Shown piece after piece: positions 1-64,000 of a DNA stretch of 64,000 bases. The number at the start of each line of letters is the position of its first letter. The first letter of the stretch is position 1. The notes beneath the pieces were generated by a model. The model saw nothing but the letters and a program-made list of their open reading frames with translations. It did not search any database and was not told where the DNA came from. Location of the stretch: positions 5,877,501 through 5,941,500 of the forward strand of contig NZ_CP109485.1 of assembly GCF_035918235.1 (NCBI RefSeq). The letters run 5' to 3'. The stretch is from Streptomyces sp. NBC_01445. Lineage in GTDB: Bacteria > Actinomycetota > Actinomycetes > Streptomycetales > Streptomycetaceae. The position numbers and the translations under genes are program-made.

Positions 1-26
1 CGTACGTGGACCGGCTGCGCGGGTGA
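1..26 (+). CDS. 3' end of an upstream gene (partial)
   Basis: In frame 3 the first bases read YVDRLRG followed by TGA at 24-26, directly ahead of a strong hairpin. This looks like the tail of a gene entering from the left. Nothing can be said about its function. Confidence 0.4.
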
Positions 27-33
27 CCCGCTG

Positions 34-87
34 AAAAAAGCCGAGCCCCCTCGGCCAGGACGGCGGGCCAGTCGAGAGGGCTCTTTC
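34..87. terminator. Bidirectional terminator
   Basis: A six-base stem (40-45 with 50-55) sits inside a larger imperfect stem (43-53 with 73-83). The A6 run at 34-39 gives a U-run for transcripts on the minus strand, so it can end DUF397 transcription as well as the gene entering from the left. Confidence 0.6.
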
Positions 88-100
88 AGTACCGCAGTGG

Positions 101-171
101 TGATCCGGTGGTGCCGAAATGGTGCTGTGGTGCTGAGTTGATGCGGTGGTGCCGAGTTCGTGCTGTGCTGC
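101..171. repeat. Degenerate GGTGGTGCCGA direct repeats
   Basis: The 12-mer CGGTGGTGCCGA occurs at 106-117 and 144-155, each followed by a GTGCTGTG-type run. The stretch lies just downstream of the DUF397 gene and has no convincing reading frame. Confidence 0.4.
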
Positions 172-192
172 GATGGGGTGTTCTCCGATGCC

Positions 193-402
193 TCAGGCGG
201 CGTCGAAGGCGCCCCGGCCGACCTCGGTCACGAAGGAGTTCCATGAATCGGGGGCGAAGCCGATCGAGGGCCCCTCGGGGGCCTTCGAGTCCCGCACCGC
301 GATCGCGTGCAGGAGGGGGGACTTGACCTCGACGCATGCGCCGTTCCCCGTCGAATAGGAGGACTTGGTCCAGGAATTCGTGCCGCCCTGGTGAATTGCC
401 AT
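193..402 (-). CDS. DUF397 domain protein
   Basis: A 69-residue protein with the DUF397 signature: W-x-K-S-S-Y-S near residue 10, then N-G-A-C-V-E-V and V-x-V-R-D-S-K-type segments, ending in W-x-S-F-V. The ATG at 402 is chosen over longer options because GGAG sits seven bases upstream. It lies downstream of an XRE regulator on the same strand, the usual Streptomyces arrangement in which XRE and DUF397 proteins act as a pair influencing development and antibiotic production. The DUF397 protein has no known catalytic activity; it is thought to counteract or modulate its XRE partner. Confidence 0.88.
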   Translation of the reverse strand: MAIHQGGTNSWTKSSYSTGNGACVEVKSPLLHAIAVRDSKAPEGPSIGFAPDSWNSFVTEVGRGAFDAA

Positions 403-647
403 TTTTTGCTCCGGTTTAGCCAGTGGTCGAATCGCTGTCACCGCTCCTGTGAAGCGGTTTGCGCCAACGTGGTGCTTGATGGCGTGATCGACGCTACTAG
501 CCAACATCGGTGCGCGAAGAGGCCATTCACTCGACCGGATGGCATATTCCAGTGGGGTCTTCCGCCCCGCCGCGGCGAAGGTGTACCGTGCGGCACTTTT
601 CTCGCGGGGGGCGGATTCTGTCCCTCTGGACCGCCTTTGGATCTCCC

Positions 648-1517
648 CTAGGCCGCTTCCTGGAGTGCGTATTCCTGGGCGATCTTCGCGATGAACTGTC
701 TGGATTGTTCCACATTCAACGCCTGTGCCCGCAGATGCTCGTACATCACGCTGTACTTCTGCACATCGTTGGCCTTCTCCAGATAGAGATCACTGGTGAC
801 GCCCTCGATGTAGACGACGCTCGAATCCGCGGCGTCCGGGAACTCCAGAATCGCGTACTGGCCGTTCAGGCCCGGATGCGCGCCCATGTCGAACGGAATG
901 ACCTGCACGGTCACATGCGGCAGCTGAGACTGCTCGACCAGGTGCTCCAGTTGCTCGCGCATGACGGTCCGGCTGCCGACGACGCGGCGCAGCGCCGACT
1001 CGTCGAGCACGGTCCACAGCCGCAGCGGGTTGTCCGGGGCCACGATGCGCTCCTGGCGGCGGACGCGGACCTGGACGCGCTTGTCGATGTCGGTCGGCGT
1101 GGTCTCCGGGAGCGCGCCCGTGATCAGCGTCTCCGCGTACGCCCGGGTCTGCAGCAGGCCGGGCACGACCTGCGGATCGTAGACGCGCAGGCTGGCCGCG
1201 TCCGTCTCCAGACCGATGTAGACGCTGTACGGGATGTCGCCGAAGGAGTGCCACCAGCCCTGCTGGCGGGAGTCCTTGGCCATTTGCATGAGTGAGTCGA
1301 CGATGCGGTGGTCCTCGACCTCGTAGACCCCGCACAGGTCGCGGACGTCGCGCTGGCTGATGCTGCGCCGCCCGTTCTCGAGCCTGCTGATCTTCGACTG
1401 TGAGACCAGGAGCCGCTCGGCCACCTCTTCGGCGGTCATGCCTTTGAGCTCGCGGAGCCGGCGCAGCTCCTGGCCCAATCGGCGTCGCCTCACGGTGGGA
1501 TTGACATTGGACGCCAC
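648..1517 (-). CDS. XRE-family regulator with DUF5753 sensor domain
   Basis: A 289-residue protein. Residues 13-68 form a helix-turn-helix of the lambda-repressor type (R-R-L-R-E-L-K-G-M-T, then V-S-Q-S-K-I-S-R-L-E-N-G-R-R as the recognition helix). Residues about 90-280 match the DUF5753 ligand-binding region found in Streptomyces XRE regulators. It is cytoplasmic. A DUF397 gene follows 245 bp downstream on the same strand, making a standard XRE/DUF397 pair. A perfect palindrome 52 bp before the start is a candidate autoregulatory site. Confidence 0.92.
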   Translation of the reverse strand: MASNVNPTVRRRRLGQELRRLRELKGMTAEEVAERLLVSQSKISRLENGRRSISQRDVRDLCGVYEVEDHRIVDSLMQMAKDSRQQGWWHSFGDIPYSVYIGLETDAASLRVYDPQVVPGLLQTRAYAETLITGALPETTPTDIDKRVQVRVRRQERIVAPDNPLRLWTVLDESALRRVVGSRTVMREQLEHLVEQSQLPHVTVQVIPFDMGAHPGLNGQYAILEFPDAADSSVVYIEGVTSDLYLEKANDVQKYSVMYEHLRAQALNVEQSRQFIAKIAQEYALQEAA

Positions 1518-1568
1518 GGGACGTGCACCTCCGGCTGCGTGCCTCTGTGATTCTTTGCGTATCTTGCG

Positions 1569-1588
1569 AATCTGCTGCTCAGCAGATT
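1569..1588. promoter_or_regulatory. Palindrome upstream of the XRE gene, candidate operator
   Basis: Nine-base arms AATCTGCTG and CAGCAGATT are separated by CT. It is 52 bp upstream of the XRE start in otherwise noncoding sequence, consistent with an operator bound by that dimeric regulator. Binding is inferred. Confidence 0.5.
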
Positions 1589-1704
1589 GCCACCCTGGGC
1601 TTCATACCGCTGGGAAACGGCGGATATGCGCAGCGGACACGACAGTTGGGCACGTGGCCGGACATGGTGCCGTGGCGGGACGTGTGGCAGTGGCCGGACA
1701 CGCG

Positions 1705-1765
1705 GCCGCGCGGGGTGCCGGTCCGTGTCGTCGTCCCGACGTCCGGATCCGGCACCCCGCGCGGC
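1705..1765 (-). terminator. Large inverted repeat, terminator of the GPP34 gene
   Basis: Perfect 17-base arms at 1705-1721 and 1749-1765 around a 27-base loop, lying 78 bp past the GPP34 stop codon on the minus strand. There is no T-tract, as is common for Streptomyces terminators. Confidence 0.55.
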
Positions 1766-1842
1766 TCAGCGGCTCCCGGACCGGTCTTTGGGGACTGCGG
1801 TGCGGCGCTGTTGCGGTGCGGGCTGTTCAGTTGGTGCGGTGC

Positions 1843-2574
1843 TCAGTGCGCCACGGCACGGGCCATCGACCCGTGATGCGGCTGCATCGGAACCCTGCCG
1901 GGCTCCGGCGCTCCCCTGCCCGGCGGGGCCGGGCTGCGGCGTGGCTGAGCGGCCACACCGTTCTGGACGTCCATCACGGCGTGCGCCACGAGGCCGCCCA
2001 TGGGGTCGTGCCTGATCAGGTCCCGCAGCCGGGAGCGGGACGATCGTCCCTCGTTCCCCGGATACAGGTGCTTGCCGAGTCCGACCGCGTGGGCCAGTGC
2101 GGCGAGCGCCGCGGTCCGTGGGTCCGGCGGTACGCCGGTACGGATCGCGCTGTCCAGCCGGGACCTGATCTCCCGGCTGATGGCCGTCTCCGTCGCCTGG
2201 TAGCGAGTCGTCGGCAGCACTCCGCACATCTGGCCGGCCACGGCATGGACCATGCCGCACCTTTCCAGATGCGAGAGATACGTCTGGCGGAGCCCCAGTC
2301 GGGGCCCGCCGATCCAGTGCACCGCGCGTACCGGGGTGCCGCGCCTTCGCAGCAACTCCAGTGCGCAGTCCAAAGTCGGATCTCCGGTCGGCCGTGGTGC
2401 CACCACGGCGATACGATCCCCGTCTGGGGCTATCCGTCCGGCCAGCGCCAGCTCTACTAGCTGTGCTCCGGCCAGACCTAGGTCGAGCGACTGCGGCTGC
2501 GCTGTGGTACCCGTGGCCGGGTCCAGAGCGAGCAGCAGAAGCTCCTCCGGAATTGTTCTGCGGCTCCTGCCCAT
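1843..2574 (-). CDS. GPP34 (GOLPH3/VPS74-like) protein
   Basis: A 243-residue cytoplasmic protein. It opens with I-P-E-E-L-L-L-L-A-L-D-P-A-T-G, the hallmark of the GPP34 family, followed by L-x-G-A-Q-L-V-E-L-A-L-A-G-R-I and a mid-protein V-A-G-Q-M-x-G-V-L-P-T-T-R-Y segment. Eukaryotic GOLPH3 binds phosphatidylinositol-4-phosphate at the Golgi. The many Streptomyces paralogues have no settled role. GGGGAGG lies five bases before the ATG. It is divergent from the D-Ala-D-Ala carboxypeptidase gene. The last 40 residues are Pro/Gly/Arg-rich and probably disordered. Confidence 0.88.
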   Translation of the reverse strand: MGRSRRTIPEELLLLALDPATGTTAQPQSLDLGLAGAQLVELALAGRIAPDGDRIAVVAPRPTGDPTLDCALELLRRRGTPVRAVHWIGGPRLGLRQTYLSHLERCGMVHAVAGQMCGVLPTTRYQATETAISREIRSRLDSAIRTGVPPDPRTAALAALAHAVGLGKHLYPGNEGRSSRSRLRDLIRHDPMGGLVAHAVMDVQNGVAAQPRRSPAPPGRGAPEPGRVPMQPHHGSMARAVAH

Positions 2575-2769
2575 CCATGCCTCCCCGCGTGGATGAATGA
2601 CAGGGTGACCCCTCTCACATTGGTCTGTCGAGGGTGCGTGGGTGCTTTGTACGGGAACCAGTAGGTATGTCGTTCTCGTCTACCACGTGGGTGAAGCCCC
2701 CACACAGGACACTGGTACATGGTTCGGACAGCAGCGGCGTAGCGCGTGGCGCGTAGCGAGGAGGCATCG

Positions 2770-5256
2770 GTGGCGGGGACCCCCGACAGGTCGAAGCAGC
2801 AGGAGTCGTCGGGAGGACCGACCCCGGAGGAACGGGACCCGAGGCTCGCGATGGCGAGGCAGTCGCCGGAGCGGGTCGATCAGGCGACGGCGGTGTTCTC
2901 CGTCCGGGACGTTCCGGCGGCGGGGACGGAATCTGGTTCGGCGGAGGATTCTGCGCCGGATCCGGACTCGGACTCCGACTCGGGCTCGGACGCCTCCGGC
3001 GCGGAGGGCTCGGGCGCCTCGGATTCCGGCGCGGACCCGGAGCCCGAGGCGGGTTCCGGGGACGGTACGGAGCCGGGTTCCGGCGACGAGCCGGGCGACG
3101 CACGCCTGCGTGCCGCGGTGGCGGCCTGGGTGGCGGGTCCGCGGGACGGCTCCGCCGATGAGCCCGAGGCGGCCGGTGCGGGTGCCCCTGACGCGGCGGA
3201 GGGTGTCCGGGACGCGGACGCCCCCGAGGCGGACCGGGCGGACGAGCCGGAGGCGGCAGACGACGCCGCTGAGGCCGACGGTGCCGACTCCGGTGACGAC
3301 GAGGCGGACGCCGCTGAGGACTCGGCCGACGCCGAGGCCACGGACGCGCCCGAGGCGTCCGACGAGGACGCGGACGCCGAGTCGGCCGACGCTCCCGAGG
3401 CAACCGTCGACGACGCCGAGCCGGCCGATGCCCCTGAGGCACCGGAAGCCGAGGCGTCCGACTCCGACGCGGAGCCGTCCGACGTCGAGCCGGTCGATGA
3501 GGCGAAGGCTGACGCCGGGCCGTCCGACGGCGCCGAGCCGGCCGATGAGGCGAAGGCTGATGCCGGGCCGTCCGACGACGTCGAGCCGGCCGACAAGGCG
3601 AAGCCGTCCGAAGAGGCCGAGGCACCCGCCGACGCCAAGCCGGCCGACAAGGCGAGGCCGTCCGACGACGCCAAGCCCACCGACGCGCAAGGCAAGCCCC
3701 CAGCCGTCGACCAGGCCACCGCCGTCTTCAAGGCCGTCAAGCCGCCCGTCGATCAGCCGACCCAGATGCTCAAGTCGCTCGGGTCCAAACCCGCCGGTGC
3801 GGGCAAGGCCGAGTCCGATGCCGAGCGCACCAGCAAATTCGTACCGCTCAAGGGGTTCGACTCCGGGGCTCCGGCCAGGCCCAAGGCACAGCCCAAGGCG
3901 GAGCCCACCGCGCCGCCGGCGAAGCCCTACGTCGGACCCGAGCGCACCACCCAGCAGCCGCTCCCGCCGCTGCCCCCGCTCGACCTCCTGGCCGAGCTCA
4001 CGAACACGCCGCCGCCCGCGGAGACCCGGGTCCGCACGGCCGTGCGCAGGGTCAAGATCTGGACGCCGATCGTCCTGCTGCTCGCCGTTCTGTTTGCGGT
4101 CGTACAGACCGTAAGGGCGCTGCCCGCGCCCACGCTGGCGCTGACCGCCAAGTCGACGTTCACGTTCGACGGGGACAAGGTGTCGCTGCCGTGGCCCGCC
4201 GAGGGACAGGGCTCGATGGACGTGAGCGGCATCGGCTCGATGGATCAGTTCGGTGAGCAGAAGCCCGTACCGATCGGGTCCGTGGCCAAGGCCATGACGG
4301 CGTACGTCGTGCTCAAGGACCACCCGCTGCAGCCGGGCAAGGACGGACCGTCCATCGACGTGGACGCGAAGGCGGAGACGGAGGGCGGCTACGACTCCGA
4401 GGGCGAGTCGACGCTGAACACCGTCAAGGAGGGCGACAAGCTCAGCCAGAAGGACGCCCTGTCGGCCATCATGATTCCGTCCGCGAACAACATCGCGCGG
4501 CTCCTGGCCCGTTGGGACGCCGGTTCCGAGGAGGCGTTCGTCAAGAAGATGAACGCCGCCGCGAAGGACCTCGGCATGACCGGCACGACGTACACGGACC
4601 CGTCCGGGCTGAAGGAGACGACCGTCTCCACCGCTCGGGACCAGGTCAGGCTCGGCAACGAGCTGGTGAAGATCCAGGCCCTGATGGACATCACCAAGCT
4701 GCCGACATGGAAGGACCCGTCGGGCAAGACGTGGCAGAACTACAACCGCCTCGTCCCGTACAACAACGCGGTCGGCGTGAAGACCGGTTCGACGACCAAG
4801 GCCGGCGGCAACCTGCTCTTCGCCGCGACGAAGGACGCCGGCGGCGAGACCGTGACGGTCGTCGGCGCGATCCTCGGCCAGCACCGGGCGCCGATCATCG
4901 ACACCGTCAACGCGGTCAGCAAGACGGCGATGCTCGCGGCGCAGGACGCGGTGAAGGCGTCGACGATCCTGAAGAAGGGCGACGTCGTCGGGTACGTGGA
5001 CGACGGGCTCGGCGGGCAGACCCCGGTCGTGGTGACGAAGAACGTCTCGGCGGTCGGCTGGGCGGGCCTGACCGTGAAGCTGGAGCTGGCGGACGGCGCC
5101 AAGGGCACCGTCATCCCGCACAGCGCGAAGGCCGGTACGCAGGTCGGCGAGCTGAAGGTCGGCGACGGTTCGGGTGGCGCGGTCACCGTCCCGGTCGCCC
5201 TCCAGAAGGCCCTGACCGAACCCGGCTTCGGCGAGAAGCTCACCCGCGTCGGCTGA
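2770..5256 (+). CDS. Membrane-anchored D-alanyl-D-alanine carboxypeptidase (peptidase S11) with long acidic N-terminal tail
   Basis: An 828-residue protein; the GTG at 2770 is preferred over the GTG at 2746 because GAGGAGG (2758-2764) precedes it by five bases. Residues 1 to about 425 form a low-complexity Ala/Asp/Glu/Pro/Ser tail. A single membrane helix lies at about 430-452. The extracellular S11 domain carries S504-V-A-K507, S571-A-N and K671-T-G, so the serine D,D-peptidase triad motifs are complete. It should trim the terminal D-Ala of peptidoglycan pentapeptides. The tail must be cytoplasmic by topology and contains five short Thr motifs (T40, T317, T331, T354, T393), possible kinase or FHA docking sites. 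A strong hairpin follows the gene. Confidence 0.93.
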   Translation: MAGTPDRSKQQESSGGPTPEERDPRLAMARQSPERVDQATAVFSVRDVPAAGTESGSAEDSAPDPDSDSDSGSDASGAEGSGASDSGADPEPEAGSGDGTEPGSGDEPGDARLRAAVAAWVAGPRDGSADEPEAAGAGAPDAAEGVRDADAPEADRADEPEAADDAAEADGADSGDDEADAAEDSADAEATDAPEASDEDADAESADAPEATVDDAEPADAPEAPEAEASDSDAEPSDVEPVDEAKADAGPSDGAEPADEAKADAGPSDDVEPADKAKPSEEAEAPADAKPADKARPSDDAKPTDAQGKPPAVDQATAVFKAVKPPVDQPTQMLKSLGSKPAGAGKAESDAERTSKFVPLKGFDSGAPARPKAQPKAEPTAPPAKPYVGPERTTQQPLPPLPPLDLLAELTNTPPPAETRVRTAVRRVKIWTPIVLLLAVLFAVVQTVRALPAPTLALTAKSTFTFDGDKVSLPWPAEGQGSMDVSGIGSMDQFGEQKPVPIGSVAKAMTAYVVLKDHPLQPGKDGPSIDVDAKAETEGGYDSEGESTLNTVKEGDKLSQKDALSAIMIPSANNIARLLARWDAGSEEAFVKKMNAAAKDLGMTGTTYTDPSGLKETTVSTARDQVRLGNELVKIQALMDITKLPTWKDPSGKTWQNYNRLVPYNNAVGVKTGSTTKAGGNLLFAATKDAGGETVTVVGAILGQHRAPIIDTVNAVSKTAMLAAQDAVKASTILKKGDVVGYVDDGLGGQTPVVVTKNVSAVGWAGLTVKLELADGAKGTVIPHSAKAGTQVGELKVGDGSGGAVTVPVALQKALTEPGFGEKLTRVG

Positions 5257-5276
5257 CGTCCCAGTAGGCCTCACGC

Positions 5277-5315
5277 AGAAGCGCCCCCACGGCACACAGC
5301 CGTGGGGGCGCTTCT
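5277..5315. terminator. Terminator between convergent genes
   Basis: Perfect 17-base arms (5277-5293 and 5299-5315) with an ACACA loop, placed between the convergent carboxypeptidase and membrane-protein genes, so it can serve both. Confidence 0.88.
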
Positions 5316-5343
5316 CATTGCAGGCCCCCGCAAAGGGACCCGC

Positions 5344-7080
5344 TCACTTCTCCTTCGGCGGCACGCACTTGGGTGCCGTCTTGCCGGACGGTCCCCCGTA
5401 CTGGGAGCTGATCCGGACGTCGCCCGGCTCCTTCACCGTCAGGCGCGTGAACTCGCCCTCCTCGCGCAGGCACCCGTCGTCCGCCCACAGCCACGGCGAG
5501 TACGCGATCCGCACGATGATCGAGCCGGCCTTCGGCATCCGTACGACGAGGTTGGCGCCGTCGGAACGGACCACCGAGCCGGGGGAGTCCACCAGCGGAA
5601 CCGCGTTCTTCACGCGGTAGATGTGCCAGTTGGCGTCCTGCCACACCGATTCGAGGTAGCCCGGCTCGCTGGACACCAGCTTGTGCTCCAGCTCCGCGGG
5701 GCCGTCCGGCTCGCCGTTGTAGACGACGACGAAGCCGACCGCCCACTCGGAGAGCCAGGCGTGGTACGACGCGGAGGAGAACGCGCCCTCGGGTACGTCG
5801 GTGCCGCCGTGCCCCTCGTAGAAGAGCCGTCCGCGCTCGACGTCGGCCTGCCGGTTCCAGCCGCGCGCCATGTTGATGTAGGGCGCGAGGACGGCCGCCT
5901 CGCGGTGGTCGCGGGCGGGGACGACCTCGACGCGGGTGCGTTCGGCGCCGAGTTTCTTCAGCGTGGAGACGACGCCGTCCGTCTTGACGGCCCACTCGGG
6001 GACCTCGGTGTTGGCGACGACGTCGGCGATGGTCTTGCCGGACAGCCAGCCCAGGGAGAGGACGATCGCGGCGACGCACATGACGCGCTGGCGGTGGAGC
6101 GGGAAGTACCGGCCGCGCCGGCCGTCGTAGCGGGGCCCGCGGTCGCGGTTCATCACGGCGGCGAGGATCAGCGCGGGCGCCACGATCTCAGTGAGCCGCT
6201 CCACGTTCGTGCCGATCGGGGTGGAGATCAGATAGGTGAGCACCACGCCGAGCGCGTACACGGCGGTGCCGAGGCGCACCACGCGCCAGGCGCGCGGCGC
6301 GCACACCAGGACGACCGCGCACAGGATGACGGGCGGGAAGATCCGCTCGAACGGCATGGGCTGCTCCCCCTTGAACGGGAACAGCCAGGTCGTCACGCCC
6401 ACGATCAGGACCGGCGGCAGGACCAGCGACAGGGCCTTGCCCCACTGCCGGTTCAGGAGCCACGCGGCGCCGGCCACGACGAGGAAGAGCCCGGCGACGG
6501 GGCTCGCCATCGTGGACAGCGCGGCGCACACCGTCGCGATGACGATGCGCCGGCCGTTCATGTGCGCGAGGACGGCGGCGAGCCCGAAGGCCACGCCCAG
6601 CATGAACGTCGAGCGCCCCGACACGACCTGACACCACAGCGAGAACCCCACCACGATGGCCGGCCACAGTGGTCTTCGGATGCCGGTGCGCTCGACGATC
6701 GACGCGGCCAGCCAGGTCGACGAGACGCCGGACAGGAGCGTGACGGGGATGACGCCGAACAACGCCATCAGATAGGGCGAGATGAGGCTGTAGTTGGCGA
6801 TGTGGAGGCCGCCGTACCAGAACAGGTTGTACGCGGAGCCGGGGTACATCTTGGCGAACTCGGCCCAGGCCACCTGCGCCGCGAGGTCGCCGCCGCCGGT
6901 GGCCAGGAACGCCAGCCACAGGACGTGCAGCGGCAGTATGCAGGCGGTGACGAGCAGGGCCGTCCGGTGCCGGCCGTGCCAGGGCTCGGGGATGTCCGGG
7001 GACCGGCGCGCGCGTGCGGCAGAGGGTGGAGACAGTTCGGCAGAGGCCACTGCGGCGTTCCGTTCCGGTCGGACGGGCAA
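5344..7080 (-). CDS. Polytopic integral membrane protein with extracellular C-terminal domain
   Basis: A 578-residue protein. The N-terminal 40 residues are polar, followed by roughly ten hydrophobic segments between about residues 40 and 365. The remaining 210 residues form a soluble domain containing W-x-D-A-N-W-H-I-Y and several Cys and Trp residues, probably outside the membrane. The layout resembles GT-C glycosyltransferase-like membrane proteins of actinomycetes, but I do not recognise a catalytic motif. Its stop is convergent with the carboxypeptidase gene across a shared terminator. Function unknown; a cell-envelope role is inferred only from neighbourhood. Confidence 0.8.
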   Translation of the reverse strand: MPVRPERNAAVASAELSPPSAARARRSPDIPEPWHGRHRTALLVTACILPLHVLWLAFLATGGGDLAAQVAWAEFAKMYPGSAYNLFWYGGLHIANYSLISPYLMALFGVIPVTLLSGVSSTWLAASIVERTGIRRPLWPAIVVGFSLWCQVVSGRSTFMLGVAFGLAAVLAHMNGRRIVIATVCAALSTMASPVAGLFLVVAGAAWLLNRQWGKALSLVLPPVLIVGVTTWLFPFKGEQPMPFERIFPPVILCAVVLVCAPRAWRVVRLGTAVYALGVVLTYLISTPIGTNVERLTEIVAPALILAAVMNRDRGPRYDGRRGRYFPLHRQRVMCVAAIVLSLGWLSGKTIADVVANTEVPEWAVKTDGVVSTLKKLGAERTRVEVVPARDHREAAVLAPYINMARGWNRQADVERGRLFYEGHGGTDVPEGAFSSASYHAWLSEWAVGFVVVYNGEPDGPAELEHKLVSSEPGYLESVWQDANWHIYRVKNAVPLVDSPGSVVRSDGANLVVRMPKAGSIIVRIAYSPWLWADDGCLREEGEFTRLTVKEPGDVRISSQYGGPSGKTAPKCVPPKEK

Positions 7081-7177
7081 TTGTGTTCGGATAGACGCTA
7101 GCCGTGGCCCGAGAGTTGGTTGACGCGCCCCTGATATTCACGGCAAATCTACGCAGGGCCGTCGGCCTGCGACGCGG

Positions 7178-8482
7178 CTACGCGCAGATGTCGTCCGGCG
7201 CGTGCGCCTGCTCCGAAGGGCCCGACAGCGGTCCGGCGATCCGACTGCGGACGGTCTCCAGCTGCTTGAGGAGCGTGTCGAGCGTCGTCGTACGCGGGTC
7301 CTGGAAGTACGTCAGGACGGCCCGGTAGAACGCGTCGCGCAGCACGGGCGGCATCACGTCCGACGCGTCGAAGCACAGGGTGTCCGCGTCATCGGTCAGA
7401 CGCGAGGCGACGGTCGCGCCGGTCGGGTCGTCCGGCTGGGGGTCGCTCGCGTCGGGGAAGAAGGGCCGCAGGTGCGGCTGCGTGGCCCGCGACCAGGTCT
7501 TGCGGCCGTCCTCGCTGGTCAGGAGCGTGACGAGGTCCTGCGCCGCCTGGTTGTCGGTGAGTACGGCGGCCATGTCGCCCGACACCTCGTACGCGTCGTT
7601 GTACGCGGGCTTCCCGTGCAGGAACCGGGCGGCCGGCTCCACGCGCAGGGTGTGGTCGCCCATGGCGCCCGGGTAGAGGGAGCGGATGAAGGAGCCCTGG
7701 TGTTCGTGGGTGCAGCCCGGGAGCGAGCCGCCGAGGAGTCCGCGCTTGGTGGCCTTCGGGTCCTTCGGGTCGGGTGTGCCCTCGAACGACATGGTGAGGG
7801 AGTCCTCGACGGACTCCGGCGTCCGTGGGCCGAGGATCTCGGACCAGGTCGTGAAGGCCCGGCGCACGGCCGCGTCCTTGTCCCAGTGGAGGCGGCCGGT
7901 GGCCCACCGCGTGTATGTGTCGGGGCCCGCCTGATGGAGGAGGATGTCCTCGATCCAGTCGGTGCCGGGCCAGCCGGAGGTTGCGTCCGCGGCCATGCCC
8001 ACGCACCAGTCGGGCGCCTTGGCCCCGGTGCTGCGCTTGCTCCACACGATGCTCTTGAGGTTGACGCGCAGCGGCACCCAGTACGTGCGGCGCCTGCCGT
8101 CGAGCGTGAGGGTGGGGAACCAGGGCGGGTAGCCGCGTTCGGCGGCCTCCGGGGACAGCGGCTTGAGTTTGCGGTCGGCCGCGTACTCGGTGAGCTCGCC
8201 GATGCTGTTGAGGATCGCGACGTCGGGCGGGGCGCCGGCCTCCAACTGGGCTACGAGGGTCTCGCGCAGGGAGCGGGTGCCCTTGTAGACGTAGTGGTCA
8301 CCGCTGCGGTGCGACAGGCGGGCGAGGGCGGCCTCGAACGCCGCGCCCTCGTCGCCCGTCCACGGCCCGAGCACGACTACGGTCCGGTGCGCGTCGCCGC
8401 CCGCGCAGCCGCCGGTGAGCGCGGTGAGGGCGAGCAGGCAGGCGGCGAGCGCGAGCCGCAGCACCCTGTTCCGGCGCCTCAT
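7178..8482 (-). CDS. Extracellular solute-binding lipoprotein (SBP_bac_1-like) of a kinase operon
   Basis: A 434-residue lipoprotein. An Arg-rich start, a hydrophobic run and L-T-G-G-C with Cys26 form a lipobox. The mature part has the cluster-B solute-binder pattern (V-L-G-P-W-T-G near the start, P-P-D-V-A-I-L near 95, then Y-W-V-P-L-R-V-N). Its ATG overlaps the stop of the upstream membrane-protein gene in ATGA, so the two are translationally coupled. No ABC permease or ATPase is adjacent. With the kinase and membrane protein upstream, it resembles the mycobacterial pknG-glnX-glnH set, where GlnH senses amino acids rather than feeding transport. This binder looks closer to the carbohydrate type than to GlnH. 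The ligand is unknown. Confidence 0.82.
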   Translation of the reverse strand: MRRRNRVLRLALAACLLALTALTGGCAGGDAHRTVVVLGPWTGDEGAAFEAALARLSHRSGDHYVYKGTRSLRETLVAQLEAGAPPDVAILNSIGELTEYAADRKLKPLSPEAAERGYPPWFPTLTLDGRRRTYWVPLRVNLKSIVWSKRSTGAKAPDWCVGMAADATSGWPGTDWIEDILLHQAGPDTYTRWATGRLHWDKDAAVRRAFTTWSEILGPRTPESVEDSLTMSFEGTPDPKDPKATKRGLLGGSLPGCTHEHQGSFIRSLYPGAMGDHTLRVEPAARFLHGKPAYNDAYEVSGDMAAVLTDNQAAQDLVTLLTSEDGRKTWSRATQPHLRPFFPDASDPQPDDPTGATVASRLTDDADTLCFDASDVMPPVLRDAFYRAVLTYFQDPRTTTLDTLLKQLETVRSRIAGPLSGPSEQAHAPDDICA

Positions 8483-9738
8483 ACGGCGGTCCCCGGGCGC
8501 CCCACGAGCAGATACTCGCGCCGGTAGGCGTGGAGGGTGGCGCCGATGACGCCGGCGACGAGGAGGCCGACGGGCGCAGCCCAGGGGGCCACTGCGTCGA
8601 GGCCGGCGAGCCGGCGGTTGTCCAGGACGTCGTCCATCGAGTCGGCGAGCGTGACGATGGCGCGGTGGTGGTGCGGGTCGAGCGGGTCGGTGCGGCGCTC
8701 CTCGAAGATGACCTCCGTGGCCGGCGAGGTCACCGCGTACAGGCGGCGGGCGATGGGCACGGTGTCCTCCTGGGCGGCGTGCGCGTACAGCCCGCTGAGG
8801 GCGATCGCGGGCACGGCGAGCAGCGGCAGCGCGGCGGCTAGCAGCGGCGGGCTGGCCAGGATGCGGAAGCGGATCCGCAGGAAGCGCAGGGTGCGCCACA
8901 GGCCGGCGGTCAGCAGCACGAACGCGACGGCCGACACGGCGGCGGCGGTGACGGCGGCGGGGCCGAGCGTGGCGCGCGCCTCCAGGCGGTGGCGCAGGGC
9001 GCGTTCGAGATCCGAGATGCGGTCGACGACGGTCGTCGCCTCGCTGCCGGTGACGGGTGCGCAGCGGGGGTAGGGGGCGTAGCGGCCGGTGGTGGGTTCG
9101 TAGGGATCGTGGGGATCGGGCGAGCAGAGCATGCTCTGGGCGTAGGAGAGTCCGGCCCTGTACAGGGACCCGTCGGAGACGTTCGTCTGGGCCCAGGCGA
9201 TCCAGCGCTCGTAGCCGTCGACGAGGCCGGAGACGACGTCGAGCTCCTGGCGTTCGGCCGCGGTCAGGGCGCCGCTGCGCGAGACCTGGCTGAGGTCCTG
9301 GGCGGCACCGGTGATGCGGGAGCCGTAGCGGGGGCTGAGCCCGCTCAGTTCGACGGCGTCCCCGGCGCCGAGGCTCACCTCGGCCTCCCGCTGGGCGATC
9401 CGCAGCGAGATCCGCGCGTCGGCCAGGTCTCTGAGCGCGGGCGCGATGTGCGTGCGGATCGCGGCGGAGTCGTCGCGCAGGGACGTGGCGGTGAAGCCGA
9501 GTCCGGAGAAGGCGATGGCGGCGAGGAGGGGGAGGGCGACGAGGCGGTCGTGGAGGTAGGCGCGGTTACGGGGCGGGGCCGCCGCGGGCTTCGTGGCCCG
9601 TGCCGGCGGGGCCCACACGTACCGCCACAGCACGCGTACGCCCTTGAGCGCGGCGCTCGCTAGGACGCGTACGCCCTTGAGTGCGGCGCTCGCGAGGCGC
9701 CTGGCCCCCTCACCCGCCCGCCCCGGCGTGGGGGTCAC
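8479..9738 (-). CDS. Four-helix membrane protein, GlnX-like by position
   Basis: A 419-residue protein. Predicted membrane helices lie at about 68-87, 260-282, 297-319 and 383-403. Between the first two is an extracytoplasmic region of about 170 residues, mostly helical, with two Cys (204 and 226) that could pair. It starts with GTG overlapping the kinase stop codon (GTGA) and its own stop overlaps the solute-binder start, so the three genes form one coupled operon. Topology and position match GlnX, the mycobacterial transmembrane linker between a binding lipoprotein and PknG. The N-terminus contains a tandem duplication of an 11-residue unit (about residues 16-37). Confidence 0.78.
   Translation of the reverse strand: MTPTPGRAGEGARRLASAALKGVRVLASAALKGVRVLWRYVWAPPARATKPAAAPPRNRAYLHDRLVALPLLAAIAFSGLGFTATSLRDDSAAIRTHIAPALRDLADARISLRIAQREAEVSLGAGDAVELSGLSPRYGSRITGAAQDLSQVSRSGALTAAERQELDVVSGLVDGYERWIAWAQTNVSDGSLYRAGLSYAQSMLCSPDPHDPYEPTTGRYAPYPRCAPVTGSEATTVVDRISDLERALRHRLEARATLGPAAVTAAAVSAVAFVLLTAGLWRTLRFLRIRFRILASPPLLAAALPLLAVPAIALSGLYAHAAQEDTVPIARRLYAVTSPATEVIFEERRTDPLDPHHHRAIVTLADSMDDVLDNRRLAGLDAVAPWAAPVGLLVAGVIGATLHAYRREYLLVGRPGTAV
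9632..9697. repeat. 33-bp tandem duplication inside the GlnX-like gene
   Basis: Two copies of a 33-base unit (9632-9664 and 9665-9697) differ at only two positions. The duplication keeps the frame and repeats A-S-A-A-L-K-G-V-R-V-L in the cytoplasmic N-terminus. The near identity suggests a recent event. Confidence 0.85.
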
Positions 9739-12011
9739 CGGTCCGCCGCCGGTCGCCGCCCGGCGAGCCGCAGGCGGGTCGGCCAGGATCCGTCGCGGCG
9801 GTGCGACAGCGCGAGCGGTCTGACCAAGTAGGCGCGGTCCAGGAGGCGTTCGGCGACGGCCTCGCCGTGCGGGCTGTCGGAGCGGGCGGCCTGCCGGGCG
9901 AGCGCCCGGTAGAACTGTGAGAGCTGGCGTCTCAACGTGTCTTCCGTAGCCGGGAATTCGAGCCGTCCGCCCGAGTCCCGCGCGTCTCCGTCACGCCGGT
10001 CCGCCGCTTCCGAGAGCCGCGCGAGCGCCTCCTTCCCCACCTTCCCGTCCGCCACGAGGCGCTGCGCGGCCTCCCACACCTCGGCCTTCATCCGTACGCG
10101 GGCCTGCTCGTCGGTGAGCCCGTGCTCGTTGAAGAGCCGGGCGAGCCGGGTGAGAGCGGTGCGCAGGCCGTCGGCCGTCGTCGCGTACTCGACGGCGATG
10201 CGCACGGTCGCGGTCCGCGCCCCCGTGCGGTGCCGCGAGTGCTGCGGCACCGCGTCGAGCGCCTCGATGGCGTACGTGTCGGGGGTTGCGCCCCCGAGCG
10301 CGAGGCCGGCCCGCGCCGCGCCGAACGCCGCGCTGCCGAGCGAGGGGTTGCGCAGCCGTACGGCCTCGTAGAAGGTCAGCGCCTCGTGCCAGTGGCCGAG
10401 CCGCTCGGCGCAGTGGCCGAGGGCGAGCTTGGGCGCGTACTCCCCGGGGATCGCGCCGTAGACCTGGTCGAAGTAGTCGCGTGCGGACGCCACGTCGTCG
10501 TTGGCGAGGTCGAGGAGGCCGCGGTGCCAGTCGATGCGCCAGTCGTGCCTCGACAGTTCGCGCCCGATGCCGTCGACGGCGCCGCGCAGCTCCTCGGCGG
10601 CGGCCTCCAGGTCCGGCCGTTCGCCCTCCGCCCGTTCGGCGCGTACGGCGACGCGCAGCCGGAGCCTGCACCGCAGGAGCCGTACCTCGGGGGAATCCCG
10701 CCAGTCCCCGGTGTGCTGGAGGAGCGCGGCGGGGTCGGCGTCGGCCAGGCGGCTGAGGCCGTCGTGGTGGGCGTCGTGCGGGTCGGGGCGCGGCACGGGC
10801 AGCCGGCCCGCGACATCGGCGGCGGACGGCGGCTCGTGCAGCGGGGTGGGCGGGGTGCCTCCGGCGGGGGTGGCCCAGCGTGGCAGGACCGGCGCGACGC
10901 CGAGCGCTCCGTCCAGGGCATACGGGGACTGCATGAACAGCGGCGACGGCTCGAACGTCTCCTGCCCGGTCCGCAACGACCTCAACTCACGGAACACGCC
11001 ACGCAGTTGATCCGCCATCTCGTCCGCGTCCGCGTACCGGTCGGCGGGTTCGGGGCGGGTGGCGCGGCGCAGGGCGCGGGCCAGCGAGACGAGGCCGAGG
11101 CCCTCCGGCGCCGGGGTGGTGGTCAGTGCGACGGCCTGCGCCGTCACCGGGTCGCCGTCGTGCATCCGGTCCAGGGCGCCGAGTTCGGCCAGCGAGTGGG
11201 GTCCGATGCCGAGTCCGCTCAGCGTGCGCAGCGTCTCGCCCAGGCTGAACAGGTCGTCGCGCGGCGTGGACGCGCCGTTCAGCGCGGGCGGGGCGAGGGG
11301 CACGTTCGGCGCGCGGTACCCGTCGGTGGTCAGGCCGGACTCGCCCTCCTCGCGGATGGACCCCACGTCGATGACCTTGGTGGTGGCGCCGTCGTGCATC
11401 ACGTTCTGCGGCTTCAGATCGCCGTACACCTTGCGGGGTGCGGGCCGCGCGTGCAGATGGTCGAGCGCGGACAGGACGCGCAGTCCGTACGCGAGCACGA
11501 ACTCGTGGAAGCGGGCGCCGCCGAACCGGTCCGGGTCGTGCCGGGCGAGCGCCCGGATCTCGTCGAGGTTGAGCCCGTCGACGTACGGCAGGACGAGGAA
11601 CGGGCCGACGCGGGCGTGGCGGCCGTAGTTGAAGACGGGAATGATCCCGTCGTGGTGGAGGTCGGCGAACGCCTGCCGTTCGTCCTCCAACGAGCCGAGC
11701 CGTGGGGCGAGTTGTTCCGGCCGCAGGGTCTTCACGGCGACCTCGCGGTCGTCGACCTTCTTGTCGAGCGCGAGATATACGTCGCCCATGCCGCCGCGCC
11801 CGAGACGCCGTACGACCTGATACTGGCCGTCCAGTAACTCGCCCTGCTCCAGGGCGGATTCACCGGGACCCTCGGCCCGGCCCCGGTCGTCGCGCGGTCT
11901 GACCTCGGGCAGCGCCGTCGGATCGGGCCCCTCGTCGGGCAGCGTGACCCATGCGTCCCGCGGCCCGTCCGGAGGCGGCATGACGAACAGCGGACCCGAG
12001 GACGCCGTCAT
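9735..12011 (-). CDS. PknG-type serine/threonine protein kinase with TPR-like C-terminus
   Basis: A 758-residue soluble protein; the ATG at 12011 is chosen because the kinase reading starts well after it and further upstream sequence is noncoding in character. Kinase domain about 62-400: glycine loop L-G-R-G-G-M-G (70-76), Lys94 in V-A-V-K, catalytic loop V-Y-G-D198-L-K-P-Q-N203, metal-binding D215-V-G in place of DFG, and Y-R-A-P-N at 232-236. The Y-G-D-L-K-P-Q-N loop and I-D-V-G are the PknG style. The C-terminal 250 residues are helical repeats resembling TPRs. The N-terminal rubredoxin domain of mycobacterial PknG is absent (no CxxC pairs). It heads an operon with a membrane protein and a solute binder. 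Confidence 0.87.
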   Translation of the reverse strand: MTASSGPLFVMPPPDGPRDAWVTLPDEGPDPTALPEVRPRDDRGRAEGPGESALEQGELLDGQYQVVRRLGRGGMGDVYLALDKKVDDREVAVKTLRPEQLAPRLGSLEDERQAFADLHHDGIIPVFNYGRHARVGPFLVLPYVDGLNLDEIRALARHDPDRFGGARFHEFVLAYGLRVLSALDHLHARPAPRKVYGDLKPQNVMHDGATTKVIDVGSIREEGESGLTTDGYRAPNVPLAPPALNGASTPRDDLFSLGETLRTLSGLGIGPHSLAELGALDRMHDGDPVTAQAVALTTTPAPEGLGLVSLARALRRATRPEPADRYADADEMADQLRGVFRELRSLRTGQETFEPSPLFMQSPYALDGALGVAPVLPRWATPAGGTPPTPLHEPPSAADVAGRLPVPRPDPHDAHHDGLSRLADADPAALLQHTGDWRDSPEVRLLRCRLRLRVAVRAERAEGERPDLEAAAEELRGAVDGIGRELSRHDWRIDWHRGLLDLANDDVASARDYFDQVYGAIPGEYAPKLALGHCAERLGHWHEALTFYEAVRLRNPSLGSAAFGAARAGLALGGATPDTYAIEALDAVPQHSRHRTGARTATVRIAVEYATTADGLRTALTRLARLFNEHGLTDEQARVRMKAEVWEAAQRLVADGKVGKEALARLSEAADRRDGDARDSGGRLEFPATEDTLRRQLSQFYRALARQAARSDSPHGEAVAERLLDRAYLVRPLALSHRRDGSWPTRLRLAGRRPAADR

Positions 12012-12138
12012 CGGCCGCCCCTGAATTCTCCGGTTGCTCCCGCGTCCCCCTGCATGCTGCCTCAGGATAGGGGCGCGGCGTCCGGATGGCGCCCGTGTGT
12101 ATGCCTCCGGCCTGATCGTGGAATGGAGGCCCCGGCCA

Positions 12139-13386
12139 GTGACGACGAGAACCGGCGCGAGACCGTACGCCGCCCTCAACCCTGCCCTGATCCGCTCCAG
12201 CCTCGCCGTCGCGGAACGCCGCGCGGAGGCGCTGACCAAGTACTTCTACGCCCATCTGTTCAAGCACAACCCCGGTGTGCGGGCCATGTTCCCCGAGCGG
12301 ATGGAGGAACAGCGCGACCGCCTCTTCGCCGCCCTGACCACGGCGATCCTGAACCTGGAGGACACCGACGCCCTGGTCGGCCACCTGCACACCCTCGGCT
12401 TCGACCACCGCAAGTTCGGCACCCGCACCGAGCACTACCCGGCCGTCGGGCGCAGCCTGATAGCGGCCCTGAAGGTCTTCTCGGGCAGCGCCTGGACGCC
12501 CAAGACGGAGGCGGCCTGGCGCGCTGCCTACGAACTCATCTCCAAAATCATGATCGCCGGAGCGCAGTCCGTGCCGGAGTCGGAACCGGCCTGGTGGGAC
12601 GCGGAGGTGCTCCGCCACGAGCGCCGCGCCGAGGACATAGCCGTCCTCACCGTCAGCCCCGACCGGCCGTACCCCTTCATACCCGGCCAGTACGCGACGC
12701 TGACGGCCCCCGAGGCACCGCAGGTCTGGCGCCCGTACTCGATCGCGAACGCCCCGCGCGCCGACGGCACCCTCGACTTCCACATACGCCGCGTCGAGGG
12801 CGGCCTCCTGAGCAGCGCCCTGGTCGACGAGGCCGCCCCGGGAGGCTCCGTCCGCCTCGGCCCGCCCCTGGGCACGACGACGCTCCCCAAAGCCCCGGAG
12901 GGGGAGCTGCTCTTCGTCGCCGGGGGGACGGGCTGGGCGCAGATCAAGGCGCTGATCGAGGAGTTCGCCGTCTGCCGCGGCTCGGCGACCGCCACGTTAC
13001 TCATCGGCGCCCGCACGGAAGACGACGTGTACGACCTCGGCGTACTGGAACTCCTCGGCGGCGCGCACCCGTGGCTGCGGCTGGTCGGCGCGCTGCCTCG
13101 GCGCGACCGGCCCGACGCGGACGCGACGCTCCTGCGGGAGCTGACGCGATACGCCGGCGCCCAGAGCCTGCGGCACGCGCCCGCCGAGTGGCCGCACGTC
13201 TACGTCAGCGGCCCCTCGGCCATGGTCGACACGGTGGAGACCCAACTGGCCATGCTGCACCGCGTACCGCCCGACCGCGTCCACCACGACCCGCTGGTCC
13301 GCCATGACACGGGGGAGCGCCCGGAGACGGCGGCCGAGTGGTTCCTGATGAAGCGTGAGATTCCCTGGATCAGGCCTCGTCCGTGA
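12139..13386 (+). CDS. Flavohaemoglobin-like protein (globin plus FAD/NAD reductase)
   Basis: A 415-residue protein; GTG at 12139 follows GGAGG (12125-12129) by nine bases. Globin domain about 11-145: Tyr37 in the B10 position, Gln58 at E7, and proximal His90 in D-H-R-K-F-G ahead of E-H-Y-P-A-V-G. Reductase domain: R198-P-Y-S (FAD) and G262-G-T-G (NAD(P)H). These are the residues expected for NO dioxygenase activity, turning NO and oxygen into nitrate, although family members in actinomycetes vary in specificity. It is divergent from the kinase gene across 127 bp, and convergent with a sulfite-oxidase-like gene. No NsrR site was recognised. Confidence 0.85.
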   Translation: MTTRTGARPYAALNPALIRSSLAVAERRAEALTKYFYAHLFKHNPGVRAMFPERMEEQRDRLFAALTTAILNLEDTDALVGHLHTLGFDHRKFGTRTEHYPAVGRSLIAALKVFSGSAWTPKTEAAWRAAYELISKIMIAGAQSVPESEPAWWDAEVLRHERRAEDIAVLTVSPDRPYPFIPGQYATLTAPEAPQVWRPYSIANAPRADGTLDFHIRRVEGGLLSSALVDEAAPGGSVRLGPPLGTTTLPKAPEGELLFVAGGTGWAQIKALIEEFAVCRGSATATLLIGARTEDDVYDLGVLELLGGAHPWLRLVGALPRRDRPDADATLLRELTRYAGAQSLRHAPAEWPHVYVSGPSAMVDTVETQLAMLHRVPPDRVHHDPLVRHDTGERPETAAEWFLMKREIPWIRPRP

Positions 13387-13443
13387 CGACCTCGTAGGTG
13401 ACGGGACCGGCGGTGACGGAGTCTGCCGTGACCGCACCGGCGG

Positions 13444-14577
13444 TCAGAGGCAGTGGACGGGGATGCGCTGGACGAGGTTGTTGGCGAAGCCGCCGCGGTT
13501 CCACGGCTGCGTGAGCGGCTGGGCGCGGCCGGTGGCGTCGGTGGCGCGGGCGCCGAGGACATGGGTGCCGGGCACGGCGGTCCACGGGGCCTGCCAGCGC
13601 AGCCAGGCCGCCGCCTGCCTGTCCGACGGGTCCCCGTCCAGCGCGGCCTCGCTCCACGTGGCGCCGTCGTCCGTGGTCACGTCGACCCTGGTCACGGGGC
13701 CGTGCCCGGACCAGGCACGGCCTTCGAGGAGTACGGGCCCGGGGCGGACGACGCGGGCCCGCGACATGAAGTCGGGGAACCCGGGCGGGATCATCAGGGC
13801 GCGCGGCAGGATCTTGGTGACGGGCTCGCCGGGATCGTCGGCGTCCCACCGGACGCGGTACGCGACCGCCTGCTGGAACCCGTCGAACGGGGTGTCGACC
13901 AGCGTGATCCCGCGCAGCCACTTCACGTGCGCCATGCCGTACCAGCCGGGGACGACGAGCCGCAGCGGGTAGCCGTGCTGCGGCGGCAGGGGCGCGCCGT
14001 TCATGTCGTACGCGACGAGCACGTCACCGGAGGCCACCGCGACGGGCAGGCTCCGCCGGTAGTCCTGCTCGACACCGCGCTCGACACCGTGGTCGGCGCC
14101 GGTGAAGACGGCCTCGACGGCGCCTGTGTCCACCCCGGCCTCGTCGAGGAGGAGGCGCAGCGGCACGCCGGTCCAGTCCGCCGTGCCGACCGCCTCGACC
14201 AGCCAGGGCTGGCTTATCGGCCGGGGCGTGAGCAGGGCGCGGCCGTTGCCCGCGCACTCCAGCGTGACGCGGCGCGTGACGGCGGGCAGGGACCGCAGGG
14301 CCGCCAGGTCGAGGGTCAGCGGCGTCCTGACCAGGCCGTCGACCGTGAGCTGCCAGTCGTCGGCCCTTGCGGCCGGGATGTCGTAATGGACGAGGACATA
14401 GTGCAGGCCGGGCGGGGTGACGTCGTAGCGGAGGGCTTCCAGAGGGAGGCCGTGATTACGCGCGGCGAGCGCGAGTTCATCGGGGGTGATGCCTTCGCCC
14501 AGGGCGGCGAGCCGGCCGGGACGGCTGACGCCGCCGAGATCGTCCGGTCCGTCCATGACGTGGTCCGATCCGTCCAT
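13444..14577 (-). CDS. Sulfite-oxidase-family molybdopterin oxidoreductase
   Basis: A 377-residue protein. An Oxidored_molyb domain spans about 45-235, with the molybdenum-ligand Cys108 in L-E-C-A-G-N-G-R, H-G-Y-P-L-R-L-V-V-P-G-W-Y-G and the K-W-L-R-G-I motif. A Mo-co dimerisation domain follows (about 255-370). No Tat or Sec signal is visible, so it is probably cytoplasmic. The reaction is likely oxidation of sulfite or reduction of an S/N-oxide; the substrate cannot be read from sequence. The start region has alternative ATGs within short tandem repeats (14535-14600), so the N-terminus is uncertain by a few residues. Confidence 0.88.
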   Translation of the reverse strand: MDGSDHVMDGPDDLGGVSRPGRLAALGEGITPDELALAARNHGLPLEALRYDVTPPGLHYVLVHYDIPAARADDWQLTVDGLVRTPLTLDLAALRSLPAVTRRVTLECAGNGRALLTPRPISQPWLVEAVGTADWTGVPLRLLLDEAGVDTGAVEAVFTGADHGVERGVEQDYRRSLPVAVASGDVLVAYDMNGAPLPPQHGYPLRLVVPGWYGMAHVKWLRGITLVDTPFDGFQQAVAYRVRWDADDPGEPVTKILPRALMIPPGFPDFMSRARVVRPGPVLLEGRAWSGHGPVTRVDVTTDDGATWSEAALDGDPSDRQAAAWLRWQAPWTAVPGTHVLGARATDATGRAQPLTQPWNRGGFANNLVQRIPVHCL

Positions 14578-14799
14578 GACTCAGTCCGATCCATCCATGT
14601 CTTCATGGTGCTCCGCGATTGCGGGGCCTGCCGGGCGGGCGGATCCTGGAAGTGTCAGCCGGCGCTCGATGAGGTGTGTCGGTGGCTGACGGGGGCCCGC
14701 ACGCCGGCGCACAAACCGCTCACCGACGCCGCCGGGAGGCGGAAGGACGGGACGGGGGGACAGCGGTCCGCGTAGCGATGCGTCCCGTCGAGGAGCGCC

Positions 14800-16248
14800 A
14801 TGAACGACACCGACACGGATACCGATACCGGCACTGGCACCACCGCCCCGGACCTCACCGCCACGGACGTCGTCGGACTGATGCGAACTGAGCTGCGTGG
14901 CCCGGTGATTGCGCCGGGCGACCCCGAGTACGACGAAGCGCGCAAGATCTACAACGGGATGATCGACCGGCGGCCGGCCGCGATGGTGCGCTGCTCGGAC
15001 GCGGCGGACGTCATGGCGGCGGTCGACTTCGTCCGCGACCACGGACTGGAACTCGCCGTACGCGGCGGTGGCCACAGCGGCGGCGGCCTGTGCCTCGTCG
15101 ACGACGCGATCACGATCGACCTGTCACCGATGCGCTGGGTGCGCGTCGACCCCGCGCAGAAGACGGCGTGGGTGGGCGGCGGCAGCCAGCTCGGCGACCT
15201 GGACCACGCGGCGCACGCGTTCGGCCTGGCGATACCCGCCGGAATCCAGTCGACGACCGGCATCGCGGGCCTGACCCTCGGCGGCGGTCACGGCCACCTG
15301 ACGCGCAAGTACGGCCTGACGATCGACAGCCTCCTCAGCGTGGACATGGTCCTCGCGGACGGCAGCTTCGTCACGGCGAGCGCGACCGAACACTCCGATC
15401 TGTTCTGGGCGTTGAGGGGCGGCGGCGGAAACTTCGGCATCGCCACCGCGTTCAAGTTCGAGCTGCATCCGGTGCACACGGTGGGCGTCGCGCTGACGCT
15501 GTGGCCCGTCGAGAAGACCCGTGACGTCCTGGAGTGGTACCGGGAGTTCCTGCCGGAGGCGCCCGACGACCTGAACGGCTTCTTCGTCGCGATGACCGTG
15601 CCGCCGGGACCGCCGTTCCCCGAGGAGATCCACGGCCGGAAGATGTGCGGGGTGGTGTGGTGCTGGACGGGAGACCTGGCCCGTACGGACGAGGCGATCG
15701 CGGCGGCGGCGGAAGCGGGCCCGCCCGCCTTCCAGTTCACGGCACCGATGCCGTACCCGGCGCTCCAGGCGATGTTCGACGAGCTGCTCCCCAAGGGACT
15801 GCAGTGGTACTGGCGCGGCGACTTCTTCGACCGCATCACGGACGAGGCGATCGACGTACACACCAAGTTCGCAGAGAACCTCCCCACACCGCTGTCGACG
15901 ATGCACCTCTACCCGGTGAACGCGGCCGCGTCCCGGGTCTCCGAGGACGCGACGGCCTGGGGCTACCGGGAAGCGGTCTGGTCGGGCGTCATCGCGGGCA
16001 TCGACCCGGACCCGGCGAACGCGGAGGCGGTCAAGCAGTGGGCGAGGGCGTACTGGCACGACCTGCACCCGTTTTCGATGGGCGGTTCGTACGTGAACTT
16101 CATCGGCGAGGACGAGCATCAGGACCGCGTCCGGGCGACGTACCGCCACAACTACGACCGCCTGGCGGAGGTCAAGCGCAAGTACGACCCGAGGAACCTG
16201 TTCCACGCCAACCAGAACATCGAACCGGCGGCGGGGGAGGCGGCGTAG
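14800..16248 (+). CDS. FAD-linked oxidase with BBE domain
   Basis: A 482-residue enzyme with GAGGAG seven bases ahead of the ATG. The N-terminus has a run of Asp-Thr dipeptides. An FAD_binding_4 domain spans about 60-200 with R-G-G-G-H-S-G-G-G, where His is the usual 8-alpha FAD attachment site, and L-G-G-G-H-G-H-L, where the position often holding the second covalent Cys in berberine-bridge enzymes is not Cys. A BBE domain lies at the C-terminus (Y-V-N-F, then Y-D-P-R-N-L-F-H-A-N-Q-N-I). It probably oxidises an alcohol, sugar or alkaloid-like substrate using oxygen. It is divergent from the molybdoenzyme across 222 bp. Confidence 0.9.
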   Translation: MNDTDTDTDTGTGTTAPDLTATDVVGLMRTELRGPVIAPGDPEYDEARKIYNGMIDRRPAAMVRCSDAADVMAAVDFVRDHGLELAVRGGGHSGGGLCLVDDAITIDLSPMRWVRVDPAQKTAWVGGGSQLGDLDHAAHAFGLAIPAGIQSTTGIAGLTLGGGHGHLTRKYGLTIDSLLSVDMVLADGSFVTASATEHSDLFWALRGGGGNFGIATAFKFELHPVHTVGVALTLWPVEKTRDVLEWYREFLPEAPDDLNGFFVAMTVPPGPPFPEEIHGRKMCGVVWCWTGDLARTDEAIAAAAEAGPPAFQFTAPMPYPALQAMFDELLPKGLQWYWRGDFFDRITDEAIDVHTKFAENLPTPLSTMHLYPVNAAASRVSEDATAWGYREAVWSGVIAGIDPDPANAEAVKQWARAYWHDLHPFSMGGSYVNFIGEDEHQDRVRATYRHNYDRLAEVKRKYDPRNLFHANQNIEPAAGEAA

Positions 16249-16249
16249 G

Positions 16250-16829
16250 CACTCGGGACCGCTCCCTCGGTGACGGCCCGCGTCACCGCCGTCAGGGGCC
16301 ACCGTCGCGCCGCGCACGGCCACCGCTCCACGTCGTCGAACGGCCCGGGCAGCCCGGCCGGCGGCCCGCCGTCGAACAGGGCAAGCGCGGCCGGGAGCCG
16401 TTCCACGGCGGTGGCCGGATCGCCGGACGCCTTCGCGCGCCGGGCGGCGTCCACGTGTTCGGCGAGGTCCGTCGCGTCGAGCTGCACCTCGCCCATGGCG
16501 AGGCGGTAACCGCCCGGCTCCCCGCGGATCAGGGACCGCGCGGGACCGGGGCCCTCGGCGTCGAGGGCCTGCCGTAGCGCGTAGACGTAGGTGGGCGGTA
16601 CCTTGCGACCGGAGTTCGGAGAGCCGGCGCCCCAGATCCCCTCTGGCAACTGCTCCCGGCTGACGAGGAATCCGGGCCGCAGGGCCGGCGCCGCGGGGAC
16701 GGCCTGCCGGCGGACGGGGCCGAGCGGCAGCGGCGTGCTGCCGCGCCAGCCACGCACCGGCCCGAGCACGGCGAGCCGAACCGCCCGACGAGACCCCTGA
16801 CCCACCCGCAGCCTCCGCTCCACGCTCAC
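16250..16829 (-). pseudogene. Truncated, decayed SARP/AfsR-type regulator
   Basis: Residues 17-150 of this frame match the N-terminal half of SARP regulators: V-R-L-A-V-L-G-P-V-R-G-W-R, then L-V-S-R-E-Q-L-P-E-G-I-W-G, Y-V-Y-A-L-R-Q-A-L-D-A-E-G and S-L-I-R-G-E-P-G-G-Y. Consensus Leu/Val positions have been lost, and the BTAD, NB-ARC and TPR parts are missing. The frame runs out over the 3' end of the flavoenzyme gene. Read as a remnant, not a working regulator. Confidence 0.72.
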
Positions 16830-16852
16830 CGAGCGCCCACTGTCCGCGTCGC

Positions 16853-16900
16853 GGTACGCGTCATCGTCCGCATCGCGGCGCGCACCATCGTCCGCATCAT
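16853..16900. repeat. Short CATCGTCCGCATC direct repeat
   Basis: The 13-mer CATCGTCCGCATC appears twice about 29 bases apart upstream of the SARP remnant. There is no gene in 16830-17046, and no other signal is visible apart from the ribosome binding site of the next gene. Confidence 0.35.
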
Positions 16901-17046
16901 CAGAATTTCATTGGCATTGCAGCGTGTGCCGCGATGGTTCGGAAGTGCCCGTCGAGCACCGGGATTTCACCGGCTGGCGGGGCGCGCTGGACCGGCGGCG
17001 GCCGTAGCCGGGGGAGCGGCCGCCGCCCATGCGGAAGGAGTGGAAC

Positions 17047-17352
17047 ATGCAAGCAGCGAGCAGCCCTCTGGGCCCTCTGGAGCGGATGCTGAAGGGACGC
17101 GGGCTCTTCCTGAGTGTGGAGCGGAGCGACGCCGTCGAGGTGGTGTACGTCTGCGTGGACGACGGCATCCCCGGCGGCTATCCGGTCGGCTACGTCATCT
17201 CGTCCCGTACGGGAACCTGGACCGCGTACGCGCGGGTCCGCCCCGGCCGGATCTTCACCACGGACGAGATCTCCTCGGGCCTGGCGAGCGTCGAGGAAGC
17301 GATCCGCGCGGTGGTGGCCCACGCCCGCTACGAGGACGTCCTCACGGCGTGA
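17047..17352 (+). CDS. Hypothetical protein, 101 residues
   Basis: The ATG at 17047 is chosen over 17029 because GGAAGGAG (17033-17040) precedes it by six bases. The product is a small soluble protein with no Cys except one, a Y-V-C-V-D-D-G-I-P-G-G-Y-P-V-G-Y-V-I core suggestive of a beta sheet, and an acidic C-terminus. I do not recognise a family. It is flanked by gene remnants, so it could be a survivor of an acquired segment. Confidence 0.6.
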   Translation: MQAASSPLGPLERMLKGRGLFLSVERSDAVEVVYVCVDDGIPGGYPVGYVISSRTGTWTAYARVRPGRIFTTDEISSGLASVEEAIRAVVAHARYEDVLTA

Positions 17353-17554
17353 AGCACTGGGACTCGCCCGGTCCCGGGTGACTCTGGGCGAACTCCCGCC
17401 CCAGTATTCCCAGCACAACGAGATCGTGATGGCGGCCGCCGTGGAACACGTGATCGCGCAGCCGCCCCTCCTCGACGAACCCGGGCCGGCGATGAAAGGT
17501 GAGCGAGGACTCGTTGTGCGCGAAGACGCGTGCCTCGCAGGCTGTCTGGCTCAC
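17342..17554 (-). pseudogene. C-terminal fragment of a GNAT acetyltransferase
   Basis: The frame reads V-F-A-H-N-E-S-S-L-T-F-H-R-R-P-G-F-V-E-E-G-R-L-R-D-H-V-F, which is the acetyl-CoA-binding end of a GNAT N-acetyltransferase followed by the usual H-D-L-V-V-L-G strand. The N-terminal two thirds, including the R/Q-x-x-G-x-G/A motif, are missing. A remnant. Confidence 0.65.
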
Positions 17555-17844
17555 GGCCTGGCGAGGGTGGGGAGGCCCGGCGGAAGCCGGCGCGGCCGAT
17601 GGCCAACTTCCGCCGATCGCCTCGCAGATGGGCGACCGCTCGCTCGCCCAGGAGCCGATTCACGGGCCGACAGCACGCAGCGCCTCGCCTCAGTGGCTGC
17701 GTGCGGATCGGCGGAAGCCCGCCACATCCAAGTATGGCGAGGTGGCGCACGAGTTCAGGTCGCGGCAGGGCCAACCCGCTGCACGAGCACCGGCGCCGGC
17801 AACCGACGCTGTCGGCGGCGACCGGGCCCTCGGTCTCCTCGCGC
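17555..17844. other. Degenerate interval without a credible gene
   Basis: No frame shows codon bias together with a start and ribosome binding site. It lies between two minus-strand fragments and is best read as decayed sequence from the same lost segment. Confidence 0.5.
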
Positions 17845-18075
17845 CTAGAGCTGACCGCGCCACCACGGGACGTCGGGTGAGTGGGCGCGGATGACCTCGG
17901 CTCGTCCGAGGATCTTGGAGCCGAGCTCCCGAACCAGCCTGCGCAGCTCTCGGGCCGACTTCTTGGGCAACCCGTGAATGATCTCTTCGAGGTGATCGCG
18001 GGAGTGGCCCGGATCGCATCCGCACTCGGGATATCTGGACTCCTGGGCATCGTCGCCTGCTTCGGCTTCAACCAC
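17845..18075 (-). CDS. Small Streptomyces hypothetical protein, possibly truncated
   Basis: A 76-residue frame with D-H-L-E-E-I-I-H-G-L-P-K-K-S-A-R-E-L and a W-W-R terminal segment. Short Streptomyces proteins with an E-L-R-x-L-V-x-x-L core and a C-terminal P-W-W motif are familiar, but have no known function. The N-terminal Cys-containing part looks less typical and no ribosome binding site stands out, so it may be a fragment. Confidence 0.4.
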   Translation of the reverse strand: MVEAEAGDDAQESRYPECGCDPGHSRDHLEEIIHGLPKKSARELRRLVRELGSKILGRAEVIRAHSPDVPWWRGQL

Positions 18076-18315
18076 TGGGTCTCCACACTGCTTTCGCTGC
18101 GCGGCTCCGACCTGGAGCAGACCCGCCCGTAGACAGCGGTCATCGTGACCGTGGGTGCGCTGGGGCCGCGCCGGCCATGCAGTTCACGCTGGTGAGCTTG
18201 AGCTCCCGGAGCGAGGTCGGGTGTCCGCTAGGCAGCCCAACTGATGGGACGCAGCTGTGTCGATCAGCGGTCGACGCGGTCTTCCTTGCTTCCCTTGCGT
18301 CAGGAGGCCCATCAA

Positions 18316-19314
18316 ATGAATGACGAGCGACAGCAGGACACCCGCTCCCGACTGACCGCGTCCCGGCGCGGTGTGCTGGCCGCGGTAGCCCTTGCGCCGG
18401 CATGTGCCGCTGTGCCGGCTCGGGCCCAGTCCCGGCCTTTCGGACCTGAGGGACGCGTTCTGGTCGAGCCGGTGATGACCAAGCTGGCGGACTGGGCGGA
18501 CGTGGGCAAGGCTCTTGGCCGCACCGGTGACATGAGGCGGTTCATGTACCACACGGCCTTTCCGCGCCGCGACCTCACGGTCTTTTCCCGCGGCATTCTG
18601 ATCAAGCCTGCACTCGCTCTGGGCGCGCACGTGTCCTTCGTCCGGTACGCAGACCACGGCACGCTCATGATGGGGGACACCGTCGTCACCGAGCGTGAAC
18701 TGCAGCGCTTCTGTGACGTCCTGCAACAGCGGGGAATCATGCTGACCGCCATCCACAAGCATCTGCTGGCACATGATCCGGATGTCTGGTGGGTTCATCT
18801 GCATGCTCACGGCCACGATCCGGTCGCCGTTGCCCGCGGAGTACGCGCGGCATTGAACTGCACCAGTACCCCGCCTGCCGAACCCGTGACCCTCTCGCCG
18901 CCCGTCGACCTGGACACTGCCTCGATCGATGCCGCCATGGGCGTCAAGGGGGCGGTCAGCGGCGAGATCTACACGTGCACCTATATCCGCCGCGAGATCA
19001 TCGCCGACGGCAATCTGGCCCTGCCTCCAGGACTGGGCGCCACCACCTCCGTCAACTTTCAGCCGCTCGGCGGCGGAAAGGCCGCGGTCAGCGGGGATCT
19101 GGTCATGATCGCCAACGAGGTCCAGCCCGTCCTCGTGGCCCTGCGGCGCGGCGGGGTCGAACTCGTCGAGGTGCATCACCACCACCTCAACGACGACCCT
19201 CACCTGTTCTTTGTCCACTACTGGGCTGTCGGCGATGCCGTCAGGCTCACCGAGGCCATTCGCCGGGCCGTGGACGTCACCAACGCCGTACCGATGGCTG
19301 GAGTCGCCGGCTAG
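18316..19314 (+). CDS. Secreted DUF1259 (LppY/LpqO-like) protein
   Basis: A 332-residue protein; ATG at 18316 with AGGAGG (18302-18307) eight bases ahead. Residues 11-50 look like an export signal of Tat type (S-R-R-G-V-L-A-A-V-A-L-A, then A-x-A at the end). Two DUF1259 copies follow: one ends in I-H-K-H-L-L-A-H-D-P with H-L-H-A-H-G-H, the second in E-V-H-H-H-H-L-N-D-D-P with F-V-H-Y-W. The paired His clusters suggest metal binding. Mycobacterial relatives LppY and LpqO are lipoproteins of unknown role. Confidence 0.85.
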   Translation: MNDERQQDTRSRLTASRRGVLAAVALAPACAAVPARAQSRPFGPEGRVLVEPVMTKLADWADVGKALGRTGDMRRFMYHTAFPRRDLTVFSRGILIKPALALGAHVSFVRYADHGTLMMGDTVVTERELQRFCDVLQQRGIMLTAIHKHLLAHDPDVWWVHLHAHGHDPVAVARGVRAALNCTSTPPAEPVTLSPPVDLDTASIDAAMGVKGAVSGEIYTCTYIRREIIADGNLALPPGLGATTSVNFQPLGGGKAAVSGDLVMIANEVQPVLVALRRGGVELVEVHHHHLNDDPHLFFVHYWAVGDAVRLTEAIRRAVDVTNAVPMAGVAG

Positions 19315-19450
19315 GAGCGCGTCCCAGTAACAGGACTGTCCAGCCAACCTTGCGCAGTCCCCCACGGCGGCCCTTCGCCGACTGATGCGATGCCCGGACG
19401 CAGACGCTGGTGTACGCCCCCGTCCGGCGTCGTGATGTCAGCAGCGGATG

Positions 19451-20023
19451 TCAGACACGTGGTTGCGGGGCGGGTGACAGTGCGGTGCGGGCGGCGGAGA
19501 GGACCTGCTCGGACAGCGGGGAGTCCTTGGTGGCGCGGGCCAGGAGAAGGGCGCCGAGCATGGTGCACAGCCGGGCGATGCCGTCCTCGTCGTCGGTGGC
19601 GAGCCACTGGGTGAAGTCCTGTACCCCTTCGGTGTAGGCGCGGTGCGCCCCGCGGTCGCCACTGGTCCGGGCCATGTCGGTGGCGAGCGCGGCGACGGGG
19701 CAGCCCGAGGCGGGGTTGTCCCGGTGCCGGACGGACAGGTACCCGTCGATCAGGGCCTGCTGGGCCTCGGCGCGGTGTCCCTCGTGCTCCTCGAGCGTGG
19801 TGGCGTGGCGCTCGGCCAGTTCGCCGACCGCGTGGACGACCGCCTCGTCGATCAGAGCCTCCTTGGAGGCGAACTGCTTGTAAAAGCCGCCGTGCGTCAG
19901 GCCGGCCGCCTTCATCAGATCCGCGACGCTCACGCCCGTGCCCTGCTCGCGGAACAGCTGCGAGGCCTGCTCCACGACCCGCTGGCGGTTCGCCTGCGCC
20001 TGTGCATGTGAGACGCGACCCAT
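19451..20023 (-). CDS. TetR-family repressor
   Basis: A 190-residue protein with an N-terminal helix-turn-helix (V-S-V-A-D-L-M-K-A-A-G-L-T-H-G-G-F-Y-K-Q-F, residues 31-51) of the H-G-G-F-Y-x-H-F subclass, and a C-terminal ligand domain with P-A-S-G-C-P-V-A-A-L. It is divergent from a membrane-protein gene, with the palindrome GATGTC-N4-GACATC between them. Most likely it represses both genes and responds to a small toxic ligand, by analogy with this subclass. Confidence 0.9.
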   Translation of the reverse strand: MGRVSHAQAQANRQRVVEQASQLFREQGTGVSVADLMKAAGLTHGGFYKQFASKEALIDEAVVHAVGELAERHATTLEEHEGHRAEAQQALIDGYLSVRHRDNPASGCPVAALATDMARTSGDRGAHRAYTEGVQDFTQWLATDDEDGIARLCTMLGALLLARATKDSPLSEQVLSAARTALSPAPQPRV

Positions 20024-20040
20024 CGGGCACCTCCATTTTG

Positions 20041-20056
20041 GATGTCGGAAGACATC
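20041..20056. promoter_or_regulatory. TetR operator palindrome
   Basis: GATGTC and GACATC arms around GGAA, 17 bp before the tetR start and about 94 bp before the divergent gene. Its symmetry and position make it the likely repressor site. An AT-rich stretch (20057-20098) beside it probably holds the promoters. Confidence 0.65.
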
Positions 20057-20149
20057 TATCGTACGCTGCTATTTAGATCATCCACATAATCTATTTCGGG
20101 CGCTCCCCTCCCCTCATCCAAGGGCGCGCCCCTTCACGGGAGACATTTC

Positions 20150-21169
20150 ATGGCCACTCGCCTCGGCCCGGCGGCCGAAGCCGACCTGACCACCACCGCC
20201 TCCTCCTCGACCGCGCCACCGGTCCGGCTCTGGCTCCAGCCGGCCCTGATCGCCCTGGTCGTCGTGGCGGCCTTCGTCGGCTGCTACGTCGGTCTGCAGC
20301 GCAACCCGCAGCCGCACCGGGTGCCGGTGGCTGTTGCCGGGCAGGAGCTTTCGGGCGAGATACGCCAGGTCCTCGGTGACAGCGTCGATGTCCATCCTGT
20401 CGCCGACGCGGCCACGGGACGCGCTGAGCTGGAGCGTCGCGATGTCGTGGCCGCGGTCAGCGGCCGCGCGGACTCCGACCGGCTGCGCCTGGAGGTCGGC
20501 GGGGCCAACGGGCAGTCGACGACGACGGCCGTCAAGAGCCTGATCGGCGCCTATGCCCACGGGTCGGGCCAGCGCCTGACCACGGTGGACGTCGTCCCGT
20601 TCGCCCGTTTCGACTCCCGTGGACTGGCCGGGTTCTACATGGCGTTCGGCGTCACGCTGGCCGGCTTCGTCCTCGCCCAGAACGCCCTCGGGCTCGCGAA
20701 CCGTCTGCACCTGCGCCACCGGTTCTGGCTGCTGTCCGGCGTCTCTGTGGCCATCGGCATCGTCGCCACCGTCATCGCCGGACCCATCCTCGGGGCGGTG
20801 CCCGCGCCGGTGGTGCCGCTGGCCTTCGGCTTGACGCTGCTGGCCGCGGCAGCCGCGTTCACCACCAAGCTGCTGGGCACCTACCTCGGTCCGGTCGGCG
20901 TGCCGGTCGCCACCCTTTTGCTGCTCACGGTCGGCAACTCCACCAGCGGAGCCACCATCGGCCCGGACCTCCTGCCCTCCGCCGCTCGCGCCGTCTCCGC
21001 CCTGCTGCCGCCGGGCGCGGCCGTCCGCGCCGTGACCGACCTGAGCTACTTCCACGGCGCGCAGGCGGTGCAGCCATTGGCCACCCTCGCGCTGTGGGCG
21101 GTGATCGCCGCGGTCCTGGTGAGCCTGCGCCCCCACCTGAGGCGACGGCCCACTCGGGTGACCACCTGA
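20150..21169 (+). CDS. YhgE/Pip- or DUF3533-like membrane protein
   Basis: A 339-residue protein with one N-terminal membrane helix (about 29-49), a soluble extracytoplasmic stretch of about 110 residues, and five more helices from about 165 to the end. This one-plus-five layout is that of ABC-2-type permease relatives (YhgE/Pip, SNG1). No ATPase gene is adjacent. The divergent TetR gene and shared palindrome suggest inducible expression, possibly for efflux or envelope stress. Confidence 0.75.
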   Translation: MATRLGPAAEADLTTTASSSTAPPVRLWLQPALIALVVVAAFVGCYVGLQRNPQPHRVPVAVAGQELSGEIRQVLGDSVDVHPVADAATGRAELERRDVVAAVSGRADSDRLRLEVGGANGQSTTTAVKSLIGAYAHGSGQRLTTVDVVPFARFDSRGLAGFYMAFGVTLAGFVLAQNALGLANRLHLRHRFWLLSGVSVAIGIVATVIAGPILGAVPAPVVPLAFGLTLLAAAAAFTTKLLGTYLGPVGVPVATLLLLTVGNSTSGATIGPDLLPSAARAVSALLPPGAAVRAVTDLSYFHGAQAVQPLATLALWAVIAAVLVSLRPHLRRRPTRVTT

Positions 21170-21284
21170 CCCGCGGTCAGGGTGAAGTCCGTGACGCAGA
21201 CGTGCCTCTGCGGGCCCGCAGAGTCCTTCTCGAACACCGAAGGGCCGGCCCGGGAGAAACCCCTCCTGAGCTGGCCATCGTCAA

Positions 21285-21322
21285 TGTGCCCCCGGCAGGA
21301 TTCGAACCTGCGACGCCCGCTT
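21285..21322. repeat. Partial duplicate of tRNA-Arg 3' end (att-like)
   Basis: Thirty-eight bases match 21678-21715 with a single difference. They cover the acceptor 3' strand, the T-arm and part of the variable region and anticodon stem of the tRNA-Arg gene. Such 3' tRNA copies mark attachment sites of integrative elements. No integrase gene lies between the copies, so only a scar remains. Confidence 0.65.
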
Positions 21323-21608
21323 CGAGGAGTTCGCCCATCTGGACGGCTCAGGCAGCGACGTATCCGGCCATCTCGGCCGACCAGTGCACGGCCCAGGGCG
21401 GAACGGTCAACCAGGGCGAGAGACTGCCGTCACCGCAGCTTGTGGAGGGCCTGCGGGCAGTGCTTCGGGATGACCGGGCTCATGTCAGGGACGCCCTATT
21501 ACTCAGAATGGGTGACTGAGAGCAGACTTGCGAGTCGTGGCAGGGCGCCGTGGAGCTGGAGGCCCTGGTAGTCGGCCGCCCCAGCGCGGACGTGAAGGTG
21601 AGAAATAT

Positions 21609-21645
21609 GAGACTGCCCCCCGGGATGATCCCGGGGGGCAGTCTC
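21609..21645 (-). terminator. tRNA-Arg terminator
   Basis: Perfect 17-base arms (21609-21625 and 21629-21645) with a three-base loop, 35 bases beyond the tRNA 3' end on the minus strand and followed by ATATTTCTC in that direction. Confidence 0.85.
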
Positions 21646-21679
21646 GCAATATGACCCGTGACCTGCACGAACCTGTCTG

Positions 21680-21752
21680 TGCCCCCGGCAGGATTCGAAC
21701 CTGCGACACCCGCTTTAGGAGAGCGGTGCTCTATCCCCTGAGCTACGAAGGC
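21680..21752 (-). tRNA. tRNA-Arg (anticodon CCT)
   Basis: Read on the minus strand, the seven-base acceptor stem GCCTTCG pairs with CGGGGGC with two G-U pairs. The anticodon stem is CCGCT/AGCGG with loop CTCCTAA, giving anticodon CCT (codon AGG). The T-arm is GCAGG-TTCGAAT-CCTGC and the discriminator base is A. CCA is not encoded. Its 3' part is duplicated at 21285-21322. Confidence 0.93.
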
Positions 21753-22116
21753 GGGGATCTGTCGGAAAACGACCCTGAAAGTCTGCCGAGGTGGGCGGAC
21801 TGCTCAGGCGTGCTTGGCGACAGGTCGTGGTGGCAGCCCGTGAGGGCGCAGCCACCGCGGTCAGTGTAGCGGGTGGTGTCTGATCCGAGGGCGGAGAGAT
21901 GTGCGTACCGGCTCAGGCTGCGAGCGCGTGGGTGATCTTGGCTCGGGTGACGGAGTTGCTCAGCCAGGCGCCGCCGATGTGGATCAGCAGGGGACTCTCT
22001 TGTGGGGCGGCGGCCGACGTGGGTGTCCGGCGGGATCTGCCTCAGGTGCTCGGTGCGGTCCCGGTTTCGCCGGCTCACGTCCACCGGCCGGCGAAACCGG
22101 CACCGTTGTCACGGAT
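21753..22116. other. Interval between tRNA-Arg and the paoABC operon
   Basis: It holds the tRNA promoter region and the operon terminator. On the minus strand a short frame ends in L-S-N-S-V-T-R-A-K-I-T-H-A-L-A-A before a stop near 21914, which looks like a C-terminal gene scrap of unknown family. No intact gene is seen. Confidence 0.45.
22061..22100 (-). terminator. Terminator of the paoABC-like operon
   Basis: Perfect 14-base arms at 22061-22074 and 22087-22100 around a 12-base loop, 17 bp beyond the paoC-like stop codon. Confidence 0.8.
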
Positions 22117-24345
22117 TCAGGCATCCATCAGTGGCAGACCGGGCAGCACCTTCTCGATGGTGATGGGGAAGTCGCGCACACGCACGCCGGTGGCGTTGAA
22201 CACCGCGTTCGCGATCGACGCACCGGCCCCGCAGATGCCCAGCTCGCCGACGCCCTTCGCGCCCAGGGCATTGGCCTTGTCGTCGTACCCGTCAAGGACG
22301 ACCGCGTCGACGTCGGGGATGTCGGCGTGGACCGGCACCAGGTATTGCGCGAAGTCCCGGTTGACGAAGGCGCCGGATCGCAGGTCGACCACGGCCTCCT
22401 CTTCGAGGGCCGCGCCGGCTCCCCAGATCATGCCGCCGATCAGCTGCGAGCGAGCCGTCTTCGCGTTGAGCACGCGGCCCACCGAGAACACGCCGAGCAT
22501 CCGCCGCAGACGGATCTCGGCGGTGTCCGCGTCGACCCCCACTTCAGCGAAATGGGCCCCGTAGGTGTTGATCGAGTAGTCCGTGTAGTTCGGATCATCG
22601 CCCATGAAGCGGGTACCGCCCTCCGCCTCGAACCCTTCCGGACGGTTGCGTGCGACGATCTCGCTCAGCGCCTCGGACGCGCCGCCGACAGCCACGTTGC
22701 GGTCGGAGAACACGGCGTCCTTCGGGTCCAGGCCGTGCAGCGGCGAGCGCGTGTCGCCGCGCGCCGCGGTCAGGAGCTGCTCGCGCAGGGCCATACACGC
22801 ACCATGTACCGCATTGCTCGAGCTTGCGGCGCCCCACGAGCCGCCGGACCCCCAGCTGGTGGGAAGCTCGGAGCGCCCGAGCTCGATCCGCACCCGATCG
22901 GGCGGCAGTCCGAGTCCGTCGGCCGCGACCTGGGTCAGGACGGTGTACGTGCCCGTGCCGAGATCGGTCATGTCTGTCTGGACGACGGCGGTGCCGTCGG
23001 CCTCCAACCGCACTCGCGCTGCTGTCGGCCCTTGGAAGTGCCCGCGGATGGCGGCCGACATGCCGTAGCCGACCAGCCACCGCCCGTCGCGCACGCTCGC
23101 CGGGGTGGCGGGGCGGTGCTCCCAGCCGAACCGGCGCGCGCCTTCACGCAGGCAGTCGACCAGGTGCCGGTCGCTGTACGGCACGTCTCGTTCTGGATCG
23201 ACGGTGGGCTCGTTGAGGATCCGCAGCTCGACCGGGTTCATCCCGAGCGCATGGGCCAGCTCGTCCATCGCCGACTCGACCGCCAGCATGCCCGGCGCTT
23301 CGCCCGGCGCGCGTACGTCCGTCCCGGGCGGCAGATCGAGCGGCGCAAGCCGGTGGCTGGTCAACCGGTGGGGCGCGGCGTAGAGGCTGCGGGTCGTGGC
23401 GGCGGTCTGCTCGGCGTACTCCACGTCGGGGTTGGTGTGCATGGTGACGTCATGGGCGATCGCGGTCAGCTGTCCGTCCTGCGCCGCGCCCAGTCGGACC
23501 CGCTGGCTGGTTGTTGGGCGGTTGCCGACGAGCTGGAAGATCTGCTGCCTGGTCATCGCGACCTTGACCGGTTGGCGCAATTCGCGAGCGGCGAGCGCCG
23601 CCAGGATCGTCTCGGAATGGATGCCCAGCTTGGAGCCGAATCCCCCGCCGACGAAGGGGGTGACGATGTGGACCCGCTCCGGGGCGAGCCGAAGCGTGGC
23701 GGCGACGGAGGACCGCGCCGCGTCGACGATCTGGCAGCTGACGTAGACGACCAGGTCCTCGTCGCGCGGTTCCGCCAGACACGCGTGCGGTTCCATCGGC
23801 ATCGAGAGCTCGTACGGCGTCGTGTACTCCTGGTCGAGCTTGACCGCCGCGCTGTCGAAACCGGCATCGAAATCGCCGACCGCGGTGTCGGTAGGGAGAC
23901 CGGCGTTGACCACTTTCGGGATGTACACCTCGTCTTCCTGCTCGGCAAAGTTGAAACGTCCGTGTTCGCCGGCGTATTCGACGTCGACCAGACCGGCGGC
24001 CGCTCGGGCCTGTTCGAGGGCCGTGGCGACGACGAATGCCACCGGCTCGCCGTAATAGTGGATGTCGGGGCCGGTCAGTACCGGCTGGGCGCGCCAGTAT
24101 TCGAACGGAACGGACTCGTCACGGACACCCTGCGCGGGGGCATTGTGATAGGTCATCACCATCTTTACGCCGGGTGCGCGTTCGGCGCTCTCGGTGTCGA
24201 TCCGGGTGATGCGGCCTTTGCCGATCGTCGCGCCGACGATGAACCCGTAGAGAGGTTGGCCGGCCCCCCACTGCTCGTAGGCGTAGGTGGCCCGGCCTGC
24301 GACCTTCAACGGGCCGTCGACGCGGTTCAGAGCTTGCCCGATCAT
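22117..24345 (-). CDS. paoC: Aldehyde/xanthine oxidase molybdenum subunit (PaoC-like)
   Basis: A 742-residue subunit of the xanthine oxidase family. The aldehyde oxidase a/b hammerhead domain is at about 15-120. The molybdopterin-binding part carries V-G-G-G-F-G-S-K, G-T-G-T-Y-T and the C-terminal G-V-G-E-L-G with catalytic Glu701. Its length fits PaoC/YagR rather than the longer fused XdhB type. With PaoA and PaoB it should form a cytoplasmic heterotrimer oxidising aromatic or aliphatic aldehydes to acids. It starts nine bases after the PaoB stop. No PaoD/XdhC-type cofactor chaperone is in the window. Confidence 0.92.
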   Translation of the reverse strand: MIGQALNRVDGPLKVAGRATYAYEQWGAGQPLYGFIVGATIGKGRITRIDTESAERAPGVKMVMTYHNAPAQGVRDESVPFEYWRAQPVLTGPDIHYYGEPVAFVVATALEQARAAAGLVDVEYAGEHGRFNFAEQEDEVYIPKVVNAGLPTDTAVGDFDAGFDSAAVKLDQEYTTPYELSMPMEPHACLAEPRDEDLVVYVSCQIVDAARSSVAATLRLAPERVHIVTPFVGGGFGSKLGIHSETILAALAARELRQPVKVAMTRQQIFQLVGNRPTTSQRVRLGAAQDGQLTAIAHDVTMHTNPDVEYAEQTAATTRSLYAAPHRLTSHRLAPLDLPPGTDVRAPGEAPGMLAVESAMDELAHALGMNPVELRILNEPTVDPERDVPYSDRHLVDCLREGARRFGWEHRPATPASVRDGRWLVGYGMSAAIRGHFQGPTAARVRLEADGTAVVQTDMTDLGTGTYTVLTQVAADGLGLPPDRVRIELGRSELPTSWGSGGSWGAASSSNAVHGACMALREQLLTAARGDTRSPLHGLDPKDAVFSDRNVAVGGASEALSEIVARNRPEGFEAEGGTRFMGDDPNYTDYSINTYGAHFAEVGVDADTAEIRLRRMLGVFSVGRVLNAKTARSQLIGGMIWGAGAALEEEAVVDLRSGAFVNRDFAQYLVPVHADIPDVDAVVLDGYDDKANALGAKGVGELGICGAGASIANAVFNATGVRVRDFPITIEKVLPGLPLMDA

Positions 24346-24354
24346 CTCGTCTCC

Positions 24355-25338
24355 TCAGCTCGCCCGGGCCGCTTGCGCCAGCGTGCGGCACAGCGTGCGC
24401 CTGGCCAGCTCGATCTTGAAGTCGTTGTGCCCCTGCCCCACGGCGTCGCGCATCGCGGCCTCGGCGGCGGCGCGATAGGTGGCCATCGTGGCGGGACGGC
24501 CGGTCAACGCGGCCTCCGCCTCGATGGACCGCCAGGGCTTGTGCGCCACACCGCCGAAAGCCACCCGCGCCTCACCGATCGCTCCCTGGTCGGTCGAGAC
24601 GACAGCCGCCACGGAGACCAGCGCGAACTCGTACGACGCCCGGTCCCGCACCTTGCGGTAGATCTGCCGGCCCGCCGGGGGCGGGGGAAGGAGCGCGCTC
24701 GTGATCATCTCGCCAGGACGCAGCACGGTCTCGATGTGCGGCGTATGGCCCGGCAGCCGGTAGAAGTCCGCGATGCCGACGCGGCGTACCGACCCGTCGG
24801 CGTCGAGCAGCTCGATCTCCGCCTCCAGCACGGTCATCGCGACGGCCATGTCCGAGGGGTGGGTGGCGATGCAGGAGTCGCTGGCGCCGAGGACGGCGTG
24901 AATCCGGTTGAACCCGCCGATCGCCGAGCATCCGGAACCGGGATCGCGTTTGTTGCAGCCCGCAGCCGTGTCGTAGAAGTAGGGGCAGCGAGTGCGCTGC
25001 AGCAGATTTCCCCCGGTGGACGCCTTGTTGCGCAGCTGGCCCGAGGCGCCGGCCACCAGTGCCTCCGACAGCACCGGGTAGCGGGTACGCACTCGGGAGT
25101 CGGCGGCCACATCGGAATTCGCCGCCTGGGCCCCGATACGCAGTCCGCCGTCCGGGAGCTCCTCGATGTCCCGCAACGGAAGCCGGCTGATGTCGACCAG
25201 ATGGCTGGGCTTCTCGATGTCGAGCTTCATCAGGTCGAGCAGATTGGTGCCGCCGCTGATGAACTTCGCGCCGGTCCTGGACACCGCCGCGACGGCGGCC
25301 TGTGCGTCCGTCGCTCGCTCGTACGTGAAGGATCTCAT
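24355..25338 (-). CDS. paoB: Aldehyde oxidase FAD subunit (PaoB-like) with extra Fe-S motif
   Basis: A 327-residue CO-dehydrogenase-type FAD subunit: F-I-S-G-G-T-N-L-L (26-34), [10 protein letters not shown] (108-117), then Cys118, Cys128 and Cys137 in an insertion that in E. coli PaoB helps bind a [4Fe-4S] cluster missing from ordinary xanthine dehydrogenases. The start at 25338 overlaps the PaoA stop in ATGA, so the genes are coupled. It passes electrons from the molybdenum subunit to the acceptor. Confidence 0.92.
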
Positions 25339-25904
25339 TCCGGGTCTCCCACAGCGATGCCACGGATGGCCGCGACGATGTTCGGATAGGCGGCGCACCG
25401 ACAGATGTTGCCGCTCATCCGCTCGCGGATCTCCTCATCGGTCAACGCGATCCGCGTCGAGGTCACGTCAGCGGTGGCGTGGCTGGGCCAGCCCGCCTCC
25501 ACCTCGGCGATCATGCCGACGGCCGAACAGATCTGGCCGGGAGTGCAGTAGCCGCATTGGAAGCCGTCACGCTCGACGAAGGCGCGTTGCATGGGGTGCA
25601 GGCCATCGGGATGGCCCAGGCCTTCGATCGTCACGATCTCGTCGTCCTCATGCATCACGGCGAGCGTCAAACAGGAGTTGACGCGCCGGCCGTTGATCAG
25701 CACCGTGCAGGCGCCGCACTGCCCGTGATCACACCCCTTCTTGGTCCCGCTCAGGCGCAGGTGCTCGCGCAGCGCGTCGAGCAGCGAGGTCCGTGGATCG
25801 ACCTCGAGCCGCCGCACCTGATCGTTGACGTTCAACTCGATCGCCGAGAGCTGGGCCGTCTCGCCCTGGCTCCGCCCTGCGGCGCCCGTATCCGAATCAC
25901 TCAC
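25335..25904 (-). CDS. paoA: Aldehyde oxidase [2Fe-2S] subunit (PaoA-like)
   Basis: A 189-residue protein from the GTG at 25904, which has GAGGAAGG nine bases ahead. Cys58, 63, 66 and 78 form the plant-ferredoxin-type cluster; Cys117, 120, 168 and 170 form the second cluster. There is no Tat signal in this reading, unlike E. coli PaoA, which is exported; a longer start at 25970 also lacks a twin-Arg signal with a hydrophobic core. First gene of the operon. Confidence 0.92.
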
Positions 25905-26268
25905 CACAGCCCGCCTTCCTCGCTGAGTGCGGGTGTCACCCTGGACATGCGTCGCCACTGTGGGGCGCACTCCTCCTCAAGATCTCGCAGAAACCGATGC
26001 ACCGCTCGCCGGAGGGCGCTCGACCGCGCCCGCCTCACTCGACCGGGCGCTTCTGCGCGGCAGCCCGGCGCGCATCCCGCGCGGCCAGCCTGCGAACCGG
26101 CGCCGGGTGGCGGACGCGGGCCCGCGTCGTGTCTGTGCAGGAGGTCTCGGGGAAATCTTGAGGAAGCCCCTGTGACACGCGTCATCGGCGACGTAGCGTC
26201 CGTAAGGCCTGTAGATCGTGAACGAAGGCCTGTAGATCGTGTTCGGCCAGTGGGAAGGGGCCTTGTCC
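25905..26268. other. Divergent promoter region between paoA and acyl-CoA ligase
   Basis: No credible gene. It holds the promoters of both operons and a 17-bp direct repeat with 21-bp spacing (26204-26241). Confidence 0.55.
26204..26241. repeat. Paired 17-bp direct repeat upstream of the acyl-CoA ligase
   Basis: AAGGCCTGTAGATCGTG occurs at 26204-26220 and 26225-26241. The 21-bp spacing is two helical turns, so both copies face the same side of the DNA, as expected of a regulator binding cooperatively just upstream of the gene. Confidence 0.6.
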
Positions 26269-27987
26269 ATGGAGCCGCAATCAGCCGACCCCGTCGTCGA
26301 CCTGCTCACCTCGCCCGGCGCCCCCTTCGCCGTCGTGCGGAGCGAGAGCGGTGGGCTCGAGTACGCCGACGGGCCGCGGACCCTGCGTGAGTTCGTCGAG
26401 ACGACCTGGGCCTTCGGGGACACGCCCTTTCTGATCGCCGGGAGTGGGCGGCTCAGCTACGGGGAGTTCTTCGCCGAGGCCTGCGCGCTCGCCCGTCGGT
26501 TCGTCGACGTGTACGGGCTGCGGCCCGGTGACCGTGCCGTGGTCGCCATGCGCAACCACCCCGAGTGGCAGATCGCCTTCTGGGCCGCCCAGTTGGCGGG
26601 CCTCGTCGCCGTTCCGCTCAATGCCTGGTGGACCGCCGACGAGTTCGCCTACGCCCTCGACGACTGTGAGCCGGGCGTGCTCCTCGTCGACGGCGAGCGG
26701 CTGGAGCGCGTCGAGCCGTGGTTGGCCCGGAAGGGCGGGCCGCGGCCGTGGACCCTTGTCTTTCACCATGACGGCGACCTCCCCGGCGACCGCTTCGAGC
26801 GGTACGAGGACCTGCCCGCCGCCGATCCCTCGCTCGGGCCGCCCGATGCCGACGTTCAGCCCGACGACGACGCCACCATCATTTACACCTCCGGGACCAC
26901 CGGGCGGCCCAAGGGCGCCGTCGCCACGCACCGGGCGCATGTCGGGGCGATCGCCAACCCCCGCTATTTCGCGGCCGTTTCGGCCTTGCGGCGCGGGCAG
27001 ATTCCCGGGCAGGGGCCCACGCCCGTCGCGCTGCTCACCTTCCCCTTCTTCCATGTCGCCGCGTTCACCGGCTTCTACGCGGCGATGGCGGCCGGCGGCA
27101 CCCTCGTCCTGCTGCGCAAGTGGGACGCGGCCAAGGCGCTCCAGGCGATCGGGGAGCACGGGATCACCAACTACGGCGGTGTGCCGGCGACCGCGCTGCA
27201 ACTGCTGGACGCCGCCGAGGCCGCGGGTGACGACATGCCGACGCTCGCCATGTTCAACACCGGAGGCGCCGCCGCGCCGCCCGACCTCGTGGCCCGGCTC
27301 ACCGCCCGGTTCGGGGAGCGCGTGGAGCCCCGTAACGGATACGGGCTGACCGAGACGCTCGGCGGCGTCACCGCCAACTTCGGCGCGGAGTACCGGGCCC
27401 ACCCGGAGAGCGTGGGCAGGCCCGCGCCCGCCGTGGAGGTGCGGATCGCCGGGCCCGGCGGCGAGGCTGTCGCCGACGGTGAGGTGGGGGAGCTGTGGCT
27501 GCGCGGGCAGTCGGTGATCCGCGGTTACTGGCGTGACGAGGCGGCGACGGCCGCGGCGTTCGCGCCGGGCGGCTGGTTCAGGACCGGGGATCTGGCGACG
27601 CTGCGGGACGGGCGGGTCAGCGTGGTCGACCGGATCAAGGACATGGTGATCCGGGGCGGCGAGAACGTGTACTGCGTGGAGGTGGAGGCCGTCCTGCACG
27701 ACCATCCGGACGTGCTCGACGCGGCGGTGCTCGGCGTGCCGCACCCGGTGCTCGGCGAGGAGGTCGCCGCGGTCGTTCAGGTGCGGCCCGGGTCGGAGCT
27801 GGACGCCGACGCGGTCAGGGCACACGTCGCCAAGTCGCTCGCCGCGTTCAAGGTGCCGGCGCACGTGCTCCTGCGGGATGCCCCGCTCCCGCGCAACGCG
27901 ACCGGCAAGCTCCTGAAGCGGGAGCTGCGCGGACCGGTGGGGGAGGCCGTCCACCCGGCGGGTACTACCCCGGCCGGCTCTGCCTAG
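26269..27987 (+). CDS. Acyl-CoA synthetase / AMP-dependent ligase
   Basis: A 572-residue adenylate-forming enzyme. The ATG at 26269 has GGAAGGGG about eight bases upstream and is preferred to GTG at 26239. Motifs in order: Y-T-S-G-T-T-G-R-P-K-G (ATP loop), N-G-Y-G-L-T-E-T, G-E-L-W-L-R-G, W-F-R-T-G-D, D-R-I-K-D-M-V-I-R-G-G-E-N-V-Y and the C-terminal catalytic Lys in P-R-N-A-T-G-K. It should activate a fatty or aromatic acid as acyl-AMP and then acyl-CoA. The substrate is not readable. It is divergent from the aldehyde oxidase operon, whose acid products could be candidate substrates (inference). Confidence 0.9.
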   Translation: MEPQSADPVVDLLTSPGAPFAVVRSESGGLEYADGPRTLREFVETTWAFGDTPFLIAGSGRLSYGEFFAEACALARRFVDVYGLRPGDRAVVAMRNHPEWQIAFWAAQLAGLVAVPLNAWWTADEFAYALDDCEPGVLLVDGERLERVEPWLARKGGPRPWTLVFHHDGDLPGDRFERYEDLPAADPSLGPPDADVQPDDDATIIYTSGTTGRPKGAVATHRAHVGAIANPRYFAAVSALRRGQIPGQGPTPVALLTFPFFHVAAFTGFYAAMAAGGTLVLLRKWDAAKALQAIGEHGITNYGGVPATALQLLDAAEAAGDDMPTLAMFNTGGAAAPPDLVARLTARFGERVEPRNGYGLTETLGGVTANFGAEYRAHPESVGRPAPAVEVRIAGPGGEAVADGEVGELWLRGQSVIRGYWRDEAATAAAFAPGGWFRTGDLATLRDGRVSVVDRIKDMVIRGGENVYCVEVEAVLHDHPDVLDAAVLGVPHPVLGEEVAAVVQVRPGSELDADAVRAHVAKSLAAFKVPAHVLLRDAPLPRNATGKLLKRELRGPVGEAVHPAGTTPAGSA

Positions 27988-27993
27988 GCAACG

Positions 27994-29331
27994 TCACTTC
28001 CGCGTGACCAGCACCCGATAGTCCCCCTTCTGGTCCGCCGCCGCGACCTTGATCTTCACCCCTGTCTTGGGGTCCTTGAAGGTCTCGCCCGGGGTGAACG
28101 CGGCGTCGGAGAGTTCCGCGTGGACGTTCGGGCTGCGGGTGCAGCCGCCGCTGTCCTTGGTGGCGTCCTCGACGGTGATCGGGCCGAGGCCGGTGTCGAC
28201 GTCGGCGTTGACCCGGTAGATGAGGACGCCGGGCCGGCACACCGCCTCGTCGTTGCCCTCGCGCGTGCGGACCTCGATCGCGAACCCCGTCTTCGCGGTG
28301 AGCGGTACGAAGATGAGCTTCGGGCCGCCCTTGACGCCGAGCGGGGACAGGGTGTGCTCGCTCGTGCCGTGCGCCGACGCGCAGCTGACCTGGTCGTCGC
28401 CGAGCCAGCCCAGCTTCCACTTGTGCCAGCCGAGGAGGTCGTTGCCGGCGCCCCAGTCCTCGCTCATGATGTCCCAGTGGCCGACGGCGCCGCCGCCGTC
28501 CTGGGTGTAGAGGTCGGGCAGGCCGAAGGTGTGGCCGTTCTCGTGGGGCAGTACGCGGTAGCCGGTCTCGGCGTACGAGCCCGAGCCGTCGTCCTGGCGG
28601 CTGTACACGAACGACGCGTTGGCGACGTGGACGCCGTCGGCGACCGGCGCCTCGTGGTTGCCGGCGAACGTCACGGACAGCACGGTGTCCAGGGCGGAGG
28701 GGCCCGCGTTCGGGGTGACCAGGATGTTGATCAGGTCGTAGTCGCGGAAGTCCACGTCCGGGTCGGCCTTGGCCACGATGTCGTCGACCAGGTCGCGGTA
28801 GCCGGGGTCGAAAGGGGCGCCCCGTGCTATCCCGTACTCGGCGAACGTCTTCGGCATGCGCAGCCAGTGCCTGATCGGCGACTCCGGGCGGTAGTCGAGC
28901 TTCCCGTACGAGCCGGTGCGGAACCAGTCCTTGGTCTGCGGGAAGAACTCGCCGAGGCGGTCGAGCGCGGTGCCCTGGCCGGGGGCGTCGGAGAAGTCGA
29001 CCATGAGGTTCAGGGCGTGGACGGTGCCCGTGGAGCGGGCGTAACCCGGCTGTGTGGGCATGCCTTCCGACATCTGTACGCCCAGTGCGCCCTGGATCAT
29101 GCAGGGGCTCAGCGCGGCCGGCCGGGACAGGGACGCGGAGCCCGAACCGGACGGGGACGGGGACTGTTCTATGAGGCGGCCCGTACTCGCAGACGTGGTG
29201 ACGGCGAGGGCCACTGCGGTGAGCCCCGCGAGCCCCGCGCTGCGCCGGGCCCTGCGTATGCGCTGCCGCAATGAGATCGCCTCACCCTCGGTCCCCGGCA
29301 GTCCCGGGAGCGGGCTGCGTCCTTCGATCAC
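27994..29331 (-). CDS. Secreted M6-like metalloprotease
   Basis: A 445-residue protein. A charged N-terminus with a hydrophobic segment (about 33-50) forms a signal or anchor, followed by a Ser/Pro-rich linker. The zinc site is H263-E-N-G-H267-T-F-G-L-P-D273, and W-D-I-M-S supplies the Met-turn. This is the M6 (immune inhibitor A) arrangement, shortened. The C-terminal 120 residues look like a beta domain. GTG start at 29331 with only a weak AGG ahead, so the N-terminus is uncertain. It ends convergent with the acyl-CoA ligase. Confidence 0.85.
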   Translation of the reverse strand: MIEGRSPLPGLPGTEGEAISLRQRIRRARRSAGLAGLTAVALAVTTSASTGRLIEQSPSPSGSGSASLSRPAALSPCMIQGALGVQMSEGMPTQPGYARSTGTVHALNLMVDFSDAPGQGTALDRLGEFFPQTKDWFRTGSYGKLDYRPESPIRHWLRMPKTFAEYGIARGAPFDPGYRDLVDDIVAKADPDVDFRDYDLINILVTPNAGPSALDTVLSVTFAGNHEAPVADGVHVANASFVYSRQDDGSGSYAETGYRVLPHENGHTFGLPDLYTQDGGGAVGHWDIMSEDWGAGNDLLGWHKWKLGWLGDDQVSCASAHGTSEHTLSPLGVKGGPKLIFVPLTAKTGFAIEVRTREGNDEAVCRPGVLIYRVNADVDTGLGPITVEDATKDSGGCTRSPNVHAELSDAAFTPGETFKDPKTGVKIKVAAADQKGDYRVLVTRK

Positions 29332-29391
29332 CCTGTGACGGGGTGTGCCGGGCCGCTCGTTGAGTGCGCCGATCGTGGGTTTTTCGGCAGT

Positions 29392-29405
29392 GTGGCTCAG
29401 GTCAC
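29392..29405. promoter_or_regulatory. Possible Crp-type site
   Basis: GTG-GCTCAG-GTCAC fits the GTG-N6-GNCAC pattern reported for Streptomyces Crp, inside GTGTG/CACAC symmetry. It lies between the divergent protease and tetR genes. One short site, so weakly supported. Confidence 0.35.
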
Positions 29406-29425
29406 ACGAATGGCGGGAAATAACC

Positions 29426-29440
29426 GGGGAGGCCTTCCCC
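29426..29440. promoter_or_regulatory. Imperfect palindrome, possible TetR operator
   Basis: GGGGAGGCCTTCCCC has near-perfect dyad symmetry and sits about 95 bp upstream of the tetR gene that precedes the efflux pump gene. An operator role is inferred from position. Confidence 0.4.
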
Positions 29441-29535
29441 GTTTAGGCCTGTGTCCGCAAGAAACGGGGACTCACTCCCCGGAACGAGCAGACCACGGAG
29501 AATGACCGCAACGTCCGCCGGAAGGAGCCAGAACC

Positions 29536-30207
29536 GTGAGTGCCGCAGCCACCACCACCGCACCCGCGACGGGGAAGCGCGTGCCCAAGCCGCGCGCCGA
29601 CGCCCTGCGCAACCGGGAGCGGATCGTCGCTGCCGCTCGCGAGATGGTCGTCGAGTTCGGCGCCGAGGTGCCGATCGACGAGATCGCCCGCCGCGCGGGC
29701 GTCGGAAACGCCACGGTCTACCGGCACTTCGCGGACCGCGCCGACCTGCTCCGGCACGTCGTCCTCTCCGTCATGGACAGCGTCACCGAACACGCCGAAC
29801 GGGCGCTCGCCGTCGCGGACGCCGACCCGGACGCCTCCTTCGGAGCGCTGCGCACGTTCGTGCACGCGGCCGCGGACGAGCGGATCGGCGCCCTGTGCCC
29901 GATGCTCACGGCCGGCTTCGACAAGGACCATCCCGATCTGCTGGCCGCCCGCGACCGGCTCGAGGCCGGCACCGAGGGCCTCATGGAGCGGGCCCGCGCG
30001 GCCGGGCAGCTGCGCACCGACATCGCCGTCGGAGATCTGATGGTCGCCCTCTCCCAGCTCACCAGGCCCCTGCCCGGCATCGCCTGCCTGGACATCGACC
30101 GCTTCGTCCACCGCCATCTGCAGCTGTTCCTCGACGGCCTGATGGCACCGGCCCGCTCGGAGCTTCCGGGTGCGCCCGCGACTCTGGAGGACCTCCGGCA
30201 GGCCTGA
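29536..30207 (+). CDS. TetR-family regulator of adjacent efflux pump
   Basis: A 223-residue protein; GTG start after GGAAGGAG. The helix-turn-helix is I-D-E-I-A-R-R-A-G-V-G-N-A-T-V-Y-R-H-F. The C-terminal part matches the SbtR/TetR_C_33 type. The next gene on the same strand, 108 bp on, is a DHA2 transporter, and the two probably form one ligand-responsive unit. Confidence 0.9.
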   Translation: MSAAATTTAPATGKRVPKPRADALRNRERIVAAAREMVVEFGAEVPIDEIARRAGVGNATVYRHFADRADLLRHVVLSVMDSVTEHAERALAVADADPDASFGALRTFVHAAADERIGALCPMLTAGFDKDHPDLLAARDRLEAGTEGLMERARAAGQLRTDIAVGDLMVALSQLTRPLPGIACLDIDRFVHRHLQLFLDGLMAPARSELPGAPATLEDLRQA

Positions 30208-30224
30208 TCCACCCACGCCCCGCC

Positions 30225-30242
30225 GCCGCCGGCTCGCCGGCG
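30225..30242. terminator. Short GC hairpin between tetR and transporter
   Basis: CCGCCGGC and GCCGGCGG arms with a two-base centre. It could attenuate readthrough from tetR. The following AT-richer bases (30270-30305) may hold a separate transporter promoter. Confidence 0.4.
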
Positions 30243-30315
30243 GAGCCCACAGACATCTTCAGCAGCTTCCGTAACACCCGATATTTCACGCTTATTCGAC
30301 ACTTGGAGTGCCGTC

Positions 30316-31845
30316 GTGGCTACCCCCTTGCCAAAAATAGATCTGCCCAAGGCAGACCCCATGCGCTGGAAGGCACTCGTCTTCATCGCACTCGCCCAGC
30401 TGATGGTCGTGCTCGACGCGACCATCGTGAACATCGCCCTGCCGTGGGCCCAGCAGGACCTCGGCATCTCCGACGGAAACAAGCAGTGGGTCATCACGGC
30501 CTACGCGCTCGCCTTCGGCGGACTGCTCCTGTTCGGCGGCCGCATCGCCGACATGTGGGGCCGTAAGCGGACCTTCGTCACCGGCCTGCTCGGCTTCGCC
30601 TTCGCGTCCGCGCTCGGCGGTGCGGCCCAGGGCGAGGCCATGATGCTCGGCGCCCGCGCCCTCCAGGGCGTGTTCGGCGCGCTGCTCGCGCCCGCCGCGC
30701 TCTCCCTGCTCGCGGTGATGTTCACCGACGCCAAGGAGCGCGCCAAGGCGTTCGGCATCTACGGTGCGATCGCCGGTGGCGGTGGCGCCGTCGGCCTGAT
30801 CCTCGGCGGCTTCCTCACCGAGTACCTGGACTGGCGCTGGACGTTCTTCGTCAACATCCCGTTCGCGATCATCGCGGCCGCGGGTGCCTACTTCGTCATC
30901 CGTGAGCCGGCCGGTTCCCGTAACCGCTCGTCGCTCGACATCCCGGGCGTCGTCCTGTCGACCCTCGGCCTGGTCTCCCTGGTCTACGGCTTCACGCGCG
31001 CCGAGTCCAACGGCTGGTCCGACGCCATGACGGTCGGCCTGTTCGTGGCCTCCGCCGTGCTGCTGCTCGGGTTCGTCTTCACCGAGTCCAAGGTCCGCTC
31101 GCCGCTGCTGCCGCTGCGCGTCCTGCTCGACCGCAACCGCGGCGGCGTCTACATGTCGCTCGGTCTCGCCGTCATCTCGATGTTCGGCCTGTTCCTCTTC
31201 CTGACGTACTACCTCCAGGTCGTCCGCGGCTACTCGCCGGTGACCACCGGCTTCGCGTTCCTGCCGATGATCGTCGGCATGATCACGGGCTCCACGCAGA
31301 TCGGCGCCCGGCTGATGACGCGGGTCCCCCCGCGGCTGCTCATGGGCCCCGGCTTCCTGGTCGCGGCGCTCGGCATGCTGCTCCTGACGCAGCTGGAGAT
31401 CGACTCCTCGTACCCGTTCCTGATCCTGCCGGCGCAGCTGCTGCTGGGCCTCGGCATGGGTACGGCGTTCATGCCCGCCATGTCCCTGGCCACGCACGGT
31501 GTCGAGCCGCGTGACGCCGGTGTCGCCTCCGCGATGGTCAACACCTCGCAGCAGGTCGGCGGCGCGATCGGCACGGCCCTGCTGAACACGATCGCCGCGT
31601 CGGCGACCACCGCCTACGTCGCCTCGCACGCGGCCGGAGCCACCAACGCCAAGCTCCTCCAGGCGCAGGCCATGGTGAACGGTTACACCCACGCCATCTG
31701 GTGGGCCGTCGGCATCCTGGCCGCGGCGGCCACGATCGCCCTCACCCTCATCAACACGGGTGTCCCGGGCAGCGCCGCCCCGAAGGCCTCCGGTTCCACG
31801 GAGGACGCGCAGGACGAGGTGCAGATCCCGGTGATCGCGCACTGA
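30316..31845 (+). CDS. MFS drug:H+ antiporter (DHA2, EmrB/QacA type)
   Basis: A 509-residue protein with 14 predicted membrane helices. Motif A-like G-R-I-A-D-M-W-G-R-K-R lies between helices 2 and 3, the D-A-T-I-V-N-I-A-L-P motif of DHA2 pumps is in helix 1, and the antiporter motif C region G-A-I-A-G-G-G-G-A-V-G-L-I-L-G-G lies in helix 5. GTG start after TTGGAG. It exports hydrophobic drugs or metabolites; the substrate is unknown. Co-directional with its tetR neighbour. Confidence 0.93.
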   Translation: MATPLPKIDLPKADPMRWKALVFIALAQLMVVLDATIVNIALPWAQQDLGISDGNKQWVITAYALAFGGLLLFGGRIADMWGRKRTFVTGLLGFAFASALGGAAQGEAMMLGARALQGVFGALLAPAALSLLAVMFTDAKERAKAFGIYGAIAGGGGAVGLILGGFLTEYLDWRWTFFVNIPFAIIAAAGAYFVIREPAGSRNRSSLDIPGVVLSTLGLVSLVYGFTRAESNGWSDAMTVGLFVASAVLLLGFVFTESKVRSPLLPLRVLLDRNRGGVYMSLGLAVISMFGLFLFLTYYLQVVRGYSPVTTGFAFLPMIVGMITGSTQIGARLMTRVPPRLLMGPGFLVAALGMLLLTQLEIDSSYPFLILPAQLLLGLGMGTAFMPAMSLATHGVEPRDAGVASAMVNTSQQVGGAIGTALLNTIAASATTAYVASHAAGATNAKLLQAQAMVNGYTHAIWWAVGILAAAATIALTLINTGVPGSAAPKASGSTEDAQDEVQIPVIAH

Positions 31846-31876
31846 CCCGTATCAGCCCCGAAGCAGATTCAGGGCA

Positions 31877-32389
31877 CTACCGGAGCCAGGGGAGATCCGC
31901 CCCCGCCTCCTTCGGCTGAAGTCCCTCGGCGACGATCCTCATGATCTCGCCGAGGGACTTCTGCTGTTCCGGGGAGAGCCGGTCGAAGAGCGCCTGCCGC
32001 ACGGCGGTGACATGACCGGGCGCCGTCCGCGACAGGACCTCGTACCCCGCGTCCGTGAGGCACGCCAGCTGGCCGCGCTTGTCGGACGGGCAGTCCTCGC
32101 GCCGCACCCACCCGTTCTTCTCCAGGCGCGCGATGGCGTGCGAGAGACGGGAACGGGTGATCTTCGCGTTCATGGCCAGCTCGGTCATGCGCAGGCGGCG
32201 GCGCGGCGCCTCGGAGAGCTGGACGAGCAGCCCGTAGTAGATGTGCGGCATGCCCGCGTCCCGCTGGAGCTGGCGGTCGAGGTGGTCCTCCAGCAGCGTG
32301 GTCGCATGGAGATACGCCTGCCAGGTGCGCTGCTCCTCGTCCGTGAGCCAGCGAGGGGCTTGGGTGGGTGCCGTCGTCATGGGGTCCAC
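31877..32389 (-). CDS. MarR-family regulator
   Basis: A 170-residue winged-helix protein (L-R-M-T-E-L-A-M-N-A-K-I-T-R-S-R-L-S-H-A-I-A-R-L-E, then the wing D-K-R-G-Q-L). The GTG at 32389 is chosen because AAGGAGG lies eight bases upstream; the ATG at 32380 would be 17 bases away. It is divergent from a DODA-type dioxygenase gene with TTGAA/TTCAA elements between. Confidence 0.88.
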   Translation of the reverse strand: MDPMTTAPTQAPRWLTDEEQRTWQAYLHATTLLEDHLDRQLQRDAGMPHIYYGLLVQLSEAPRRRLRMTELAMNAKITRSRLSHAIARLEKNGWVRREDCPSDKRGQLACLTDAGYEVLSRTAPGHVTAVRQALFDRLSPEQQKSLGEIMRIVAEGLQPKEAGADLPWLR

Positions 32390-32444
32390 TGTACGTACCT
32401 CCTTCTTGAATATTAAACAATCGAGTACTACTCTGTTGGTACAG

Positions 32445-32458
32445 CTTGAGACTTCAAG
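32445..32458. promoter_or_regulatory. CTTGA-N4-TCAAG palindrome, MarR site
   Basis: Perfect five-base arms around GACT, with a further CTTGAATATT half-site nearer the marR start (about 32405). This is the TTGAA/TTCAA type often seen beside MarR-dioxygenase pairs. The region is AT-rich and probably carries both promoters. Confidence 0.55.
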
Positions 32459-32496
32459 TAAATCGTTCCGGGGTCCCGTCGTCCAGGAGTGCCGCC

Positions 32497-33264
32497 ATGT
32501 GTATGCCCGCTCTCTACCTCAGCCACGGCGCGCCGCCGCTCGCCGACGACGACCTGTGGACCGGTCAGCTCGCCGCGTGGTCGGCCGAACTGCCGCGCCC
32601 CAGGGCCGTCCTGATGGTCTCCGCGCACTGGGAGGAGGCCCCGCTCGCCCTCGGCGCCACCGAGACGGTGCCGCTCGTCTACGACTTCTGGGGCTTCCCC
32701 GAGCACTACTACCAGGTGCGGTACGAGGCCCCTGGGGCCCCCGAACTGGCCGATTCCGTACGGAAATTGCTGCACGGCCCCGGCGCCCCGGTCCAGGACA
32801 TCCCGGACCGTGGCCTCGACCACGGGGCGTACGTCCCGCTCGTCGAGATGTACCCCGGAGCCGACATCCCGGTCCTGCAGATCTCCATGCCGACGCTCGA
32901 CCCGCAGAAGCTGATGGACATCGGGCGCAAGCTCGCGCCGCTGCGGGACGAGGGGGTCCTGATCGTCGGCTCGGGTTTCTTCACGCACAACCTCGCCGCG
33001 CTGCGGCAGGGCGGGATCCCGGCCTGGTCCGCCGAGTTCGACGACTGGGGGCACCGCGCCCTGGAGAGCGGCGACGTGGACGCCCTGCTCGACTTCACCC
33101 ACAAGTCCCCGGCCGGGCATCTCGCCCACCCGCGCACGGAGCACTTCGCCCCTCTGTTCGTGACGATGGGGGCGGCCGACGCCTTCGGCGGGCTGGATGG
33201 GCAGCGGAGCGTCATTGACGGGTTCTGGATGGGGCTGGCCAAGCGGTCGGTGCAGTTCGGCTAG
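32497..33264 (+). CDS. DODA-type extradiol dioxygenase family protein
   Basis: A 255-residue protein; ATG at 32497 after AGGAG. Members of the YgiD/LigB-like family have zinc or iron ligands corresponding here to L-S-H-G-A-P, V-S-A-H-W-E and L-D-H-G-A-Y, with H in F-F-T-H-N-L and P-R-T-E-H-F-A-P-L. It opens aromatic rings such as catechols or DOPA. The divergent MarR gene points to induction by a phenolic ligand or oxidant (inference). Confidence 0.88.
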   Translation: MCMPALYLSHGAPPLADDDLWTGQLAAWSAELPRPRAVLMVSAHWEEAPLALGATETVPLVYDFWGFPEHYYQVRYEAPGAPELADSVRKLLHGPGAPVQDIPDRGLDHGAYVPLVEMYPGADIPVLQISMPTLDPQKLMDIGRKLAPLRDEGVLIVGSGFFTHNLAALRQGGIPAWSAEFDDWGHRALESGDVDALLDFTHKSPAGHLAHPRTEHFAPLFVTMGAADAFGGLDGQRSVIDGFWMGLAKRSVQFG

Positions 33265-33275
33265 GTGCCGCTCGG

Positions 33276-33803
33276 TCAGGTGCCGCTGTTGACCGGGCGC
33301 TCGTACCAGGCCACGTCCCAGTAGCGGCCGAACTTGCGGCCGACCTCGCGGTACGTGCCCACGTAGGTGAAGCCGAAGCGGGTGTGCAGGCGGTCCGAGG
33401 CCTCGTTCGGCTGGGTGATGCCCGCGTACGCGCGGTGGACGTCCTCGCCCGCGAGCGCCTCGAAGAGCGCCTTGTAGAGCAGGGTGCCGATGCCGCGGCC
33501 GCCCGCGTCGGGCGTGCAGTAGACGCTGACCTCCACCGAGGTGTCGTACGCCGCCTTCGCGCGGAAGGGGCCCGAGGTCGCGTAGCCGAGGATGCGGCCG
33601 GAATCGCGCTCCTGGGCAACCAGCAGCAGGTGCCGGCCGTCTTCAAGGTGGGAGAGCAGCCAAGGACGGCGCTCCTGCGGGGTGAAGACAGCCGTGTCAA
33701 AGGTGATCGGCGTCTCACGCACATAGTGGTTGTAGAGGGCGGTGAGGGCGTCGAGATCGGTTTCGGCGCCGGGCCTGACCAGCACTTCTGTGGACTCCGT
33801 CAC
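33276..33803 (-). CDS. GNAT N-acetyltransferase (phosphinothricin/methionine-sulfoximine type)
   Basis: A 175-residue protein from GTG 33803, with GGGGAGG eight bases ahead. L-Y-N-H-Y-V-R-E-T-P-I-T-F-D near the start and G-G-R-G-I-G-T-L-L-Y (acetyl-CoA loop) are typical of the Pat/YncA group, which acetylates the amino group of glutamate analogues. Divergent from hrdD. Confidence 0.88.
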   Translation of the reverse strand: MTESTEVLVRPGAETDLDALTALYNHYVRETPITFDTAVFTPQERRPWLLSHLEDGRHLLLVAQERDSGRILGYATSGPFRAKAAYDTSVEVSVYCTPDAGGRGIGTLLYKALFEALAGEDVHRAYAGITQPNEASDRLHTRFGFTYVGTYREVGRKFGRYWDVAWYERPVNSGT

Positions 33804-33877
33804 GCTGAGGACCTCCCCGTATCCGGCCGATCGCGGCACAGGGTACTGCATGATCACGAAAATCGATGGGCACCTTG

Positions 33878-33903
33878 GGAATTCTGTCCGGATTCCAGTC
33901 GTT
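33878..33903 (+). promoter_or_regulatory. SigR-type promoter of hrdD
   Basis: GGAAT at 33878-33882, exactly 18 bases, then GTT at 33901-33903. This is the consensus of the thiol-stress sigma factor SigR. hrdD is a known SigR target in S. coelicolor. Transcription would start near 33909, giving a leader of about 97 bases. Confidence 0.82.
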
Positions 33904-34005
33904 GTTTCCATCGGATGCAGGGCACCCGGGAGGGTGTGCCTGGCACCACAGGACCACAGGACCTGTCCACCGCAGGCCCCCGCCCACCATCGCAAGGGAG
34001 CACGC

Positions 34006-35010
34006 ATGGCAACCCGTGCCGTCGCCCGTCGTAAGTCCGCCGCCTCCGGCGAGACCGACGGCGCACGCAGTGTTCGCGCCGTAGGCGGCGAGATCGCCGA
34101 CCGCGACCTGGTCGGCATGTACCTCGACGAGATCGCGCGTACGCCGCTGCTGGACGCCGCCAAGGAAGTCGAACTTTCCCAGACCATCGAGGCGGGCGTG
34201 TACGCCCGGCAGATCCTCGACGGCGAGGCGGAGAGCGAAGCCGCGGGCAAGGCGTCCCGCGAGGAGCTCGAAGCGCTCGTCGCCGCGGGTGAGCGGGCCA
34301 AGGACGTCTTCATCAAGTCCAATCTGCGCCTGGTCGTGGCCGTCGCGCGCCGCTACCCGAGGAGCGGTCTCCCGCTCCTCGACCTCATCCAGGAGGGGAA
34401 CGCGGGCCTGGTGCGCGCGGTCGAGAAGTTCGACTACCGCAAGGGCTTCAAGTTCTCCACGTACGCGACGTGGTGGATCCGGCAGGCCATCACGCGCTCG
34501 ATAGCCGACCAGTCGCGCACGATCCGGCTCCCCGTCCACCTGGTGGAGGAGCTGGGCCGCATCCGGCGCGTGCAGCGCGAGTTCAACCGGAAGAACGGGC
34601 GGGACCCCGAGCCCGAGGAGATCGCCGCCGAGCTCGACTCCAAGCCCGCTCGCGTCGTCGACGTCCTGGACTGGGCCCGCGACCCGGTCTCGCTGAACAT
34701 GCCGGTGGACGACGAGGGCGATACCCAGTTCGGTGACCTTCTGGAGGACACGTCCGCGGTGTCGCCCGAGCAGTCCGTCCTCACGCTGCTGCGCAGCGAG
34801 GAGCTGGACGACCTCATCGGCCGCCTCGACCAGCGCACGGCGTCCATCATCAAGATGCGGTACGGGATCGACGACGGCCGTGAGCGCACGCTCACGGAGG
34901 TCGGCAAGGAGCACGGGCTGACGCGCGAGCGGATCCGGCAGATCGAGAAGCACGCGCTTCTTGAGCTGAAGAAGCTGGCTCGGGACACCGGGTTCGATGC
35001 CGCCGCGTGA
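34006..35010 (+). CDS. hrdD: RNA polymerase sigma factor HrdD
   Basis: A 334-residue group 2 sigma-70 factor; AAGGGAG precedes the ATG. Region 1.2 has D-L-V-G-M-Y-L-D-E-I-A-R-T-P-L-L; region 2 has K-F-S-T-Y-A-T-W-W-I-R-Q-A-I-T-R; region 3 V-H-L-V-E-E-L; region 4.2 L-T-R-E-R-I-R-Q-I-E. The opening MATRAVARR and the whole length match S. coelicolor HrdD closely as I recall it. It is dispensable in laboratory growth and controlled by stress sigma factors there; the SigR promoter upstream agrees. Confidence 0.95.
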   Translation: MATRAVARRKSAASGETDGARSVRAVGGEIADRDLVGMYLDEIARTPLLDAAKEVELSQTIEAGVYARQILDGEAESEAAGKASREELEALVAAGERAKDVFIKSNLRLVVAVARRYPRSGLPLLDLIQEGNAGLVRAVEKFDYRKGFKFSTYATWWIRQAITRSIADQSRTIRLPVHLVEELGRIRRVQREFNRKNGRDPEPEEIAAELDSKPARVVDVLDWARDPVSLNMPVDDEGDTQFGDLLEDTSAVSPEQSVLTLLRSEELDDLIGRLDQRTASIIKMRYGIDDGRERTLTEVGKEHGLTRERIRQIEKHALLELKKLARDTGFDAAA

Positions 35011-35090
35011 GGTTCCGGGGGCGCTGCCCCCGGCCCCCGCGCTCCCTGTCCTCAAGCGCCGGACGGGCTGGATTTCACCGGCCCGTCCGT
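35011..35090. repeat. Dispersed Streptomyces intergenic repeat with terminator hairpin
   Basis: The GGGGGCGCTGCCCCCGG hairpin followed by TCCTCAAGCGCCGGACGGGC is a sequence seen after many genes in Streptomyces genomes. A second hairpin (35061-35068 with 35081-35088) overlaps the 3' end of the convergent WYL gene. It probably terminates hrdD. Confidence 0.6.
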
Positions 35091-36047
35091 AGCGCGGGCG
35101 AGACGACTGCTCAACTCCCTGAGATAGTCCGCCAGTTGGTCAGGCCCGTGCACCGTGAACTCGCAGTCCACCAGCGCGAGCCGCAGCGCCAGCCACTCCA
35201 CCGAGTCGGTCGCCGTCGCGCGCAGCCGGCACGTTCCGTCGGGCTGCGCCTCGGGTGCGCCGAGCGCCGAGGGCAGCCGCGCCACCACGAAGTCCGCCGG
35301 CGCTTCGAACGTCACATCGATGTCGTACGAGGGCCGGCCGCGCCCCGACATGGAGCGCCGCAGATACTCCGCCGCGTCCCCCGTCGGCAGCTCCCGCGGA
35401 GCGAACCGCGCACCCGTGGCGAACGGCTCCGCGACCCGGTCCACGCGGAAGGTGCGCCAGTCGTCCCGGTCTATGTCGTACGCCACCAGATACCAGCGCC
35501 GCCCCGTCGACACCATCCGGTACGGCTCCGTCAGACGGCGTGACTCGGTGCCGTCGCCCGAGCGGTAGCGGAACCGCAGCCGCTCCTGCCCCGCCGTCGC
35601 CGACGCGAGGACCGTGAGCGTCTCCGTCGCGATGGACGCCCCGTCCCCGCCGGTCAGCGGCATCGTGGCGGCCTGGAGCGTGGAGACCCGGTGCCGCAGG
35701 CGCGAGGGCAGCACCTGCTCCAGCTTGGCGAGGGCCCGTACGGACGCCTCCTCCACGCCCTCGACGGCGTGCCCCGCCCCGGCCCGCAGACCGACCGCGA
35801 TCGCCACCGCCTCCTCGTCGTCCAGGACCAGCGGCGGCAGCGCCTTGCCCGCGACCAGGCGGTAACCGCCCTCCGCGCCCATCGACGCCTGCACGGGATA
35901 GCCGAGATCACGCAGCCGGTCCACGTCCCGGCGCACCGTGCGCCGCGAGACGCTCAGGCGCGCGGCGAGCTCGCCGCCGGGCCACTCGCGCGGGGTCTGG
36001 AGCAGGGAGAGCAGTTGAAGCAGCCGGGCCGGGGTGTCGGTGGTCAT
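35052..36047 (-). CDS. WYL-domain transcriptional regulator
   Basis: A 331-residue protein: an HTH_11 domain at 6-60 (L-A-A-R-L-S-V-S-R-R-T-V-R-R-D-V-D-R-L), then a WYL sensor domain from about 140 with R-F-R-Y-R-S-G-D-G-T, G-R-R-W-Y-L-V-A-Y-D and D-W-R-T-F-R-V-D-R. ATG after GAGGGG. It is divergent from a DHA2 transporter across 153 bp, so it is the probable local regulator of that pump. WYL domains often sense nucleotides or nucleic acids, but the ligand here is unknown. Confidence 0.88.
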   Translation of the reverse strand: MTTDTPARLLQLLSLLQTPREWPGGELAARLSVSRRTVRRDVDRLRDLGYPVQASMGAEGGYRLVAGKALPPLVLDDEEAVAIAVGLRAGAGHAVEGVEEASVRALAKLEQVLPSRLRHRVSTLQAATMPLTGGDGASIATETLTVLASATAGQERLRFRYRSGDGTESRRLTEPYRMVSTGRRWYLVAYDIDRDDWRTFRVDRVAEPFATGARFAPRELPTGDAAEYLRRSMSGRGRPSYDIDVTFEAPADFVVARLPSALGAPEAQPDGTCRLRATATDSVEWLALRLALVDCEFTVHGPDQLADYLRELSSRLARATDGPVKSSPSGA

Positions 36048-36161
36048 GGTGCGTCCCCTCTCGTTCGCGTCCCGTTGTCGTGTCCGTCCCGCTCGCGGCG
36101 CCCTCGCTTGTGGCTTTCGCGGCGCATTCGTTATCGGGAGATTCCAGGGTGCGCGCCATCT

Positions 36162-36193
36162 AGGACACGGTGTGACCTACATGGCTCCTAGTC
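36162..36193. promoter_or_regulatory. CTAGGA...TCCTAG dyad and ACACGGTGT core in divergent promoter
   Basis: CTAGGA and TCCTAG flank about 20 bases that include a short ACAC-GGT-GTG dyad, 8-40 bp before the transporter ATG. Symmetry and position suggest an operator. Approximate boundaries. Confidence 0.35.
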
Positions 36194-36200
36194 TCCCCGT

Positions 36201-37703
36201 ATGACTTCACCCGTGACCACCCCCGACAGGCGACGCTGGTTCGCCCTGGCCATCGTGATGACCGCAGCCTTCATGGACCTGGTCGACGTCACGATCGTCA
36301 ACATCGCGATCCCGTCCATCCAGCGCGACGCGGGCGCCACCGTGAGCCAGATCCAGTGGATCACCGCCGGATACGCGCTGGCGTTCGCCGCGGGCCTGAT
36401 CACCGGCGGGCGGCTCGGCGACATCTACGGCCGCAAGCGGCTCTTCCTGATAGGGATCGCCGGCTTCACGCTCGCCTCGGCGCTCTGCGGCTTCGCCGCG
36501 AACCCCGAGATGCTGGTCGCCTCGCGCATCCTCCAGGGCGGCATGGCCGCGATGATGGTGCCGCAGGTCCTGTCGATCGTGCACGCCACGTTCCCTGCGG
36601 AGGAGCGCGGCAAGGTCTTCGGCCTCTTCGGCATGATCGTCGGCCTGGGCGCGGTCTCGGGCCCACTGCTCGGCGCGCTGCTCACCGAGTGGAACCTGTT
36701 CGGTCTCGAATGGCGCCCGATCTTCCTGATCAACCTGCCGGTCGGCATCGCCGGACTGCTCCTCGGCCGCAAGTTCATCAGCGAGTCCAAGGCGCCCCGC
36801 GCGCTCAAGCTCGACCTCGTCGGCGTCGTGCTGGTCACGCTCGGCCTGCTCATGCTGATCTACCCGCTGACGCGTGGCCGCGAGCTTGGCTGGCCCGTGT
36901 GGGGCCACGTCGTGATGGGCTCCAGCGTCCTCGTCTTCGGCGCGCTCGTCGCGTACGAGAAGTACAAGACGCGGCGCGACGGTTCGCCGCTGATCGAGCT
37001 GTCGCTGTTCAAGGTGAAGAGCTTCGCGGCCGGTATCGCCGTGCAGGTCGTCTTCGGTGTCGCGCTCGGCGTGTTCTTCCTGGTGTGGACGATGTACATG
37101 CAGGTCGGCCTCGGGTGGACGGCGCTGCACGCGGGCCTGACCGGCGTGCCGTTCTCCATCGCCGTGTCGGCGGCGGCCGGAATCTCCGTACAGAAGCTCG
37201 TGCCGAAGTTCGGGCGCAAGGTGCTCCAGACCGGCGCGCTGGCGATGATGACCGGGGTGCTGATCTACATCTGGGAGGCCGGGCGTTACGGCGCCGGGAT
37301 CACGTCCTGGCAGATGGCGCTGCCGCTCGTCGTGATGGGCGTCGGCATGGGCCTCATCGTCGCCCCGCTGACCGACGCGGTGCTCTCCGACGTGCCGCGC
37401 GAGCACGCCGGTTCGGCGTCCGGGCTGATCAACACCACGCAGCAGATGGGTACGGCACTCGGGCTCGGCCTCGTCTCCGTGGTGTTCTTCGGGACGATCG
37501 GCGACCACCTCGCGCCGACCGAGGTCGGGCAGGCGTTCACCGACGCGTTCAGCAACTCGCTGTGGTACGTCGTCGGCGTGCTCGCCGTGATCTTCCTGCT
37601 GATGTTCGCGCTGCCGGGGCGGCCCGCGCAGCACGTCGAGGGGGGCGCGCAGGACGCGGACCCGACAGCCGGACCGGTGGAGAAGGCGCCGGAACTGGTC
37701 TAG
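36201..37703 (+). CDS. MFS drug:H+ antiporter (DHA2 family)
   Basis: A 500-residue transporter of about 14 membrane helices with D-V-T-I-V-N-I-A-I-P in helix 1, G-G-R-L-G-D-I-Y-G-R-K-R (motif A), and the helix 5 region M-I-V-G-L-G-A-V-S-G-P-L-L-G. The C-terminal tail is acidic. Second pump of this family in the window, here under a divergent WYL regulator. Confidence 0.93.
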   Translation: MTSPVTTPDRRRWFALAIVMTAAFMDLVDVTIVNIAIPSIQRDAGATVSQIQWITAGYALAFAAGLITGGRLGDIYGRKRLFLIGIAGFTLASALCGFAANPEMLVASRILQGGMAAMMVPQVLSIVHATFPAEERGKVFGLFGMIVGLGAVSGPLLGALLTEWNLFGLEWRPIFLINLPVGIAGLLLGRKFISESKAPRALKLDLVGVVLVTLGLLMLIYPLTRGRELGWPVWGHVVMGSSVLVFGALVAYEKYKTRRDGSPLIELSLFKVKSFAAGIAVQVVFGVALGVFFLVWTMYMQVGLGWTALHAGLTGVPFSIAVSAAAGISVQKLVPKFGRKVLQTGALAMMTGVLIYIWEAGRYGAGITSWQMALPLVVMGVGMGLIVAPLTDAVLSDVPREHAGSASGLINTTQQMGTALGLGLVSVVFFGTIGDHLAPTEVGQAFTDAFSNSLWYVVGVLAVIFLLMFALPGRPAQHVEGGAQDADPTAGPVEKAPELV

Positions 37704-37767
37704 TTCCCGCGGGACTTCGAGTGGGCGGGCCCTCGCGCTGCGGCGCGGGGGCCCGCCCGTCTGCCGT

Positions 37768-39027
37768 TCAGTTCGCCGAGCGGATCTCCGCGCGGCTCGC
37801 CGTCGTGTCCAGGGTCTGGAGCACCTCGCGCGGATCGCCGCCCCGGACGACCGCCGAGCCGATGTCCTCGCGGATCGCGGCCCGCACGTCGGGCCAGGAC
37901 GCCTGGTTCACCGGCTGGAACTCCGCCCGCGGCATCTGGTCGATGAACTTCCACAGCGGGCGCTGCGCGGAGTCGGAGCGCAGGGAGTCCGACGCGGAGG
38001 CCGTCACGGGCAGCGCCGCCTGGCCGCCCCCGTACGTCCTGGCCGACTTACGGCTGTAGAGGTACGTCAGGAACTCGCCGCACTCGGCCTTGTGGCCGTT
38101 CTGGTTGAACGCGAGCAGCCAGTCGCTCAGCCCGACCGGCGCCGCCGCGCCCCCGTCCCGCTGCGGGAACGCCGCGTGCGCGTAGGGGACCTTCGCCCGG
38201 TCGGCGGCGCCCAACAGGACCGGGTGGGCGATCATCATGCCGATCTGCCCGCGCAGGAACTGCTCGTAGGCGGCCGTCCGGTCGAGGAGCTGCGGCGCGG
38301 CGCCCGCCAGGCCCTCGCCGACGAGGCGGTCGCGCAGCCAGGTCAGCGTCTCGATGTTGCTGGTGGTCGCGAAGTCGTAGCCGGTGACGCCCGCGTAGGT
38401 GCCGCCGCCGGCCAGCAGCCAGGCGAGAGCCTCGTCCTCGGCGGCCTCAGGGCCGAGCTGGAGCCCGTACGGAGTCCTCACGCCGATCGTCCTCAACGCC
38501 TTTGCCACGGCATGCAGTTCGTCCCACGAGGTGGGCGCCGAGACGCCCACCCGCTCGAACAGCTTCGTGTTGTAGAAGAGGCGCGGCGTGCTCGCCATGA
38601 ACGGGATGCCGTACTGGACGTAGTGGGCCGTGCCCGCCTGCGCGAACGACTGCGTGAAGTCGGCCTGCGTGGGGATGTCGAAGAGCTCGGACACCGGGTA
38701 GAGCTTGCGCTGGTCGGCGAACGTCGCGAAGACGTTGGACTGCGCGATGTCCGGCGCCTCGCCGTCCTTCACCCGCTGGGCGAGGGTCCGGTCCAGCTTG
38801 GCGAACGGGATCCGCTCCACATGGACCGTGACGTCCGGCTTCACCTTCTTGTACGCCTTGACGACCTGGTCCCACTGGTCGCCGATCGAGGACCCGACGC
38901 TCTGGTCGTAGCTCGCCACCATCAGCTTGAGGGTGGCCTTCGACGAGCCGGAACCGCAGCCGCTGAGCCCGTAGGCCGCGGCGCCGGTGAGCCCGGCCGC
39001 CTGAAGAAGGAAACGTCGCCGCCGCAC
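37768..39027 (-). CDS. Sugar-type ABC solute-binding lipoprotein
   Basis: A 419-residue lipoprotein. R-R-R-R-F-L-L-Q-A-A-G at the start suggests Tat export, and L-S-G-C gives the lipid-modified Cys. SBP_bac_1 features include W-D-Q-V-V-K-A-Y, A-P-D-I-A-Q-S-N, Y-G-I-P-F-M-A-S-T-P-R-L-F-Y-N and P-T-S-W-D-E-L. No permease or ATPase genes adjoin it, so it must use a transporter elsewhere or act as a sensor. GTG start at 39027 has only a weak ribosome binding site. Divergent from a TetR gene with a palindrome between. Confidence 0.87.
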   Translation of the reverse strand: MRRRRFLLQAAGLTGAAAYGLSGCGSGSSKATLKLMVASYDQSVGSSIGDQWDQVVKAYKKVKPDVTVHVERIPFAKLDRTLAQRVKDGEAPDIAQSNVFATFADQRKLYPVSELFDIPTQADFTQSFAQAGTAHYVQYGIPFMASTPRLFYNTKLFERVGVSAPTSWDELHAVAKALRTIGVRTPYGLQLGPEAAEDEALAWLLAGGGTYAGVTGYDFATTSNIETLTWLRDRLVGEGLAGAAPQLLDRTAAYEQFLRGQIGMMIAHPVLLGAADRAKVPYAHAAFPQRDGGAAAPVGLSDWLLAFNQNGHKAECGEFLTYLYSRKSARTYGGGQAALPVTASASDSLRSDSAQRPLWKFIDQMPRAEFQPVNQASWPDVRAAIREDIGSAVVRGGDPREVLQTLDTTASRAEIRSAN

Positions 39028-39063
39028 TGCTCTTCGCCCACCCCTTGGTTGCACGCCAGGTCG

Positions 39064-39080
39064 GTGGCAGATTCTGCCAC
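39064..39080. promoter_or_regulatory. Perfect palindrome between solute binder and tetR
   Basis: GTGGCAGA and TCTGCCAC around one central T, in the 72-bp space between the divergent genes. A likely TetR operator able to control both. Confidence 0.68.
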
Positions 39081-39099
39081 ATAGGCATACCATGACTTC

Positions 39100-40673
<1,574 letters not shown>

Positions 40674-40692
40674 GCGCCCCAGGCACCCCGAA

Positions 40693-40727
40693 GGGCCCGG
40701 TTCTCCGCGGGGAGGCCGGGTCCTTTT
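40693..40727 (+). terminator. Terminator after the SDR gene
   Basis: GGCCCGG pairs with CCGGGTC-type sequence (core at 40693-40700 with 40716-40723, with G-U pairs), followed by TTTT. Confidence 0.6.
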
Positions 40728-40771
40728 GTCTACTCGCCGAATACGGGCAGGGTCACTTCGCCCGAACCATA

Positions 40772-41095
40772 TTACCCGGGCCGAATGTCGTTCAGACTGT
40801 CGACGATAATTACGGACGGCGGCTGCGCGGGCGCAGGCACCTGAACAAGAATGGGGACATAGGCTATATCGCCGTGCCTGAACTCGGCCTTCGCTGAAAA
40901 TCGGTAGCATACGACCGCGTTCGGACTGCTGCGTGTCGCATAGCACTGAAGCGTCGACTTCGTCGGCGCAGCCTGCGATTTCTGTGGCAGGGAGCCTGAT
41001 TCACTCGCTGCTGCACCCCATTCACCGAGCGCCAAACAGCAGGTGGCTGCAGCGACAATGCTGACACTCCGCAATGCTGCCTTCTTCATCCTCAT
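40772..41095 (-). CDS. Small putative secreted protein
   Basis: A 107-residue reading from ATG 41095 (alternative ATG 41089). M-K-K-A-A-L-R-S-V-S-I-V-A-A-A with a hydrophobic stretch and A-A-A-S form a Sec signal peptide. The mature part has two Cys within nine residues of each other's strand region (C-Y-A and V-C-Y-R) that could pair. No family recognised. The region is clearly lower in GC than its surroundings, hinting at acquired DNA. Confidence 0.5.
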   Translation of the reverse strand: MRMKKAALRSVSIVAAATCCLALGEWGAAASESGSLPQKSQAAPTKSTLQCYATRSSPNAVVCYRFSAKAEFRHGDIAYVPILVQVPAPAQPPSVIIVDSLNDIRPG

Positions 41096-41603
41096 CACCC
41101 CGAAAGCTGCGAGTGAACTGAGTCGTTCTATCGTCGCATGCCGGCAAGAGGCGCGCGAGGCGCTTCGGGTCCGTAGCGCGTGAAAGTGCGCGTGAAAGGC
41201 AGTCAAGGATTTTGACTTGATTTTGGTCCCGCTGCACGGCGCTCCCGGAAACCGCCGACGTCGGATGCCGACAGTCACGGAATCCGTCACAGACTGCACG
41301 ACCTTCAGTAAGGATCTTCAGCATGCGCACCGGTCGGGTGACGGCCGTGGGCAGGTTGCAGGCGAGGCCTTCGGGCAGCGTTTCAAGATGCCTGAGATCT
41401 CAACTGCTGCAGCTGGAGGCCTCGTTGGCTGTCTGTCCTGCCGCATCGCCGAGTGCGCGGCGGGCGGGGCGGGTGACGCGGCCGCGGTGAAGGAAGACGA
41501 GCCGAAGACACCGGTAGCCGCCTGACAGTTCGGAACTGTCCGCTCATGCGAGATACGTCACGGTCCGGGACCAAAGTTCCGGACCGTGGTGTTGACTGGG
41601 CCC
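41096..41603. other. Interval of lower GC without a firm gene, with two strong palindromes
   Basis: No frame combines codon bias, start and ribosome binding site. A frame at 41391-41525 begins M-P-E-I-S-T-A-A-A-G-G but lacks a ribosome binding site. The 3' end holds ACAGTTC-G-GAACTGT (41525-41539) and the hairpin at 41559-41588 in front of the next gene. Confidence 0.5.
41559..41588 (+). promoter_or_regulatory. Hairpin just upstream of a small membrane-protein gene
   Basis: Ten-base perfect arms CACGGTCCGG (41559-41568) and CCGGACCGTG (41579-41588), extended by G-U and A-T pairs, ending 15 bp before the ATG. It could be an operator or a leader RNA structure controlling translation. Confidence 0.5.
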
Positions 41604-41837
41604 ATGCCTGAGCACGTGTCGTTCTTCCAGCAGATAGGCGTGGCGTTCCTCGCGGCCGCCACCGTGGTGTGGGTGGTCGGTCTCGTCCGGCTGGTCCGCC
41701 ATGTGGGCTGGGGCACCGAGCGGCCCCTCGCCTCGCTGCCGGGGCAGGGCGGGCCGCCCGCTCTGGAGTCCGTGCCGCTGACGCCGGACGAGCGCGACGC
41801 GTTCGCGGGACTGGTACGGCAGTTCAGCCGTCGTTAG
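41604..41837 (+). CDS. Small single-helix membrane protein
   Basis: A 77-residue protein. One membrane helix (about 8-32, I-G-V-A-F-L-A-A-A-T-V-V-W-V-V-G-L-V) is followed by a short polar tail ending L-T-P-D-E-R-D-A-F-A-G-L-V-R-Q-F. No family recognised. It starts just after a strong hairpin and is convergent with the DUF6227 gene. Confidence 0.65.
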   Translation: MPEHVSFFQQIGVAFLAAATVVWVVGLVRLVRHVGWGTERPLASLPGQGGPPALESVPLTPDERDAFAGLVRQFSRR

Positions 41838-41861
41838 CTGCCGGCCGGGGGCTGTGCGCGG

Positions 41862-42632
41862 CTAGCCGCAGCTGGGGCGGGAGCGGTCGGTGGCACGGCG
41901 CTTCATCGCCGCGCGGGCCTCGTCCTGCGTGGCGTACACCTCGCACATGTGACGGCCGTCCGGCGTCGCCGTGTGCTCGATCTCCCAGAGGCTGATCTCG
42001 CTGCCGTCGTGCAGCAGGAACGCGTGCTCGTACAGCGTGAATCCGAGGCGCGGGCGGCCGAACGCCTGCGTGATCTGGTGCGCGCACGCGGTGTGCAGGA
42101 GCCCCGCAGTGCCAGGTCCCGGGCGGTCCTCGTTCTCCGCACGGCGCAGCAGGCGGCGGGCGTGGTCCGCCGAGTCGTCGGCCGCGTAACTGCGGCGCGG
42201 CTCGGGGATCGACGGGAGCTGGAGCGGGAGCGGCAGCTCGAAGTCGGGGGCGGCTTCGCGGGGCAGCGGGAGGCGGTCCGTCGCCAGGTGCAGATCGTCC
42301 TCCGAGGTGTACACCTCGTGCTGGGTCCCCCGGCCAGGCGCCGTGTTGTGGACGAGCTCCCACAGGGTGAGCGCGCTGCCGTCCGCGAGCAGCCACGTGT
42401 GCCGGTACGTCTCGCGGTGCAGGCCCGCGCTGTGGTGCGCGGAGTGCAGCGAACTGTCGTACGCGAGCGCGCAGTCGAGGCGGGCGAGCGCCTCGTCGGG
42501 CAGCTCGAAGGAGTTCAGGGCCCGGCCCAGCAGGCGTCCGAGGTGCTCATCCGGCTGGTGCGTGCCGTCCGGCTGATGCGACTCGTGCGACTCGGGTGGC
42601 TCGTACGCTGCGGTGTCGTACGGAACGCTCAA
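41862..42632 (-). CDS. DUF6227-type protein with internal duplication
   Basis: A 256-residue protein from TTG at 42632, which has GGGAG five bases ahead. Two halves repeat one module: H-T-W-L-L-A-D-G-S-A-L-T-L-W-E-L near 75 and H-A-F-L-L-H-D-G-S-E-I-S-L-W-E-I near 205, each followed by P-x-G-R and E-V-Y. A conserved A-R-R-L-L-R-R-A-E-N-E helix stands between. No signal or membrane segment. The family is restricted to Streptomyces and relatives as far as I know, and its function is unknown. Confidence 0.75.
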   Translation of the reverse strand: MSVPYDTAAYEPPESHESHQPDGTHQPDEHLGRLLGRALNSFELPDEALARLDCALAYDSSLHSAHHSAGLHRETYRHTWLLADGSALTLWELVHNTAPGRGTQHEVYTSEDDLHLATDRLPLPREAAPDFELPLPLQLPSIPEPRRSYAADDSADHARRLLRRAENEDRPGPGTAGLLHTACAHQITQAFGRPRLGFTLYEHAFLLHDGSEISLWEIEHTATPDGRHMCEVYATQDEARAAMKRRATDRSRPSCG

Positions 42633-42717
42633 GGCATCTCCCGGCGTTGCTACATGTCACCTTGTGGGTGCATACCGTAGCCCCTAGGTCGGACATCATG
42701 TCCTCGAAATCGGAAAC

Positions 42718-42755
42718 GAGCGGGCCGCGCGGGGAAGTTCCCGCGCGGCCCGCTC
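42718..42755. terminator. Strong hairpin between L,D-transpeptidase and DUF6227 genes
   Basis: Perfect 16-base arms (42718-42733 and 42740-42755) with a six-base loop. It lies downstream of the L,D-transpeptidase stop and upstream of the DUF6227 promoter, so it ends the former. Confidence 0.85.
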
Positions 42756-42831
42756 TTGTGTCTGCTTTTTTCGGCGGCCCGCTGTTCGGGTTCCTGCCTT
42801 TCGGCGGGCGCCCGTGGGGCTCAGGGTGGGC

Positions 42832-44115
42832 TCAGGCCGCGCTGCCCGCCGTCCACTGGCTCCACGACATGTTCCAGCCGTTGAGGCCGTTGTCGGGCGC
42901 GATGGTGGTGTCGGGGGAGTGCTTGACGGTCACCACGTCACCGACGAGCGAGTTGTCGTAGAACCACTTGGCGATCGTCGCGCCGCCCGCGCCCTGGACG
43001 TCCGCGAGGCCGATGCAGCCGTGGCTGGTGCCGGAGCGGCCGAAGGGCGGATTGCCCTTCGGGTACCAGTAGTTGCCGTGGATGAACGTCCCGGACGAGG
43101 ACAGGCGCATCGCGTGCGGGACATCGGGGATGTCGTACTCGCCGCCGAAGCCGACCGTCGAGCCGTTCATCCGGGTCTGCACGAACTTCTCGGAGATCAC
43201 CATCTGCCCGTTGTACGTGGTGTGCTGGGCGCTGCCGGCCGAGATCGGGATCGACTTGATGGTCTTGCCGTCCCGCACGACCGTCATCGTCTGGGTGTTC
43301 ACGTCGACTGTGGAGACCTGGGAACGGCCCACGGTGAAGCTGACCGTCTTGTTCTGGACGCCCGTCACGCCGTTCGCGCCCTCCACGCCGTCCAGGTCGA
43401 TCTTCATCGTGACCTTGGAGCCGGCTTTCCAGTACTCCTGTGGGCGGAAGTCGAGCCGCTGCGCGCCGAACCAGTGGCCCACGATCTGCTGGCCGCTGCT
43501 GGAGGAGACCGTGATGTGCGACTGCACGGCCTTCTTGTCCGTGATCGCCTTGTCGAACGTGAATGAGACCGGCATGCCGACGCCGACCGTGGTGCCGCCG
43601 TCCGGTGTGTACGTGCCGATGAAGCTGCCCGACGTGGTGACCGTCGTGAAGATCGAGTTGGCGGCGGCGGGGCGGCCCTCGGAGTCCTTTGCGGTGGCCG
43701 AGATGCGGTACTTCGTCCCTCGCTCCAGCTGTTCCTTGGGCTTCCATACCGAGCCGTTGGCGGTGAGCGAGCCGGGCACGGTCTTGCCGCTGTCGGGCTC
43801 CGTCATCGTCACGTCGGTGAGCTTGCCGGACTTGACCTTCACGCCCGTCGCGTTGATGGACGCGCCCGTCGAACCGTCCTTGGCCGAGATCGTGATCTGA
43901 GCGGCGGACGAGCCCTTGCCCTTGCTGTCGCCGTTCTTGCCGTCTGCGTTCTCCCCGTCGGCGTTGCCGCCGCAGGCGGTGAGGGCGAGCGCGCCGACGG
44001 CGAGCGCGGCCGTAGCCACCAGGAAACGCCGCGCGGTGCGCCTGCGGCCCCGCTCGGGCTGCCGGGGATGCTGCTGGTGCGCGACTGTGTCCGGGGTTGT
44101 CACGAGATGCTCCAT
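42832..44115 (-). CDS. L,D-transpeptidase lipoprotein with Ig-like domains
   Basis: A 427-residue lipoprotein: a basic start, a hydrophobic run, L-T-A-C lipobox near 48, then a Gly/Asn/Asp linker, one or two Ig-like domains (about 70-270) and a YkuD domain. The catalytic motif is H-G-N-Y-W followed by S364-H-G-C367-I. It forms 3-3 cross-links or attaches proteins to peptidoglycan outside the membrane and is expected to resist most beta-lactams except carbapenems. An in-frame GTG at 44103 with TGGAG six bases ahead is an alternative start. Confidence 0.93.
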   Translation of the reverse strand: MEHLVTTPDTVAHQQHPRQPERGRRRTARRFLVATAALAVGALALTACGGNADGENADGKNGDSKGKGSSAAQITISAKDGSTGASINATGVKVKSGKLTDVTMTEPDSGKTVPGSLTANGSVWKPKEQLERGTKYRISATAKDSEGRPAAANSIFTTVTTSGSFIGTYTPDGGTTVGVGMPVSFTFDKAITDKKAVQSHITVSSSSGQQIVGHWFGAQRLDFRPQEYWKAGSKVTMKIDLDGVEGANGVTGVQNKTVSFTVGRSQVSTVDVNTQTMTVVRDGKTIKSIPISAGSAQHTTYNGQMVISEKFVQTRMNGSTVGFGGEYDIPDVPHAMRLSSSGTFIHGNYWYPKGNPPFGRSGTSHGCIGLADVQGAGGATIAKWFYDNSLVGDVVTVKHSPDTTIAPDNGLNGWNMSWSQWTAGSAA

Positions 44116-44289
44116 GATTCGTCAGTTACTCCAGTGTGGGTAGAGAGGGCGAACTGACCGGAAAGGTTCCTTCGGGGCGATGTGAACGGAGACACAGGTC
44201 ACGTCAGGAACCGGGCGGGCCGCCCGCTACGTGAGCCCTGGGCTCCGTAAGTCATGGGGCGCCCTGGGCGTCTTGGTGCGCCCCGTGCC

Positions 44290-45393
44290 TCAACTCCCGT
44301 ACAGATCCCGGTACGAGAGGAACGTCCCGCCCGGCCCCCGCACCGAATCCGCCGTGAGCACCGCCCGCACGATCGCCCGCGTCACCATGTCCGCGCCCGC
44401 CGCGAGGATGTCGTTCAGCGCGAGGGGGTTGGCCTCGTCGAGCGGGCGGGTGCCGGTCGCGACGGCGAAGACGGTGTCCCCGTCGTTGAGGAGATGCACC
44501 GGACGGACGGCGCGCGCGATGCCGTCGTGCGAGGTGCCCGCGAGCTTGTGCGCCTCGGAACGGGTGAGCACCGCGTCCGTGGCGACGACGGCGAGCGTGG
44601 TGTTCATCGGCGGCGGCGCCTGTCCGGCGGCCTCCTCCTTGGCCCGTGCGATCCGCTCCTGCGCCGCCGCGTGCGCCTCGGGCGAGGGGTACGGATATGG
44701 GTGCGGGTGCGGTTCGCCGTTCCGCGCGGAGGCGAAGGCGGAGCTGGAGACGGAGGCCGGGTCGAAGAGCCGCCCGTAGAGCGCGCCCGTCGCCGGATCG
44801 ACCGCGGAGCCCACCGCGTTGGCCACGACCAGCGCCGCGACCGTGATGCCCGAGTCGAGCACTGTGCTTGCCGTGCCCACGCCGCCCTTGAGCCCGCCGA
44901 TCACCGCGCCCGTGCCCGCGCCCACCGAACCCTCCGCAACGGGCGAGCCCGGCGCGGACGCAGCCGCCGCCTCCACCGCCGCGCGGCCCGTCGCCGCGTG
45001 AGGCCTGGCCCCGAACTCCCCGCCGCGCCCCAGGTCGAAGACGCACGCGGCGGGGACGACCGGCACCACCTCGCACGGCCCCGCCCCCACCCGTACGCCC
45101 CGGCCCTGCTCCTCCAGCCATGCCATGACACCTGAAGCGGCGTCCAGGCCGTAAGCACTGCCGCCCGTCAGGGTTACGGCGTCGATGCGCCGGACCACGT
45201 TGCGCGGGTCGAGCGCGTCCGTCTCCTTCGTGCCCGGGCCGCCGCCGCGCACGTCCACGGCAGCGGTCATCCCGCCCTCGGGCGCGAGCACCACCGTCGT
45301 CCCGGTCAGCCAGCCGCCCTCGCCGGTGCGGGTGGCGTGACCGACCCGCAGGCCGGTGACATCGGTCAGGGCATTGCGCGTGGGCGTCGTCAT
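44290..45393 (-). CDS. P1-family peptidase (DmpA-like, self-cleaving)
   Basis: A 367-residue member of the N-terminal-nucleophile P1 family. L-T-D-V-T-G-L-R-V-G-H at the start, T-L-T-G-G-S-A-Y-G-L-D-A-A-S-G-V near 75-90 and P-P-P-M-N-T-T-L (cleavage expected between Asn264 and Thr265) are its landmarks. The precursor cuts itself into two chains, and the new N-terminal residue is the nucleophile for amidase or beta-aminopeptidase activity. A His/Pro/Tyr repeat (about 228-238) sits in the linker before the cut. Confidence 0.9.
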   Translation of the reverse strand: MTTPTRNALTDVTGLRVGHATRTGEGGWLTGTTVVLAPEGGMTAAVDVRGGGPGTKETDALDPRNVVRRIDAVTLTGGSAYGLDAASGVMAWLEEQGRGVRVGAGPCEVVPVVPAACVFDLGRGGEFGARPHAATGRAAVEAAAASAPGSPVAEGSVGAGTGAVIGGLKGGVGTASTVLDSGITVAALVVANAVGSAVDPATGALYGRLFDPASVSSSAFASARNGEPHPHPYPYPSPEAHAAAQERIARAKEEAAGQAPPPMNTTLAVVATDAVLTRSEAHKLAGTSHDGIARAVRPVHLLNDGDTVFAVATGTRPLDEANPLALNDILAAGADMVTRAIVRAVLTADSVRGPGGTFLSYRDLYGS

Positions 45394-45499
45394 ACGGCAT
45401 GCGTATCACGTGAGTTGGGCCCCGGGGCCGCCTCCGCGCGGGCCCCGGCGCCGGGTGCGGGGCCGCGTGCGCGGCCGTGATCCCCGCCGCCGTCAGCGT

Positions 45500-45970
45500 G
45501 ATCCCCGCCGCCGTCGGCTCGCGCAAAGCACGAGCTCGGCCTGCACACCGCCGTCGACACCTCGGGCTTCCTCGGTGGGCGCCACCGACGCGCTGCTGCG
45601 GGACGTCGGCCTCGTCCTGCTCGACATCAAGTCCTGGGACCCCGAGACCTACCGCAGGGTCACCGGACGCCCCCTGCGCCCGACCCTCGACGTCGCGCAC
45701 CGCCTCGCCGACCTCGGCAAGAACGTCTGGGTGCGCTTCGTCCCCGTGCCCGGCCTGACCGACGAACCGGAGAACATCGAGGGCGTCGCTTTCGCGGGCT
45801 CCCTCGGCAACGTCTCCGGCGTCGACGTCCTGCCCTTCCACAAGCCGGGCGAGCCCAAGTGGCAGGGCCTCGGCAAGCCCTTCCCGCTGCACGACACCCC
45901 GACGCCCACCCTCGAGCAGCTGGCCACGCCCAGGAACATCTTCACGGCGCACGGCCTCACCACGGTCTGA
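45500..45970 (+). pseudogene. Frameshifted remnant of a pyruvate formate-lyase activating enzyme (PflA-like)
   Basis: From about 45590 the frame gives L-V-L-L-D-I-K-S-W-D-P-E-T-Y-R-R-V-T-G-R and V-D-V-L-P-F-H-K-P-G-E-P-K-W, the C-terminal half of a radical SAM activase. Just before, H-T-A-V-D-T-S-G-F-L-G continues in another frame (about 45550-45575), so there is a frameshift. The N-terminal Cys-x3-Cys-x2-Cys cluster motif is absent. Not functional. Confidence 0.82.
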
Positions 45971-46020
45971 ACGGCCCGCACCCCGGCAGCCGGCCCCCCG
46001 ACGGACGTACGCTGGGAGGC

Positions 46021-46203
46021 ATGAGCACCGCCCCCGCCCCCGAACCGCGCGATCCGAAGAACGCGCTGGTCTTCGACGATCCGCTGAGCACGCAGTCCTC
46101 GGACGACACGGACCGAGGGTGGGGCGAGCGGCCCACCACCGGCGGCGACAGCGCCGCCGACCTGGCACGCTTCCTCGACGAGAAGCCGCCCCACCACCTC
46201 TGA
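46021..46203 (+). CDS. Small conserved acidic protein
   Basis: A 60-residue protein; D-P-K-N-A-L-V-F-D-D-P-L-S, D-D-T-D-R-G-W-G-E-R and a C-terminal A-D-L-A-R-F-L-D-E-K-P are strongly patterned, as in many Streptomyces genomes. Probably disordered, with a terminal helix. Function unknown. It runs convergent to mscL with an eight-base gap. Confidence 0.72.
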   Translation: MSTAPAPEPRDPKNALVFDDPLSTQSSDDTDRGWGERPTTGGDSAADLARFLDEKPPHHL

Positions 46204-46210
46204 GCCGCGG

Positions 46211-46669
46211 CTACTGCTCGCGGTGCCCGGAGCCGCGCTGCGCCACCAGAGCGTCGCGGATCTCCTTCAGGACCTCCAGCTCGGACAGCTCGACGACCTC
46301 CGCGGCACCTTCCTTCGCGGCATCCCGGGCCGCCTTCTTGGCCAGGTACTTGGCCATCGGCAGCACCATCAGGAAGTACACGACCGCGGCGGTGATCAGG
46401 AACGTGAGAGTGGCGCTGAGCACCGTGCCCCACAGGATCTCGATGCCGTCGTCGCCCGGGCACGTGCCCTTCAGGCACGACTTGTAGCCGTCCAGGTCCT
46501 TCGTGCCGAACGCGCCGACCAGCGGGTTGATGACGCCCTTCACGACGGCGTTCACGATGTTGGTGAACGCGGCTCCGATGACCACCGCGACCGCAAGGTC
46601 GATCACGTTCCCGCGCATCAAGAAGGCCTTGAAGCCCTCCCACACGCTCGGCTTCTTCTTCTCGCTCAC
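46211..46669 (-). CDS. mscL: Large-conductance mechanosensitive channel MscL
   Basis: A 152-residue protein. The GTG at 46669 has GAGAGG seven bases ahead and is preferred to the GTG at 46687. F-K-A-F-L-M-R-G-N-V-I-D-L-A-V-A-V-V-I-G-A-A-F is the MscL signature and first helix; the second helix is T-F-L-I-T-A-A-V-V-Y-F-L-M-V. The C-terminal helix is long and charged. It opens under membrane tension to release solutes on osmotic downshock. Confidence 0.95.
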   Translation of the reverse strand: MSEKKKPSVWEGFKAFLMRGNVIDLAVAVVIGAAFTNIVNAVVKGVINPLVGAFGTKDLDGYKSCLKGTCPGDDGIEILWGTVLSATLTFLITAAVVYFLMVLPMAKYLAKKAARDAAKEGAAEVVELSELEVLKEIRDALVAQRGSGHREQ

Positions 46670-46819
46670 CAGAAGGCCTCTCTTCACTTGTGCAGGACGT
46701 GGAGCAAACAGCTCCGCAACCTACGACAGCGCCTGGCGGGCCTGTCCAATTCGCCAACTCGAACGAGGGATTTGACTTCGAACCCGTGCGGACCGGCTCG
46801 TCCGGGGACCCGAAAATGA

Positions 46820-47398
46820 TCACCACAGCGTCACCGCCAGCCGCGAGGTGGCACCGGCCCCGGCGAGCCGCGCCGCCGTCGCCCGAGGCACGGACAGTAC
46901 GACCAGCGCACCACCCTCCGCGACAGCATCGCCGGCCGACTCGGGCGACTCCGGTACGGAGCTGACCCGCGCCCCCGCCGCCACGACCCTGCCGCCTTGG
47001 CGACCGGAGCCCTGCCCATCACCGGCGCCGGCTCCCGCGCCCGCCGCCACGACGTCGACCCGGTCGCCCGGCCGCAGCAGCCGCACCGCCGCCGCGTCCG
47101 CGATCCGCACCGGCGCGGACACCATCACGACCGACCGCCGCACCCGCTCCCGCCCGGACGCGGACTCCGAGGAGCCCGACCCGGCACCGGACGACCCGGC
47201 ACCGGACGACCCCGCCCCAGACGACCCAGCCCCTGAAGGCCCCGCCGCCACGAGCACCGCCGCCGTCACGGCGAGCCCCGCGGCGACCGCCCGCCGCCGG
47301 TACCGGCCCGCACGGCGCGCCCGCCACCGCCCGCCGCGCACCCGCAGCGGCGCGAAATGCGGGACCTCGCACGTCGGGGGAGTGCTGAACGGGGACAT
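46820..47398 (-). CDS. SAF-domain (CpaB/RcpC-like) membrane protein
   Basis: A 192-residue protein: an Arg-rich N-terminus, one membrane helix (about 36-54), a Gly-Ala-Ser repeat linker, then a SAF-like domain with V-V-M-V-S-A-P-V-R-I-A-D and L-R-P-G-D-R-V-D-V-V-A. CpaB proteins take part in Flp/Tad pilus assembly, but no tad genes are nearby, so the role is open. The linker DNA (47175-47225) is a 15-bp tandem repeat. Confidence 0.75.
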   Translation of the reverse strand: MSPFSTPPTCEVPHFAPLRVRGGRWRARRAGRYRRRAVAAGLAVTAAVLVAAGPSGAGSSGAGSSGAGSSGAGSGSSESASGRERVRRSVVMVSAPVRIADAAAVRLLRPGDRVDVVAAGAGAGAGDGQGSGRQGGRVVAAGARVSSVPESPESAGDAVAEGGALVVLSVPRATAARLAGAGATSRLAVTLW

Positions 47399-47579
47399 GG
47401 GCGACCACCACCTGGATCGAGAGGCATCGAAAGTCTCGGAATGCGACGCAAGCTCGGAAGCTCGCCTCGCGCTCCACGATCCAGGCCCGCGTCGATTCCC
47501 GCTGAGCCCCGTGTACTACTCGCCAGTTGTGGACAACTCCCTCACCCGAAGGCGAAGTTCAGCCACCCTCCCTGTCGGG

Positions 47580-48464
47580 TTACGGCAGCACGATCCCCGG
47601 ATCCATCCCCCCGAGCGCCCCCCTGCACAAGCAGTCCCGCTCGCCCTCCGCCGGCAGCTCCGCCACCGCGTCGAAGAGCACCGCCCGCAGCCGGTCCACA
47701 TTGGCGGCGAAGACCTGGAGGACCTCGTCGTGCGAGACGCCCTCGCCCGAATCGGCGCCCGCGTCGAGGTCGGTGACCAGGGTCAACGACGTGTAGCAGA
47801 GCTCGAGTTCACGCGCGAGCATCGCCTCGGGGTGGCCGGTCATGCCGACCACCGACCAGCCCTGGGAGGCGTGCCAGCGGGACTCGGCGCGGGTCGAGAA
47901 CCGCGGCCCCTCGACCACGACGAGCGTCCCGCCGTCCACCGGCTCCCAGTCGCGTCCGCGCGCCGCCTTCACGGCGACCCGGCGCCCGGCCGGGCAGTAC
48001 GGGTCGGCGGGCGACACGTGCACGACGTTCGGCACACTCCCGTCCGCCAGCGGCTCCCCGTCGAAGTACGTCTGCGCGCGGGCCTTCGTCCTGTCCACGA
48101 ACTGGTCGGGCACCAGGAGCGTCCCCGGTCCGAACTCGGGTCGGAGCCCGCCCACGGCGCACGGGCCGAGAACCTGCCGGACGCCCACCGAGCGCAGGGC
48201 CCAGAGGTTGGCGCGGTAGTTGATGCGGTGCGGCGGCAGATGGTGGCCGCGGCCGTGGCGGGGCAGAAAGGCGACCTTCCGGCCCGCGATCTCGCCGAGG
48301 AAGAGCGAGTCGCTCGGCGCTCCGTAAGGGGTGTCGACCTGGACCTCGGTCACGTCGTCCAGGAACGAGTAGAAGCCGGAGCCGCCGATGACTCCGATCT
48401 CGGCCGTGACCTGTGTGTTCGCCTTGTTCGCCGTGCCGGGAACTGTATTCGCCATGTCCGGCAC
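47580..48464 (-). CDS. mtnP: S-methyl-5'-thioadenosine phosphorylase
   Basis: A 294-residue purine phosphorylase of the MTAP type: I-G-V-I-G-G-S-G-F-Y (phosphate loop), F-L-P-R-H-G-R-G-H, P-P-H-R-I-N-Y-R-A-N, C-A-V-G-G-L, V-V-E-G-P-R-F-S-T-R-A-E and G-M-T-G-H-P-E-A. It splits methylthioadenosine into adenine and methylthioribose-1-phosphate for methionine salvage. Start GTG 48464 or ATG 48455; neither has a strong ribosome binding site. Confidence 0.92.
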   Translation of the reverse strand: MPDMANTVPGTANKANTQVTAEIGVIGGSGFYSFLDDVTEVQVDTPYGAPSDSLFLGEIAGRKVAFLPRHGRGHHLPPHRINYRANLWALRSVGVRQVLGPCAVGGLRPEFGPGTLLVPDQFVDRTKARAQTYFDGEPLADGSVPNVVHVSPADPYCPAGRRVAVKAARGRDWEPVDGGTLVVVEGPRFSTRAESRWHASQGWSVVGMTGHPEAMLARELELCYTSLTLVTDLDAGADSGEGVSHDEVLQVFAANVDRLRAVLFDAVAELPAEGERDCLCRGALGGMDPGIVLP

Positions 48465-48548
48465 AGTATCCGCCCGGGAACGCCGAAAACCCTGTCGTCG
48501 CAGGACGACAGGGTTCCGTAAGAACTTGGCCGAAGCGGCCGAGCGGTC

Positions 48549-48884
48549 TTAGGCGGCGGAAGAGCTCGAGGACGAGCCCGAAGAAGAAGACGAAGCGGAG
48601 GCCGAGGACGTCGACGCGGAGGACGACTTGGCGTCCGAGGACGAAGACTTCGTGTCCGAGGTGGTCGACTTCGCGGACGACGACGCCGGCGAGCTGCTCG
48701 ACGAGGAGCCGCGGCTGTCGTTGCGGTAGAAGCCTGATCCCTTGAAGACGATGCCGACCGCCGAGAACACCTTCTTGAGGCGTCCGTCGCAGCTGGGGCA
48801 CACGGTCAGGGCGTCATCGGTGAACTTCTGCACCGCCTCGAGGCCCTCGCCACACTCGGTGCACTGGTACTGGTACGTCGGCAC
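48549..48884 (-). CDS. FmdB-family zinc-ribbon protein, Ruc (Rv0991c)-like chaperone with Ser-rich tail
   Basis: A 111-residue protein. Residues 1-58 are a zinc ribbon with Cys8, Cys11, Cys29 and Cys32, and V-G-I-V-F-K-G-S-G-F-Y-R. From about 60 the tail is nearly all Ser, Ala, Lys, Thr and Asp, hence disordered. This is the architecture of mycobacterial Ruc, a heat-inducible redox-switched chaperone that works with DnaK and is HrcA-controlled. Here too a CIRCE element overlaps the ribosome binding site (AGGAGG, six bases before the GTG start). Databases usually call the family FmdB regulators; the chaperone reading rests on similarity plus the operator. Confidence 0.88.
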   Translation of the reverse strand: MPTYQYQCTECGEGLEAVQKFTDDALTVCPSCDGRLKKVFSAVGIVFKGSGFYRNDSRGSSSSSSPASSSAKSTTSDTKSSSSDAKSSSASTSSASASSSSSGSSSSSSAA

Positions 48885-48894
48885 TTGCTTCCTC

Positions 48895-48921
48895 CTGGCA
48901 CTCTCACTCGATGAGTGCTAA
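48895..48921 (-). promoter_or_regulatory. CIRCE element (HrcA operator)
   Basis: On the minus strand TTAGCACTC, nine bases, then GAGTGCCAG. Compared with TTAGCACTC-N9-GAGTGCTAA, one arm is perfect (9/9) and the other 7/9, with the exact spacer. It abuts and partly overlaps the ribosome binding site of the zinc-ribbon gene, so HrcA should repress it until heat stress. Confidence 0.9.
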
Positions 48922-48951
48922 CGACAATCCATAGTGACGTATTCCGCGAGA

Positions 48952-50238
48952 TCAGTCCACTGACACGGGCACTCGGTGACCGATACCACGCGCCACGGTC
49001 CGGCCGGTCGACGGCGGGACGAGGCGGGACCGCAGGGTCGCGAGGAGCAGTACGGCGAGCACCGTGCCGCCCATCGGGACGAGGAATCCGGCGCCGTCCC
49101 AGAGGCGGTCCTCCAGCTGGCCGGCGACCGTGACGGCCGCTGCCTGGCCGAGCGCGACCGCGCCCGTGAGCCACGTGAAGGCCTCGGTGCGGGCGGTCGG
49201 CGGGACCAGCTTCTCGACGAGCGTGTAGCCCGTGATCAGGGCCGGGGCGATGCACGTGCCCACCAGCAGGCCGATACCGGCGAGCAGCAGCACCGACTGC
49301 GCGGCCCAGAGGCCGGAGGCGGTCACGGCGAGCGCGGTGTAGGCGAGCAGGAGGCGGCGCTGCGGCGCGATCTTCCAGGCGACGGCTCCGCAGACGATGC
49401 CGGAGAGCATGTTGCCCGCGGCGAACGTCCCGTAGAGGACACCGTTCAGGCCGGGCTCGCCGATCGACTCGGTGAAGGCGGCCAGGGCGACCTGCATGCC
49501 GCCGAAGACGGAGCCGATGCCGAGGAACGCCACGATCAGGACGCGCACTCCCGGGATCCGCAGCGCGGAAACGTGCTCCACGCGTGCGTGGACCTCGCCG
49601 GCGGTGCGGGAGGGCTGGGGCTGCGTGCCGCGCTGCGCGGCGAACAGGAGGCCGCCCACGAGCGTCAGGGCCGCCTCGGTGACGAGACCGGCGGCGGGGT
49701 GCACGCCGGTGCACAGGGCGGTCGCGAACAGCGGGCCGAGGACGAACGTGAACTCGTCCGTGACCGACTCGAAGGCGGCGGCCGTGGTCATGAGGGGCGA
49801 GCCCTGGAGCTTGACGCCCCAGCGGGCCCGCACCATGGGACCGATCTGTGGGGTGGAGGCGCCGGTCGGGACCGCCGCGACGAACAGGGCCCACAGGGGG
49901 GCGTCGGTGAGCGCGAGCACCGTCAGCAGGAGCACGGACGCCGTGTGCAGCAGGACGCCGGGCACGAGGACGGCGCGCTGCCCGAAGCGGTCGGCGAGCT
50001 TGCCCGTGAAGGGGGCGAACAGCGCCATGGAGACGCCGGTCGTGGCGGAGACGGCGCCGGCGGTGCCGTACGAGCCGGTGGTGTGCTGCACGAGCAGGAC
50101 CGTCGAGATGGTGAGCATCGCGAACGGCTGCCGGGCGGCGAAGCCGGGGAGCAGGAACGTCCAGGCGCCGCGGGTGCGCAGCAGCCGGCCGTATCCGGGG
50201 CGCTTGTCGGTGACCGTGGCCGTGTAATTCTCTGGCAC
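48952..50238 (-). CDS. MFS transporter, 12-helix type
   Basis: A 428-residue protein with about 12 membrane helices; G-K-L-A-D-R-F-G-Q-R between helices 2 and 3 is motif A. The stop lies about 30 bp upstream of the CIRCE element. GTG start with a weak ribosome binding site. Substrate unknown; single-component efflux is likely. Confidence 0.88.
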   Translation of the reverse strand: MPENYTATVTDKRPGYGRLLRTRGAWTFLLPGFAARQPFAMLTISTVLLVQHTTGSYGTAGAVSATTGVSMALFAPFTGKLADRFGQRAVLVPGVLLHTASVLLLTVLALTDAPLWALFVAAVPTGASTPQIGPMVRARWGVKLQGSPLMTTAAAFESVTDEFTFVLGPLFATALCTGVHPAAGLVTEAALTLVGGLLFAAQRGTQPQPSRTAGEVHARVEHVSALRIPGVRVLIVAFLGIGSVFGGMQVALAAFTESIGEPGLNGVLYGTFAAGNMLSGIVCGAVAWKIAPQRRLLLAYTALAVTASGLWAAQSVLLLAGIGLLVGTCIAPALITGYTLVEKLVPPTARTEAFTWLTGAVALGQAAAVTVAGQLEDRLWDGAGFLVPMGGTVLAVLLLATLRSRLVPPSTGRTVARGIGHRVPVSVD

Positions 50239-50575
50239 GGCCCTTGCCTTTCTGCCGCCTGGTAGCGCTGCCCCGGTAGGGGTGTGCGCCGAGAGCCGTC
50301 CTCATGCGCCGGGAACCGAGTGATACCGGGGTCCGCGCCAGGAGGGCCTGGGCCATGCAGGGTATGCAAGGGAACCGCGGCCGCTTTGCGGTCGCGCCGG
50401 CTCTACATCAGGCAGAGTCGGTGGAACTTCAAGTGTGTACCACCCATGCTAACGGCCGGACGGGCCGCTTTCTTCCGCGTAGCGGAACTTCATCCACCGG
50501 TCATCGACACGCCATCCACTCGCCGGCTCCCTCTCTGAGCCCCGGCGCCCCGCTCTCCGCGTACGAGCTACGGCG
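50239..50575. other. Interval upstream of the MFS gene
   Basis: No credible gene. It should carry the MFS promoter; no palindrome of note was found. The end is within a few bases of the antiporter stop. Confidence 0.5.
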
Positions 50576-52096
50576 CTACTGTGCCCGCCCTGCGCGTCCC
50601 GGGCCGCCGTTTCCCGCCAGCCATCCGGCGAGCTTGCCGCCCTGTGCCACGGCCCGCAGCCGGGCCTCGGCCGCGTCCCGCACCTGGTCCGTCGCGACCA
50701 CGAGCAGTTCGTCGCCGTGCCGCAGGACAGTCGTCGGCAGCGGCACGAAGGACTGCTTCTCGCGCACGACGAGCGTGACGGCGGCGCCCGGGGGCATCCG
50801 CAGCTCGCTGACCTCGACGCCGTGCATCCGGGACTCCTTGGGGATCGTCACGGACAGCAGATGTCCGCGCAGCCGCTCCAGAGGCGCCGATTCGATACCG
50901 AGGTCGGCGGCGGAAGCGGAGTCGCTGCCGAGCCGCAGTTTCCGGGCGAGCCAGGGCAGCGTGGGCCCCTGGACGAGCGTGTAGACGACGACGAGGACGA
51001 AGACGATGTTGAAGATCCGGGTGCTGTCCTCGACGCCGTTCACCATGGGGATGGTCGCCAGGATGATGGGCACCGCGCCGCGCAGCCCGGCCCAGGACAT
51101 GAGTGCCTTCTCCTGCCAGGGCATCCGGAACGGCAGAAGACTCAGGACGACACTGAGGGGGCGCGCCACCATCGTCAGGACGAGGCCGATGACGATCGCG
51201 GGCCAGAAGTCGTCCACGAGGTCGTGCGGGGTGACGAGCAGGCCGAGCAGGACGAACATGCCGATCTGCGCGATCCAGCCGAGCCCTTCGGCGAAGCCGC
51301 GCGTGGCGGGCCAGTGCGGCAGCTTCGCGTTGCCGAGGACCATCGAGGCGAGGTAGACGGCGAGGAATCCGCTGCCGTGGGCCATGGCTCCGGCGGCGTA
51401 CGCGGTGACGGCGATGGCCATGACGGCGATCGGGTAGAGGCCGGAGGCGGGCAGCGCGACGTGCCGCAGGCCGAAGGAGCCGAGCCAGCCCACCGCGATC
51501 CCGATCGCGGCGCCGATCGCGAGTTCGAGCGTGATCTCGCCGATGAGGGCGTACCAGTGCTCGATGGGTCCCGCCGTGGAGAAGGCCACCACCAGGATCA
51601 CCACAGGGGCGTCGTTGAAGCCGGACTCGGCCTCCAGGACGCCCGTCACGCGGGACGGCAGCGGCACCTTGCGCAGCACGGAGAAGACGGCCGCGGCGTC
51701 CGTCGAGGACACCACCGCGCCGATGATGAGCGCATGCCGCCACTCGAGCCCCACGACGTAGTGCGCTCCGGCGGCCGTCACACCCACGCTGATGGCGACG
51801 CCGGCCGTTGACAGCATGACGGCGGCCGGCAGCGCCGGTCTGATGTCTTTCCACTTCGTGCCGAGGCCGCCCTCGGCCAGGATCACGACGAGGGCCGCGT
51901 AGCCGATGACCTGCGTCAGCTCGGCGTTGCTGAACGACACGTTGCCGATGCCGTCCTGACCCATCGCCACCCCGATACCGAGGTAGAGGAGCAGGCTTGG
52001 CAGACCGCTGCGCGAGGAGATGCGCACGGCTGCGACGGCGATCAGCAGGACCAGCGAACAGACGAGCAGGAGCTGATTGAGGTGGTGGACAGTCAG
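50576..52096 (-). CDS. CPA1-type K+(Na+)/H+ antiporter with C-terminal TrkA-C domain, CTG start
   Basis: A 506-residue antiporter. About 12 membrane helices precede a C-terminal regulator-of-K+-conductance domain (from about 400: L-L-S-V-T-I-P-K-E-S, then L-P-T-T-V-L-R-H-G-D-E-L-L-V-V). The first GTG (52027) would delete most of the first helix. The frame continues upstream with T-V-H-H-L-N-Q-L-L-L-V-C-S-L-V-L-L to a CTG at 52094-52096 preceded by GGAGGAAGG, so initiation at CTG is likely. N-D-A in helix 5 (G-F-N-D-A-P) is the ion-binding pair. It exports K+ or Na+ in exchange for protons. Confidence 0.9.
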   Translation of the reverse strand: MTVHHLNQLLLVCSLVLLIAVAAVRISSRSGLPSLLLYLGIGVAMGQDGIGNVSFSNAELTQVIGYAALVVILAEGGLGTKWKDIRPALPAAVMLSTAGVAISVGVTAAGAHYVVGLEWRHALIIGAVVSSTDAAAVFSVLRKVPLPSRVTGVLEAESGFNDAPVVILVVAFSTAGPIEHWYALIGEITLELAIGAAIGIAVGWLGSFGLRHVALPASGLYPIAVMAIAVTAYAAGAMAHGSGFLAVYLASMVLGNAKLPHWPATRGFAEGLGWIAQIGMFVLLGLLVTPHDLVDDFWPAIVIGLVLTMVARPLSVVLSLLPFRMPWQEKALMSWAGLRGAVPIILATIPMVNGVEDSTRIFNIVFVLVVVYTLVQGPTLPWLARKLRLGSDSASAADLGIESAPLERLRGHLLSVTIPKESRMHGVEVSELRMPPGAAVTLVVREKQSFVPLPTTVLRHGDELLVVATDQVRDAAEARLRAVAQGGKLAGWLAGNGGPGRAGRAQ

Positions 52097-52364
52097 GGGC
52101 TGTTTCCTTCCTCCGAAGGTCGTACGGGGTGGCCCGTACGGGTGTACGGGACGCTGCGGAACGACCAGGTACTTCGTTACCTTACCTAATCGTTAACGCT
52201 TTCTTGACGCTCCCCAGGGTGAGCTCGGGCGGGTTGGGGCCCCGGGTTCTTGACACCGCGTCCGAGGCCGCCGTGCCCTGCGCCTATGGTTGCTCCAGCG
52301 CTCCGTGACCCCACAGCCCGCCAGCAGCCCGCTCTGCCGCTCGCGAAGGACAGCAAGGACAGCG

Positions 52365-55187
52365 ATGCCCTCGAACACCAACGCCTCTTCCGGCCATTCG
52401 TCCGGCAAGAAGAAGGGGCGCAGAGCCCGACTGATCGTGATCGTGCTGGTCCTGGCCATTGTCGCGGGCATCGGCTACGGCACGTACTGGAGCATCAGTA
52501 CCGTGCGTGCCTCCTTCCCGCAGACAAAGGGCTCGATCAAGCTCGACGGGCTCTCCGGTCCCGTGGACGTCAAGCGGGACTCCTACGGGATCCCTCAGGT
52601 CTATGCCTCGTCCGACGAGGACCTGTTCATGGCCCAGGGCTATGTGCAGGCACAGGACCGCTTCTGGGAGATGGACGTCCGCCGCCATATGACCTCCGGC
52701 CGGCTCTCCGAGATGTTCGGCAAGAGCCAGGTCAAGACCGATGAGTTCCTGCGGACGCTCGGCTGGCACCGGGTGGCGCAGAAGGAGTACGACTCCAAGC
52801 TCTCGCCCGAGACGAAGAAGTACCTCCAGGCGTACGCCAAGGGAGTCAACGCCTACCTCGCCGGCAAGGACGGCGGGGACATCTCCGTCGAGTACGCGGC
52901 GCTCGGGTTCACCAACGACTACGCGCCCCAGAAGTGGACGCCGGCCGACTCCGTGGCCTGGCTCAAGGCGATGGCGTGGGACCTGCGCGGCAACATGCAG
53001 GAAGAGATCGACCGCTCCCTGATGACGAGCCGCCTCGGCCCGCAGCAGATCGCGGACCTGTACCCGGACTACCCGTACGACCGGAACAAGGCGATCGTCC
53101 AGTCCGGCTCCTACGACAGCGCGACCGGCTCCTACGGGGAGGGCTCCGGCGGGTCCGGAAATCAAACCGGCACGGGTACGGGCACCGGAACGGGTAACTC
53201 CACAGGAACCGGCACCGGCACCGGCACGGGCACTGGCACGCAAGGCGCCACCGGCACCGGTCTCGCGGGCAACACTGAGGCTCCCAACGGCCTCCAGAGC
53301 CAGCTGACCGGGCTCTCCGACGCCCTGGACCAGGTCCCCGCGGCCGTCGGCCCGAACGGCAACGGCATCGGCTCCAACTCGTGGGTGGTCTCCGGGGCGC
53401 ACACGATCACCGGGAAGCCGCTGCTCGCCAACGACCCGCACCTGTCGCCGCAGCTCCCGTCGGTCTGGTACCAGATGGGCCTGCACTGCCGGAGCCTGTC
53501 GGCCTCGTGCCAGTACGACGTCACGGGCTACACGTTCTCCGGGATGCCCGGCGTGATCATCGGCCACAACCAGGACGTCTCCTGGGGCATGACGAACCTG
53601 GGCGCCGACGTCACCGACCTGTACCTGGAGAAGCTGAACAGCGGCGGCGGGTACCAGTACGACGGCAAGACGGTCCCGTTCAAGACCCGCAAGGAGACCA
53701 TCAAGGTCGCCGGCGGCGACGACAAGACCATCACCGTCCGCGAGACCAACAACGGTCCGCTGATCTCGGACCGGGACGACGAGCTGGTCAACGTCGGCAA
53801 GAAGGCGAAGGTCGACGCCGCTGCCCCCGACCGGGGCGACGGCTACGGGGTCTCGCTGCGCTGGACCGCGCTGACCCCCGGCAAGTCCATGGACGCCGTC
53901 TTCGAGCTGAACAAGGCGAAGGACTGGACCCAGTTCCGCAAGGCCGCCGCCGACTTCGAGGTGCCCTCGCAGAACCTGATCTACGCCGACACCAAGGGCA
54001 ACATCGGCTACCAGGCACCCGGCAAGATCCCGGTCCGGGGCAAGGGCGACGGTTCGCTGCCCGCGCCCGGCTGGGACTCCGAGTACCGCTGGAAGAGCTA
54101 CATCCCGCAGTCGGCGCTGCCGTACGAGTACAACCCCAAGCGCGGCTACATCGTGACCGCCAACCAGGCCGTCATCGACAAGGACAAGTACCCGTACCAC
54201 CTCACCTCCGACTGGGGTTACGGCACGCGCAGCCAGCGCATCACCGATCTGATCGAGTCGAAGATCGCCGGCGGCGGCAAGATCTCCACCGACGACATGC
54301 GCACCATGCAGATGGACAACAGCAGCGAGATCGCCAAGCTGCTCGTGCCCAAGCTGCTCAAGATCGACGTCTCGGACAAGTACGTCCGCGAGGCGCAGAA
54401 GCTCCTGGAGAACTGGGACTACACCCAGAACCCGGACTCGGCCGCGGCCGCGTACTTCAACTCGGTCTGGCGCAACATCCTCAAGCTGTCCTTCGGCAAC
54501 AAGCTCCCCAAGGAGCTGCGGGTCAAGGGCCAGTGCCTGAGCGTGGAGCCTGCCGGTGACACCGGCCCGGCGGACGAGGACCGGCGGGTGCGCGAGTGCG
54601 GAGAGCGCGACGCGGACTCGGCGCAGCCGGACGGCGGCGACCGCTGGTTCGAGGTCGTCCGCAAGATCATCAACGATGAGAACAACGACTGGTGGAAGGC
54701 CCCGGCCACCCGCACCGACGCCGAGACCAAGACCCGTGACCAGCTGTTCGCGCGGGCCATGGAGGACGCGCGCTGGGACGTCACGGCCAAGCTCGGCAAG
54801 GACGTCGACACCTGGAGCTGGGGCCGGCTGCACCAGCTGAGCCTGAAGAACCAGACCCTCGGCACGGACGGGCCCGGCTGGCTCCAGTACGTGCTCAACC
54901 GCGGCCCGTGGAAGCTCGGCGGCGGCGAGGCGGCCGTGGACGCGACCGGCTGGAACGCGGCCGGCGGCTACGGCGTCATCTGGGTCCCGTCGATGCGCAT
55001 GGTGGTCAACCTCGCGGACCTCGACAAGTCCAAGTGGATCAACCTCACCGGCGCCTCGGGGCACGCGTTCAGCGCGCACTACACCGACCAGACGGAGAAG
55101 TGGTCCAAGGGCGAACTCGTCCCGTGGGTCTCTTCGGAGAAGGCGGTCGGCAAGAACACGAAGGACACCCTGGTGCTGCGGCCCTGA
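52365..55187 (+). CDS. Penicillin-acylase-family N-terminal-nucleophile hydrolase
   Basis: A 940-residue protein with one N-terminal membrane helix (about 22-42) acting as anchor or signal. The alpha chain follows (D-S-Y-G-I-P-Q-V-Y-A near 62). A Gly-Thr repeat linker (about 266-301) lies in the spacer that is removed on maturation. The beta chain should begin at Ser337 in G-S-N-S-W-V, the family's catalytic Ser, with later N-N-G-P-L. It hydrolyses amide bonds of acylated compounds outside the cell; relatives cleave penicillins, acyl-homoserine lactones or lipopeptides. A strong terminator follows. Confidence 0.9.
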   Translation: MPSNTNASSGHSSGKKKGRRARLIVIVLVLAIVAGIGYGTYWSISTVRASFPQTKGSIKLDGLSGPVDVKRDSYGIPQVYASSDEDLFMAQGYVQAQDRFWEMDVRRHMTSGRLSEMFGKSQVKTDEFLRTLGWHRVAQKEYDSKLSPETKKYLQAYAKGVNAYLAGKDGGDISVEYAALGFTNDYAPQKWTPADSVAWLKAMAWDLRGNMQEEIDRSLMTSRLGPQQIADLYPDYPYDRNKAIVQSGSYDSATGSYGEGSGGSGNQTGTGTGTGTGNSTGTGTGTGTGTGTQGATGTGLAGNTEAPNGLQSQLTGLSDALDQVPAAVGPNGNGIGSNSWVVSGAHTITGKPLLANDPHLSPQLPSVWYQMGLHCRSLSASCQYDVTGYTFSGMPGVIIGHNQDVSWGMTNLGADVTDLYLEKLNSGGGYQYDGKTVPFKTRKETIKVAGGDDKTITVRETNNGPLISDRDDELVNVGKKAKVDAAAPDRGDGYGVSLRWTALTPGKSMDAVFELNKAKDWTQFRKAAADFEVPSQNLIYADTKGNIGYQAPGKIPVRGKGDGSLPAPGWDSEYRWKSYIPQSALPYEYNPKRGYIVTANQAVIDKDKYPYHLTSDWGYGTRSQRITDLIESKIAGGGKISTDDMRTMQMDNSSEIAKLLVPKLLKIDVSDKYVREAQKLLENWDYTQNPDSAAAAYFNSVWRNILKLSFGNKLPKELRVKGQCLSVEPAGDTGPADEDRRVRECGERDADSAQPDGGDRWFEVVRKIINDENNDWWKAPATRTDAETKTRDQLFARAMEDARWDVTAKLGKDVDTWSWGRLHQLSLKNQTLGTDGPGWLQYVLNRGPWKLGGGEAAVDATGWNAAGGYGVIWVPSMRMVVNLADLDKSKWINLTGASGHAFSAHYTDQTEKWSKGELVPWVSSEKAVGKNTKDTLVLRP
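53160..53265. repeat. Gly-Thr codon repeat in the acylase spacer
   Basis: Repeated GGCACC/GGTACG-type codons give alternating Gly and Thr for about 25 residues, broken by N-S. It falls where the autoproteolytic spacer is expected, so length variation would be tolerated. Confidence 0.8.
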
Positions 55188-55204
55188 CAACGGGCGACAC
55201 CTTC

Positions 55205-55242
55205 TGAAAGGGCCCTCCACGCACGCGTGGAGGGCCCTTTCA
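55205..55242. terminator. Bidirectional terminator
   Basis: Perfect 18-base arms (55205-55222 and 55225-55242) between the convergent acylase and cyclo-ligase genes. Confidence 0.9.
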
Positions 55243-55285
55243 TGTTCCTGAGGAGAGGTCGCTCACCGGTCGCTCACCGAGCCCC

Positions 55286-55888
55286 TCACCGGAAGCGGCG
55301 CACTCCCGAAGGCGTCACCACGGCGTGCACGGGACGGTCGTGCGGCTCCTCGGGGACGCGCTCGACGACCTCACCGTCGTACAGGAGCACCACGAGCGCC
55401 GGATCCGCGTCCGCGCGCTCGAGCCGCGCGAGGACCCGGTCGTACGAGCCGCCGCCGCGGCCGAGCCGCATGCCGCGCCCATCGACGGCGAGGCCCGGCA
55501 GCAGCACCGCGTCGGCCTCCACGACGGCCTCCGCGCCGAGCGGCTCCCCGGACGGCTCCAACAGGGCCATCTTTCCCGCATGTTGAACGCGCGCGAGGGA
55601 CCCCGGTCCGTCGTAGGCGCCCCAGTCGAGGTCGTTGTCGTCGAGGAGTACGGGAAGCAGGACGCGCACCCCGCGCGCGTGGAGCGCGTCGAGCAGCGCG
55701 CGGGTGCCCGGTTCACGGCCTACGGAGACGTACGCGGCGACGGTCCGTGCCCCGGCCAGCTCCGGAAGTTCAAGGGCCCGACGGGCGAGCGCCCCGGCCG
55801 CCGTCTCGACGTCATCGGCGGGCAACCCGGATCTCACCTGGAGGAGTTCTGCCCGCAACGCGTTCTTGTCAGCCTTTGACAAACACAT
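55286..55888 (-). CDS. 5-formyltetrahydrofolate cyclo-ligase
   Basis: A 200-residue enzyme: K-A-D-K-N-A-L-R-A-E-L-L near the start, the C-terminal signature L-P-G-L-A-V-D-G-R-G-M-R-L-G-R-G-G-G-S-Y-D-R and E-V-V-E-R-V-P-E-E-P-H-D. It converts 5-formyl-THF to 5,10-methenyl-THF using ATP. Divergent from galU, an arrangement I recall from mycobacteria (Rv0992c/Rv0993). Confidence 0.93.
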   Translation of the reverse strand: MCLSKADKNALRAELLQVRSGLPADDVETAAGALARRALELPELAGARTVAAYVSVGREPGTRALLDALHARGVRVLLPVLLDDNDLDWGAYDGPGSLARVQHAGKMALLEPSGEPLGAEAVVEADAVLLPGLAVDGRGMRLGRGGGSYDRVLARLERADADPALVVLLYDGEVVERVPEEPHDRPVHAVVTPSGVRRFR

Positions 55889-55972
55889 AGCCAGCTCACA
55901 AACCCCTCATATAGGCACCAAGTTAACTGGAAGCAAATCTTCCGCCCAGACGCTACGGATATGGTTCACCGC

Positions 55973-56875
55973 ATGACTGAGTCGCACCCCAGGATCAGCA
56001 AGGCTGTCATCCCCGCCGCGGGCCTCGGCACCCGGTTCCTGCCGGCCACCAAGGCAACGCCCAAGGAGATGCTGCCGGTCGTCGACAAGCCGGCGATCCA
56101 GTACGTCGTCGAGGAGGCCGCGGCTGCCGGTCTCGACGACGTACTCATGATCACGGGCCGCAACAAGCGGCCCCTGGAGGACCATTTCGACCGCAACTAC
56201 GAGCTCGAGTCGGCTCTCCAGAAGAAGGGTGACGCCGGCCGCCTCGCCAAGGTCCAGGAGTCCAGCGACCTCGCGACCATGCACTACGTCCGCCAGGGCG
56301 ACCCCAAGGGCCTCGGCCACGCCGTCCTGTGCGCGGCCCCGCACGTCGGCCAGGAGCCCTTCGCGGTCCTCCTCGGCGACGACCTGATCGACCCGCGCGA
56401 CCCCCTGCTCGCCCGCATGGTCGAGGTCCAGGAGCAGCGCGGCGGCAGCGTCATCGCACTCATGGAGGTCGAGCCCTCGCAGATCCACCTCTACGGCTGT
56501 GCCGCCGTCGAGGCGACCGTGGACAGCGACGTCGTCAAGATCACCGGCCTGGTCGAGAAGCCCGACCCCGCGGACGCCCCGTCGAACTACGCGATCATCG
56601 GCCGCTACGTCCTCGACCCCGCGATCTTCGACATACTCCGCCGGACCGAGCCGGGCCGCGGCGGCGAGATCCAGCTCACCGACGCCCTCCAGCAGCTCGC
56701 CGACGACGAGAAGGCCGGCGGCCCCGTCCACGGCGTCGTCTTCAAGGGCCGCCGGTATGACACCGGGGACCGCGGCGACTATCTGCGTGCCATTGTCAGA
56801 CTCGCGTGCGAACGTGAGGACCTGGGCCCGGACTTCCGGGCCTGGCTTCGCAGTTACGTCACCGAGGAGATGTAG
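55973..56875 (+). CDS. galU: UTP-glucose-1-phosphate uridylyltransferase
   Basis: A 300-residue GalU: V-I-P-A-A-G-L-G-T-R-F-L-P-A-T-K-A (11-27), P-K-E-M-L-P-V-V-D-K-P-A-I-Q, L-L-G-D-D near 130, and L-V-E-K-P. It makes UDP-glucose for cell-wall glycans, glycogen and trehalose. moeA starts five bases after its stop, so the two are one transcript. Confidence 0.96.
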   Translation: MTESHPRISKAVIPAAGLGTRFLPATKATPKEMLPVVDKPAIQYVVEEAAAAGLDDVLMITGRNKRPLEDHFDRNYELESALQKKGDAGRLAKVQESSDLATMHYVRQGDPKGLGHAVLCAAPHVGQEPFAVLLGDDLIDPRDPLLARMVEVQEQRGGSVIALMEVEPSQIHLYGCAAVEATVDSDVVKITGLVEKPDPADAPSNYAIIGRYVLDPAIFDILRRTEPGRGGEIQLTDALQQLADDEKAGGPVHGVVFKGRRYDTGDRGDYLRAIVRLACEREDLGPDFRAWLRSYVTEEM

Positions 56876-56879
56876 CACC

Positions 56880-58229
56880 TTGAGCAGCACGACCACGCAC
56901 GTCACCGGTCAGGAGCACGTCTGGTCGGTGGCGGAGCACCTGGAGGACATCCTCGCCACGGTCCGCCCGCTGGAGCCCATCGAGCTCCAGCTCCTCGACG
57001 CACAGGGCTGCGTCCTCGTCGAGGACATCTCGGTGCCCGTCTCGCTGCCCCCCTTCGACAACAGCTCGATGGACGGGTACGCGGTCAGGGCCGCCGACGT
57101 GGCGGGCGCGAGCGAGGACTTCCCCGCGGTGCTCACGGTCGTCGGCGACGTCGCCGCGGGCCAGGCCCGGCTGCTCCACGTGGGGCCCGGCCAGGCCGCC
57201 CGCATCATGACCGGCGCCCCGCTCCCGCCCGGAGCCGAGGCCGTCGTCCCCGTCGAGTGGACCGACGGCGGCCTGGGGGAGGGCCCGGTCTCCGGGATGC
57301 GCGCCCACAGCGCCGCCCCCGAGGGCGCCTCCGGCGAGGTCCGCGTGCACCGCCCCGCCGAGGCACGCGCGCACGTGCGCGCCAAGGGCAGCGACGTGAA
57401 GGCGGGTGACCGCGCCCTGGAGTCCGGCACCGTCCTCGGCCCGCCCCAGATCGCCCTCCTCGCCGCGATCGGCCGCGGCACCGTACGCGTGCGCCCGCGC
57501 CCGCGCGTGGTCGTCATGTCCACCGGCAGCGAACTGATCCAGCCGGGCGAGGAGTTGGCCGAGGGCCAGATCTACGACTCCAACAGCTTCGCCCTCACCG
57601 CCGCCGCCCGCGACGCCGGAGCGATCTCCTACCGCGTCGGCGCGGTCGCCGACGACGCGGAGACACTGCGCTCCACCATCGAGGACCAGCTGATCCGCGC
57701 CGACCTCATCGTCACCACGGGCGGCGTCAGTGTCGGCGCGTACGACGTCGTGAAGGAGGCGCTGACCTCCGTCGGCGACTCCGAGGACGAGACCGGCATC
57801 GGCGCCGGCAGCGGCGTCGAGTTCCGCAAGCTCGCCATGCAGCCGGGCAAGCCCCAGGGCTTCGGCACCATCGGCCCCGAGCACACGCCGCTCCTCGCCC
57901 TGCCGGGCAACCCCGTCTCCTCGTACGTCTCCTTCGAGCTGTTCGTACGCCCCGCGGTGCGCACCCTCATGGGCCTGCCCGCCGCCGACGTCCACCGGCC
58001 GTCGGCCCGCGCGGTCCTGAAGTCGGCCAAGGCCCTCAGCTCGCCCGCCGGACGACGCCAGTTCCTGCGCGGGACGTACGACGCCGAGGCCGGGACCGTC
58101 ACCCCTGTGGGGGGCGCCGGATCCCACCTCGTCGCGGCGCTCGCCCACGCGGACGCGCTGATCGTCCTGCCCGAGAAGACCACGTCGGCCGAGCCCGGTG
58201 CGGAAGTGGACGTGGTCCTCCTCGGCTGA
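56880..58229 (+). CDS. moeA: MoeA molybdopterin molybdenumtransferase / gephyrin-like protein Glp
   Basis: A 449-residue protein. The TTG at 56880 has GAGGAG about eleven bases ahead. MoeA landmarks: [13 protein letters not shown] (about 58), [16 protein letters not shown] (about 215), [16 protein letters not shown] and L-P-G-N-P-V-S-S. It inserts molybdate into adenylated molybdopterin. The locus (galU-moeA-rimJ-sepX) matches the corynebacterial glp/glpR region, where this paralogue binds FtsZ and the receptor GlpR, so a division role is plausible besides cofactor synthesis. The two roles cannot be separated from sequence alone. Confidence 0.93.
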
Positions 58230-58312
58230 GCGCGCCGTCCGCGCGATACCGTGTCGCGCACAACAGGCCGCGCGCCGCACCGCGGCCCACGGACCGGGAG
58301 CGCCAGAGCACC

Positions 58313-58807
58313 ATGAGCAGTTCGCAGGACCGACTGACGCACATCGACGAGGCGGGCGCGGCCCGCATGGTCGACGTGTCCGCCAAGGACGTGACCGCGC
58401 GCACCGCCCGTGCCAGCGGCCGCGTCCTCGTATCGCCCCGCGTGGTGGAGCTGCTGCGTGGCGGGGGAGTGCCCAAGGGTGACGCCCTCGCCACGGCGCG
58501 CATCGCCGGGATCATGGGTGCCAAGCGCACCCCCGACCTCATCCCGCTCTGCCACCCGCTGGCGGTGTCCGGGGTGAAACTGGACCTGTCCGTCGCCGAC
58601 GACGCGGTCGAGATCCTCGCCACGGTGAAGACCACGGACCGCACGGGCGTCGAGATGGAGGCCCTGACGGCCGTCTCGGTGGCCGCGCTCACGGTGATCG
58701 ACATGGTGAAGGCCGTCGACAAGGGCGCCGTCATCACGGACGTACGCGTGGAGGAGAAGACGGGCGGCAAGTCGGGCCACTGGACCCGTCCGGAGGCCGG
58801 GGAATGA
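58313..58807 (+). CDS. moaC: Cyclic pyranopterin monophosphate synthase MoaC
   Basis: A 164-residue protein: [15 protein letters not shown] near the start, [13 protein letters not shown] and [22 protein letters not shown]. It catalyses the second step of molybdopterin synthesis. The stop overlaps the start of the next gene in ATGA. Confidence 0.95.
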
Positions 58808-59304
58808 GCCCCTACCGCGCCCTCGTCGTCACCGCCTCCAACCGCGCCGCCGCCGGGGTCTACGCCGACACCGGCGGCCCCCGGATCGCGAAGGGCCTCG
58901 AAGCCCTGGGGTTCCAGGTCGACGGGCCGCAGGTCGTGCCCGACGGGGACCCGGTGGCCGAGGCGCTGCGGGCCGGCGTCGACGCCGGGTACGACGTCAT
59001 CCTCACCACCGGCGGCACCGGCATCTCGCCCACCGACCGGACCCCCGAGGCCACCCGCAGCGTGCTCGACCACGAGGTGCCGGGCATCCCCGAGGCCATT
59101 CGCGCGTTCGGACGGGAGAAGGTGCCCACGGCCGCGCTCTCCCGAGGCCTCGCCGGCGTCGCGGGACGCACGCTGATCGTGAACCTGCCCGGGTCGTCCG
59201 GCGGCGTCAAGGACGGCCTCGCCGTACTGGGTCCCCTGCTGACCCACGCCGTCGACCAGCTGCGCGGCGGCGACCACCCCAGACCCGACGGGGGTGCGAG
59301 CTGA
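58804..59304 (+). CDS. mog: MogA/MoaB-family molybdopterin adenylyltransferase
   Basis: A 166-residue MoCF_biosynth protein: V-V-T-A-S-N-R at 9, [18 protein letters not shown], and [13 protein letters not shown]. It adenylates molybdopterin before MoeA acts. Its start and stop both overlap neighbours, so moaC, mog and the rimJ-like gene are coupled. Confidence 0.93.
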
Positions 59305-59972
59305 ACACCCCATCCTGGCCGGTCGAGCTGACGGACGGTGACGTCTGCCTGCGCCCGATAAAGCTGCGCGACCAGCGGGCCTGGCGCGAGGTCAACCGCC
59401 GCAACCGCGACTGGCTGCGCCCCTGGGAAGCGACCATCCCGCCGCCCACGCCCAGCGGCCCGATCGCCCACCGTCCGACGTACCGTCAGATGGTCCGCCA
59501 TCTGCGCGCCGAGGCGAGCGCGGGGCGCATGCTGCCCTTCGTCATCGAGTACCAGGGGCGCCTGGTCGGGCAGTTGACGGTGGCCGGGATCACCTGGGGA
59601 TCGATGTGCTCGGGCCATGTCGGCTACTGGGTCGACGAGTCGGTGGCCGGGCGCGGAGTGATGCCGACTGCGGTGGCGCTCGCGGTCGACCACTGCTTCC
59701 GCACCGTGGGCCTGCACCGCATCGAGGTCTGTATTCGCCCGGAGAACGTGCCGAGCCGCCGGGTCGTCGAAAAACTCGGATTCCGCGAGGAAGGGCTGCG
59801 GCCCCGCTATCTCCACATCGACGGCGGCTGGCGCGACCATCTCGTCTTCGCGCTCACCGCTGAGGAGGTCCCAGAAGGCCTCCTGAGCCGCTGGCGTCAC
59901 AAGCGTGGCGGCAACACCGCTGGTCCGGGTGGTCCGAGCACCGCGAAGCGGCCGGGCACTTCGCCAAAATAA
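59301..59972 (+). CDS. rimJ: GNAT acetyltransferase, RimJ-like, probable CTG start
   Basis: A 223-residue protein. The first ATG (59490) would omit the conserved N-terminus W-P-V-E-L-T-D-G-D-V-C-L-R-P-I-K-L-R-D, so translation should begin at or before the CTG at 59301, which overlaps the mog stop (CTGA) and follows a G-rich stretch. G-Y-W-V-D-E-S-V-A-G-R-G-V-M-P-T-A is the acetyl-CoA motif, and R-R-V-V-E-K-L-G-F-R-E-E-G closes the fold. RimJ acetylates protein N-termini. The gene sits between moeA and sepX as in corynebacteria and mycobacteria. Confidence 0.9.
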   Translation: MNTPSWPVELTDGDVCLRPIKLRDQRAWREVNRRNRDWLRPWEATIPPPTPSGPIAHRPTYRQMVRHLRAEASAGRMLPFVIEYQGRLVGQLTVAGITWGSMCSGHVGYWVDESVAGRGVMPTAVALAVDHCFRTVGLHRIEVCIRPENVPSRRVVEKLGFREEGLRPRYLHIDGGWRDHLVFALTAEEVPEGLLSRWRHKRGGNTAGPGGPSTAKRPGTSPK

Positions 59973-60143
59973 AATAAGTGTTCGAAATTGATCGGAGATC
60001 GTCCGCCGCAGGCATTAAATTCGCTCGACGGGCGGCGCGTTGATGCCTCAGTCGGAAAAAAAGTTCGAAATATCAGCCAGATCGTGCGACACACCGGCGC
60101 AATTGGCGGATGGCCTCACGCAAACCCCTCTACCGTGTGAGGC

Positions 60144-61559
60144 GTGAGCAGCAGCGGCCTCATCTACGCAGTCATCGTCGGGGCCTGGGCCGCCTACTTG
60201 GTGCCGATGTGGCTCCGTAGGCAGGACGAGCTGAACGAGGCCCGTCCGACGGAACGCTTCAGCACCGCCATCCGGCTGCTGTCCGGACGGGCGGGCATGG
60301 AGCGCCGATACGCCAAGGACCTGCAGGCGCGCTCGCCCGAAGGGGAGGAGCAGCGCAGCGACCCGTCCGTCCCGGACGCGGCCACCGACTCGGTGGACGT
60401 CCGGGCGTTCGCCGCGCCTCCGGTCCGCGGCGAGCGCAGGAGCGAGAACCGGGAGCCCCGCCACGAGCGGCACCCCGGATCCGAACCCCGCCCCGAGCCC
60501 CGGCCCCAGCCCAGGACCTCGCCCGCCCGGCAGACCCCCGACCGCCAGGTCTCCGCCCGGACCGCCCACGGTGAGCCGACGCACGACCGGCCGAACCGTG
60601 ACCGGCCCGCCGGTGACCCGCACACGAACGGCAGGTCGGCAACCGGACGCGGCCCCGACCGCCAGCAGTCCGAGCGCCAGCCGTCCGACCGCCAGCAGTC
60701 CGAGCGCCAGTCGTCCGACCGCCAGTCGTCCGGCCGTCCGCAGTCCGAGCGCTCCGCGTCCGAGCGGCAGGCCGCCTCGGCCGACGCCGCCGCCCGTGCC
60801 CGCCGCTCCAAGGTGCTCGCCCGCAGGCGCCGTACGACCGTCATGCTCTTCCTCGCCTTCACGGCCGGCGCGGTCGTCGCCGCCGTCGGCGGGCTCGCGT
60901 TCCTGTGGGCGCCCGCGGTGCCCGCCGTGCTGCTCAGCTCGTACATCTTCTATCTGCGGGCCCAGGAGCGGCATCGCTTCGCGTACACGATGGACCGGCG
61001 CCAGGCCGAGGTCGCGGCGCAGCGGCTGCGCGAGCGGCAGCCCCGCAGGCGGCAGCCCGCCGCGGGCCGGGCCGCCGCGGAGGAGGCCGAAGAGGGGCCT
61101 GCGCCAGAGGTGGCGACCGACCCCGGTCTCGAGGCGCTCGCGGCCGACCGGCGTGCGCTCGTCGAACAGACCGACCACGCCGAGTGGGTCGACCAGCAGC
61201 GCGAGCGCCAGCGCGGCCCCGGCCACGGCGACAGCTGGGATCCGGTCCCGGTGCCCCTGCCGACGTATGTGACCGCCCCGGTCGCCCCGCGCGCCACGGG
61301 CAGCGTCGACCTCGGTGCCCCCGACGCGTGGAGCTCGGCCCGCTCCAGCACGGCGGGTGCGGCGCAGCAGGAGCCGGACGGGCACACCGGCGAGGAGCCG
61401 GGAGCGGCGTCCGGGGACTGCGACGGCGCGGACGAGACGGGGGACGAGCGCTGTGACGCCCGCCGGGCCGCCTCCGCGCGCCGGTCGCGCGAGCGCGGCC
61501 GCACCCCGCTCTTCGACCAGTACGACGACGGCGGCCGTCCCCGCGCGGCCAACGAGTGA
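60144..61559 (+). CDS. sepX: SepX/GlpR-type divisome membrane protein
   Basis: A 471-residue protein. One membrane helix at the very start (about 5-23, then P-M-W-L-R-R-Q-D-E-L-N-E-A-R), followed by R-F-S-T-A-I-R-L-L, a disordered Arg/Pro/Ser/Gln stretch (about 75-215, with D-R-Q-Q-S-E-R-Q repeats), two close helices (about 233-273), and an acidic Arg-rich tail ending in a conserved F-D-Q-Y-D-D. Streptomyces SepX is needed for normal hyphal septation and sporulation, and the corynebacterial relative GlpR is the membrane receptor for the MoeA-like Glp. GTG start with a weak ribosome binding site. Confidence 0.85.
   Translation: MSSSGLIYAVIVGAWAAYLVPMWLRRQDELNEARPTERFSTAIRLLSGRAGMERRYAKDLQARSPEGEEQRSDPSVPDAATDSVDVRAFAAPPVRGERRSENREPRHERHPGSEPRPEPRPQPRTSPARQTPDRQVSARTAHGEPTHDRPNRDRPAGDPHTNGRSATGRGPDRQQSERQPSDRQQSERQSSDRQSSGRPQSERSASERQAASADAAARARRSKVLARRRRTTVMLFLAFTAGAVVAAVGGLAFLWAPAVPAVLLSSYIFYLRAQERHRFAYTMDRRQAEVAAQRLRERQPRRRQPAAGRAAAEEAEEGPAPEVATDPGLEALAADRRALVEQTDHAEWVDQQRERQRGPGHGDSWDPVPVPLPTYVTAPVAPRATGSVDLGAPDAWSSARSSTAGAAQQEPDGHTGEEPGAASGDCDGADETGDERCDARRAASARRSRERGRTPLFDQYDDGGRPRAANE
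60656..60770. repeat. Tandem Arg-Gln-Ser-Asp codon repeat in sepX
   Basis: A 30-base unit coding D-R-Q-Q-S-E-R-Q-P/S-S is repeated about twice and then decays over further copies, inside the disordered linker between the first and second helices. Confidence 0.7.
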
Positions 61560-61645
61560 GACCCGTTCGGGACCACCCTGGCTGACCAGCCAGGACCGGA
61601 TTTCCGAGCACCCGGATCGGGATGCTAGAGTTTCACTCGTTGCAA

Positions 61646-61719
61646 GGGCCTGTGGCGCAGTCTGGTAGCGCACCTCGTTCGCATCGAGGGGGTCTGGGGT
61701 TCAAATCCCCACAGGTCCA
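61646..61719 (+). tRNA. tRNA-Ala (anticodon CGC)
   Basis: A 74-base cloverleaf: acceptor GGGCCTG with CAGGTCC (one G-U), anticodon arm CCTCG-TTCGCAT-CGAGG giving CGC (codon GCG), T-arm TGGGG-TTCAAAT-CCCCA, discriminator A. CCA is not fully encoded. Confidence 0.93.
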
Positions 61720-61728
61720 CCGCAATTA

Positions 61729-61760
61729 AGAGCCCCACCGGATTCGTCCGGTGGGGCTCT
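61729..61760 (+). terminator. tRNA-Ala terminator
   Basis: Perfect 14-base arms (61729-61742 and 61747-61760) with a TTCG tetraloop, followed by TTGCCTT. Confidence 0.88.
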
Positions 61761-61814
61761 TGCCTTGCCTGCTCGCTCCCTCCTCTTGGCACCCTTTCCG
61801 CGATGTCGCGCGCG

Positions 61815-62312
61815 TCACAGTGCCTTGGCGAAGCAGCGGCTCAGTTCCTCGAAGCGGTAGTGGCCGAACTTGGTGCAGGGCGTGTAGCCGCTCGACGCGT
61901 AGAGGGCGATGGCCTCCGGCTGCTTGAGGCCCGTCTCCAGGACCATGCGGGAACGGCCGGCTGTGCGGGCGTCGTCCTCCAGGGCCGCGAGTATGCGCCG
62001 GGCCAGACCCAGCCCTCGCGCCTCCGGTGTGACGTACATCCTCTTCAGCTCGGCGTCGCCGTCCGAATATCCCTCGTCGTTCTGGTCCTGTGTGCGCCAG
62101 CCGCCGGTGGCGAGCGGGGCGCCCCCGTCGTCGTACGCGATCAGGTAGAGGCCGCGCGGGGCGTCGAACATCGTCGGGTCGAGTGGGGTGACATCGCCTT
62201 CGTCGCCGTAGCGCTCGGCGTATTCGAGCTGGACGCGGTCGTTCAGCTTGATCGCATCGGGGTGTCCGAAGGAGACGCGCTGGAGGGTGGGAGCCATGGG
62301 CTGAATACTCAT
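61815..62312 (-). CDS. GNAT N-acetyltransferase
   Basis: A 165-residue protein: E-L-K-R-M-Y-V-T-P-E-A-R-G-L-G-L-A-R-R-I-L-A-A-L-E holds strand 4 and the acetyl-CoA loop, and L-E-T-G-L-K-Q-P-E-A-I-A-L-Y-A-S-S-G-Y the end of the fold. Substrate unknown. Divergent from the exonuclease gene across about 68 bp that includes an AT-rich promoter-like stretch. Confidence 0.88.
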   Translation of the reverse strand: MSIQPMAPTLQRVSFGHPDAIKLNDRVQLEYAERYGDEGDVTPLDPTMFDAPRGLYLIAYDDGGAPLATGGWRTQDQNDEGYSDGDAELKRMYVTPEARGLGLARRILAALEDDARTAGRSRMVLETGLKQPEAIALYASSGYTPCTKFGHYRFEELSRCFAKAL

Positions 62313-62380
62313 GCTGAGTATCGTATCTCTATGCTGACGGATGCGGCTGTTCGTTTTCAGTGTGCCGGTATCGTGCCCTG

Positions 62381-63181
62381 GTGCTGACTGTGACGAGTGT
62401 CAACGTGAACGGGCTGCGGGCCGCCGCCAAGAAGGGCTTCGTGGAGTGGCTGGCCGGGACCTCCGCGGATGTCCTGTGCCTCCAGGAGGTGCGGGCCGAG
62501 CCGGAGCAGCTGCCCGAAGAGGTGCGCGAGCCCGAGGGGTGGCACGTCGTGCATGCCCCCGCCGGCGCGAAGGGGAGGGCCGGTGTGTCCCTCTACACGC
62601 GCCGTCGGCCGGAGCGCGTGCAGATCGGCTTCGGGTCCGAGGAGTTCGACGGGAGCGGGCGGTACGTGGAGGTGGACCTCCCCGGTGTCGTCGTCGCCAG
62701 CCTCTATCTGCCCTCCGGTGAGGTCGGGACCGAGAGGCAGGACGAGAAGATCCGCTTCATGGGCGAGTTCCTGGCCTATCTGAAGGGGCTGCGGGAGCGG
62801 GCCGCCGCCGAGGGCCGCGAGGTGCTCGTGTGCGGCGACTGGAACATCGCCCACCGCGAGGCCGACCTCAAGAACTGGAAGTCCAACAAGAAGAACTCCG
62901 GCTTCCTCCCCGAGGAGCGCGACTGGCTCGGACAGGTCCTCGACGAGGCCGACGGCGGCTACGTCGACGTGGTGCGCTCCCTGCACCCCGACGAGGAGGG
63001 TCCGTACTCGTGGTGGTCGTACCGGGGGCGGGCCTTTGACAACGATTCGGGGTGGAGGATCGACTACCACCTTTCGACGCCCGGGCTCGCCGGACGGGCG
63101 GTCAAGGGGTTCGTCGAGCGGGCCGCCACGCATGACGAACGCTGGTCGGACCACGCGCCGGTGACCGTCGTCTACGAGTAG
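62381..63181 (+). CDS. xthA: Exodeoxyribonuclease III
   Basis: A 266-residue enzyme from the GTG at 62381. V-T-S-V-N-V-N-G-L-R-A-A, L-C-L-Q-E-V-R (metal-ligand Glu), G-D-W-N-I-A-H (catalytic Asp and Asn) and W-S-D-H-A-P-V (catalytic His) are all present. It is an AP endonuclease and 3'-5' exonuclease of base-excision repair. Confidence 0.95.
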   Translation: MLTVTSVNVNGLRAAAKKGFVEWLAGTSADVLCLQEVRAEPEQLPEEVREPEGWHVVHAPAGAKGRAGVSLYTRRRPERVQIGFGSEEFDGSGRYVEVDLPGVVVASLYLPSGEVGTERQDEKIRFMGEFLAYLKGLRERAAAEGREVLVCGDWNIAHREADLKNWKSNKKNSGFLPEERDWLGQVLDEADGGYVDVVRSLHPDEEGPYSWWSYRGRAFDNDSGWRIDYHLSTPGLAGRAVKGFVERAATHDERWSDHAPVTVVYE

Positions 63182-63345
63182 GCGCTTGAGGCGCGAGCAG
63201 GCTCTTGGTTCACGAGTGGGCCCGCGTCACAAAGTCCGGTAGAAGGCTGTCCCCGCGCCCGGGTGCCGTGGCAGATTTTGGGCGCGTGCATGGCAAGTCG
63301 GCAGGTCGTCCGAGTGATCAACTGTCAACCGTGCGGGGGGACTTC

Positions 63346-64000
63346 ATGTCCGCGCTTCCTTCCAGACGTGGTGTGCTGCTCGGGGCCGCCGGGGCCGGGC
63401 TTGCGGCGGTGGTGTCGCCGGGGGTGGCCTACGCGGCGCCCGCGGGGACTCCCGCGGTCATGGTCACCGAGCAGGCGAGCAAGCGGATCCTTGTGCTCGA
63501 TCCGCAGGCCGCCACCTGGGATCCGGCCGTCGATCCGTCCTGTGTGCGATGGCAGTTCTCGCCGGTCGGTGATCCGCACTACCGGGATCTCGTGCCGGAC
63601 GAGAGCTGGGTGTACCCCGCCGAGGCCAAGGTGCGGGTGCATCGTGGGCGGACGTATCTGCTGACCACGGCGTCGTTCGGGTTCGCGGCCGTCGTCTCGT
63701 ATCCGTCGGGCCGGCGGTACTGGGGTGCGACGCTCGGGCCCGGCGACGATCTCTTCAACCCGCACAGCATCGAGATCCTGCCGGACGGGAACGTGGCCGT
63801 CGCGTGCAGTACGGGGGCGCTCGTAAGGCTCTACGCCGCGTCGCTCGGCCCGCACTCGGAGCGGTTTGCCGAGGTGACGCTGAAGGGCGCGCACGGGCTG
63901 CACTGGGACGCCCGGCGTGAGGTGCTGTGGGCGCTCGGGGACGACGAGCTGGTCGCGTATCGGGTGGGTGGTAGTCGGGTGCGGCCCGCGCTGACGCGGC
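63346..64000 (+). CDS. Tat-exported secreted protein, possibly beta-propeller (partial)
   Basis: Starts at ATG 63346 and is open to the window end, 218 residues so far. S-R-R-G-V-L-L-G-A-A-G-A-G-L-A-A-V-V with A-Y-A-A-P form a Tat signal and cleavage site. Mature sequence: V-T-E-Q-A-S-K-R-I-L-V-L-D-P, N-P-H-S-I-E-I-L-P-D-G-N-V-A-V-A and G-A-H-G-L-H-W-D, the spacing of propeller blades. It resembles secreted DUF6528-type proteins of Streptomyces, but I am not certain of the family. Confidence 0.7.
   Translation, partial: MSALPSRRGVLLGAAGAGLAAVVSPGVAYAAPAGTPAVMVTEQASKRILVLDPQAATWDPAVDPSCVRWQFSPVGDPHYRDLVPDESWVYPAEAKVRVHRGRTYLLTTASFGFAAVVSYPSGRRYWGATLGPGDDLFNPHSIEILPDGNVAVACSTGALVRLYAASLGPHSERFAEVTLKGAHGLHWDARREVLWALGDDELVAYRVGGSRVRPALTR

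Follow-up and report, generated by a model that had tools for sequence, protein, structure and literature searches.

The window analyzed here is a stretch of 64,000 nucleotides from Streptomyces sp. NBC_01445, and coordinates refer to it unless a genome position is given. On its minus strand it carries a small zinc-ribbon gene, ruc, preceded by a control region in which a promoter motif, a CIRCE operator and the ribosome binding site follow closely upon one another. The elements of the locus and the genes that serve to place it are the following.

48549..48884, minus strand: ruc ortholog, encoding a 111-amino-acid FmdB-family zinc-ribbon protein with Cys8/11/29/32 and a Ser-rich tail; GTG start at 48884
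48891..48896, minus strand: Shine-Dalgarno sequence AGGAGG, whose first two bases are also the last two of the CIRCE right arm
48895..48921, minus strand: CIRCE operator TTAGCACTC-N9-GAGTGCCAG, a predicted HrcA site with 2 mismatches, from motif match and conservation
48920..48945, minus strand: SigR-type promoter, GGAAT (48945-48941), N18, GTT (48922-48920), from motif and conservation
48931..48959, minus strand: possible vegetative promoter, TGGACT (48959-48954)-N17-CACTAT (48936-48931), a weak match proposed only from conservation
48488..48515, minus strand: strong hairpin and possible terminator between ruc and the MTAP gene (36-nt fold, z -6.15, TTTTC at the 3' end)
47580..48464, minus strand: S-methyl-5'-thioadenosine phosphorylase (MTAP), the next gene downstream
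46211..46687, minus strand: mscL, a synteny marker common to mycobacterial ruc loci
55286..55888, minus strand: 5-formyltetrahydrofolate cyclo-ligase, synteny marker
55961..56875, plus strand: galU, synteny marker

Read along the coding strand, the order is TGGACT, GGAAT, CACTAT, GTT, CIRCE, AGGAGG and GTG.

Profile searches of the open reading frame at 48549-48884 returned PF09723 (Zn_ribbon_8, Pfam) with an E value of 5.1e-15 and TIGR02605 (FmdB-family zinc ribbon, NCBIfam) with 4.6e-20, both above their cut-offs, and 33 of the 53 residues of the tail (residues 59 to 111) are serine. The preliminary description of this locus, which had spoken of a small FmdB-type gene with four zinc-ribbon cysteines and a Ser-rich tail, is borne out on both points. 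A protein search of 120 genomes, including the one under study, found an ortholog in 114; of the six genomes without one, four are 72 to 82% complete and two are 97 and 99% complete. Cys8, Cys11, Cys29 and Cys32 were kept in 114/114 orthologs and were likewise invariant in a 51-row alignment extending to Chloroflexi. No further cysteine was present in any of the 112 orthologs with at least 10 tail residues; the two with shorter tails, one of which is truncated at the end of its contig, were dropped from this count. The tails kept their composition, with a median serine fraction of 0.56 (112 tails), but not their sequence. Every named protein among the best 120 matches listed was from Streptomyces, in agreement with the genus given in the preliminary description, and a sequence search of the PDB yielded no useful relative (one match, E 0.27). 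The genome encodes a second Zn_ribbon_8 protein (G000:C1:6889337-6889456, locus L008), which has no CIRCE within its 3-kb locus.

The gene order in the window is galU, cyclo-ligase, three genes (MFS, sodium/proton antiporter and penicillin-acylase-like), ruc, MTAP, a CpaB/SAF-like gene and mscL. In 12 named loci, which we take to belong to the Mycobacteriales, galU was found near ruc in all 12 (on the opposite strand); 11 had the cyclo-ligase gene and 10 had mscL, which lay on the opposite strand in two cases. Within the genus, the MTAP gene stood beside ruc in 70/70 loci and mscL was seen in 37, most loci being too short for galU. The protein showed 48 to 59% identity to six Mycobacteriales Ruc-type proteins. 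Because the four cysteine positions are the same and the synteny is shared, membership of the Ruc family is, as far as sequence goes, well founded. The likeness in build to mycobacterial Rv0991c (Ruc) that had been pointed out before thus extends to the cysteine numbering, identical in all 114 orthologs, and to the galU, cyclo-ligase and mscL neighborhood. Since mscL is SCO3190 in S. coelicolor (PMC10117811), counting along the gene order places a putative ruc of that species near SCO3187. In another part of the window (44254-46168), several long overlapping open reading frames were seen on both strands around an S58 peptidase gene (44290-45393, minus strand), as expected in G+C-rich DNA, and no second gene is proposed there.

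The CIRCE operator, whose coding strand runs from 48921 down to 48895, matches the consensus in 9/9 and 7/9 positions of its arms, with a spacer of exactly nine nucleotides, as had been claimed. It was the only site in the window with up to three mismatches, the mean number in 100 shuffles being 0. The operator ends 10 nt upstream of the GTG codon and has two bases in common with AGGAGG (48896-48891), so the earlier statement that it overlaps the ribosome binding site is correct; around the Shine-Dalgarno sequence, CAGGAGGA was kept in 70/70 genus loci. The whole 11.47-Mb genome contained six CIRCE sites with at most three mismatches, distributed over four loci, while the reversed-pattern control gave 0. 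Apart from the one at ruc, two of the sites lie at groES-groEL1, two at groEL2 and one at hrcA-dnaJ2; these loci were named from their open reading frames, and the GroES, GroEL and DnaJ identities are our own reading of the predicted products. The hrcA gene, recognized by PF01628 (E 1.2e-58) at C1:6684315-6684971, lies downstream of a CIRCE; the HrcA piece scored 169.7 bits with TIGR00331, for which the whole-protein cut-off is 197.2.

To assess conservation of the operator, the best-scoring CIRCE match between -300 and +30 was taken for each ortholog. CIRCE was present upstream of 110/114 orthologs, with one, two, three or four mismatches in 6, 83, 12 and 9 cases, respectively, and was present in none of 420 control windows taken elsewhere in the same loci, where no match was better than six mismatches. 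Together with the window shuffles and the reversed-pattern control in the genome, this rules out a chance origin. The preliminary description had proposed a comparison of this upstream region across Streptomyces and had named loss of the element in close relatives as evidence that would speak against its reading. This comparison showed no loss, as CIRCE was kept in 70/70 loci of the genus. It was also present in all 14 loci from two further families of the order and in 26/30 loci of other orders of the class, ruling out a peculiarity of the genus. The four orthologs without CIRCE (7 to 9 mismatches) belong to genomes G091, G111, G112 and G118, all of which keep hrcA. CIRCE matches elsewhere in these genomes numbered three against none for the reversed control in G111 and two against none in G112; the counts were not clear in G118 (three against two) and showed no excess in G091 (one against two). 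No CIRCE (7 to 9 mismatches) preceded three more distant paralogs.

In a second collection of 80 named loci, which overlaps the first, 63 loci had CIRCE, and the 17 without it include Chloroflexi, Acidimicrobiia, Bifidobacterium, Brachybacterium, Aeromicrobium and several MAGs. A wider sample consisted of 40 regions, 39 of them outside the class, picked by hand among the matches listed from 184 genomes; two regions without a recognizable start were dropped. CIRCE was found in 6 of the remaining 37 regions outside the class (one region per family, except for two families sampled twice), in two of them only at four mismatches, and the reversed pattern reached six. CIRCE at ruc is therefore patchy outside the class, and the idea that it is universal is ruled out. 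The operator is more distant from the start codon in many other actinomycetes (as far as -122, and -203 in named loci), and one locus (L105, genome G113) has two near-identical tandem copies of CIRCE before ruc, at about -100 to -45. The CIRCE spacer of the genus (48904-48912) has a sequence of its own: GAGT was present in 66/70 loci and GAGTG in 57, with columns conserved at 96 to 97%, and GAGTG gives the operator an inner repeat, CACTC-N3-GAGTG. This feature is missing from the five CIRCE sites that the genome has elsewhere, and it may represent a third half-site, an RNA hairpin or shared descent.

Locked to CIRCE is a SigR-type promoter, which the preliminary description had missed. The GTT of its -10 element overlaps CIRCE by two bases, and GGAAT-N18-GTT stood at one fixed place in 67/70 genus loci, the exceptions being one extra base between the boxes (L028), GTAAT in place of GGAAT (L049) and a different upstream sequence (L072). 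The GGAAT columns were conserved at 97 to 100%, compared to 44 to 74% for the six columns before and 73 to 89% for the four after, and the TCGTT columns, at SigR spacing, were likewise nearly invariant. The site matches the SigR consensus GGAATN18GTT (Paget et al., cited in PMC2375139) and, as GGAATA-N17-GTT, also fits the M. tuberculosis SigH consensus GGAAYR-N17-18-GTT (PMC4803200). The genome encodes homologs of SigR (TIGR02947, 360.3 bits) and RsrA (TIGR03988, 103.5 bits), both over the cut-off and in adjacent genes. The motif is absent at the groES, groEL2 and hrcA sites, which rules it out as a feature of all CIRCE promoters.

A blind search with the composite pattern matched 87 of 296 whole genomes of the class. 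The ruc-type site was found in 28/28 genomes of the genus, including that of this strain, with four other matches compared to three for the reversed control, and in 19/24 genomes of family f6, with ten other matches compared to five; among the other 244 genomes, 40 had a match somewhere, many of them small genomes of family f27. These ruc-type sites were checked against ruc coordinates in eight cases for the genus and five for f6, and the remainder were recognized by their sequence. We read f6 as probably the Mycobacteriaceae in the wide sense, as its sites are similar or identical to those at named loci from Mycobacterium, Nocardia and Rhodococcus. Of the 12 named Mycobacteriales loci, a set that may overlap f6, 11 (all except L142) had the motif at CIRCE, as did Amycolatopsis L155, while L163, L181 and L193 had a match at other distances, as expected by chance. 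Among the CIRCE-bearing loci from other orders of the class, only two of 26 had a GGAAT near the operator, and none was found in the 14 loci of the other families of the order, all of which bear CIRCE. The SigR part of the layout is thus not general, and its absence from the nearest other families means that it was lost there or gained twice. At two CIRCE sites of G111 that are not upstream of ruc (G111:C1:93368-93400 and 1066015-1066047), the composite GGAATA...GGCGTTAGCACT was observed, and similar sequences occur in other f27/g29 genomes (about 1.3 to 1.8 Mb); these may be promoters for other HrcA targets, or a TAGATT-type -10 element with a chance GGAAT.

The nearest studied system is that of M. 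tuberculosis, where HrcA represses groES, groEL1, groEL2 and ruc, SigH activates ruc, the HrcA and SigH sites at ruc overlap, and Ruc levels rise on heating and when hrcA is lost (PMC7448276); Rv0991c also stands in a SigH ChIP-seq target table, with a value of 40.3 (PMC4803200). The SigR-type promoter at CIRCE makes the parallel between the two loci much closer (PMC7448276, PMC4803200), since in both an HrcA site is overlapped by the site of a SigH/SigR-type ECF sigma factor. The proteins share the Cys8/11/29/32 zinc ribbon and a hydrophilic tail, which is disordered in Ruc (PMC7448276) and which in the Streptomyces protein fits this by its composition, and the galU, cyclo-ligase and mscL neighborhood, which we compared with other named Mycobacterium loci, is alike. 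M. tuberculosis Ruc binds one zinc when reduced, gains chaperone activity on oxidation or on C8S,C11S or C29S,C32S changes, and requires its tail (PMC7448276). M. tuberculosis belongs to a different order, however, and the chaperone activity of the Streptomyces protein is predicted by analogy. In addition, rv0991c forms an operon with rv0990c (PMC8557902), whereas in the window three genes separate the cyclo-ligase gene from ruc and the MTAP gene comes next, with the hairpin in between. A terminator scan gave this hairpin (48488-48515) no score, and a perfect hairpin of at least 8 bp within 110 nt was present in only 25/70 genus loci, indicating that it is not general.

Compared to the other members of the Streptomyces HrcA/CIRCE regulon (groES-groEL1 and groEL2 [PMC2687793], and hrcA itself, which a CIRCE precedes), ruc is alike in its operator but has a single CIRCE, where each groE locus of this genome has two, and it alone among these CIRCE loci has a SigR motif. 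With the SigR regulon it shares the GGAAT-N18-GTT promoter and the SigR/RsrA pair, and it differs by the CIRCE that covers the end of the -10 element. Parts of this picture are in print. The Ruc family is described as widespread in bacteria and present in 73.84% of 497 Actinobacteria genomes (PMC7448276). The SIGffRid paper (PMC2375139) prints among its SigR-like motifs a GTT-agcactcat stretch, there without a gene name, which is plainly this promoter from one of the two Streptomyces genomes of that study; the sigma motif has therefore been in print since 2008, there without its gene. Our search of the open-licence literature returned no report that places this gene under HrcA or SigR in Streptomyces, and no experiment on it in that genus.

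What is observed is the operator and the promoter motif, both conserved and in fixed register, together with the cysteines, the synteny and the homologs of HrcA and SigR/RsrA. Binding by HrcA, dependence on SigR and activity as a chaperone are carried over from the mycobacterial work, and by this analogy we consider it likely that this is the ruc gene of Streptomyces, with HrcA as its repressor and SigR driving its transcription. The earlier interpretation, which had placed the protein in the heat-shock chaperone system, is supported by these comparisons. CIRCE covers the -10 end and the presumed start point and runs into the Shine-Dalgarno sequence, and HrcA sitting on it at rest would block RNA polymerase. 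In the accepted view, HrcA needs GroEL for binding and is inactive when GroEL is busy with unfolded protein. Protein-unfolding stress would disable HrcA, and thiol-oxidizing stress would release SigR from RsrA, as SigR is freed on RsrA oxidation (PMC4921905). With SigR freed by thiol stress and HrcA disabled by unfolding, full expression would be expected under both. Reduced Ruc would hold zinc and be idle, whereas oxidized Ruc, its zinc lost, would bind unfolded protein with the help of its presumably disordered tail, aiding DnaK/DnaJ. Being switched on by oxidation, Ruc would thus answer to the same joint stress in its expression and in its activity.

The promoter at which this would take place could be a different one. 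If an ordinary sigma factor read the gene from TGGACT-N17-CACTAT, and SigR did not use GGAAT in vivo, a Ruc-type chaperone would be under HrcA but subject to heat and unfolding control only. In line with this, the TGGACT columns are 94 to 99% conserved, near the level of GGAAT, and 69/70 genus loci match a loose form of the element (a pattern run without a control); the other families have CIRCE mostly without GGAAT; and in the diamide microarray cited in PMC2375139, 46/50 motif occurrences outside the known SigR regulon were unchanged. However, a consensus scan found no sigma-70 promoter at 48931-48959, the GGAAT and TCGTT columns stay nearly invariant at SigR spacing beside variable ones, and the layout recurs in Mycobacteriales, with SigH use reported at M. 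tuberculosis ruc (PMC7448276, PMC4803200). We regard exclusive use of the vegetative element as unlikely.

Some relatives carry the name FmdB family transcriptional regulator, and the gene might accordingly encode a transcription regulator, or a zinc sensor, that happens to be controlled by HrcA. Yet Pfam and NCBIfam found the zinc ribbon alone and no DNA-binding domain in the 111-residue protein, TIGR02605 is itself described as an FmdB family zinc ribbon protein, and M. tuberculosis Ruc, whose cysteines occupy the same positions, acts as a chaperone (PMC7448276). A regulator is therefore improbable, and the gene, usually labeled as one, is very probably the counterpart of the mycobacterial oxidation-activated chaperone. 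That CIRCE acts mainly as a 5' hairpin of the mRNA tuning translation or stability, with HrcA binding secondary, is very improbable: transcription would start within CIRCE or shortly upstream of it, with an arm running into AGGAGG, but the predicted fold hardly surpasses shuffled sequences (z -1.10, 31/200 as good) and leaves AGGAGG mostly free, so that a hairpin covering the Shine-Dalgarno sequence is unsupported, and many other actinomycetes have CIRCE at a greater distance from the start codon (as far as -122 or -203).

The reading of ruc as an HrcA-repressed, SigR-fired chaperone gene can be extended tentatively, although the extension as a whole is less likely than not. In it ruc would be the one gene of the HrcA regulon that acts as a coincidence detector: with a SigR promoter and an HrcA brake it would respond to combined oxidation and unfolding, the conditions that also activate the Ruc protein. 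This arrangement would have persisted in Streptomyces and Mycobacteriales, with loss or replacement in the groups between; the spacer GAGT(G) would be a further part of the switch; and the actinomycete "FmdB regulators" of the orthologous group would be oxidation-activated chaperones.

If the proposed control and function are correct, Streptomyces has a further HrcA target, and a gene often annotated as a regulator moves into protein quality control. A nonpathogenic, genetically easy host would also be at hand for studying how Ruc works and for asking why heat-shock and thiol-stress control share one promoter. Hsp33 resembles Ruc in being a four-cysteine zinc switch that becomes a chaperone on oxidation, although the sequences are dissimilar (PMC7448276). 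No Hsp33 was found in 21/21 genomes (this one and 20 relatives, with 13 of the 21 belonging to the genus), while the control search was positive in 8/14, and Ruc may thus be the oxidation-activated chaperone of these bacteria.
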